In this document: piece by piece, positions 1 through 33,727 of the stretch
How positions within the stretch are numbered: the stretch's first letter is position 1
How the letters are laid out: each line of letters begins with the position of its first letter
Position numbers and translations under genes: made by a program
Notes under the pieces: model-generated
Database searches by the model: none
Seen by the model: the letters and a program-made list of their open reading frames with translations, nothing else
Told to the model about the DNA's origin: nothing
DNA from: a virus
Reading direction: 5' to 3' (one strand)
Length of the DNA stretch: 33,727 bases
Virus record (IMG/VR): IMGVR_UViG_3300023179_007132
Location: 1-33,727 of that record

Positions 1-478
1 TAAGCCGAGATACAACAGAAGCTGGAGTCTCCCAAAGGAAATAGCTTTGATCCTTCTTTAGATTCTTTGCCCTTGTGATTCGTCCGTTGCTAACCCTAGC
101 ATAATGCCCTGTAGCAATATACTCACAATTAAAATGGTTTGCAACAGCAGCAAGAACTGGAAGCTTAATGGTACTATTACAAGTTACACAAGGATTATAT
201 GCAATGCCTTGCTTTGCACCATCAACATATCGATCAATTACATTCTTCTTAAAGACTTGCTTCCAGTTTGTTACAAGATATTCAATACCCATCTTGTCGC
301 AAACCATACGAGCATCACGAATATCCTTAAAGGTACAGCAACCTTCACCTTCATCGCTGTCAAGGGTTTCAAGTAGCTTAAGAGTGTAACCGTAAACTTC
401 ATGCCCTTGTTGCTTTAGAAGCGCAGCAACAACAGCAGAGTCAACACCACCGGACAAACCTACAAGAACCTTTGCCAT
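1..478 (-). CDS. mnmA: tRNA-specific 2-thiouridylase MnmA, N-terminal part (cut by window edge)
   Basis: This is the first 159 codons of a leftward gene whose 3' end lies outside the window; it is too broken by the edge to appear as a closed reading frame. MnmA activates U34 of tRNA Lys, Glu and Gln with ATP and inserts sulfur. Visible family signatures are the PP-loop ATP-binding motif GLSGGVDSAV near residues 7-16, the catalytic-cysteine segment NPCVTCN near residues 95-101, TGHYARV near 123-129 and KDQSYFLW near 142-149. Order and spacing agree with bacterial MnmA, so the family call is firm. The start is the ATG at 478, 11 bases after the stop of the lipoprotein gene, so the two are probably co-transcribed. 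A phage copy could restore or retune codon reading during infection; that role is inference. The second catalytic cysteine would lie beyond the window and cannot be checked. Confidence 0.93.
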   Translation of the reverse strand, partial: MAKVLVGLSGGVDSAVVAALLKQQGHEVYGYTLKLLETLDSDEGEGCCTFKDIRDARMVCDKMGIEYLVTNWKQVFKKNVIDRYVDGAKQGIAYNPCVTCNSTIKLPVLAAVANHFNCEYIATGHYARVSNGRITRAKNLKKDQSYFLWETPASVVSRL

Positions 479-489
479 GATAATACCTT

Positions 490-669
490 TCAGTCTGAAA
501 TTACAGCATCAGCAGTAACAACATCATCAAAGATATATGGTGATTCTGGTTCTGACATTGACGTTTCCCGTGCGCTGTCAAGCACTTCTGCGTCCAATGA
601 CCAATAATCTCCCCAACGAGGAGAACAACCAACAATGAACAACGAAACCATAACCGCTAGAAACTTCAT
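490..669 (-). CDS. small predicted lipoprotein, 59 residues
   Basis: A 59-residue reading frame starts at the ATG at 669 behind a good ribosome-binding site (AAGGAG, 6 bases upstream of the ATG). The protein opens with Lys, a hydrophobic run and the lipobox-like FIVGC, so Cys15 should be lipidated after signal-peptidase II cleavage. The mature part is only about 45 residues, acidic, and has no recognisable domain. Small phage lipoproteins can act in superinfection exclusion or lysis, but nothing here identifies such a role. The AAGGAG site lies in the 3' arm of a small hairpin (CCTTG/CAAGG with a TTTTA loop), so translation could be modulated. mnmA follows 11 bases downstream. Confidence 0.72.
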   Translation of the reverse strand: MKFLAVMVSLFIVGCSPRWGDYWSLDAEVLDSARETSMSEPESPYIFDDVVTADAVISD

Positions 670-728
670 AACCTACTCCTTGTAAAACAAGGATATCATA
701 AGCTTAAAGAAATATAAAGAAAATATTT

Positions 729-968
729 CTATGGATAAAGCTTGGAAATAAGCCTACCAGCCAAAGAATGCATTCTACAATGCATATATTCTTCTGCTAG
801 TGCTTGCGGCAATCCAGCCGTGTTAATTGTTTCTTCAATCTTGTTAGCTAGCGATGGATGGGTTATAACTCCTAAATAATTTCCTTTAACTGTTAAAGGA
901 AACAATTCAAACGTAGCCCCATGCGGTAGTATATGCGCTCTTACTACCCCAAATGCTATTTCATCCAT
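729..968 (-). CDS. hypothetical protein, about 79 residues
   Basis: This small protein is not recognised. It has a mixed sequence without Cys pairs, signal peptide or membrane segment. The ATG at 968 is chosen as start; an in-frame TTG at 977 overlaps the stop of the upstream lipoprotein gene and would add three residues. Either start makes this gene directly adjacent to, and probably translationally coupled with, the lipoprotein. Its downstream neighbour begins about 60 bases further on. Confidence 0.6.
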   Translation of the reverse strand: MDEIAFGVVRAHILPHGATFELFPLTVKGNYLGVITHPSLANKIEETINTAGLPQALAEEYMHCRMHSLAGRLISKLYP

Positions 969-973
969 AGCTT

Positions 974-1309
974 TCAATCACGAGCATCCCGTGATGCATC
1001 GCTCACGGCTGTAGCTGCGTCTGCAACAACATCGGAGGTTGCAACATCCGAACGTGCATCCAACGTTGCAACGTCGCTAGCTACAACAGCATCCGAAACT
1101 ACAACATCGTCAGCCACAGAAGCTTCTACAGCTACGTCAGAAACCACATCTGAGGATACAACAACATCAGAAGGTACATCAGAGGATGTAACATCAGAAG
1201 CAACTTCCACTGCTACATCAACGGCGGCATCAGAGCTAGCTGGTGAGGTACACCCATTGCAACCAGCAATACCGAAAGCCAATACAAAAACGAATGAACG
1301 AATACTCAT
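974..1309 (-). CDS. predicted lipoprotein with SDV-type low-complexity linker
   Basis: The 111-residue protein starts with a typical lipoprotein signal peptide ending in the lipobox FGIAGC (Cys17). Nearly everything after residue 27 is a low-complexity run of Ser, Asp, Val, Ala and Glu arranged as SDV and SDVV units, with almost no basic residues until the Arg-containing end. No folded domain is visible. Such acidic, repetitive stretches after a lipobox usually work as spacers holding a lipoprotein away from the membrane, and are common in Myxococcota lipoproteins; that is only a weak host hint. The start is the ATG at 1309 with AAGGAG seven bases upstream. A promoter matching the window's recurrent motif lies just upstream. 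Confidence 0.8.
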   Translation of the reverse strand: MSIRSFVFVLAFGIAGCNGCTSPASSDAAVDVAVEVASDVTSSDVPSDVVVSSDVVSDVAVEASVADDVVVSDAVVASDVATLDARSDVATSDVVADAATAVSDASRDARD

Positions 1310-1343
1310 AATATCTCCTTTTCGACCGTTAGGGTCATCAGTA

Positions 1344-1372
1344 AGTATGTCAAAACTTTATGCATAAGTAAA
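1344..1372 (-). promoter_or_regulatory. candidate sigma70-type promoter for the SDV lipoprotein
   Basis: On the minus strand a -35 box TTTACT (1367-1372) is followed by a 17-base spacer and a -10 box CATACT (1344-1349), close to the TATACT form seen repeatedly in this window. A perfect 10-base palindrome, TTATGCATAA (1358-1367), covers most of the spacer and could be a repressor site. The leader would be about 30 bases and carries a ribosome-binding site. Confidence 0.45.
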
Positions 1373-1394
1373 GCATATATATCACAAGGTTGAT

Positions 1395-1775
1395 ATGAAA
1401 AAATATGTGAAAGAAGACGCACAACAATCTGCCGCAGCAAAAAAACTAAATGATCGCCTAGCCAAGATTCCCGGTTTAGAAGCTCTTATGCAAAACGTTA
1501 CAAAACGTGATGATGCAGCAGACATATTAGCCGCTATGGCTGAAAAACTTGGCGGGGACAAAATTGCTGGTTCGAAAATATTGAAAGGTGCGCTTGAACT
1601 TGCTTCTGCAAAGGAAAAAGAACCCGAACAAAAGAAACCACAAGCACCACAAGCGCAACAAGCAGCAGCTCCAGCAGCAGCTCCAGCAGCAGCAGCACCA
1701 GCGGCTCCCGCTGCACAACCAGTAAAAGAATCTTTTATATCGGTTAAAGCGTTTGTTGGTTATTTGTTTGAGTAG
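1395..1775 (+). CDS. Ala/Pro-rich protein with C-terminal PVKES tag
   Basis: The 126-residue protein is not assigned to a known family. Residues 1-75 look like a small helical domain (KIPGLEALMQ, DDAADILAAMAEKLGG). Residues about 75-107 form a Gln/Pro/Ala linker encoded by a CAG/CCAGCA microsatellite. It ends in PVKES followed by a hydrophobic helix (residues 109-126). The same linker-plus-PVKES ending occurs in the protein at 29396-30070, with an identical 16-base DNA stretch. The start is the ATG at 1395 with AAGG six bases upstream. It converges with the 1779-2048 gene, three bases apart. A role as an internal head or scaffold-associated protein is inferred only from the tag-like end. Confidence 0.78.
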   Translation: MKKYVKEDAQQSAAAKKLNDRLAKIPGLEALMQNVTKRDDAADILAAMAEKLGGDKIAGSKILKGALELASAKEKEPEQKKPQAPQAQQAAAPAAAPAAAAPAAPAAQPVKESFISVKAFVGYLFE

Positions 1776-1778
1776 CTA

Positions 1779-2048
1779 TTAGCCGTTACGCTTGTAAATG
1801 GGCAACAAGTAGTCACACACAAACTCACGCATAGCCAAAACAACAAATTCGTCGATACCGTCTTCCTTCTTAAACTGAATTTTTACCAAGTCGTTATCGT
1901 ACTTGGACAAAAACGTAACTTCAGCACCCTTTGGTATCCTTGTTGCGGTAGGAAAATTTTGATCCTTAACAGGCAAACAAGGAATCCATTCGATGTTTGA
2001 TGTTACTCGATACTTTCGATACACGAAAACGGGTTCTTTGATTGCCAT
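1779..2048 (-). CDS. hypothetical protein, 89 residues
   Basis: This 89-residue protein has a mostly beta-type pattern (VFVYRKYRV, AEVTFLSKY, LVKIQFKK), suggesting a small SH3-like or barrel fold, but no family is recognised. It has its own strong promoter about 25 bases upstream and a clear ribosome-binding site (AAAAGGAAAT before the ATG at 2048). It appears to be a single-gene transcription unit placed among other accessory genes. Confidence 0.72.
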   Translation of the reverse strand: MAIKEPVFVYRKYRVTSNIEWIPCLPVKDQNFPTATRIPKGAEVTFLSKYDNDLVKIQFKKEDGIDEFVVLAMREFVCDYLLPIYKRNG

Positions 2049-2074
2049 ATTTCCTTTTGATCCTTTACTGCTAT

Positions 2075-2103
2075 AGTATATCAGAAAGTAAAGGAATTCT
2101 CAA
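2075..2103 (-). promoter_or_regulatory. sigma70-type promoter TTGAGA-17-TATACT
   Basis: Read on the minus strand, TTGAGA (2098-2103) is followed by exactly 17 bases and TATACT (2075-2080). Transcription should start near 2068 and give a leader of about 20 bases with a ribosome-binding site for the 1779-2048 gene. The -35 box is the same as that at 5436-5441, and the -10 box recurs before several other auxiliary genes. Confidence 0.75.
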
Positions 2104-2113
2104 AGTTTTTTTT

Positions 2114-2132
2114 AACGCTTAATTTAAGCGTT
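2114..2132. terminator. perfect hairpin, possible bidirectional terminator
   Basis: A perfect inverted repeat of 9-base arms (AACGCTTAA and its complement around one T) lies just after the stop codon of the 2134-2559 gene. On the plus strand it is preceded by eight T and followed by TTTTTA; on the minus strand the flanks are A-rich. The weak trailing T-run makes its direction and strength uncertain. Confidence 0.45.
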
Positions 2133-2133
2133 T

Positions 2134-2559
2134 TTATGCTGTTGGGGCAGGGGTAGCAGCAGGAGGCGGTGGGGTTGGAGCCGCTTCCGGTGTTGGAGCA
2201 GCAGGAGGCGCAGCTTCTGGTGCTGATGGTGTTGCACCTGCTTCCATACCTACAGGTGTTTGATTTTGTACAACTGCACCAATGTTGCGAAGTTGTTGGT
2301 TAAGCTTAAGCTTTTCCTCTGACGACATATTTTTAAAAATGGTTGTAAGCTTGCCATATACTTCTGGGTCTTGAAAGCTTTTACCGGAACGAACCGTGTT
2401 AAATCGATCCAAGATATGATCTAATGTAATTGCTTCACCGGTTTCTTCGTCGGTGGGCACTCCTGCTTCCCCTGCGGGGGCTGGAGCTTCAGCTTGTTCT
2501 TTTAAAGCTTTTGCGGCTTCAAACAAAGAAAGCGCAAGAATGTTTTTTCTCATTGACAT
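2134..2559 (-). CDS. Ala/Pro-rich phage protein with central conserved helical domain
   Basis: The 141-residue protein has three parts: an N-terminal helix (residues 1-22, LSLFEAAKALKEQ), a central domain (about 40-95) with LDHILDRFNTVRSGKSF and MSSEEKLKLNQQLRNIG, and a long Pro/Ala/Thr tail. The centre resembles uncharacterised proteins I recall from marine myophages (short SGRSF-type motif before a helical pair), but I cannot assign a function. Tail and N-terminal helix fit the tag-plus-linker design seen in other proteins of this window. It starts at the ATG at 2559; GGAG lies about 11 bases upstream. It follows the 2580-3002 gene closely, so they are probably co-transcribed. Confidence 0.78.
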   Translation of the reverse strand: MSMRKNILALSLFEAAKALKEQAEAPAPAGEAGVPTDEETGEAITLDHILDRFNTVRSGKSFQDPEVYGKLTTIFKNMSSEEKLKLNQQLRNIGAVVQNQTPVGMEAGATPSAPEAAPPAAPTPEAAPTPPPPAATPAPTA

Positions 2560-2579
2560 TTTAAGTTATTCTCCATTGA

Positions 2580-3002
2580 CTAAATATCACGTTTAAACGA
2601 AACATTCACATCAACTGTTGATGCATTGATATCTTTTCCAAGAAAGCGTGTAATCGAAAATGGGCCAACCGCAATTTTGTATATTCTTTCTTCCATTCTG
2701 ATTTCGAAATGACTAACCTTGGTTGCAATGTTCGCCAACAACCATGCATAATCAAATATCAACATTGTGCCAGTTAGATTGAACTTGTTGTTTTGCACAA
2801 GAAACTTGTTTGCTTGTACAGGCACAATAGGAAACGTTTCTTCCACAAAGCATAAAAGTATGCTTAATGGATCAATAGTTGGCATAAAAGGTTCTGATGT
2901 TGCAACCGACGTATTGTTCCATTTATCGCTTATGATATCATCTGGAGCATCATCGCTTACAAGCATTCGAATTCCATCTGATGTTTCAATAATCTTTGCC
3001 AT
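2580..3002 (-). CDS. hypothetical protein, 140 residues
   Basis: This protein is not recognised. It has an acidic N-terminus with a DDAPDDIISDKW stretch and then alternating hydrophobic strands (residues about 45-140) ending in VDVNVSFKRD, suggesting a beta-rich virion or baseplate-associated protein; this is inference from pattern only. Its start (ATG at 3002) overlaps the end of the 2986-3300 gene by 17 bases, so the two are probably translationally coupled. Confidence 0.75.
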   Translation of the reverse strand: MAKIIETSDGIRMLVSDDAPDDIISDKWNNTSVATSEPFMPTIDPLSILLCFVEETFPIVPVQANKFLVQNNKFNLTGTMLIFDYAWLLANIATKVSHFEIRMEERIYKIAVGPFSITRFLGKDINASTVDVNVSFKRDI

Positions 3003-3300
3003 TTTTGATTTTTATCGCCTTTCGATTGATTTCGCTAATCAATGTCATAACAGAGTTTTGATCTTCTATGTTGGAATGTTGTATTGACACAAACAATGTT
3101 GCTTGTTCTATTCGCATTATTGCATGAATTGTTTTTTCATGTTGCATTTCCAATACAGAAAACATCATTGTGTTGGCGTCGGTTTTGTTCTCAAAGTCAA
3201 TAGCAAAATTGACAAAATGCCCTTCGGAAGAATAATCCCGAAGGGCATTTGATTCATCCAAGCTAGATGAATGAAATAGTTTTGTTAGTAGATTAAACAT
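2986..3300 (-). CDS. hypothetical protein, 104 residues
   Basis: No family is recognised. The protein has an amphipathic N-terminal helix (MFNLLTKLF) and then strands and a long C-terminal helix (NSVMTLISEINRKAIKIKN) with a basic end. It lies between the 419-residue protein and the 140-residue protein in one leftward string. There is no obvious ribosome-binding site before the ATG at 3300; instead a strong hairpin (3307-3333) spans the 29-base gap, which may couple or separate expression. Confidence 0.72.
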   Translation of the reverse strand: MFNLLTKLFHSSSLDESNALRDYSSEGHFVNFAIDFENKTDANTMMFSVLEMQHEKTIHAIMRIEQATLFVSIQHSNIEDQNSVMTLISEINRKAIKIKNGKDY

Positions 3301-3306
3301 TACGGA

Positions 3307-3333
3307 GTGACTTAGCTGTGGGAGCTAAATCAC
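3307..3333 (-). other. intercistronic RNA hairpin
   Basis: On the minus strand the arms GTGATTTAGCT and AGCTAAGTCAC pair over 11 positions with one G-U wobble around a 5-base loop. The hairpin covers the stop codon of the 419-residue gene (3330-3332) and ends seven bases before the next start codon. No T-run follows on either strand, so it is more likely an mRNA stabiliser, processing site or translation control than a terminator. Confidence 0.55.
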
Positions 3334-4589
3334 TTCTTACCGGCCTTCTTCGCTGCAAGAACTTCCTTTGTGGAACCCTTCTTGCGGCCACGCTTTTCAA
3401 GCGTCTTGAAGATGTTTGCACGAAGCTCCTTAACCTCGGGCAAGGTATCAGTAAAATCACCCAAAGAGTTGAAGTTGGTTTGCTTCTCCATTTCTTCCAA
3501 GAAGCCTTCCTTGGCAGCAGCAATCGCTTCGTCACGGAAAAGCTCGGCTTGATTTGGCTTCTTTGCAGAAATCACAATCATATCCAAAACAGTCCAACGA
3601 CCTTCTTGACGATCAAGAACATCGGCAAACACATTGAATTCGAAGGGGTTAAGCTCACCCTTGTTCACAGCAGGAGAAAACACATCAGCAGCCTTGAGTG
3701 CTTCAACGAACTTCTTACGGCCCGCCAGCACAGCCTTGTCAATTTGAGCATCGTCGTTAACATCCTTGACGGACTTCATCGCACTAATCATGCTATCAAC
3801 GAACATGGTAGTATACTTGCCAGCAGCAGTCTTAGTGCTGCTCATGATCTTTTCCAAATCAGACATAAGCTTAACCTTCTCAGACTTTTCAACCGCAGGA
3901 TCTTTGATAAAGTCAAGAATCTCAAGGTTCTGTTCGTTGGTGAGATGCTTCATCGCCTTCTTAAGACGGTTAAGCACACTCATTTCAGTGGTGGTTTCCG
4001 TTGGATCGGAAGACAAAGAACGAGCAATATCAGCCTTGCTGGTAGTGCCGGGAATAATGTCATATTCCCCTTCTACATCTGCCTTGGCAGCTACAGCAGC
4101 AGGAGCGTCAGGCTCAACAGCGTCCAAAGAACGAAGAATATCCTTGTCGGAAATATACTGTGTGAGCAGATATGACACAGGATCATTGTGGCTTCGCAAC
4201 TTACCGCCAACAACTTCACCATAAGCCTGACCAAAAACAAGACCACGTTCCTTGTTCATGGTTTCAACAAACTCGTCCGGCTCACCAACGAGCGGTGCAA
4301 GAAGAGCCAAAGCTTCTTCCTTCTGCTCGGGCTCAAGATAAATCGGAGAAGTAGAACGCTCTTGATCTGCCTTATTAAGCAGCACCATCATACGTCGCAC
4401 GAAATCGTGTTTAGTAGCATCACGAGAAATGCCAGACTTGGCCCTGCCAGTGGGCAGATCGTTCCAAACATCGATATACTTTGAAGAACGGTAAACCGTC
4501 TTCGCATTGTACTTCTTTGCTTCTTCTACCATACGAATAGCGAATTCATTACGAACCATCGTGCGAATCTTGTCTCGGAGCTGTCCCAT
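3330..4589 (-). CDS. abundant-looking phage protein of unknown function, 419 residues
   Basis: This 419-residue, mainly helical and highly charged protein is not recognised. It contains no Cys, no membrane segment and no signal peptide. A Lys/Arg-rich tail (residues about 398-419, beginning KRGRKKGST) resembles a nucleic-acid-binding tail with an AT-hook-like core. The middle has an acidic, Ala-rich, probably flexible section (about 155-200). Codon choice favours C-ending and AAG codons far more than the neighbouring genes, and a sampled stretch has about 53% G+C against 30-40% in the tail genes, suggesting high expression. The start (ATG at 4589) has AAAAAGGAAC upstream. A structural or genome-associated role is possible but unproven. 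Confidence 0.82.
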   Translation of the reverse strand: MGQLRDKIRTMVRNEFAIRMVEEAKKYNAKTVYRSSKYIDVWNDLPTGRAKSGISRDATKHDFVRRMMVLLNKADQERSTSPIYLEPEQKEEALALLAPLVGEPDEFVETMNKERGLVFGQAYGEVVGGKLRSHNDPVSYLLTQYISDKDILRSLDAVEPDAPAAVAAKADVEGEYDIIPGTTSKADIARSLSSDPTETTTEMSVLNRLKKAMKHLTNEQNLEILDFIKDPAVEKSEKVKLMSDLEKIMSSTKTAAGKYTTMFVDSMISAMKSVKDVNDDAQIDKAVLAGRKKFVEALKAADVFSPAVNKGELNPFEFNVFADVLDRQEGRWTVLDMIVISAKKPNQAELFRDEAIAAAKEGFLEEMEKQTNFNSLGDFTDTLPEVKELRANIFKTLEKRGRKKGSTKEVLAAKKAGKK

Positions 4590-4648
4590 AATCTTGTTCC
4601 TTTTTAGTTGTTGTGATTAATTAGCTTGTTGATTGAGATTTATAAGGA

Positions 4649-5218
4649 TTAGACTTTGAACCACTCTTGAGTGTTATGTCGAGAATCGGTATACACATAC
4701 CTGTCGGTACGATGTACCTCGCTGCCAACAATAAGCTGACTAGTCACTGGCATCATATACATCCAAGCTTCAACAACCTGTGGACCGTCATATACCTGAG
4801 TGAGATAACGGGTATACATCGATCCATTACCTTCAAGCATATCCAGTGATTGCAACGTCCGCTCGTCAACTTCGTACAATTCACCGATGATGGAATATCC
4901 ATCGTTGGTGCAAGCAGTCACAGCAGGAAAAGAACCAAACAAAGGATGCATCTTATAAGCGCAATTCACCGTTTCGGTATTGCCAAGATACTTGGCATGT
5001 TCCAAAAGGCTATGATTACCAAAACCTCGCTTCAAGCTACCGTAAACAAAAACTTTCGTCATAACCGTAGACTGCAAACCAAAGTTTGCTTCGATCTCGG
5101 CATCAGTCATGTTGACCAAAGATTCATTCGTCTCGGCTTCACGTTCATCACACCATTTCTGATATTCTGAATCGTTGGCTAGCTCTGCCATATTCTTATC
5201 GTGTTCAGATTCGTTCAT
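4649..5218 (-). CDS. gamma-glutamylcyclotransferase-like (AIG2/GGCT fold) protein
   Basis: The protein has the GGCT/AIG2 fold signatures: VFVYGSLKRG near residues 56-65, the segment GELYEVDE near 112-119 carrying the expected catalytic Glu, and LDMLEG just after. GGCT enzymes release 5-oxoproline from gamma-glutamyl peptides or amines, so a phage version could act on glutathione-like compounds or on gamma-glutamyl-modified protein or DNA groups; substrate is unknown. About 50 residues of charged sequence precede the domain, longer than usual; an in-frame Met at about residue 53, immediately before TKVFVYGSL, is an alternative start. The ATG at 5218 is preferred because it overlaps the upstream stop as TGATG and has GGGAGG upstream. 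Confidence 0.82.
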   Translation of the reverse strand: MNESEHDKNMAELANDSEYQKWCDEREAETNESLVNMTDAEIEANFGLQSTVMTKVFVYGSLKRGFGNHSLLEHAKYLGNTETVNCAYKMHPLFGSFPAVTACTNDGYSIIGELYEVDERTLQSLDMLEGNGSMYTRYLTQVYDGPQVVEAWMYMMPVTSQLIVGSEVHRTDRYVYTDSRHNTQEWFKV

Positions 5219-5406
5219 CACGCATCCTCCCGCACAATAACAGTCACACCGTTGTATTCCATTTCACCATGACCAAATTCATCATGGCACATAGGAACAC
5301 CAACAGACACAAGCTCGCTTGGATTGATGTTAACCTCGTGATCGCATTCACCACACTGAAAAATGAGGAATACGTTGTGATCGTAGATGCCGTCGATTCG
5401 CTTCAT
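5218..5406 (-). CDS. small zinc-finger-like protein, 62 residues
   Basis: The 62-residue protein carries CGEC near residues 18-21 and a MCHDEFGHGE segment near 39-48, giving three Cys and two His that could bind zinc. It is not assigned to a family. Its stop overlaps the start of the GGCT-like gene. There is no ribosome-binding site before the ATG at 5406; the -10 box of a well-matched promoter ends six bases before that ATG, so the transcript probably has no leader. Confidence 0.7.
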   Translation of the reverse strand: MKRIDGIYDHNVFLIFQCGECDHEVNINPSELVSVGVPMCHDEFGHGEMEYNGVTVIVREDA

Positions 5407-5412
5407 ACATAT

Positions 5413-5441
5413 AGGATACCATACGAAGCTTGTAATCTCAA
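5413..5441 (-). promoter_or_regulatory. sigma70-type promoter giving a leaderless mRNA (TTGAGA-17-TATCCT)
   Basis: On the minus strand TTGAGA (5436-5441), 17 bases and TATCCT (5413-5418) lead to a predicted start at or next to the A of the ATG at 5406. Six bases separate the -10 box from the ATG. This is one of three such arrangements in the window. Confidence 0.65.
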
Positions 5442-5459
5442 GATTATTTTATTTTTTAT

Positions 5460-5485
5460 AACCCCTTGAAAACAAAGGGTTTTTT
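5460..5485 (+). terminator. possible rho-independent terminator, plus strand
   Basis: The arms AACCC and GGGTT, extended by two pairs beyond a C-A mismatch, close a short loop and are followed by six T on the plus strand. No rightward gene ends here, so it may stop antisense transcription into the recombinase gene. On the minus strand there is no T-run after the stem. Confidence 0.35.
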
Positions 5486-5495
5486 GAAGTAGGAA

Positions 5496-6758
5496 TCAGT
5501 CGGAGAAAACGCTTTTGCCTGTTTTGGCAGTACGTTCAGCTTTGGCTGCTTCAACTTCAACGGCAGAGTTAAGATCAATGCTAGCAACTGTTTTGTGACT
5601 GTCATCGTTGTTCTTCATAATGAATGCTGCATCCATAAGAGCTTCAACGTATGTTGTATATTCTGGATTTCTTAGAATCTTTGATCCAAACTCGCTTTTG
5701 TAGAATTTCTCATCAACAACAAGTTCTCCAGTTTTTTGGTCGCTAACTTGGAAATATTTCCATTGTGACGATCCTTCAAGCTTAACACGGTGACCATCAA
5801 CGATTACTGGGTCTTTGCACTTTTCACAAAATTCCCGTAGCTCATCGAAAACGTTTTCATCTTCTCTAACTCCCTTACCAAAATGAATTTCAAAACTAAC
5901 TTCTCTCCAAGGTCTTGCAACCTTGTTCTTAATGGTTTTACAAGTAACATTGATACCGATAACAGCTTCTTTACCGTTAATGCTTTGCTTGATTTGTTGA
6001 CCACCTGTAAGCTTGATACGTGTTGAAGCATGATATGGAATAGCCATACCACCGGGAGTAGTGTTTGGATCACCGTACATCACGCCAATCTTTTGACGTT
6101 GCTGATTTAAAAGAACCAAACAAACGTTTTTATCACCGATTACATCTGTGATTTTACGGAAGCCTTTAGAAAGCACTCTAGCAGCTAGACCAATAGTGTT
6201 TTGGTCATAATCACCTTCGATTTCTGCTTTGGGAGCAGATGCAGCTACAGAGTCCCAAATAACCGTTACAGGAACATCTGCTTTAAGGTTACGAGCCTTT
6301 TCAATGGTTGATTCAATAACCTTGAAAATGTCTTCAATACAGGTTTCTTGGATAAAGACAAAGCGTTTGCGAATGTCAATACCAAGACCTTCAAGGTTTT
6401 CAACTGATGTAGCGTTTTCAGTATCGATATACACAACGATACCATTCATACGTTGAGTTGATTTAGCAATCTCATATGCGATGTGAGATTTACCGCTGGA
6501 TGGTGGACCTTGAATTTCTACAATACGTCCTTCTGCTACACCACCATTGCGGCGATTAGAGATGATATAGTCAAGTTGTTTAGAACCTGTAGAAATCCAG
6601 CGTTTAACAGATGTTGGTGCTTCGTCTGTTCCAAGGTTGAATGCGATTTTGTTTCCTGCTTCTTTGTTGATTTGCTTGATTAGTTCAGCAGAGAAGTCTG
6701 TGTCTTCGTTTGCTGCTGGTTCATCTAATAAAGGCTTTTTAGTTGACTTGATTGCCAT
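5496..6758 (-). CDS. RecA/UvsX-type recombinase
   Basis: The 420-residue protein is a RecA-family strand-exchange ATPase. It has the Walker A motif GPPSSGKS (84-91), Walker B around VIWDS (166-170) and a clear RecA-type L2 region (about 218-240) with NQQRQKIGVMYGDP and TPGG, matching the bacterial NQIR-KIGVMFG pattern. The C-terminal 100 residues are divergent and acidic-basic mixed. It would coat single-stranded DNA and promote recombination-dependent replication and repair together with the SSB and polymerase nearby. The N-terminus (about 40 residues) is longer than minimal RecA. The ATG at 6758 is used; AAGGAG lies 13 bases upstream, a rather long spacing. It is transcribed away from the rightward paralogue pair. 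Whether it is closer to cellular RecA or T4 UvsX needs a tree. Confidence 0.93.
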   Translation of the reverse strand: MAIKSTKKPLLDEPAANEDTDFSAELIKQINKEAGNKIAFNLGTDEAPTSVKRWISTGSKQLDYIISNRRNGGVAEGRIVEIQGPPSSGKSHIAYEIAKSTQRMNGIVVYIDTENATSVENLEGLGIDIRKRFVFIQETCIEDIFKVIESTIEKARNLKADVPVTVIWDSVAASAPKAEIEGDYDQNTIGLAARVLSKGFRKITDVIGDKNVCLVLLNQQRQKIGVMYGDPNTTPGGMAIPYHASTRIKLTGGQQIKQSINGKEAVIGINVTCKTIKNKVARPWREVSFEIHFGKGVREDENVFDELREFCEKCKDPVIVDGHRVKLEGSSQWKYFQVSDQKTGELVVDEKFYKSEFGSKILRNPEYTTYVEALMDAAFIMKNNDDSHKTVASIDLNSAVEVEAAKAERTAKTGKSVFSD

Positions 6759-6852
6759 ATATAGGTTTGCTCTCCTTCTTCAAACAAGGTAACACATAAC
6801 AAAGCATGGGTAAAGGTAATAAAAGATTTTCTTGAAAAAGAAAAAAAAGGGG

Positions 6853-6913
6853 AAGGAAAACACTATCTATTCGTATTAGGGAAAATTAAATTCCCATACA
6901 AGGAGTTATTGAT
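6853..6913 (+). repeat. duplicated upstream block, copy 1
   Basis: This block precedes the first paralogue and aligns closely with 7312-7376 upstream of the second. Shared parts include AAAACACTAT, CGTATT/TGTATT, GGGAAAA and ACAAGGA-TTATTGATATG (ribosome-binding site and start). Conservation across non-coding sequence suggests a functional promoter and leader duplicated with the gene. It lacks the TTKASA/TATACT promoter found elsewhere and may use another factor. Confidence 0.75.
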
Positions 6914-7294
6914 ATGAGATTAACAATAAAACAGCTAAAACGTGTAATCAAAGAAGCGGTAATGAATGGTCGTAAAGGTCGGAAACGTGTAGTCAGAGAA
7001 GCGGCAATGAAACGTATGTCCGAGAAAAGAGCAAATGAAATATTTGACGCTATCAGTGACGTTCATGATCTTGTAGAAGAAGAGGGTACTTTGGTCCCTT
7101 GGTCAGATGTGGTAGCCCACGCTAGGAGCAAAGGAGTGAAAACTACAGAAGATGAAATCATCGATTTCATTGACACTTATAGCGGTGACGGCCCTGAATC
7201 ACGAACCCTTGTAGGTGGGTATTTAGATAGCTGGACGTATACTAACCATATCGAGGATGATGGGATCAGGGTATATGATCCTATGGCACTGTGA
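6914..7294 (+). CDS. tagged small protein, paralogue 1 (126 residues)
   Basis: The protein begins with the basic amphipathic helix RLTIKQLKRVIKEAV, also found in the next gene and, as LTYNQLKKIIKE, at 29022-29396. A second, similar basic segment (KRVVREAAMKR, residues 24-34) may be an internal copy. The body (residues 35-126) is acidic and helical, with RANEIFDA, a PW-x-x-V segment and a final YDPMAL, all paralleled in its neighbour. No enzyme motif is seen. The IKE triplet fits the (I/L)-x-E rule of T4-type prohead protease sites, so the helix may be a cleaved capsid-targeting peptide; this is inference. The start has AAGGAG nine bases upstream. Confidence 0.8.
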   Translation: MRLTIKQLKRVIKEAVMNGRKGRKRVVREAAMKRMSEKRANEIFDAISDVHDLVEEEGTLVPWSDVVAHARSKGVKTTEDEIIDFIDTYSGDGPESRTLVGGYLDSWTYTNHIEDDGIRVYDPMAL

Positions 7295-7311
7295 TTCTAT
7301 GTAAGAAAAAA

Positions 7312-7376
7312 TGGGAGGGTAAAACACTATATATTTGTATTGGGAAAACTATAGACCCTTACAAGGAATTATTGAT
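7312..7376 (+). repeat. duplicated upstream block, copy 2
   Basis: This is the second copy of the block at 6853-6913, immediately before the second paralogue. It keeps AAAACACTATATATTTGTAT and the AAGGAATTATTGATATG start region. DNA similarity remains high through the first 20 or so codons of both genes and then falls sharply. Confidence 0.75.
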
Positions 7377-7727
7377 ATGAGATTAACAGTAAAACAGCTA
7401 AAACGTATAATCAAAGAAGCGGTAATGGATGCAAGTAGAGATGAAAGTATGAGTATGGAAAGGGCGAATGAAATATTTGACGCACTTGATACTCTACATG
7501 AGGAATTAAACGAAGAAAGCATCTTGATGCCTTGGCCGACTGTTATCAAAGAAATGAAAAAAAGAGGAGTAGAAACTTCAAAAGAAGAAATAATGGATTT
7601 TATCAAAACTTTTAAAGATTCTTCAAGCAGCTTGGGAGCAGATTTGGCTCGTTGGTTAAAAACGAATAAACCAAAAGAACAAGGATTAGGTATCTATGAT
7701 CCATCAAGTCCGAGGGCATCCTTATAA
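7377..7727 (+). CDS. tagged small protein, paralogue 2 (116 residues)
   Basis: This is a clear paralogue of the preceding gene. It shares RLTVKQLKRIIKEAVM at the N-terminus, ERANEIFDAL, MPWPTV, the EEIMDFIKTF helix and a YDPSS ending. Outside the first 20 residues identity is only moderate, while the promoter, leader and tag codons are nearly unchanged. The ATG at 7377 is chosen over an upstream in-frame start at 7335 because it matches the paralogue and has AAGGA upstream. A strong terminator follows. Function is unknown; a capsid-packaged protein is possible. Confidence 0.8.
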   Translation: MRLTVKQLKRIIKEAVMDASRDESMSMERANEIFDALDTLHEELNEESILMPWPTVIKEMKKRGVETSKEEIMDFIKTFKDSSSSLGADLARWLKTNKPKEQGLGIYDPSSPRASL

Positions 7728-7748
7728 ATCCTAATATATTATAAAACC

Positions 7749-7791
7749 GAAAACCCCGGAGGAAACAAATCCTGCCGGGGTTTTCTTTTTT
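7749..7791 (+). terminator. strong rho-independent terminator
   Basis: The arms GAAAACCCCGGAGGA and TCCTGCCGGGGTTTTC pair with one bulged G around a short A-rich loop, followed by CTTTTTTT. It ends the rightward paralogue unit. Read leftward, the stem is followed by a weaker T-run, so it may also stop transcripts leaving the SSB gene. Confidence 0.88.
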
Positions 7792-7817
7792 TGAGGAAGA
7801 AGGTCAGACTACATTAA

Positions 7818-8642
7818 TCAGAAATCAGCGAAGGCATCTTCAAGCTTGTCAGCGGCTGGACTAGGCAAAGCCTTTCCAGTTCTGGTTTCGGTATGATCTG
7901 TTCCAGATGCACTAGCAGTAAAACCACCAGTGAGATTTGAAACAAATTGTTCTAGCACTTCAACAAGTTCTTCTGGAGCTTTACATTGACGTTTGAACAT
8001 TTCTTCAAGGTTGGGTACAGCATCAAGCCACTTCTTTGCTTGAGCCTTATCCTTTGATAGCGGAGAAGGCTTCTTGCGAGCTTGAAGATTGATTTGCTTA
8101 ACTGGTGAACCCTTGAAAAGACGGGGCTTACCATTTTCAATAACTTGCGTTACTGAACAAGTAAAATCATATCCTACATCTGGAGATAGCATGTCCTCGT
8201 CAATGTTATCCTTGTGAGTAAGGATACCATAAACTTGGTCACGGGTTTCCTTTGAGAACTCCCAGATTTGTGGACCCTTGTCTTCTTCACCACGAACCAT
8301 GATTACAGCGTAATAACGCTCTTTGGCACGAAGGTTTTTTGCAATAGTCCATCCATCGGGATGCTTTTTGCTATTACGAAGCTCTTCGAATTGTTCCTTG
8401 ATGGGATCGGGAAGACCGAATGAATATGGTGCAACCATACGTTGTGATGACAATGGTTCGTTGTAATACGCAACGGTTTGGAATGGTTCATTCGAAGAGT
8501 TTTGAATTGGAAGAAAACGAATGTCGTGCTCGCCCAAGGTAGGCTTCCAGTAAACGTTTTTTTGTTGTGTACCTTTTGTTGTTGAGGTTTTGTCGTTTTT
8601 TGATAGCGCAGCTTTGATTGCATCTAGATTATAACTTGCCAT
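7818..8642 (-). CDS. gp32-like single-stranded DNA-binding protein
   Basis: The 274-residue protein matches the plan of T4 gp32-type SSBs from large phages: a short Lys/Thr-rich lead, then YWKPTLGEHDIRFLP, a YYNEPL segment, PYSFGLPDP and ERYYAVIMVRGEEDKGPQ of an OB-fold core (roughly residues 25-185), and a flexible tail ending in the acidic-aromatic tip LEDAFADF, the usual docking site for replication partners. It would protect single strands for the recombinase and polymerase. Few Cys are present, so the gp32 zinc site seems absent. The ATG at 8642 is chosen; an upstream TTG (8672) would only add ten residues. A promoter with a perfect TATAAT lies upstream. Confidence 0.85.
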   Translation of the reverse strand: MASYNLDAIKAALSKNDKTSTTKGTQQKNVYWKPTLGEHDIRFLPIQNSSNEPFQTVAYYNEPLSSQRMVAPYSFGLPDPIKEQFEELRNSKKHPDGWTIAKNLRAKERYYAVIMVRGEEDKGPQIWEFSKETRDQVYGILTHKDNIDEDMLSPDVGYDFTCSVTQVIENGKPRLFKGSPVKQINLQARKKPSPLSKDKAQAKKWLDAVPNLEEMFKRQCKAPEELVEVLEQFVSNLTGGFTASASGTDHTETRTGKALPSPAADKLEDAFADF

Positions 8643-8696
8643 GATAATTGCTCTTTTCTTTCTTGACCACAATTGTTTGTTGTGTAAAATAACACC

Positions 8697-8718
8697 TAGT
8701 AGGGTGGTCTATCTACTA
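8697..8718 (-). other. hairpin in SSB leader containing a 13-base motif shared with 28590-28602
   Basis: TAGTAG and CTACTA arms flank a 10-base loop in the leader of the SSB gene. Positions 8706-8718 are the reverse complement of 28590-28602 (13 bases), which also lies in a small hairpin upstream of a leftward gene. It could be a protein-binding or RNA control element; chance is not excluded. Confidence 0.35.
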
Positions 8719-8721
8719 AGT

Positions 8722-8750
8722 ATTATACCGAACATTAAGTTTATTGTACA
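8722..8750 (-). promoter_or_regulatory. sigma70-type promoter for the SSB gene (TGTACA-17-TATAAT)
   Basis: On the minus strand TGTACA (8745-8750), a 17-base spacer and a perfect TATAAT (8722-8727) precede the SSB gene. The -35 box overlaps the last codons of the HD gene. The leader of about 70 bases contains the hairpin at 8697-8718. Confidence 0.72.
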
Positions 8751-9349
8751 GAAACAGCTTTTTCTTTACCTTTGCCTTGCACACAAGCCGCTTTAATTGC
8801 TTGTGAAAGCACAATTGAAATCCAAGGTTCACCTTGGGTTGGTAGGTCTTCTTTTTGTCCCTTACTGCCTACCATAGACACAGCATACCATTCATCAATA
8901 TCAATCTCAACGTTATTCTTGGAAAGAGTATAAAGACTTAGTTGAGATACTGGAATATGTTGAAACCGATCTGCAACGTTGTAATAAACACCAAGCTTAT
9001 CACGATGCCACTCACTGTTGTTGTCTACATAAAATTCTTTGTTTTCTGTTCCAACTTTGCCAATGTCATGAAAAAGACTACAAAGAATAATGCTTTGAGC
9101 CGCAAGCGTGTCAGTAAGATTGTATACTTGACGTAGTTTGGCAGCGTTTTGAAGAACACGTAGAGAATGTTCAACAAGTCCACCGGGATGACAGCAAGTA
9201 TAATCCCGCTTTGTTGAAGCGGGAGCAAGCATGATTCGTTCACTGTTGTTGTCCACATATTTTAGAATGTTTCCTCCCTTGCTTCCAAGCTTTGCCGCTT
9301 GAGTTTTAAACAGCTCAAAGTTCTTGATAATAATTTGTTCTTGGTTCAT
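8741..9349 (-). CDS. HD-domain phosphohydrolase
   Basis: The 202-residue protein has the HD metal-binding pattern: His54 in CCHPGGLVEHS, His61, and FHDIGK with His94-Asp95. The layout (GGLVEHSLRVL, then HDIGK about 30 residues on) resembles YhaM-type nucleases and other HD nucleotide phosphohydrolases. Its start overlaps the polymerase stop as ATGA, so the two are translationally coupled and probably act together, for example by adjusting dNTP pools or trimming nucleic acid; the substrate cannot be told from sequence. The C-terminus is short and ends in a basic then Val-rich tail. Confidence 0.85.
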   Translation of the reverse strand: MNQEQIIIKNFELFKTQAAKLGSKGGNILKYVDNNSERIMLAPASTKRDYTCCHPGGLVEHSLRVLQNAAKLRQVYNLTDTLAAQSIILCSLFHDIGKVGTENKEFYVDNNSEWHRDKLGVYYNVADRFQHIPVSQLSLYTLSKNNVEIDIDEWYAVSMVGSKGQKEDLPTQGEPWISIVLSQAIKAACVQGKGKEKAVSVQ

Positions 9350-10464
9350 AATGAAAACCCTTTGTCTGTGGACATATGAAACGTAGTGGATTCTAAATTT
9401 ATAATGTCTACACTTCCTATCTTACACAACCCATTAATCAAACTAAAACTATTTTCATTTACATCCAAAATCAATGCGTCATGCAAGATAAACAAAGGCA
9501 CAATATCTTCAAACTTGTCTAACTCATTAACATAATCAAGAATGTTCTTGAATCCCAGCATTGCTACATCAACAGCAGTGCTTTGAACATAATGGTTTAC
9601 AAGAGTATGTGTTGATTCTGTTTTAACTCTTCTACCATAAAAGTTGGTGATAAACTTATAACCGGTTTGCTTCCATTCATTTAAAAGCTTTTGTTGCAAA
9701 GCTTTTAATCCAAACCATTCAGCAATGTTATCAACAACGGTTTCTAGATTCATAACGTTGGGTATGCGTTGGCGTAGAGTTTCTAACCCTGCACCATATA
9801 ACTCCGACAACACAATTTTTTTAACCACATCTCTTGTTACTTCTGGGTTATTCACAAACAATGAACAACGAACTTGTTCATATATGTCTTTCTCTATCTC
9901 TTCTATTGGTTGTGTTCCACTAGTAGCTAACAACACTCTTGGTTCCAATGATTTATAGTCCAAAGAATATATTGCACCGTTGCTGTGTTTTGATTCTAAA
10001 ACACTTCGATAAATCTTTGGAAGATGAAGCAAGGTAGGTCCGTTAATGGTTTTAAACCTTCCAGTTACATTGCTTACACGATCATATTCAACAACTTGTG
10101 CATATCCTTCGTTGTTTGGTTTAAATGAAGCAATATGCTTTGTTGCATCAAGCTTTGAATATTGTTCATAACGCTCAACGTTAATCTTTGCTGGTTGAAG
10201 ATATTCAAACACTTTTTGCGTTGGAATATAAACGTTTTCAAGATAGCTTAAATCTAAATTGTTAAGTTCGTCTTGAAACCTTTTTTGATCCCTTTCAATC
10301 TCGTTATAAAGCTTTTCTGGCAGGGTTAAATGCCAAGGCACAGCAGAGCCTTGAAGCTTTGGAGACAAGCCTCTATAAGCCCGTATAAAGCGTTCTGGGG
10401 CTTGTTGTGGTTGCTTGACAAGGTACAGTTGTGATACTAGTTGCTCAACTTCATCCATGACCAT
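9346..10464 (-). CDS. compact family A DNA polymerase (polymerase domain only)
   Basis: The 372-residue protein contains the family A polymerase motifs: TGRFKTINGP (about 134-143), motif A SLDYKSLEPRVLLA with catalytic Asp169, motif B with Arg211, Lys215/216 and Tyr223-Gly, QSTAVDVA (about 294-301) and motif C LFILHDALI with catalytic Asp329. It is odd in two ways: no 3'-5' exonuclease domain is encoded, since the gene starts about 130 residues before motif C-terminal signatures of the core, and motif C reads HDA instead of the usual HDE. No frameshift or leftover exonuclease sequence exists upstream, where the baseplate gene ends 39 bases away. Thus a split polymerase with the exonuclease elsewhere, or a specialised enzyme, is likely. 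No clear ribosome-binding site precedes the ATG at 10464 or the alternative at 10458. Confidence 0.88.
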   Translation of the reverse strand: MVMDEVEQLVSQLYLVKQPQQAPERFIRAYRGLSPKLQGSAVPWHLTLPEKLYNEIERDQKRFQDELNNLDLSYLENVYIPTQKVFEYLQPAKINVERYEQYSKLDATKHIASFKPNNEGYAQVVEYDRVSNVTGRFKTINGPTLLHLPKIYRSVLESKHSNGAIYSLDYKSLEPRVLLATSGTQPIEEIEKDIYEQVRCSLFVNNPEVTRDVVKKIVLSELYGAGLETLRQRIPNVMNLETVVDNIAEWFGLKALQQKLLNEWKQTGYKFITNFYGRRVKTESTHTLVNHYVQSTAVDVAMLGFKNILDYVNELDKFEDIVPLFILHDALILDVNENSFSLINGLCKIGSVDIINLESTTFHMSTDKGFSL

Positions 10465-10503
10465 ATGTTGCCATATAGTTTGAGATATGTAAAAGGATTA
10501 AAT

Positions 10504-13500
10504 TTAGCCCCGAGGCTGTGGTGCGCTTCTTGGTGTTGTAGGACCGTTGATTGGATCGCCTTGCATTTCGCTCAAAGTTATTTCAGCAGAGTTAATTTGA
10601 CCGATAAGGTTACGATATTGACCAAATGCATCAACGGCTGTGAATTTAATAGTTGTTTCAAATGACCCAGCTTCGATTTTATGTTGCAAGCCTGTGACGT
10701 AATAAATGTTATCAATTGAAGTGTTTGTGTTGTAATCGATAAACAATTCTTGACCGTAACGCAACAAAGGACAACCCAAAGAAGTTAAATTTACTTCAAC
10801 GGGATACACGCTTAAAGGTACACCACCAACTTGCTCTCCATTAGGCTGAATAGGTGAAGCATTAAGAGAACGCAACATGTTGATTGTGTTTAAGTTAGGA
10901 TCGCTCATTGAGCCAACGTTAGAAGAACGAACAGTTGTTCCCATCGCACCATAGATGATATGAGGAATTCCTCTCATAACAAATTCTTTAAGTTGTTGAG
11001 CACCTCCAACAAATCGATATTGCTCAACAGCTCTACCATTAGCGTCAGTTGCTTGTTGTATTCTTTCGATTAATCTTGGTGGTGCCGAACAACGTTGCAC
11101 AATATCGCTTTGTAGCTGCCGCCAGTTTTCTCTTAACACTCCAATATCTTCTCTACGTTCTCTGGCTTGAGTTTCAAGAGCTTGACGTTGGGCATTGTCG
11201 CCGGGATAAGAACTTAAAACACTTAAAACATTGTTTGTTCCAAGAGATAGAATTTCTCTATAGCTACTGTTTGGGGAACAAGCTTTGTCATATATGTGAA
11301 TCTTGAGAATGCTTCTTCCTTGTTGTATTCTTCCATCAATAACAGCTTCAGTTGCTTCGATTTCAAAAGTTAACTGTGGCGGAACAAAATCCGTATGGTG
11401 CCCAATGTTGTTTCGTTGCATCCGAACGTACATTTCACTATCGAAATTACGATTGTTTGGTACCAATTCATTTCTATCATATTTGTACAAGTCATTTATT
11501 CCATATGCAGGATTTAACACATCGTCAACGATTTTTGTTGATATGAAATTCATGAACTCGCTAACGCTTAAGTTAACGGATCTACCAACGTTTTCCATGC
11601 GTAGTCTACCATATTCTCTAACGAAATAATCTGTTTGCACAGGAAACTGAGATATGTTACAATGACTCATGATACTAGCTCGATTGTTAAAGTTATAAAA
11701 ATATAACTGTACTTCTTCGAATTTTGGATTGTCACCTGTTTTCAAAGCAGCTAAAGGTTTTCCAACAAATGCAGAAATCAAAGTTCCTAAAGAAACAACT
11801 GCCGCACCATTAAATCGATCAACTGGGTTTTCACCCGCTACGGTTCGAGCCGAGGCCGCATTATTGTTGGTTGAAGGGAGTTGAGTGTTTGAAATCTCTG
11901 GTTGCAAACCACGAGTTGTTCGTGTGGTATCGATTCTTGTTTTCAATTTATCCCAAGCTTCGGCGGGCATTTCTGACAAAAAAGTATCTCCGTACCAATT
12001 ATCTCTTGTTCTTCTTGTTCCTTGAGGAACTGGATTTAATTTATTTAGAATTTCTCGCACCTCTTGGTTGAGTGTTCTGGCAATGGCAGAAATTGCAGAG
12101 TTTGTAGATGGGCTAGTGGCACTACCACCAAGATTCGTTGTTCCAGATATAAGCTGACGTAGTGCTCGTTGTAATTCTATTGCGTTTTGTCTTCTTCCAA
12201 TATTTCGGTTTGAACTGCTTGCTAAACCATTTAAATCTGTTTGCAGTTTTCGCAAAGAATCCAAAACTTCTTTTGACAAAAGTAAATTGTTCGTTGCATC
12301 ACTGGCTGCACTTAATCCTTGAGCCCCACGAACTTCTGTTCTTCGTTGATTGGTATTTCCGTTACGGTTTTCTGGTGGAGGAGGAAACACCAATCCAGAA
12401 AGTTGGTTAATGGTTTCAGAAAGTCTTTCGATTTGTCTTATTTGAGTTTGTATGCGTCCGGCTGCGTCTTGTCCAATAATTGAAAGTTCGGTTATTTCAG
12501 AAGAACCTCGGCCAATCAAACTTAAAGTGAGATTAACTTGCCCAACATCATCAAAGCTAAAGTTGCTTCCTACAACAGTGAAATGATCAACTGCTCTTGT
12601 AAGGTTTAAAAGATCAGCATAAGGGTTTTCGCCTAAACGATCTGGATGTGACCAACCATATTCTACTTCTATGAAAGATTCACCATATCGATCTGGTTTG
12701 ATGAAATCTGCAAACTCACCCATTCTAGATCTGTCATGCAGAACTATTTCCAACGTTGCTGTGCGAGTTCCTTGTAAGCCGTATGCGCTTTTTACATCCA
12801 TACTAAATGATTTAATGGAAGCCAATGGACGCATTGGATCGATTATTGGAGCAAGATAGTTTTCTCTGTTTCTTGCTGTTTCTTGATTGATCATTGTTTG
12901 TGGCGCACGAAACAATTCAAGACCTGTTACAGTATAGTTCGGAAAATCTCTAGCTGTTGCTAGTTGACCGGGAATAGAACCTGTTGGTACTTGGCTAGCT
13001 AAAGCTATAGCTCTTATTGGTAAGTCTTCTATTGTTGATGCTATTGTTTTAGCTCCTTCAACGAATTTTTGCAATGTAATCGCAGCAAGTTTGTTTTCTT
13101 CAAAAACTTGTCTTGATGAATAAAACTTTACGTTCATTACTGGTATTGCTCTTGTCATTTCCAACGCAGGCATACCATTAAAAAACACAGTGAGAAATTC
13201 TCCGTTTTTTTCTCCCGGTATCAACAATGGATGTTCTGCTCTAATAACAGAAATTCTTTTTTTAAAACGTGTGTCTTCGTTTGCCATTACCGGCAAAGCT
13301 CGATCTAAGTCGTTAAATATAATTTTATCTGGCTTGCTGTTAATTAATTCTGTTACTGTTGTTATTGCTTCTGGGTCAACGTGAATTTTTACACATCTTG
13401 AAATTGAATGTTTGATATTTGAAAGGTTTTGTCCGGTACCTTGCAGTAATCCGTTAAGTTGAGTCATTATCGCTGTACTGTCGCCGTCGCTCGGCAATAT

Positions 13501-13818
13501 TTTCTTTGACCCACCACCTGTGTCTAACAATATAGCAAAAACAGGTGCCAACAAAGGATCAACTCTAACATTTAAATCTCTTCTAGAAGCTGCAACGCTT
13601 GAAGCTGATCCGGCAGCTCCTCTAGTTTCTGGATTGGTTTCAGCAGCAGCAGCGTTACCAATCGCTTGAGACAAAGCAAAATAATTCGCTAATTCTGTAG
13701 CTGTTGTGAAACCAAAATAAACACCAAAGATTCTCTTTAATTCACCTAATCTTGTGTTTTTGATTGCACGAATGGCGGCGGGATTTAAAACTGAGTTCTC
13801 GGTATCTAGGTACAACAT
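10504..13818 (-). CDS. giant baseplate protein, hub-like (1,104 residues)
   Basis: This protein lies in the tail module and has features of large-phage baseplate proteins rather than of enzymes. A beta-rich section around residues 340-440 includes SFSMDVKSAYG, FIKPDRYGESFIEVEYGWSHP and FTVVGSNFSFDD, and the C-terminal part (about 980-1080) has QELFIDYNTNTSIDNIYYV then GLQHKIEAGSF and FTAVDAFGQYRNL, a pattern common in hub proteins of the gp27/gpD class. The middle (about 450-640) is helical and low complexity. Assignment to hub is by pattern, not a firm homology. It starts at the ATG at 13818, four bases after the stop of the homing endonuclease; before that insertion it would have followed the LysM-like gene directly. 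Confidence 0.75.
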   Translation of the reverse strand: MLYLDTENSVLNPAAIRAIKNTRLGELKRIFGVYFGFTTATELANYFALSQAIGNAAAAETNPETRGAAGSASSVAASRRDLNVRVDPLLAPVFAILLDTGGGSKKILPSDGDSTAIMTQLNGLLQGTGQNLSNIKHSISRCVKIHVDPEAITTVTELINSKPDKIIFNDLDRALPVMANEDTRFKKRISVIRAEHPLLIPGEKNGEFLTVFFNGMPALEMTRAIPVMNVKFYSSRQVFEENKLAAITLQKFVEGAKTIASTIEDLPIRAIALASQVPTGSIPGQLATARDFPNYTVTGLELFRAPQTMINQETARNRENYLAPIIDPMRPLASIKSFSMDVKSAYGLQGTRTATLEIVLHDRSRMGEFADFIKPDRYGESFIEVEYGWSHPDRLGENPYADLLNLTRAVDHFTVVGSNFSFDDVGQVNLTLSLIGRGSSEITELSIIGQDAAGRIQTQIRQIERLSETINQLSGLVFPPPPENRNGNTNQRRTEVRGAQGLSAASDATNNLLLSKEVLDSLRKLQTDLNGLASSSNRNIGRRQNAIELQRALRQLISGTTNLGGSATSPSTNSAISAIARTLNQEVREILNKLNPVPQGTRRTRDNWYGDTFLSEMPAEAWDKLKTRIDTTRTTRGLQPEISNTQLPSTNNNAASARTVAGENPVDRFNGAAVVSLGTLISAFVGKPLAALKTGDNPKFEEVQLYFYNFNNRASIMSHCNISQFPVQTDYFVREYGRLRMENVGRSVNLSVSEFMNFISTKIVDDVLNPAYGINDLYKYDRNELVPNNRNFDSEMYVRMQRNNIGHHTDFVPPQLTFEIEATEAVIDGRIQQGRSILKIHIYDKACSPNSSYREILSLGTNNVLSVLSSYPGDNAQRQALETQARERREDIGVLRENWRQLQSDIVQRCSAPPRLIERIQQATDANGRAVEQYRFVGGAQQLKEFVMRGIPHIIYGAMGTTVRSSNVGSMSDPNLNTINMLRSLNASPIQPNGEQVGGVPLSVYPVEVNLTSLGCPLLRYGQELFIDYNTNTSIDNIYYVTGLQHKIEAGSFETTIKFTAVDAFGQYRNLIGQINSAEITLSEMQGDPINGPTTPRSAPQPRG

Positions 13819-13822
13819 TGTT

Positions 13823-14827
13823 TTATCCTAAGAACTGAAGTGCTTGCTGTAGGTTTGGAATCACGATTCTTGTGTCTACCATCTCAAAAATATATCCTTT
13901 TACCGATTTTACTTTGCCTTTAAAAAATTGATAAATGTATGAATCATATATTCCCAACTCTTCACACGCTTTCTTTATACTTGGGTAGATAGTCTCTAAA
14001 CCAGTATCAAGACTTATTGCTTTTATAGGTTTCTGAAGTTTCTCTATTCGTTTACGCTTGGTTTCTTCTGATTGTTTTTTTCCAAGATTGGCTTCTCTGA
14101 GTTTTCTTTTTATATCTGGATTATTTGCATACTGCTCTTTCGCTCTCAGAGACATCTTCTCGACTTCTTCTTTTGTGCATACTTTACCTTTGTTCCAAGC
14201 TGGTTTTCCTTTCTTAGAAAGAATCGAAGCTTCTATCGCTTTTTGCCTTATCTCTGGATTCATTAAACGTTCTTTATGTTTTCCTTTGTTCGACTTTGAA
14301 CACTTATGCTTGGACTCTTCGGTGTGTTTTTTACCTATATTTCGTTCTCGTAACTTTTGTCTTGTCTCCTCTGAAACAATATGCCCACGCAACTTTTCAG
14401 ATATAACCTTCTTTTCTTCTTCACTCCATCGATGTTTATTTGGATTTTCTTTTCTTTTTGCCGCCGTATTCTCTGGGTTGTATGAGTGACACTTTGGACC
14501 TCTCTTATTAACAGAGCGTGTTAAGTTATAACACTGTTGTTGGTCATCATAATGTTGATCGATATATCTTTGTTCCACTAACAGTCTGTTCTCTTGTGGT
14601 CCATCAATCACTTCAATAACTTCGAACACAAAAACATCTTCACCACACTTGTTGTAATCAGCTTGCAAAAACTTATTGCTGTGATTGCCGCTCTTAAGAC
14701 GTTTGGTGTGCTCTCTCCAACGTTCTTTGAATTCTCTAGCAGAACCAATATAGACTCTGCCATTAAGCTTGTTGGTCAGTTTATAAACACCAGATTTAAG
14801 TGAAAAACCATTGTAATCGTATTCCAT
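13823..14827 (-). CDS. GIY-YIG homing endonuclease fused to the end of the LysM-like gene
   Basis: The 334-residue protein has an N-terminal GIY-YIG nuclease domain (GVY 13-15, YIG 26-28, Arg37 in KERWREH, Glu85 in LLVEQRYID), then several NUMOD3-type DNA-binding repeats (about 140-240; SEETRQKLRERNIGKKH, SEETKRKRIEKL) and a NUMOD1/helix-turn-helix segment (about 268-315). This is the layout of I-TevI and Seg-type mobile endonucleases. The last 16 residues, TRIVIPNLQQALQFLG, are the same as the end of the LysM-like baseplate protein, and its DNA is a 48/49 match. It has a ribosome-binding site (AGAGGTGAT) and is in frame with the duplicated end, so it uses the old stop codon of the baseplate gene. 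Confidence 0.95.
   Translation of the reverse strand: MEYDYNGFSLKSGVYKLTNKLNGRVYIGSAREFKERWREHTKRLKSGNHSNKFLQADYNKCGEDVFVFEVIEVIDGPQENRLLVEQRYIDQHYDDQQQCYNLTRSVNKRGPKCHSYNPENTAAKRKENPNKHRWSEEEKKVISEKLRGHIVSEETRQKLRERNIGKKHTEESKHKCSKSNKGKHKERLMNPEIRQKAIEASILSKKGKPAWNKGKVCTKEEVEKMSLRAKEQYANNPDIKRKLREANLGKKQSEETKRKRIEKLQKPIKAISLDTGLETIYPSIKKACEELGIYDSYIYQFFKGKVKSVKGYIFEMVDTRIVIPNLQQALQFLG
13827..13875 (-). repeat. 49-base direct repeat, downstream copy (original 3' end)
   Basis: This copy forms the last codons of the homing endonuclease. It matches 14873-14921 at 48 of 49 positions; the one difference (13850 versus 14896) is a silent Leu codon change. The stop codon TAA follows, then four bases and the start of the giant baseplate gene. 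Confidence 0.97.
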
Positions 14828-14868
14828 TTATCACCTCTATGATATATAGTAGAGAGGGGAGGTTTCTC

Positions 14869-15162
14869 TCAACCTAAGAACTGAAGTGCTTGCTGGAGGT
14901 TTGGAATCACGATTCTTGTGTTGGGAGGAATTTGAACTGACCAACCAATGTTACTTGCAGCGGCAATAAGCCAGTAATATTTTCCATCACCATAATATTG
15001 TCCAGCTAATACATCTAAACGTATAACTTCTTTCAAGAAGATAACTGTAACTTGAATTTGATTGTTTGCAATTGCATTTCGAATTTTAGACACAGTATCG
15101 CTTGTACCATACTGAGCACTGAAATTGATTCTAGGAGTTAAAAGATATCTGCTAGTTGCCAT
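14869..15162 (-). CDS. LysM-like baseplate protein (gp53/gpX-type), 97 residues
   Basis: The protein carries the LysM/tail-protein-X pattern: IRLDVLAGQYYGDGKYYWLIAAASN (about residues 48-72) then a turn and PPNTRIVIPN, which in such proteins binds peptidoglycan or forms a baseplate joint. Length fits small LysM tail proteins such as P2 gpX and the gp53 C-terminal domain of T4. It sits between two giant baseplate genes. Its last 17 codons are duplicated at the end of the homing endonuclease gene, and its current stop (TGA) differs from that of the downstream copy (TAA), so its 3' end was probably rebuilt by the insertion. It starts at the ATG at 15162, eight bases after the upstream stop. Confidence 0.82.
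   Translation of the reverse strand: MATSRYLLTPRINFSAQYGTSDTVSKIRNAIANNQIQVTVIFLKEVIRLDVLAGQYYGDGKYYWLIAAASNIGWSVQIPPNTRIVIPNLQQALQFLG
14873..14921 (-). repeat. 49-base direct repeat, upstream copy (rebuilt 3' end)
   Basis: This copy supplies the C-terminus of the LysM-like protein. Recombination between it and 13827-13875 would remove 1,046 bases including the homing endonuclease and leave an intact baseplate gene directly followed by the giant baseplate gene. Confidence 0.97.
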
Positions 15163-15170
15163 TTCTTAAC

Positions 15171-18100
15171 TCAATCTTTCCTGTTATAATACAAAGGAAC
15201 TGTACCGTCAACCGCAAACTTATCAATGTTTCCAACTTGATTTGTAGCTGGCTGGCCAGCTCTAGGTGTTTGTGTCTGTACAGAAGAGTCGGATGGATTC
15301 TGAATAAAGTAGTTTGAAGCTTTACCAACCGGCCAAATTGGTGCGTTCATGATGCCATTTGCATCAAGACCCGGTGTGATATCATGGATAACAGCCATTT
15401 GTAGCTGGATTGTAACAAACATAGGAGCCCGCAACAACTCACTACCATCAGTTCCCCAGTTAGCTTTTGCTTCACTATAGTCAACCTTAAAGCTTGTTAT
15501 AACTCCTGCCAGACCTTTGCCACCAGAAGAGTTAAAAGCTTTCATGATGGGGTTTCTAGTGTCATCGTAAAATACATTCGGAGTTAATGAACTCAAAGCT
15601 GCTTCTTGTGCCGCAGGAGTTGTAGCTTGCCCACTTTCTTGTGCTTGTGTGGATTGTTCATTGCTTGCCAACGAAGCAAACAAAGCTCTCGTGTTATCAT
15701 CGTCAAACATGCCGTTTCTAGTTTGATTGAGCTCATTAAGTTTGATTAATATTGGTGTTGGTTCGAGGCCGTTTGCTGTAACAATATTTATTGAAGGCCG
15801 AGATCGAATATCTGCGGGGCTTGACCCCGGAGCAACAGCATCAAAAATATACTTTTCTGGTACAATTCTTATACCAGCGTCACGACCAGAAGTTTGCACG
15901 CTATCGACTCTAACAATAATCCTGCCATAAGGATTGCTTCTATTTGTTGGAATAGTGCCTACTGTTGCCCCGCCTGCTAGTTTATATCGATCAAGGTTTG
16001 GAATACTGTTAAAAACTAGTTTATCATTTGGAGAAAAAACATCAGCCAGCGCATAAGTTCCAACAGAAGAACCAGAACGCCTAGTTCTTTCGCTTGTTGA
16101 AGAAGCCGGTTGCACATTTTGTAAACCAAGTCGATAGGTGCCAGCAGCAATATTGCTCATATTATTTGCTTTTGTTCGGTATGTTTGAGCCGAAGTTTGC
16201 GCTGGATTTCCTGCCTGCGGGGCTGGTGGTGTGCGTTGTTGTGTTGCACCACGGCTTCCGTTAACGTTATATTCGCTGTTGGTTGTTATACCAAACAACC
16301 TTGCGACAGCCATCTTGCTGTAGTTTGCTTTATAAAGATCACCAAGACGCAAACGTATCACAGGTGTTGCGCCGGGAATCTGCGAAAAAGGCTGAGTAAA
16401 CTTTAAGTTTCCAACTTCAATTTTTCTACCTTGTGTCCATTGCGGATATATCATCATTGCCAACTTGTTGATTTTATACCACATAAGATCATGATCGTTT
16501 ACATTTGTTGCAATCATTTTAAAGTTTACCGATATGTTTCTTGATGTTCCTTTATAGATTTGTACTTTGTCCATGCGCCCATAACCGTCTTGGGCACTAT
16601 ATTCGATTTGAAAATCTTCGCTAGCATCTTCTAAAAACGCATGGAATGACAAGATTTCATTTGTTCTAAGATCATGAATGTAAAACGGCATATAATCTGC
16701 TTCTAATCTATTTTCCACATCGTCAACAACACTTTTTGGAATCCTGCCATTTTGAAGAGCTTGTTCTTCATCGAATCCAAGAAAGTCAGACATATTCCCA
16801 ACGGCAATACCTCTTTCTACAGAACTTAAACCCATTTCTTGCCAACGACTCACTGATCCCGATGGTGCCTTGCCTATTGTACTAAAAGCGATAGTTTGAT
16901 TGTATATACCTGCGTTTGCATTCGGGCCACGAACATCGCTACCAACCAAAGGAAGACTAAGCATCCCTGCCTGTGAGTTATTCCAAATCAAACCACCTGC
17001 GCTTGTACGAGATTTTGCTATAGCATTGCTTCGATTGTCTGGAAGACTGTCAACATACGAAACGTTACTACCTGTTAATGATAGACTTCCACCAAATGCA
17101 TTTCTATTTATATTTGTTACGGCTTCGATTGAAATGTCATTTTCAAACTTAATTTTGTCACCAATACCCAACAAAACATTTATAAAGCGAACAATCTTAA
17201 GATCACGAATCTTGCGGATAAGGTTTCCAATACCAGCAATAGATACACCACCGCTAAAGTCTACCGCAGTGTCTTCAATCAATGTAATCCCGCTTCTTAA
17301 AAGCTCTCTAAGGATAACATTTAATCTTCCGCTTTCTGTTAGAACCTTTAAAGATGCATTTGCAGCTTGTTGTCCTGCTGTTGCTGTAGTTGCGAGACTT
17401 CCTCCAAAAAGAAAACTAAAACCAAAAAACTCTTGGATGCCTGCATTTAAACAATCTTCTGTTTGGTGACGGGTATAAGAAAATATACCTTGAGTGCCAA
17501 GAAACTGTGAAATGATATCTCCACCATCAATATTGGCTAATGGATACACACCAGAGTTTTGCAAAACAGATGCGCCCAACAATCTTTGTTTTTCATTATT
17601 GTCGAGGTACGCAAATGATTTTGCAGCACTTGGATCAGGATCTTTTCGCAAGTTTATAAGCGCAGTAAGAACGTTTAACAACAACACAAATGCCAAAATC
17701 ATTGCAACCGCAAGAGCAATTTGACCTAATGAAATAAGAGAATCAAACTGTGCGTAAACGTTATAAAACGATCCATATGTTTGAACGTCTTTGGTTGTGT
17801 CGAAAAAGTTATTGTTTTCTGGTTGTTCAACACCAGTTAGCTTTTTTATTTGATACGCTGGAGTGAATCTATTAAGACTTACACGCTTACCAATTCTTTG
17901 TGGCGAAGGGAAAGCCATTCTAGCTTCGGCTTCTATTTTAGAACCTGCGTTTTCTTCTCTTATAGTATAATCGAATCCTGCATCACCTTGAACAGCTTCA
18001 AACATTAAGTTAAGACCAATAACCTTCATTTGATCGATGGTCATTGCAGGAGCATCGGTTTGTGTTTCCCCTGTTGTTCTTACATAACTCCCAGAAACAT

Positions 18101-18755
18101 AGTTAACCCCATTTCCTATGTTCTTATAAAAATAAGAACCAAGAGTTATTCTTCCATCGTTTTTGTTTTGAGAGATTTGTGGTGTTATAGTTTTGTTAAC
18201 GTTGTTGTGCCCTCTTGTTGCCAACAATGTTTCGTCAACTATAATACCGTGACCAAGAGCATTGTTTGCATTAATGAATTGTTTTTGATAGAAATTGAGG
18301 TTGAAGTTTCTTGGACCTTCAGCGTTATCGTTTTTATAGTTAACACCAAATGGGTCTGGTGTTACGAGTTCAACTGCAAATTGCGTAGGTTTACTGTTAA
18401 ACTCTGTGTTAGCGTTTGGGATTCTACTTGTATCGATATACTTTGGTTGATTTTCGTCTTCGATGTTTGGAAAACCAACTTTTTGAACAGGCAATCCAGT
18501 TATGGGAATGTTGTTAACTTGCGATCTTTCAGAAGTATATTCAACTAGTTTTTCAATTATTGGTTGAGCTATATCAACTTCTTGGTTAAGAACTGGTGTT
18601 GTTGGTGATGTGTCCCCGCTTTGATAGAAAATTGATAAACGCCGTGGTGATGTAACAACTGGAATTCTTTCACCATTTGGTGTGATTCCTTGTGCTGGTG
18701 CTTCAGCATTCGGAGCGTTTAAAAGATTTTCATCTGGTGGTATAATTCGGGACAT
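15171..18755 (-). CDS. giant baseplate/tail-tip protein with one membrane-like segment (1,194 residues)
   Basis: The protein lies in the tail module. It has a polar, low-complexity N-terminal third, a strongly hydrophobic segment of about 30 residues (about 340-370, LGQIALAVAMILAFVLLLNV), a helical part, and a beta-rich part (about 690-800) with SFHAFLEDASEDF, YAAQDGYGR-like strands, DHDLMWYKINKLAMMIYP and IRLRLGDLYKA. The last pattern is typical of phage baseplate proteins of the gp48/gp54 and initiator class, in which a Trp/Tyr helix follows a strand repeat. The C-terminal 100 residues are rich in Gln/Thr/Pro. A hydrophobic segment in a baseplate protein is unusual and may insert into the host membrane or be buried; inference only. 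It follows the 64-residue gene by 19 bases. Confidence 0.75.
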   Translation of the reverse strand: MSRIIPPDENLLNAPNAEAPAQGITPNGERIPVVTSPRRLSIFYQSGDTSPTTPVLNQEVDIAQPIIEKLVEYTSERSQVNNIPITGLPVQKVGFPNIEDENQPKYIDTSRIPNANTEFNSKPTQFAVELVTPDPFGVNYKNDNAEGPRNFNLNFYQKQFINANNALGHGIIVDETLLATRGHNNVNKTITPQISQNKNDGRITLGSYFYKNIGNGVNYVSGSYVRTTGETQTDAPAMTIDQMKVIGLNLMFEAVQGDAGFDYTIREENAGSKIEAEARMAFPSPQRIGKRVSLNRFTPAYQIKKLTGVEQPENNNFFDTTKDVQTYGSFYNVYAQFDSLISLGQIALAVAMILAFVLLLNVLTALINLRKDPDPSAAKSFAYLDNNEKQRLLGASVLQNSGVYPLANIDGGDIISQFLGTQGIFSYTRHQTEDCLNAGIQEFFGFSFLFGGSLATTATAGQQAANASLKVLTESGRLNVILRELLRSGITLIEDTAVDFSGGVSIAGIGNLIRKIRDLKIVRFINVLLGIGDKIKFENDISIEAVTNINRNAFGGSLSLTGSNVSYVDSLPDNRSNAIAKSRTSAGGLIWNNSQAGMLSLPLVGSDVRGPNANAGIYNQTIAFSTIGKAPSGSVSRWQEMGLSSVERGIAVGNMSDFLGFDEEQALQNGRIPKSVVDDVENRLEADYMPFYIHDLRTNEILSFHAFLEDASEDFQIEYSAQDGYGRMDKVQIYKGTSRNISVNFKMIATNVNDHDLMWYKINKLAMMIYPQWTQGRKIEVGNLKFTQPFSQIPGATPVIRLRLGDLYKANYSKMAVARLFGITTNSEYNVNGSRGATQQRTPPAPQAGNPAQTSAQTYRTKANNMSNIAAGTYRLGLQNVQPASSTSERTRRSGSSVGTYALADVFSPNDKLVFNSIPNLDRYKLAGGATVGTIPTNRSNPYGRIIVRVDSVQTSGRDAGIRIVPEKYIFDAVAPGSSPADIRSRPSINIVTANGLEPTPILIKLNELNQTRNGMFDDDNTRALFASLASNEQSTQAQESGQATTPAAQEAALSSLTPNVFYDDTRNPIMKAFNSSGGKGLAGVITSFKVDYSEAKANWGTDGSELLRAPMFVTIQLQMAVIHDITPGLDANGIMNAPIWPVGKASNYFIQNPSDSSVQTQTPRAGQPATNQVGNIDKFAVDGTVPLYYNRKD

Positions 18756-18774
18756 ACGTTACCTTGTTAGATAA

Positions 18775-18969
18775 CTATTCTTTGCCTTGTTTTTTGGATA
18801 TTTCTTCATAAGCACTAGCAAGTCCATTAAACTTGCCTTGCATTTCGTTTAACATGCCTTCAATGGCTTTTATTGTTTTTTCCTTTTCTTTTGGATCTTC
18901 GATTTGTTCTAAGATTCCTTTTAAAACAGGATTCGCAAATATTTGTTCGTGTATATTTTTAGGTATCAT
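18775..18969 (-). CDS. small helical protein between tape measure and baseplate genes
   Basis: The 64-residue protein is charged and helical, with a DPKEKEKTIKAIEGMLNEMQ stretch and no known motif. Its start overlaps the tape-measure stop as ATGA, and the next baseplate gene follows after 19 bases. Placement suggests a tail-assembly helper or baseplate component; the family is not recognised. Confidence 0.75.
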   Translation of the reverse strand: MIPKNIHEQIFANPVLKGILEQIEDPKEKEKTIKAIEGMLNEMQGKFNGLASAYEEISKKQGKE

Positions 18970-21900
18970 GGTGAGTTTGGGTATGCATTGGTAAATACAT
19001 CGGGTTTAAACGTTCGTGGATTTGCTTGTGTTCTTGTTGAAGATGTGTGAGTATGAAGTGCTTGTACAACATCTCCAACTTCCATTCTAACGTTAACGTT
19101 GATTGTAGCGTTAACAGCAGCGTTGCTAATTGTCACTCTACGAGTGGCTCCCAATCTAGAGCCAAGATTGTCTAGTGTCACTTGAAGAGGAGCCGTGCCA
19201 CTACCAAGATTTCTTAGTTGTCTAGAGAAATCGTTGTAAGATTGAATCATATCTCTTACAGGAGTAAGAATTGTTCGTGAGATGTTGTCTTTGAGATTGC
19301 TGAAGCGATTGGCTGTATCTTGTGCGGTGCTAGCACCAAAATACGATTCTAAAACTTGAAGAACCGATCTATCATTTCCGGTTGCAGCAGAGTCGTTGCC
19401 AAGTAACTTCGAAAGATTTAAACTAAGCGTGTTAGATGATAAACCAGTTGATTGCATTCTTGACAAAGAATTAGTTGCATCCAACATACCACGCAAACCA
19501 CCATATATGCCACCAAATCTTACACCGGCAGTTCTAAGTCTATCGGCAATTCCACCAAGCTTACTAAACGGATTGCCCCGATCCGTATTCATCAACGGGT
19601 TAGTTCCTCCAGAAGTTCCTGTGCTTGTCAAACTTGCAAGCATATTGTTAATGCTTTGCAATGGTTTATCCAAAATAGTTTGAGGAATTACTGTCTGATT
19701 TTGATCTGCCATTTCTTTCAAAGACTTGGTTGCATCAACAAGAGCTTTAAGAGCCTCGAAAACAGTTTTAATTACTTTTGCTTTTGATGCAAGACCGTCA
19801 GGTAATCTAAACGATGCAAGAGCGTTAAAAGCAGCTTCGGTTGTGGCTCCATAGCCACGTACCGTTCCAGCCCCCGATCCAATGTCTCGTTTGCTAAACA
19901 AGCCAATAATCAAGTTTAGCGGAGGGTTAATCATTTCCAATATGTCTCGTATTTTCTTGGTTTTTACACCTCTCGCATCTGTGACTTCTTCGCTCATTCC
20001 AGTTGTCATCATAGCGATAACACCAACAAGCTCAAATATTCCTTTAACAGCTCTTATCTTGGAATCAATAGCTTTTGTGTCGAAGTTCATACCTGCGATA
20101 GCAGAAATCAAAGTTGGAATGAGATTGAATACACTTTGAATTGATGATGACAACGCTTGAATAACTGCGGTTATTTGTGTACCAGCTTGATATATTCTTC
20201 CTGCGTCTCCTGCCGAACTTACTCCAGAAGTCAATTCATGAACGGCTCCAATCAAAGGCACAATCATAGAAGAAATCGTTTTGATAATTTCTGAAAAAAC
20301 CGTTAAACCTTTTATTCTTGTTTCGTCCAAACCAGTTTCGTTCAATATATCTTTCATTTTGTTTATAAACAAAACAATGCCGCCTGTTGCTTGTGTGCCA
20401 CCAGAAGATGTTTGTTCGCCAAACATCAATGCGGTTATATACCCGTTGATGCTAGTGAAAAAATCCGTAATTTTTTCCTTGTTTTTTTTCATTTGGTCTT
20501 CGGACAATCCACCTGCACCGCTAGTTGTTGTTATCCGTTCTAGAATGTTGGTTGCAGGCATAATGCTGCCAATCAAAGAACCAACAGCAGCGATTATTGG
20601 TGAAATAACCTTTAAACCTTCAATTTTAGATGCATCGATGTTGCTTATGGCACGAGCTACATCAACAATGAAAGTTTTGATTGTTGGTATAATTGCATTA
20701 ATGTTGTTGGTAACGTTTTCCATAAACCACTTTATACGGTTTCTGTTATCACCAGCTTTGCCGCCTTGAGAATCATTTCCAGAAACGTCTTGAGTAATAC
20801 GATCCAAGATGTTTTGACTTGGAACGATGTTGGTTATCAAGTTTCCAATAGCTGAAATGATAGGAGCAACACCTTTAAGCTTATCAATATCTTCCACAGA
20901 GAAAGGCATATTGACAATCAATCGAAGCATTCCCAATATACCAGAATCGTTGTTTCCAACTATGTTGCGTAAGTTAGTGGTCATATCCGTTATATAACTT
21001 CGTAATTTTTCCGAATTAATACTGGACGAACTACTATATTCCCCACTTGAACTTGAAGTTTCTTGAAACGCTTTCAACGTTGCGGGAGAAGGTGTGACGG
21101 CTTTTAGCACCTCTCCAACTCCTTTGAAAATCTCTCCAATAGCCCCCGCTTCTTTTAGTTTTTCTGGCGTCACCGTTGTTTCTTTTAACAGGTTTGTTAT
21201 GGCTGTGCCAACAGATGTTATAATGCCAGAGGTATGGCTAATAATGCTAGTAAAAATATCTTTTACCTTGTCCAATGTTGGTATTACGTTTTCATCTGGT
21301 ATTTCGTCAGCGAGTTCTGTTACGGCTCCAATCATTTTTGGAACAACTTGAACTATTGCTGCAATACCTGTTGCGACCGACTTGAAAACTTCTGCGCCTG
21401 CTTTAAGAGCATCACCTTGACCAACATTAATGTTCTTTATTTGTTCAATAATTTTTGGTACCAAACCGTTTGTTGAACCAAAAAGCAATGTAAATATACC
21501 TGTAGTTCCTTCTCCCAAAAGAAGCTTTATAACTTGTCTTATTTCGTTTTCTGGGTTTCCTCCAAACAAAACTCCTAAAAGACTGTTTCCGCTGGCATCT
21601 GTTACAGCTTTAATGATATCAACAATCGGCTTCATAATCGCCGCAAAACCTGCTGCAACAGAAGTAAACACATCGGCTTTAGTTTTAAGCTGTGCTGGAT
21701 CATCGCCTAATTGATTTATGATTTGAAGCAACCCCGGTTTACCTGCTTCACCTTGCAGCATTTTTTGTATCATAATCATGATGCCGTCTTTGCCAACAAG
21801 TACATCTTTTATTTTTCCAAGATTAAGTCCACCAAAATCAACTCCAAGTATCGCACCAACCACGCTCGCCCTTGATATCAACGATATTTTTGCAATACCA

Positions 21901-24900
21901 TCAACAACCGCACCAAGCATTTTAGCAAGACCATCAAGAACCGTGCTAACTGCTTTTGCTTTTTCTTCTGTTATATCTGATTTGGCTACAACTGTTATAA
22001 AGTCTTTTGCAAATCCTAACATTTCTTTCATTGTATGATACACAGCATACATTATAATTGCAAGAGCGGCAGCACCGGCCCACCCACCATATTTTTTTAG
22101 AAGAATTGCCGCTCCTGTCAAAAGTGCGATTGTAGCAGCTACTTTCATGAAAAGATCGACCATGTTATCCATGATCATAAAAGCAATTTTAGCTTGTTTT
22201 TCGTCAACATCCTTAAAATGATTTATTATCTTTTTGGCTCCTATAGCCAATAATCCTAGTGTAACGGCTGCCGCAACAAACCCACCGACAGCAAGTCCCA
22301 CTGCTGCACCACCACTACCACTAACATAAGTGCCCAGCACCGATAAAGCGACAAACAAAGTAGCTATCGCACCAAAAAGAAAAGTCATACCTCCTATAGC
22401 ACTAATCGTAACATTAACTTGCTCTTGAGTGAAATCCTTGAAGTACTTAAGCGCAGCCAATGCCATAGCCCCGACCACAGCCAGAGCGACCCCAGCGATG
22501 AAGAGGGCATACATTGCTTGTTTGAATCCTTTCGTGATTTTCTCTTCATTAATTGACATATATGTAATCAATCCGGCGATTGCTGCAAAGAGTCCAGTAA
22601 ACACGGTCATCATGAACGCAGTTTTTGCGATTTCTTCTGCTGGATATCCACCGAGCAGCCACACGGCTAGTTTTGCAACAAGAGCAATTGCGGGCAATAT
22701 TATAAGCGATACACCTGCAATACCTAACACTTGTTTTACTGCACCCGGCTCGAATTTTGCTTTGGCAACTCCTTGCATAAGGCGTCCTATAGCAATAAAC
22801 AACACACCCATGATTCCCAGTAAAACTGCCGTAAATGTAATTGATTCTGGTTTCAAACCAGAATTCTCAATATCTCTTGCAATTGACAATATCAAAGGCA
22901 TTAAAATTTTCACTGTAGCAGCTATTACAACTAAAACAGCAGCAATCTTAACAAGGTTAGCAGCAAACGATACGAGCCCCGCCCGCCCCGAGGCACCACT
23001 TGCTGCACCAGCAGCTCCTCCTGCACCATCTGCGGCTCCTCCTGCGGCTCCTGCGGCGGGAGGTATAGGTATTCTATTGACAAAGCTTGTTATAACTTTT
23101 TCAAATCCAACTTTAAGGATTGCTGCACCAAGAGCTCTTGTTACACCCAAGAACAAAGCAGGGCCAAACAATGCCATAACAAGTTTTGCCAAATGAGGTT
23201 TGATATACTTTTCAAACAACAACGTCATAAGTTCAACAATTTGCCCACCAACTTCTTTGAGCAATGGTCCAAGTTCTTGAACAACATAAGTAAAGGCTTG
23301 AGAAAAGACACCAGATATACCATCACCAGCTTGCTGCGCTAGTCGTTTCAAACTGGATGGGTCACGAATAAATCCAATAACAATACCAAGAACATTTTTC
23401 AATCCCATTAATGCTTGTCTTAAGCCTTCGACAAAAATCAATCCAATTGTTTTATAGAACGTCTTAAGACCGTCAAGGAATTTAGCCCCTGCTGGTGCTC
23501 CTTTTGTAAAGAAGTCAAAGAATATCTTTTTCATATTCTTCATGAATGCTTCTACGCCTGCTTTTGGATCGGTTTGCACTGTTTTGAAAAACTTTTTAAA
23601 TTCCTCAACAACACCTTTAAGCAATTCTCTAAAGCGTGCTGGATCAAACATATCAGCGATTCCTCCAAGGATTTGTTTGATGCTTGGGAATTCTTTTACA
23701 AACATTCTTCCAACTTCACGCCCTGCGAGAAGTATTGTTCTCATGATTCGTTGTACGTTATAAACAATTTCCCTAAATTCTTTAGTTCTTTTAATACCTC
23801 CCTCGAAACCTTTGAAAAACGTTTCGAAAAAGCCACCCTTCATAGGACTACCGCTTTGAATCAATCTTTCGATTGATTTAGCAAGGTTTTGCATTGCTTC
23901 GGCTTGGCTTATTTGTGTTTTTTTACTTTTTTTCATTTGAGCGTCAAGGGCTGCACCGCTCAAAGTTCGATTTTTTTGAGAAAACGCTAATCTCAATTCA
24001 GCATCGTTCATATCCAATTGAGTACCAAGATAGCGTCTTTCTTGAACATTCAATTGCTCGATACTACGACCTGTTTTAAAGAATGCTTGTCTGATGTTGT
24101 CCAACTTCTTCGTTGGATCTGTTTCTTTCATTTGCTTCATTGCGTCAATTTGAATGTTGAACGCTTCTGATAGCTTGGCAGCTTGCTCTGCTGCACTTTC
24201 AAAGTTAAGGCTCTTCTCAACAACCTTTTTAAGAGATTCAACAGAAACACCAAGTCTTTTGGCATAAGTGCTTACTTTAAGCATTTCTTTTGGTGCCATG
24301 ATGCCAAACGTTTGAGTGTCTTTCATCATGAAATCAAGATCTCGCCCATATTCTTTAGATGATATACCAAACTCTCTAGTAAACTGAGCAATGCTTTTGG
24401 TCATTTCTCTAACGGCTTTTACACCATCGCCACCAGATTCTTCAACAGAAAGCTGGAAACTCTTAAATGCTTCACCAGAGATAGCTGTTGCTTTACGAAG
24501 AAGAGTAAATTCTCCTTCTGCACCTTTAATAGATTCAGCAAGACGATTACCTAATGGACCCATTTCTTTGATGAGTGCCATGTTTTCTCTTAGCAATGCA
24601 GCCAAGCCTGCTCTTCCATAACCAAACACTCTACTAAGTGCCAATCCAGATTCACCAAGATCTTTGGTGCTTTCTGTCATGTTTTTGATTGCGGCAGAAG
24701 TGCCAATGTCTAAATCACCAAACTCTTTGCGTAATTCTTCTAATGCAGATTTATATTCGTCGGTACCACTTCCAGCAGCACCTTGAAAGTAATCTAAAAG
24801 TCTACCGGGTAAACTCAACAGTATTTTACCCATATCTTTAAGCAAACCAAAAGCAGAGCCGCCCAAAGACAAAATGTTTTTAAACAAGTTTTTTGAAAGA

Positions 24901-25250
24901 GTGAACCCAGTTTTAAATCCATTAAGGAACTCGGCAGGAACGCTGATTTTCTTAACTTGTTCACCAATGTTTTTTATAATTTTTTCAAACTTGCCAAGTT
25001 CTTTTTCTCCTACGCTTTTAACTTCTTTGCCAAACTCTTTTGTTTGTTCTTGAGCCTCACGAAGAGATTCTGTTACTTCTTTGACTTTAGCAGAATCGAT
25101 ATCGCCAAAACATTCTTGCGCTTTACACAAAGCATCAACAAGTTGAGCTTGAGCATGATAAGCTTCGGTTTGCTTTTCAACTTGTGCAGTGATTTGCTGC
25201 ATAGTTGCTAGCAGTTGTTGTGCAATCTTAAGGTTGTCGGCTGTTGCCAT
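18966..25250 (-). CDS. tape measure protein, 2,094 residues
   Basis: This is the longest gene and has the marks of a tape measure: an N-terminal coiled-coil (about residues 1-120), long helical repeats, and a cluster of about eight hydrophobic segments between residues about 750 and 1,075 (VVIAATVKILMPLILSIA, GIAGVSLIILPAIALVAKLA, GAIATLFVALSVLG). The C-terminal 300 residues are Ser/Thr-rich with LRNLGSGTAP. Tape measures set tail length and enter the host envelope with DNA. At the usual 0.15 nm per residue this would give a tail of about 310 nm, exceptionally long; if true the virus would look like a long-tailed myovirus. It starts at the ATG at 25250 with AGGAG upstream. No peptidase or lysozyme motif was spotted. 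Confidence 0.93.
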   Translation of the reverse strand: MATADNLKIAQQLLATMQQITAQVEKQTEAYHAQAQLVDALCKAQECFGDIDSAKVKEVTESLREAQEQTKEFGKEVKSVGEKELGKFEKIIKNIGEQVKKISVPAEFLNGFKTGFTLSKNLFKNILSLGGSAFGLLKDMGKILLSLPGRLLDYFQGAAGSGTDEYKSALEELRKEFGDLDIGTSAAIKNMTESTKDLGESGLALSRVFGYGRAGLAALLRENMALIKEMGPLGNRLAESIKGAEGEFTLLRKATAISGEAFKSFQLSVEESGGDGVKAVREMTKSIAQFTREFGISSKEYGRDLDFMMKDTQTFGIMAPKEMLKVSTYAKRLGVSVESLKKVVEKSLNFESAAEQAAKLSEAFNIQIDAMKQMKETDPTKKLDNIRQAFFKTGRSIEQLNVQERRYLGTQLDMNDAELRLAFSQKNRTLSGAALDAQMKKSKKTQISQAEAMQNLAKSIERLIQSGSPMKGGFFETFFKGFEGGIKRTKEFREIVYNVQRIMRTILLAGREVGRMFVKEFPSIKQILGGIADMFDPARFRELLKGVVEEFKKFFKTVQTDPKAGVEAFMKNMKKIFFDFFTKGAPAGAKFLDGLKTFYKTIGLIFVEGLRQALMGLKNVLGIVIGFIRDPSSLKRLAQQAGDGISGVFSQAFTYVVQELGPLLKEVGGQIVELMTLLFEKYIKPHLAKLVMALFGPALFLGVTRALGAAILKVGFEKVITSFVNRIPIPPAAGAAGGAADGAGGAAGAASGASGRAGLVSFAANLVKIAAVLVVIAATVKILMPLILSIARDIENSGLKPESITFTAVLLGIMGVLFIAIGRLMQGVAKAKFEPGAVKQVLGIAGVSLIILPAIALVAKLAVWLLGGYPAEEIAKTAFMMTVFTGLFAAIAGLITYMSINEEKITKGFKQAMYALFIAGVALAVVGAMALAALKYFKDFTQEQVNVTISAIGGMTFLFGAIATLFVALSVLGTYVSGSGGAAVGLAVGGFVAAAVTLGLLAIGAKKIINHFKDVDEKQAKIAFMIMDNMVDLFMKVAATIALLTGAAILLKKYGGWAGAAALAIIMYAVYHTMKEMLGFAKDFITVVAKSDITEEKAKAVSTVLDGLAKMLGAVVDGIAKISLISRASVVGAILGVDFGGLNLGKIKDVLVGKDGIMIMIQKMLQGEAGKPGLLQIINQLGDDPAQLKTKADVFTSVAAGFAAIMKPIVDIIKAVTDASGNSLLGVLFGGNPENEIRQVIKLLLGEGTTGIFTLLFGSTNGLVPKIIEQIKNINVGQGDALKAGAEVFKSVATGIAAIVQVVPKMIGAVTELADEIPDENVIPTLDKVKDIFTSIISHTSGIITSVGTAITNLLKETTVTPEKLKEAGAIGEIFKGVGEVLKAVTPSPATLKAFQETSSSSGEYSSSSSINSEKLRSYITDMTTNLRNIVGNNDSGILGMLRLIVNMPFSVEDIDKLKGVAPIISAIGNLITNIVPSQNILDRITQDVSGNDSQGGKAGDNRNRIKWFMENVTNNINAIIPTIKTFIVDVARAISNIDASKIEGLKVISPIIAAVGSLIGSIMPATNILERITTTSGAGGLSEDQMKKNKEKITDFFTSINGYITALMFGEQTSSGGTQATGGIVLFINKMKDILNETGLDETRIKGLTVFSEIIKTISSMIVPLIGAVHELTSGVSSAGDAGRIYQAGTQITAVIQALSSSIQSVFNLIPTLISAIAGMNFDTKAIDSKIRAVKGIFELVGVIAMMTTGMSEEVTDARGVKTKKIRDILEMINPPLNLIIGLFSKRDIGSGAGTVRGYGATTEAAFNALASFRLPDGLASKAKVIKTVFEALKALVDATKSLKEMADQNQTVIPQTILDKPLQSINNMLASLTSTGTSGGTNPLMNTDRGNPFSKLGGIADRLRTAGVRFGGIYGGLRGMLDATNSLSRMQSTGLSSNTLSLNLSKLLGNDSAATGNDRSVLQVLESYFGASTAQDTANRFSNLKDNISRTILTPVRDMIQSYNDFSRQLRNLGSGTAPLQVTLDNLGSRLGATRRVTISNAAVNATINVNVRMEVGDVVQALHTHTSSTRTQANPRTFKPDVFTNAYPNSP

Positions 25251-25314
25251 TTATAAAACGCTCCTGCTTGTGAATAAGTATCGATACGAACATTTTGTTG
25301 GTAGTATTTATCAT

Positions 25315-25680
25315 ATGAACTGGATGCTTATTATGAACGAGAAACAAGCAGAAAAAATATTAACAGAATTCTTGCGTGTGCCTTTTATGGATAATCCCAT
25401 ATCTTTAGCCGTAAGCAACTATAAAATGACCACCCTTGGTAAATTAGTGTTTGCTTCTATTATTACCACAATGGTTACAGGTCAACGTTCACCATTCAAA
25501 CTTTCTGGCGATCCAAGAAAGATTGAAATACTTTCAAGAGCAGTTCAAAGCAGCAAACGTTTTCAAGACGAAATCAAACGTCCCGGTGCCAGCGTTGATT
25601 CTGTTATGCGTGCTTTAGATGCGAAAAATCTTGATGCAAATAATTTTCGTTCGATTTTTGGTGTTGATTGGCCGCTATAG
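25315..25680 (+). CDS. hypothetical protein, about 121 residues
   Basis: This rightward gene is divergent from the tape-measure gene. The body has a hydrophobic stretch (about residues 40-62, TTLGKLVFASIITTMVTG) and a helical C-terminal part (SRAVQSSKRFQDEIKRP, SVDSVMRALDAKNLDANNF) with no known motif. The ATG at 25315 is used; 25333 is an equally good alternative. No strong ribosome-binding site is visible. The reading frame extends upstream into the tape-measure start, but that part is antisense and unlikely to be translated. Confidence 0.68.
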   Translation: MNWMLIMNEKQAEKILTEFLRVPFMDNPISLAVSNYKMTTLGKLVFASIITTMVTGQRSPFKLSGDPRKIEILSRAVQSSKRFQDEIKRPGASVDSVMRALDAKNLDANNFRSIFGVDWPL

Positions 25681-25721
25681 TTTGTAAAACCTGATGTTAC
25701 TCATAACTACAACATATAATC

Positions 25722-25913
25722 ATGCCAGTTACAAAAAACAATCCCCGACCAGTTAGTTTCACACCAGATACTTGCAGTCGTGTTGATATCAATGTGCCTT
25801 GCACAATTCAATCAGTTGATATAACAACGATAATTCAAAACTTGCAAACGCAAATCGAAACCTTGAAAGGAAAGGTTGCCGAGCTAGAACGAAAAACAGC
25901 AGGTTTATCTTAA
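25722..25913 (+). CDS. small protein with C-terminal coiled coil, 63 residues
   Basis: The first half has a Pro/Thr/Cys-bearing stretch (FTPDTCSRVDINVPC), the second half (about residues 36-60, IQNLQTQIETLKGKVAEL) is a heptad-like coiled coil. No family is recognised. A TATAAT sequence ends one base before the ATG at 25722, but there is no good -35 box or ribosome-binding site, so how it is expressed is unclear. Confidence 0.6.
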   Translation: MPVTKNNPRPVSFTPDTCSRVDINVPCTIQSVDITTIIQNLQTQIETLKGKVAELERKTAGLS

Positions 25914-25947
25914 ACGTTCATATTTAAGAACAAATAAAGGTAAGGCT

Positions 25948-26463
25948 ATGAACAAACTTGATTTAAAGTATCTTATTCTTGAATCTTTGGAAGAACTAAA
26001 AGCAGAGCTAAAGAAAAAAGATGACGATGAAGAAGATCGTCGTGATTATAACAACGAGCCATTATACTTGCCAAACAAAGACAAGTATCTGCTTTTTGAT
26101 GAAGAACACCCAGAAGAAAATGTTAACATTCTAGAACTGGATGCAACATTAGAAGATGATACACCTGTTTGCGAAGGTTGTCTTGTTGCTTATATGAACG
26201 AAGCAAAAGATATGCTTACCGAAGCTGAATATCATGGACGCAAAGTTCCTCTTGGAAAACCTATGCGTGGAGATGTTAAAAAATTCAAAGTGTTCGTAAA
26301 AGATCCCAAAACAGGAAACGTCAAAAAAGTTAACTTTGGGGATAAGAAAATGCGTATCAAAAAAAGCAATCCAAAACGTCGCAAGAGTTTCAGAGCTAGG
26401 CATAATTGCTCTAATCCCGGTCCAAGAACCAAGGCAAGATACTGGAGTTGTCGCAAATGGTGA
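25948..26463 (+). CDS. phage protein with C-terminal basic Cys/Trp domain (DUF5872-like), 171 residues
   Basis: The N-terminal part (1-90) is acidic, starts with a helix like those of the tagged proteins (LDLKYLILESLEEL) and has CEGC. The C-terminal 80 residues are very basic and carry YHGRKVPLGKPMRGDVKKF, then a VKVNFG-like strand and RRKSFRARHNC, NPGPRTKARYWSCRKW, a module I recognise as widespread in phage proteins of unknown role (the DUF5872 type). The joining of an acidic tagged half to this module is therefore likely a two-domain protein. Its stop ends at 26463, the base next to the convergent thymidine kinase stop at 26464, so there is no gap at all. AAGG is seen upstream of the ATG. 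Confidence 0.8.
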   Translation: MNKLDLKYLILESLEELKAELKKKDDDEEDRRDYNNEPLYLPNKDKYLLFDEEHPEENVNILELDATLEDDTPVCEGCLVAYMNEAKDMLTEAEYHGRKVPLGKPMRGDVKKFKVFVKDPKTGNVKKVNFGDKKMRIKKSNPKRRKSFRARHNCSNPGPRTKARYWSCRKW

Positions 26464-27066
26464 TTAGTTGCGTATAAATCTACGCTTCTCTGATTGCCCA
26501 ATACTCCAACAATTCAAACATCTTGGTTCATAAGTTTCTGCTCCACCAATCAATACTTGATCTGATGAACGTGCAGAAAGCTTTCTAAAGGTTCTTGTTG
26601 CTTCATCGCTACAAACGGTGCAAACACCAACAAGCTTATAAACATTGTTTGCCAATGAAAGAAGGAAAGGCATAGAACCAAAAGGTCTGCCTTCACTATC
26701 CATATCTAAACCAACAGCAACAACGTTAACGCCACGTTCTAAATAAGCTGGAACCCAATTATAACAAAGTTCTGTAAAAAACTGTGCTTCATCGATTAAA
26801 AGAACATCGATGTTTTCCATATCTTTTGGAACTATTTCTCCGTCTGTTGGCAACCTTTTAACTTTGTGACCTGTTACTTTTTGAAGTGATACTCCATCAT
26901 GCGATACAATATCTTCATCAGAATATCTGTTATCGATGCTTGGTTTAACCACCAAAACGTTTGAATTAGATTCCAAACTATCTTCCAGTTCTGCTATCAA
27001 GGCTGTTGTTTTACCGGCATACATAGGACCGGCATAAACTGTTAGTGTTCCTGTTTTTTTACTCAT
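26464..27066 (-). CDS. tdk: thymidine kinase, type II (zinc-containing)
   Basis: The 200-residue protein has the P-loop GPMYAGKT (13-20), the DEAQF magnesium motif (92-96), the substrate-lid region and four zinc Cys at 149, 152, 183 and 186, as in bacterial and T4-type TK. It phosphorylates thymidine to dTMP for phage DNA synthesis. It overlaps the upstream 103-residue gene by ATGA, and converges directly onto the 25948-26463 gene. All key residues are present, so it should be active. Confidence 0.95.
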   Translation of the reverse strand: MSKKTGTLTVYAGPMYAGKTTALIAELEDSLESNSNVLVVKPSIDNRYSDEDIVSHDGVSLQKVTGHKVKRLPTDGEIVPKDMENIDVLLIDEAQFFTELCYNWVPAYLERGVNVVAVGLDMDSEGRPFGSMPFLLSLANNVYKLVGVCTVCSDEATRTFRKLSARSSDQVLIGGAETYEPRCLNCWSIGQSEKRRFIRN

Positions 27067-27374
27067 GGCTTATATGAAAACTCCAAGATTAAGTCTGGAC
27101 CATCTATCAATTTGATAACACGAACATCTTGATATTCTACAAGCTTCATCATGTTACCAAACCTATCATACTGACGTACAATCAGTTTACCAAACCTTGT
27201 ATCTGGTTTGGCTGCTGTGATTGGATTGTTTGCAGCTAATGGTCTTGTAAGATAAAACTGTCCAACCGGAACGTCTGATGTTCCAAGCTTGGAGCGTTCT
27301 CCATCAAACTGATAAAGTTCTCCCCCTTGAGGGAGAGGAATGCCAATGGTATACATAAAGTGATGTTGCGACAT
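27063..27374 (-). CDS. hypothetical protein, 103 residues
   Basis: The protein is mixed beta with motifs such as QFYLTRPLAAN and RFGKLIVRQYDRFGNM, giving a small beta-barrel impression, but no family is recognised. It has its own promoter (27382-27410) whose -10 box ends only seven bases before the ATG at 27374, and there is no ribosome-binding site, so the mRNA should be leaderless or nearly so. It is translationally coupled to thymidine kinase. Confidence 0.72.
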   Translation of the reverse strand: MSQHHFMYTIGIPLPQGGELYQFDGERSKLGTSDVPVGQFYLTRPLAANNPITAAKPDTRFGKLIVRQYDRFGNMMKLVEYQDVRVIKLIDGPDLILEFSYKP

Positions 27375-27381
27375 GGTATGT

Positions 27382-27410
27382 AGTATATCGCAACAAAAAC
27401 AGTATGTAAA
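27382..27410 (-). promoter_or_regulatory. sigma70-type promoter for a leaderless mRNA (TTTACA-17-TATACT)
   Basis: On the minus strand TTTACA (27405-27410), 17 bases and TATACT (27382-27387) precede the ATG at 27374 by seven bases. The start site should fall on or one base before that ATG. The gp26-like unit upstream ends at 27419, just before this promoter. Confidence 0.72.
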
Positions 27411-27418
27411 ATACTTGT

Positions 27419-27658
27419 TTAGGTAAATTTTTGAGTTCTTGGGTTAACGAACTGTCTTGCTTTACCTGTTAACGCTCTTAAATCGGGTGTGTTATGATGT
27501 GGAGCTTTAGATGGAATATCAGCGTTCTTTTCTGTTGCTTTAGAAATTTCTTTGTTGATACGTTCTATGAGCCAACGTTTATAAGCTACAGGAAAGTTTA
27601 GATATTCGGAGTAAGTCATTCCGTAGTAGTAGCCCAGCAAAAACATTGGTTCAAGCAA
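27419..27658 (-). CDS. downstream frame of the gp26-like gene, likely made by frameshifting
   Basis: The 79-residue frame (start shown at a TTG; the first ATG is four codons further in) encodes LGYYYGMTYSEYLNFPVAYKRWLIERINKEI, a pattern typical of phage tail-assembly chaperone C-terminal extensions. The frame is open back to 27715, overlapping the end of the gp26-like gene by 44 bases, and codes LAFFGLTPDDVEAVLLEP there. The start region has no ribosome-binding site. Together this favours expression as a fusion with the gp26-like protein by ribosomal slippage at 27689-27695. Independent translation is still possible. Confidence 0.72.
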   Translation of the reverse strand: MLEPMFLLGYYYGMTYSEYLNFPVAYKRWLIERINKEISKATEKNADIPSKAPHHNTPDLRALTGKARQFVNPRTQKFT

Positions 27659-27671
27659 AACGGCTTCAACA

Positions 27672-28571
27672 TCATCGGGCGTTAGGCCAAAAAAAGCTAG
27701 CTCCGAGTGGTACGGCTATTACCTCCTGATGACCACAACTGGTGCATGTGAAATCAGAACTCATATCAATTCCGGGTTCTGCTTCGTCCATAACCTTACG
27801 CAATGCCAAGCTGTCTCTTGCTGGCATATATTGACAAAATTGATTAATGAATCCACGCTCTGAATTACCTTCGATTGAAGCAATAGAATTCATAAGTTTG
27901 GTTGTTACAAGGTTTTCTTGCACGATACCTTTCTTACGTCGTGCTTCAATGTCTTGAAGCATTCTTTCTTCTTCTCGACCTGTTAGAAACTTAAACACAA
28001 CAGTTTTCTTTGAAAGAGGAAGTAGAAACTCGAAAGCATTTTGACCGGGACCAACTTGCTTAAGCTTTGATAAATCCAAATCTTTTACTGGGAGATTTTC
28101 AAGATTAAGACTCCAATCTTGTTGAACTTCACAAGCTGGACAAGTAACCTTTGGTGCATAATCTGCTCCGTAACCTGTGATTCTTACTGCAACCATCAAT
28201 GCGTTACGGTCACCAGAAATCATACTGTTAACGTCAATGTTTTTGTTGATAATACAGCTTTTAATAAGCTCGGTAACAACAGTGCCTTTACGAACAAGGG
28301 TCCGGTTCATAAGAATATCTTCTTCACGAGCTGTCATTGGACGAATTTCAACTGTTTCAACCATGTGAAGTGGACCATCGGGATATACCAAACCTCTAGA
28401 TGGGAGTGGTACTTCTGCTACTGGTAGATCAAAACCAATGGCTTGTTTTGCTGCTTGCGCCGTGTTTTGCACAGCCATTCCTTGAACCATTGGCAAACCA
28501 CCTTGGGCAGCTTGTTGTGCAGCAAAAATACTGTTCTTAAGTTCTCTTGATTCTTCTTCTGTCATACTCAT
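27672..28571 (-). CDS. T4 gp26-type baseplate protein with zinc ribbon
   Basis: The 299-residue protein matches the T4 baseplate gp26-type family: VPLPSRGLVYPDGPLHM (about 54-70), VEIRPMTAREEDILMNR (74-90), and Cys pairs CPAC (144-147) and CTSC (276-279) forming a zinc ribbon. Such proteins assist hub assembly. In T4 genes 26 and 51 lie just before 27, 28 and the tape-measure gene 29; here the same general order is broken by other genes. The 0 frame stops at 27672 after SFFWPNAR, and the slippery run lies four codons before the stop. The start is the ATG at 28571 with GGAG upstream. Confidence 0.82.
   Translation of the reverse strand: MSMTEEESRELKNSIFAAQQAAQGGLPMVQGMAVQNTAQAAKQAIGFDLPVAEVPLPSRGLVYPDGPLHMVETVEIRPMTAREEDILMNRTLVRKGTVVTELIKSCIINKNIDVNSMISGDRNALMVAVRITGYGADYAPKVTCPACEVQQDWSLNLENLPVKDLDLSKLKQVGPGQNAFEFLLPLSKKTVVFKFLTGREEERMLQDIEARRKKGIVQENLVTTKLMNSIASIEGNSERGFINQFCQYMPARDSLALRKVMDEAEPGIDMSSDFTCTSCGHQEVIAVPLGASFFWPNAR
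27689..27695 (-). promoter_or_regulatory. candidate programmed frameshift site (T7 run)
   Basis: On the minus strand the 0 frame reads AGC TTT TTT TGG; the overlapping frame reads GCT TTT TTT GGC. Moving +1 (or -2) on this run of seven T allows perfect re-pairing of tRNA-Phe. A shift here would give a product of about 383 residues. The run lies inside the 44-base overlap of the two frames. Confidence 0.6.
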
Positions 28572-28587
28572 ATTGTATTACTCCGGT

Positions 28588-28611
28588 GCTAGTAGATAGA
28601 CCTATACTAGC
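28588..28611 (-). other. hairpin upstream of gp26-like gene with 13-base motif shared with the SSB leader
   Basis: GCTAGT and ACTAGC arms flank a 12-base loop in the leader of the gp26-like gene. Bases 28590-28602 are the reverse complement of 8706-8718. No T-run follows. Confidence 0.35.
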
Positions 28612-28618
28612 TTACCAG

Positions 28619-28632
28619 ATTGTATATACAAT
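28619..28632. promoter_or_regulatory. perfect 14-base palindrome, possible operator
   Basis: ATTGTATATACAAT is a perfect palindrome in the 73-base gap between the 28645-29025 gene and the gp26-like gene. Its position upstream of a leftward transcription unit suggests a regulator site, but AT-rich palindromes occur by chance. Confidence 0.3.
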
Positions 28633-28644
28633 GGATAGGAATGT

Positions 28645-29025
28645 TTAAAGAGTTGGAAGAGGTTTTTCTACAGTATTACCAGAAGCTAGTTTGCTTTTCT
28701 TTGTATCTTTTTCTTCTGGTCGAGATGTAAGATTCTTGACAACTTCAGCAGCGTGAACAACAGCTTCAATCATCTTGCTATGCATATCTGCCATAGCTTG
28801 TGCATATATTTGTTGCTCTTCATCTGTAAGTTCATCTGGTTCTTTAATTTGCAAAGCGTCAACAATGTCTTCTTCAAACTTCATTGCGGTTTGTTGTGCT
28901 TGAATGGTTAATGAACGAATAGCTTGAAATTTCTTACCTTCTTTAAGCATTTCAATCTTACGTTCAACCATAAGAGATACAAGCTTTTGTAGTTTTGCTT
29001 CTGTAATCATTGGTTCCTCTTTCAT
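28645..29025 (-). CDS. helical protein of the tagged-protein operon, 126 residues
   Basis: The protein is helical and charged with an N-terminal helix ITEAKLQKLVSLMVERKIEML, a middle of DALQIKEPDELTDEEQQIYAQ and a basic-ended C-terminus. It starts at the ATG at 29025 (alternative 29010) overlapping the upstream gene by ATGA. It is the last gene of a tightly coupled group of three with tag-like helices. No family is recognised. Confidence 0.76.
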   Translation of the reverse strand: MKEEPMITEAKLQKLVSLMVERKIEMLKEGKKFQAIRSLTIQAQQTAMKFEEDIVDALQIKEPDELTDEEQQIYAQAMADMHSKMIEAVVHAAEVVKNLTSRPEEKDTKKSKLASGNTVEKPLPTL

Positions 29026-29396
29026 TGCTTGTATTTTAGATAGTTATGAATTGAATCAATCATTGCTGATGCAACAGCAATTTTTTCTTGAACCCATTCT
29101 TCATTGTCATCAATGTCAGCAGCAATCTTGCGAAGCTCATTAGCTTTATCACTAAGTCTTGCAAGATTAGCCATAATCATGCTTTTTTCACCTTGGTCAT
29201 CATCGTCCCAGTGTGAATCATCATGGTAATCATCATCCATACCGGGAAACAATCCAGATTTAATGTTTGAATCACCAAGGCTGACAACTTTAATGCCGTT
29301 CATTGGTGAAGGCATATCGTGCATATCTTGCATTGCTTCGCAAGCACACTCTTTTATGATTTTCTTAAGTTGATTATAAGTAAGCTTTTTCTTCAT
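29022..29396 (-). CDS. tagged small protein with LTYNQLKKIIKE N-terminus
   Basis: This 124-residue protein begins with the helix KKKLTYNQLKKIIKEC, which aligns with LTIKQLKRVIKE and LTVKQLKRIIKE of the paralogue pair at 6914-7727. The middle is very acidic (DDDYHDDSHWDDDDQGE), the C-terminal half helical. The IKE triplet fits a prohead-protease type site. It starts at the ATG at 29396 with TGATG overlap to the upstream gene; a GTG at 29399 would add one residue. No catalytic motif is seen. Confidence 0.78.
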   Translation of the reverse strand: MKKKLTYNQLKKIIKECACEAMQDMHDMPSPMNGIKVVSLGDSNIKSGLFPGMDDDYHDDSHWDDDDQGEKSMIMANLARLSDKANELRKIAADIDDNEEWVQEKIAVASAMIDSIHNYLKYKQ

Positions 29397-30070
29397 CACT
29401 TCGCCCTTTTGCTTAATTCCTTATAAAGTAAATATTCTCGTAAAGTAGTTTGTAATCTAGATTCTTTTACTGGTGCAGCAGGAGCAGCAGGAGCAGCAGG
29501 AGCAGCAGGTGGTGTTGCAGCAGGAGTTTCTGTAGATGCTGTTTCATCTTCAGAACCTTCTTCTTCTGTTTTGTCTTCTTCTTCGACTTTTTCTTCTGCT
29601 TCTTCTTTCGCTTTTTCTGGGACTTTAAACCTAAAGGTTTTAACAATGTGTTTAACAGCTTTTTCGATGTTTTCTGGAACTTCTTTTGTTTCTTCTTCGC
29701 CTTGCTTTTCTTTTTTCGCTTTGTTCGTTACATAAGCAACCAAAGTTTGAGTTTGTTCTTTCTCTGCACCGTTTTGCAACGCAGACAACAACGTTTTCTT
29801 GATATCAATAGCTGTCTTCGAAGCTAGTTTTTCCATAGTTTTTTCAAGATCATCTTTTGGTTCTTCTTCATCCCCACCTTCTTCATCGCTGCTTTCTTCT
29901 CCCCCAGAAGCAGAAGGATCGGCAGGAGGTGTTCCTCCTGCTGCTGGATCAGCCGGTGGGGTTGCTGGAGCAGCGGGAGCCGCTGGAGGTGCAGCTTGCT
30001 CAAACAAAAATCTATCAATTTCTTCTTCGATAATCTTGAGTAATATTTTTTGATATATCACGGTATTCAT
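29396..30070 (-). CDS. Ala/Pro/Glu-rich protein with PVKES tag, 224 residues
   Basis: The protein starts with a hydrophobic-charged helix (YQKILLKIIEEEIDRFLFEQ), passes through a Pro/Ala linker (24-55), a highly acidic central part with a helix (about 60-150, containing IKKTLLSALQNG and HIVKTFRFKVPEK), a second Ala/Pro linker from a GGAGCAGCA repeat, and ends PVKESRLQTTLREYLLYKELSKRAK. The ending resembles that of the 1395-1775 protein. The acidic, linker-rich build suits a scaffold or internal head protein, but no homolog is recognised. The start is the ATG at 30070. Confidence 0.76.
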   Translation of the reverse strand: MNTVIYQKILLKIIEEEIDRFLFEQAAPPAAPAAPATPPADPAAGGTPPADPSASGGEESSDEEGGDEEEPKDDLEKTMEKLASKTAIDIKKTLLSALQNGAEKEQTQTLVAYVTNKAKKEKQGEEETKEVPENIEKAVKHIVKTFRFKVPEKAKEEAEEKVEEEDKTEEEGSEDETASTETPAATPPAAPAAPAAPAAPVKESRLQTTLREYLLYKELSKRAK

Positions 30071-30084
30071 TCTTTGTTCTCTTC

Positions 30085-30801
30085 TTATTGGTTGTGTTCC
30101 ACTATGGAAGTTTTACCTTTGTTTTCATTCATAATCCTTGTAATTCTACGGATTATAATCCACTTTGTAATATCGTTGTATATTCCTGTTCGCATCCAAT
30201 CTTCGTCTTTTAAATGTTTTCTTACTATTGTTGGAAATGGCCAAGTCCAGTAATAAAGATTGGTGCATAGTTGATTTTCAATCCACTCATATATCGGTAT
30301 CAATTGTTCGTCAGTTAACTTGTCTTCTTTTCTCGATATCAATATTTGAGTTCTATATGCTCTTAATTCAAACCAATAACGAAACGGTGCAGGTATTGGA
30401 GCAAGACAAAGAAGAAACAACAAGCACCAAAGAAAACTTAGCTTCCAAAACGCTAGAAGGCTTAACAGAGCCAGTGGAGCAAGCGATTGGGGAAACAGAT
30501 ACAAGAACTTAAAGAATGGACCAGAAAGCTTATTAGAGTCAGCAATGTGTACTGTTTCATGTACAAGCACACGAAGAATAGTTTCTGTGTCGCCAGCTTC
30601 TAACATTTTATCTGGATAGTATACTGTTTCACCAATAGTGGTGATGTAACGTTCCATAAATTCTGGAGATATCTTTGTTACTCTAAACAACCATCCAATT
30701 GCTTGCATTAGCTTTGAAGAGCTTTTTGGAAAGATTTTTATCTTGCCATACTTTGAACCAACCGTATCCAAAAAAACCGTAACATCACTTGGTAAGTTCA
30801 T
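30085..30801 (-). CDS. membrane-associated HExxH metallopeptidase-like protein
   Basis: The 238-residue protein has HETVH at residues 81-85 (HExxH zinc site), a hydrophobic double-spanning region (about 100-140, LFPQSLAPLALLSLLAF and CLLFLLCLAPIPAPF), and FELRAYRTQ (144-152), whose Glu could be the third zinc ligand. It therefore looks like an integral membrane zinc peptidase or a protein of that fold; similar membrane HExxH proteins act in envelope or lysis processes, but its role is unknown. The ATG at 30801 is used, with GGAG six bases upstream; an in-frame TTG at 30813 is rejected. Next downstream is the tagged 224-residue gene. Confidence 0.8.
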   Translation of the reverse strand: MNLPSDVTVFLDTVGSKYGKIKIFPKSSSKLMQAIGWLFRVTKISPEFMERYITTIGETVYYPDKMLEAGDTETILRVLVHETVHIADSNKLSGPFFKFLYLFPQSLAPLALLSLLAFWKLSFLWCLLFLLCLAPIPAPFRYWFELRAYRTQILISRKEDKLTDEQLIPIYEWIENQLCTNLYYWTWPFPTIVRKHLKDEDWMRTGIYNDITKWIIIRRITRIMNENKGKTSIVEHNQ

Positions 30802-30830
30802 TTTTTTCTCCAAAACTTAATTACAAACCC

Positions 30831-30858
30831 TTGACATCTTTTTTCTTGTGTGTATACT
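30831..30858 (+). promoter_or_regulatory. sigma70 promoter for hsp20 (TTGACA-16-TATACT)
   Basis: TTGACA (30831-30836), a 16-base spacer and TATACT (30853-30858) form the best consensus promoter in the window. The leader is about 40 bases and contains AAGGAG before the ATG at 30904. Confidence 0.85.
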
Positions 30859-30903
30859 GTTTTTACATCGCTGGTATTACCAGCAACTACAAGGAGAAAT
30901 ATC

Positions 30904-31257
30904 ATGTCGAATCTTACAACATACGATGCGTTCAACCGTTTCTTTGGCGTCCCGACGTTTGCAAAATGGGATGTATATTCGTCACTAACCGACGAAGTAA
31001 CCGTTGAAAAAGATGGTTCTTACAAGCTTACTCTAGAAGTTCCCGGTTTCAGCCGTGAAGACGTAAAGCTTACCGTCAAAGAAAACACATTAAACATTGA
31101 GCTAAAGCGTGAAAACAAGCAACGCAAAGCAAGTTATCGTCTTGGCAAAAACATCGATCAAGACAATATCAAAGCCACATGCAAAGACGGACTTCTAACC
31201 GTGCATTGTCCAACCCGTCAACCAGATATCAAAACCATTAGCGTTAACGTTGACTGA
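30904..31257 (+). CDS. small heat-shock protein (Hsp20/IbpA-like)
   Basis: The 117-residue protein has the alpha-crystallin domain: YKLTLEVPGFSREDVKLTVKE, then the end strand KDGLLTVHCP, and a C-terminal ISV motif resembling the IxI/V anchor. Such proteins hold unfolded proteins. Phage sHsps probably help folding or assembly during infection. The ATG at 30904 is chosen, with AAGGAG upstream; an earlier in-frame start at 30850 overlaps the promoter and is rejected. Its 3' end overlaps the convergent deformylase gene by 14 bases. Confidence 0.9.
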   Translation: MSNLTTYDAFNRFFGVPTFAKWDVYSSLTDEVTVEKDGSYKLTLEVPGFSREDVKLTVKENTLNIELKRENKQRKASYRLGKNIDQDNIKATCKDGLLTVHCPTRQPDIKTISVNVD

Positions 31258-31774
31258 GCTCTTGCAAGATTCTACGTCTTTCTACACGATTTAGTTCACA
31301 AGATCGATCAACAATGCTCATTCCTTGTAAATGATCGTATTCGTGCAGAAAGATTTTTGCGTCACGTTCTTGAAGGGTTTGTTCAACCGTAACAAAACTA
31401 CCTTCAACGATATCGTCCCATCTCGCCAAGATTTCATCTGCCCTCGAAACAAGCAACTGATATCTTGGCACACTCAAACAAGCTTCTTTTTCTGTTATCA
31501 CGATTTTTGAAGCTTTAACAACTTTAGGGTTGAAATACACCTTAAAGGTTTCTTCATCGTGCCGTATTAGGAAAAAGCTTTTGTTGATGCCTAATTGGTT
31601 GGCTGCTATGCCTATTCCATCATAAGCCAAACAACCTTTCAATGCCATTTTTACTTCTTGCAACAAAGTGTCATCAATGTGCTTTATAGCCATTGCTTGT
31701 TTGATCTTTGGGGCAAGAACTAAATTTCTCAATAAAACTTTGTCGCTGTAAGCTTCCCTTATATTTATAAGCAT
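31244..31774 (-). CDS. def: peptide deformylase
   Basis: The 176-residue protein has all three deformylase motifs: GIGIAANQ (53-60), EACLS (97-101) and HEYDH (144-148), which bind the metal and substrate. It removes formyl groups from new proteins. The usual EGCLS is EACLS here. Phage deformylases, for instance in cyanophages, act on host or photosynthesis proteins, but the target here is unknown. It overlaps hsp20 by 14 bases at the 3' end, so the two are antisense there. Its start (ATG at 31774) faces away from the VWA gene. Confidence 0.94.
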   Translation of the reverse strand: MLINIREAYSDKVLLRNLVLAPKIKQAMAIKHIDDTLLQEVKMALKGCLAYDGIGIAANQLGINKSFFLIRHDEETFKVYFNPKVVKASKIVITEKEACLSVPRYQLLVSRADEILARWDDIVEGSFVTVEQTLQERDAKIFLHEYDHLQGMSIVDRSCELNRVERRRILQELSQR

Positions 31775-31810
31775 ACCAAAACCCTCACAAATCCCAGTGA
31801 AAATAATATC

Positions 31811-31839
31811 TTTAGATTTCGAATATTGTATGATATAGT
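31811..31839 (+). promoter_or_regulatory. sigma70-type promoter for a leaderless mRNA (TTTAGA-17-TATAGT)
   Basis: TTTAGA (31811-31816), 17 bases and TATAGT (31834-31839) are followed by six bases and the ATG at 31846. The transcript should start at or next to that ATG. The same TTTAGA box precedes the AAA+ gene at 33493. Confidence 0.65.
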
Positions 31840-31845
31840 TTAGGT

Positions 31846-33180
31846 ATGAACAACATGGAAAACACCAACGATAGCACTAGCAACAAGGTTACTTCTCTTG
31901 ACGTTCGTCATGAGCCCGATCCTAACGTTTCAAGCGACGAATATCGCTTTGACCGTGAGTTTATTGAGCTTATGCAGGAAGAGCCGTTTCTTGGAGGTAT
32001 GTCTATGCATATTCCAAAGGTAGCGGATTGGAAGGTTGATACTGCCTATGTTTGTGCAGACAAGCAAGGCAACATCAAGCTTGGCTTTAATCCCGATTTT
32101 ATGCGTGGCTTGCCTTCCAAGCATCGCAAGGGTGTGCTTATGCACGAGATTTTCCATGTTGCGTTTATGCATATTGCCGAGCGTAGTGTGGCTGACCGCA
32201 AGCGTTCTCGTTTGTGGAACGTTGCTGCCGATCTTGCTATCAACAGCATTATTGGTGCTGACAAGCTTCCTGAGTTTTGTTTGCTTCCCGGTCGTGCTCC
32301 TAAGACCGATGATCCTAAGCTTGGAGAGCTTATCAAGAGCTTTCCTAAGCTTCAAAGTGCGGATTGGTATATGGCCCGTCTTGAGGAATATGCCGAGGAG
32401 AACGGCAAGCAGAATTCTGAAGGGGAGTATACCCTTGAGGTTGGTAACGAGGATGGAGAAACCCTTGATTCTCACGAGGGTTGGGGTGACGTTCCTGACG
32501 AATTGCGTGATATCATGCGTGAGCAGGTTCGTGAATTGATTGAGAAGGGTGCCAAGGCTGCACAGCAGCGTGCATCATGGGGTAGCATTCCTTCCGAGAT
32601 TGCTGCTCAAATCGAAGCTATGCTCAAGAATGAGCTGGATTGGAAGGCTATTTTGCGTATGTTCATTGGACGTACTCGCTCGCTGGAGCGTCAGTCTACC
32701 ATGAAGCGTATCAACAAGCGTCTCCCGTATATGATGCCGGGAGCAAAGCGTAACACCGTTGCCAACATCCTTTGTGCTATCGATCAATCTGGATCGGTCA
32801 GCGACAATGATGTTCAGCGATTCCTTGCCGAGACTTTTGCTGCAAGCAAGGAAGGTGAAATTGATATCATCAATTTCGATACCGACATTGACGAGAAGAG
32901 TCATCAAAAGATTCGTAATGGTCAAAACTTCAAGTGGCAGCGTACCCGTTGTGGTGGTACTGATTTCAACGCTGTTCAGCGTTATCTCAATGACTCCAAG
33001 CGTCGGGGCAAGTACAGTGCTTGCATCATCATGACGGACGGCTATGCACCTAAGATGGGTGCAGTTGTGGGTACCAAGATTATGTGGGTTATCACCGAAA
33101 CTGGTGATGCGTCTGCTGCTCGTCCCGGCGATTTGATCGTCAAGATGGGTAAGGAAAGCAAGAGCGTTAAGCGTGCGTGA
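31846..33180 (+). CDS. VWA-domain protein with N-terminal metallopeptidase domain (DUF2201 type)
   Basis: The 444-residue protein has an N-terminal metallopeptidase-like domain with HEIFH (100-104) and a nearby RLWNVAADLAINSI segment, as in DUF2201_N proteins, and a C-terminal von Willebrand A-like domain with MIDAS DQSGS (313-317), GGTD (about 369-372) and MTDGYA (about 396). Such proteins pair with MoxR-type AAA+ ATPases, and one begins at 33493 just downstream. The pair could act as a chaperone or protein-remodelling machine, as described for cellular MoxR-VWA partners. G+C is higher than in tail genes (a sampled line has 53%), suggesting strong expression or a different origin. A weak AGG lies before the ATG but the promoter suggests a leaderless mRNA. 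Confidence 0.88.
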   Translation: MNNMENTNDSTSNKVTSLDVRHEPDPNVSSDEYRFDREFIELMQEEPFLGGMSMHIPKVADWKVDTAYVCADKQGNIKLGFNPDFMRGLPSKHRKGVLMHEIFHVAFMHIAERSVADRKRSRLWNVAADLAINSIIGADKLPEFCLLPGRAPKTDDPKLGELIKSFPKLQSADWYMARLEEYAEENGKQNSEGEYTLEVGNEDGETLDSHEGWGDVPDELRDIMREQVRELIEKGAKAAQQRASWGSIPSEIAAQIEAMLKNELDWKAILRMFIGRTRSLERQSTMKRINKRLPYMMPGAKRNTVANILCAIDQSGSVSDNDVQRFLAETFAASKEGEIDIINFDTDIDEKSHQKIRNGQNFKWQRTRCGGTDFNAVQRYLNDSKRRGKYSACIIMTDGYAPKMGAVVGTKIMWVITETGDASAARPGDLIVKMGKESKSVKRA

Positions 33181-33191
33181 TAGGAGGTAAC

Positions 33192-33395
33192 ATGTTTTAC
33201 TATCTGTGGCCCGAAGAAGATGTTTGTGAATGTTGCAACAACACCAACAATGGAGCAATGAGGTATATCAGCAATGAACCCATTTCCTTCATCTGTAAAG
33301 ACTGCAATCCAATCGCACATAAAACCGCAATCAAGTTTGCGGTAATGAACGCACGCAAAGAATACACGCTCGCAGAGCAGTATCTAAACAGCTAA
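33192..33395 (+). CDS. small zinc-finger protein, 67 residues
   Basis: The protein carries CECC (residues 12-15) and CKDC (35-38), a four-Cys zinc ribbon pattern, followed by a helix (AIKFAVMNARKEYTLAEQY). It has AGGAGG before the ATG at 33192 and follows the VWA gene by 11 bases, so it belongs to the same unit. No family is recognised; a role with the VWA/AAA pair is possible. The earlier in-frame GTG overlapping the VWA stop is rejected. Confidence 0.75.
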   Translation: MFYYLWPEEDVCECCNNTNNGAMRYISNEPISFICKDCNPIAHKTAIKFAVMNARKEYTLAEQYLNS

Positions 33396-33436
33396 TCCCT
33401 GCAAATTTCCAGCAAAACAAAAAAATAAAAAATAAG

Positions 33437-33465
33437 TTTAGATTATCAGAAACAACTGATATACT
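33437..33465 (+). promoter_or_regulatory. sigma70-type promoter for the AAA+ gene (TTTAGA-17-TATACT)
   Basis: TTTAGA (33437-33442), 17 bases and TATACT (33460-33465) precede the ATG at 33493, leaving a leader of about 20 bases with AAGGA. The AAA+ gene thus can be transcribed apart from the VWA gene. Confidence 0.72.
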
Positions 33466-33492
33466 GTTTTCAGAAAGGTTAAGGAACAACAA

Positions 33493-33727
33493 ATGGCTCT
33501 CTCGGCTCTCTCTCTCGACATTCGCTCTACTAAGGCTCTTTTCAAGCGGTTCTCGTCTAACCGTGCGACGATGCTTCGTGGCCGTCACGGCATTGGCAAG
33601 TCTCAGGTTGTATATCAGATTGCGTCGGAGCTCCGACACGATTTCTACATGGATCGTGGTAACTGCGAGCGTGTTTCCGCTGCGCTTGCCAAGGATTCCG
33701 GCTTTGTCAAGATGCTGGCATCGTTTT
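33493..33727 (+). CDS. MoxR-like AAA+ ATPase, N-terminal part (cut by window edge)
   Basis: Only the first 78 codons are present. The sequence has the Walker A motif GRHGIGKS (about residues 30-37) after a short lead, as in MoxR and phage AAA+ proteins, then a strand DFYMDRGNC. The window ends before Walker B, so the assignment rests on the P-loop and on its neighbour, the VWA-metallopeptidase protein, which normally partners MoxR. The gene has its own promoter and AAGGA upstream of the ATG. Confidence 0.75.
   Translation, partial: MALSALSLDIRSTKALFKRFSSNRATMLRGRHGIGKSQVVYQIASELRHDFYMDRGNCERVSAALAKDSGFVKMLASF

Follow-up and report, generated by a model that had tools for sequence, protein, structure and literature searches.

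A gene for a GIY-YIG homing endonuclease (homing endonuclease gene, HEG) was found between two nearly identical copies of the 3′ end of a baseplate gene in a 33.7-kb record of an uncultured virus, a large phage; the whole length of 33,727 nucleotides is referred to as the window. This arrangement was probably created by a free-standing GIY-YIG homing element that invaded the coding sequence of a conserved gene at its 3′ end. Comparison of related loci brings out the features on which this explanation builds, namely the duplication, its polarity at one homologous locus, distinct allele states, multiple targets and a target-specific C-terminal half of the enzyme.

Organization of the locus

On the minus strand, the window encodes, in reading order, a 1194-aa protein of the baseplate region, the wedge protein and, behind a 41-nt leader, the endonuclease, followed after 4 nt by a 1104-aa protein in the position of the baseplate hub. 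The following features are of relevance:

14869–15162, minus strand: target gene, intact, for a gp53/LysM-like baseplate wedge protein of 97 aa (open reading frame; PHROG match)
14873–14921, minus strand: proximal copy of the wedge 3′ end, presumably the end carried in by the element (48/49 identity to 13827–13875; leader directly following; polarity from the homologous PhoH locus)
14828–14868, minus strand: leader of the element (leader alignment and folds); its portion 14853–14866 (GAAACCTCCCCTCT) is the counterpart of a 5′ hairpin arm, the hairpin spanning the ribosome-binding site of the HEG in most relatives
13823–14827, minus strand: GIY-YIG HEG, 334 aa, the product comprising GIY-YIG, NUMOD3, an HTH-like C-terminal domain and a 16-aa tail derived from the target (domain matches; homologues end at the start of the tail)
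13827–13875, minus strand: distal copy, probably the displaced original wedge 3′ end, in frame as the C-terminus of the HEG product and providing the HEG stop codon
10504–13818, minus strand: downstream gene, 1104 aa, baseplate hub position (directly behind the wedge gene in close relatives)
25681–25702, plus strand (within 25678–25705): TTTGTAAAACCTGATGTTACTC, directly behind the stop codon of the gene at 25189–25680 and likely left as a scar by a second element that was lost
27419–27658, minus strand: gene with neither HEG nor scar in the window, yet an HEG target at loci L083/L085 and scarred in the 260-kb record IMGVR_UViG_3300042453_005404 (G001)

The wedge protein is 81–86% identical to its counterpart in five IMG/VR contigs. 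Its gene matches the PHROG family 'baseplate wedge subunit' (E = 6.9e-6) as well as baseplate gp16 and LysM baseplate chains (E = 0.0035–0.04), and the target is putatively assigned as a gp53/LysM-type baseplate protein, by remote similarity only. For the endonuclease, Pfam matches were obtained to GIY-YIG (PF01541, E = 1.3e-10), NUMOD3 (E = 2.7e-7) and an I-HmuI NUMOD-like domain (E = 3e-10), and the PDB entries of the I-TevI catalytic domain (1mk0/1ln0, E = 1e-14) and the I-HmuI chain 1u3e (E = 2e-5) were matched as well. R36 of the enzyme aligns with the catalytic arginine R27 of I-TevI, and the catalytic residues Glu85 and Asn101 were assigned by hand via motif spacing. The protein combines a GIY-YIG catalytic domain with separate C-terminal DNA-binding modules, as is the case in I-TevI-type homing endonucleases. 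Neither a group I intron nor an intein fits the locus: the gene upstream of the HEG is whole and terminates at a stop codon of its own, no Rfam match was obtained in 13500–15500 at E values up to 1, and no splicing domain was found.

Elsewhere in the window, a short family A DNA polymerase-like protein of 372 aa is encoded directly behind the baseplate genes (9346–10464, minus strand). Small proteins without Pfam match that carry an N-terminal motif like MRLTIKQLKRVIKEAV are encoded at 6914–7294 (plus strand), 7335–7727 (plus strand) and 29022–29399 (minus strand), two of them being adjacent paralogues.

The duplicated gene end and the endonuclease tail

As first noticed in a sequence-only reading of the window, positions 13827–13875 and 14873–14921 are identical in 48 of 49 bases, both copies are in frame and the single change is silent (Leu codon CTA in the HEG, CTC in the baseplate gene). 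The shared C-terminal ending of the two proteins, TRIVIPNLQQALQFLG, was likewise confirmed. In the HEG, the 49 bases are followed only by the final base and the stop codon, and their alignment reached a score of 94, with the best of 58 unrelated gene-end comparisons that served as null scoring 28. Endonuclease homologues that possess the C-terminal domain stop exactly where the copy starts: CHPC1152 has an end of the type ..KGYTFEFVE and L013 ends in ..KGYTFKYLEE, each followed by the stop, and the window enzyme reads ..KGYIFEMVD and continues with TRIVIP, the tail behind this junction being TRIVIPNLQQALQFLG up to the stop. Since the homologues end where the copy starts, the tail represents an addition from the target gene to an enzyme without a stop codon of its own.

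As the record is a metagenomic virus contig, it has to be considered that two strains were erroneously joined at a repeat during assembly. Such an artefact is extremely unlikely, because the copies differ by one base and the join between HEG and copy is in frame, lying within a single reading frame at the natural end of the HEG; moreover, the same architecture is found in other contigs.

Related endonuclease loci and their gene ends

A profile scan yielded 80 related HEG loci, and relatives of the window endonuclease were present in records of the window's own relatives. In most of the closer members a conserved gene precedes the HEG, and 40–80 nt separate its stop codon from the HEG start, the genes in this position encoding tail sheath, gp6-like baseplate wedge, PhoH and connector-like proteins, among others. 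Identity to the relatives in viral contigs attains about 60% in the catalytic domain only; no close relatives were found in isolate phages, and the gene-end pattern was absent from bacterial and archaeal genome contigs. In a 241-kb record, a related enzyme is encoded behind a PhoH gene, and both the enzyme and the PhoH protein end with LATISSEIL.

A systematic test for gene-end duplications revealed four clear cases, namely the window (49 nt), the PhoH loci L090 (34 nt within the gene, 48 nt in all) and L107 (about 36–40 nt), and L102 (about 60 nt, diverged), all of which show the order of full-length target gene, HEG and displaced 3′ fragment. Weak gene-end alignments at L094, L086 and L099–L101/L129 lay slightly above the nulls and were not counted, being gappy or oddly placed. 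Because most occupied loci have no gene-end duplication of more than 30 nt, showing short leader repeats or none instead, the full unit is seen in a minority of the tested loci. Two findings named beforehand as speaking against an insertion, namely the duplication in relatives lacking the endonuclease and the same tail at unrelated locations, were not made: no endonuclease-less relative carries the duplication, and related enzymes carry the end of their own upstream gene or none.

In the window, L090 and L107 the copies are in frame and the stop position of the gene is also the stop of the HEG. At L102, the frames differ: the displaced end reads NFLVKTDPTNHPNTYSKVR up to the stop (gene: NFLVRVPGHPNTYVKVR) in a frame other than that of the HEG, which stops within this displaced end. 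Three in-frame copies out of four are not significant and the frame may be due to chance. At L070, L072, L075, L077, L081, L087 and L098, the stop of the HEG is the TAA within a second copy of the leader-arm motif described below. Borrowing of the stop codon from the target or scar side looks general, as the stops sit in displaced ends or second leader-arm copies, and since these endonucleases commonly obtain their stop in this way, the in-frame fusion of HEG and baseplate gene end in the window may be incidental. A functional fusion, in which the baseplate piece is kept since the tail itself acts, for example in stability or particle association, would agree with the intact, in-frame tail that has a silent change only and with the in-frame tails of two PhoH elements. 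It is nevertheless very unlikely, given that the tail varies by locus, is missing in most relatives and has lost its frame in L102.

Polarity of the duplication

Which of the two copies is the original could be addressed at L090. When the distal copy of this PhoH locus and the DNA following it are compared with the HEG-less PhoH allele of G001, they align over the full length (score 154); the proximal copy scores 70, and its alignment is lost soon past the stop codon. The DNA downstream of the distal copy is what remains of an older element, with the beginning of the HEG still present. Because the distal side matches G001 throughout, the distal copy at L090 is the original and the proximal copy the new one. 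For the window, we infer the same polarity, with the distal copy as original end and the proximal copy as probable newcomer. Here, the hub gene immediately follows the distal copy, its ATG standing at a compact spacing of 4 nt from the displaced stop codon, and the SD-like AGGA of the hub gene overlaps the end of the displaced copy.

The wedge gene was found in 16 IMG/VR contigs (40–86% identity), none of which contains an HEG behind it or a second copy of its end, and a close empty allele of the window's wedge gene was not found among the records. About 20 nt past the proximal stop codon of the window also follow the wedge gene in the HEG-less L001–L005 and L014. A first interpretation of five HEG-less relatives, with the proximal copy as the resident, was dropped, the shared stretch being an arm of the HEG leader. 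Similarity of the HEG-less scar alleles to the junction of distal copy and hub gene in the window was detected for L014 (shuffle p = 0.0015) and for L004, L005, L001 and L015 (shuffle p = 0.01–0.03); the scar alleles L002 and L003 showed no such similarity. These alleles lend modest support to the polarity of the window. Synonymous divergence, compared across eight close wedge genes, lies at about 0.38–0.49 along the gene and drops from 0.45 to 0.16 in codons 81–97, with the drop setting in where the duplicated segment begins. The low divergence at the gene end fits a putative target at the DNA level and/or a spread of gene ends through homing.

The HEG could also have inserted between the two genes and left the baseplate gene in front of it unchanged, in which case the proximal copy would be original and the distal copy a later product of microhomology template switching or faulty repair. 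The 20 nt shared with HEG-less relatives would be in line with this, as would candidate microhomologies at the end of the HEG (ACACAAG) and at the Shine-Dalgarno sequence of the hub gene (TAGG, a motif common to the gene end and hub leader of L004/L005). For phage T4, illegitimate homing on one side at such microhomologies is on record (PMC2988022). However, these 20 nt match the 5′ arm of the HEG leader hairpin, follow many genes but only at HEG-target sites, and are absent in empty alleles. In addition, the copy continuous with old flanking DNA at L090 is the distal one, and the same accident would have to be assumed for three further gene-end duplications. Intergenic entry is therefore considered quite improbable, and invasion of the gene end itself remains the preferred explanation.

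Leader, scars and loss of elements

The leader at 14828–14868 between wedge gene and HEG, which had been absent from the earlier description of the locus, is part of the element. Leaders of the family have the form TAAAAC-N4-CCTCYCTACTATATACTAATAGGAGAGGTAACGTTTTATGGA, the arms of which pair across the ribosome-binding site in most members. Folding, judged from single-sequence folds against shuffles, gave a mean z of −3.2 over 21 loci, and the window's own leader folds weakly (z −0.35). RNAalifold predicted no pairs on a MAFFT alignment of the leaders, probably due to misaligned arms, and a pattern search for further leaders yielded no new family member. At L073 (around 2930–2975) the 5′ leader arm occurs twice in tandem as a 22-nt repeat, and once in the near-identical L074.

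Alleles of the target genes occur in three states, empty, occupied and scarred. Within the window, the wedge gene is occupied, the gene ending at 25680 is scarred and the gene at 27419–27658 is empty. The leader-arm motif is rare, and its sites examined in G001 (two weaker pattern matches were left out) lie 5–6 nt behind the stop codons of genes that are HEG targets elsewhere, or flank the HEG of G001 itself, L144 representing a new gene in this series. Empty alleles free of the motif were found for the wedge gene (L016, L017), PhoH (L059, L061), tail sheath (L163, L165, L166), the gp6-like gene (L171, L172) and two small genes. The gene at 25189–25680 is elsewhere followed by a full HEG (L082), by the same scar (G001) or by no motif (L157–L159), and 25681–25702 of the window is likely the scar of a lost second element. 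It had been suggested that recombination between the two copies would restore the baseplate gene exactly. This holds for such an event, but natural loss is usually inexact, because most HEG-less alleles in close relatives have retained the leader's 5′ arm.

Alternatively, the motif might be a native docking or regulatory site used by HEGs, and the gene-end duplication a side effect of insertion. The motif at L144, which follows a gene never seen with an HEG, and HEGs flanked by direct motif repeats (L064/L065, L070/L072, L075) would be compatible with a native site. Yet close empty alleles of a single gene family lack the motif: the 89–90% identical gp6-like genes of G001 and G006 have TAGGAGACACCATG, with the motif being present in the occupied L070/L075. 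Furthermore, the motif equals the 5′ arm of the HEG's own hairpin, and G001 PhoH retains a longer remnant that includes the HEG start. A native site is thus regarded as unlikely and the motif is taken as a scar.

Some further observations concern individual target genes. The leader-arm scar at position 1033 of L144 (G001 83700–85600) lies behind a gene whose product ends with INMFTLVFQ, which predicts a further target. In L083 and L085, the HEG stop is followed by a second leader arm, which comes together with the target's stop codon (CTAGCCAAAACG..), suggesting successive invasions of one gene. In G001, PhoH forms one open frame of 925 codons (235790–238414) with about 1.2 kb of in-frame extra sequence, probably an intein, and a decayed HEG start follows its 3′ end (L060).

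Target specificity of the endonucleases

For 21 enzymes, the N-terminal 105 residues and the rest of the protein were compared separately with respect to the target gene. The N-terminal part showed a median similarity of 0.70 for the same versus 0.68 for different targets, whereas the corresponding values of the remainder were 0.61 and 0.11. The nearest C-terminal neighbour shares the target in 19 of 21 enzymes (shuffles: mean 2.7, maximum 11), compared to 7 of 21 for the nearest neighbour of the N-terminal half, and targets are intermixed in a tree of N-terminal halves. The nearest C-terminal neighbour of the window enzyme is L062, the sole other enzyme behind a wedge gene. Because the C-terminal half follows the target gene, these results support the wedge gene as real target, and they suggest that new targets may be gained through exchange of the specificity half.

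Proposed model of invasion by gene-end replacement

In the model that we infer for cleavage, repair pathway, pairing and resistance of the carried end to cutting, the mobile unit would consist of the last codons and stop of the target, a short leader whose hairpin covers the ribosome-binding site, and an endonuclease gene that lacks a stop codon; the original gene end, displaced to a position behind the HEG, would act as right-hand homology arm. The endonuclease would cut an empty allele within the last codons of the target gene; for the window, such an allele, passing from the wedge stop straight to the hub start, would read TTCTTAGGATAAAACAATG. The left side of the break would be repaired from the donor, whereby the carried end, the leader and the HEG are copied in, and the displaced end of the donor would pair with the right side. 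The alleles with and without HEG agree with cutting of an empty allele and copying into it. The target would be rebuilt at once and its old end would turn into the tail and stop codon of the endonuclease; in the window, the displaced end would also retain the SD-like sequence of the next gene. Later decay or deletion, usually with the 5′ arm of the leader left as a scar, would leave the gene open to new elements. An occupied allele may be protected if recognition reaches past the stop codon, where the two ends differ completely. Carried and displaced end of the window are one silent base apart, and protection is the least explained step of the model.

Much of the insertion scenario originally put forward is retained here, that is, insertion into the target's 3′ end, restoration of the gene by an end that the element carried, and recruitment of the displaced end with its stop codon by the endonuclease. 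Its remaining parts need revision in that natural loss is usually inexact, the in-frame fusion is probably incidental, and rebuilding of a gene without splicing has precedents.

Significance and comparison with known systems

We consider it about an even chance that the window represents a phage homing-element family that spreads by gene 3′-end replacement, with a shared catalytic half and leader, an exchanged specificity half and lasting scars behind essential structural genes. If this is true, a homing strategy of yeast nuclei and fungal mitochondria would extend to phages, with a substitute ending in place of an intron or intein. Every invasion would then rewrite the end of an essential gene, which would be a concrete reason for gene-end exchange between phages, and past invasions and losses could be read from the scars. 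With their matching C-terminal halves, the many targets would also offer a natural set for learning how GIY-YIG enzymes acquire targets.

The free-standing GIY-YIG enzymes of phage T4, the Seg proteins, and I-TevI resemble the window element in enzyme class, phage host, intergenic position beside conserved genes, hairpins at the ribosome-binding site and homing by break repair (PMC2988022). However, cleavage by the free-standing T4 enzymes takes place at a distance of hundreds to thousands of bp from the enzyme gene, and duplicated target ends go unmentioned in a review on T4 homing endonucleases (PMC2988022). No phage precedent was found in the literature searched, which is weak evidence of absence as most subscription journals lay outside it.

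The proposed rebuilding of the target without splicing is less unusual than had been assumed, as precedents exist outside phages. In the WHO homing elements of Torulaspora and Lachancea yeasts, the endonuclease lies between a full-length target gene whose 3′ end was replaced and the old end, which is displaced; these elements have invaded repeatedly, decayed copies and some targets besides the main one are known, and the displaced fragment was proposed as homology arm (PMC7282813). Gene order and logic match those of the window element. In contrast, WHO enzymes are of an intein-like LAGLIDADG type with zinc finger, their FBA1 fragments of about 400 bp lie outside the endonuclease ORF, nuclear genes are affected and cleavage has been tested, whereas the window family has GIY-YIG enzymes, fragments of 34–62 nt that provide the HEG stop, and phage genes as targets. 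As a GIY-YIG enzyme without intein-like LAGLIDADG or zinc-finger domain among its Pfam matches, the window endonuclease does not belong to the WHO protein family. Endonuclease ORFs with C-terminal duplications were furthermore described from fungal mitochondria, namely for atp6 of Allomyces and atp6, atp9, cox2 and nad3 of Glomus (PMC3630166). Similar to the window, a substitute 3′ end is brought in and the native end is left behind the endonuclease, sometimes in phase, and the atp9 enzyme is a GIY-YIG endonuclease (PMC3630166). The inserted ends are, however, strongly diverged there, with 64–81% identity to the gene of a relative (PMC3630166), whereas the carried end of the window is nearly identical and has its own stop codon, and the displaced end is fused to the HEG. 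The yeast WHO elements together with these fungal mitochondrial endonuclease ORFs are the closest precedents of the element described here.
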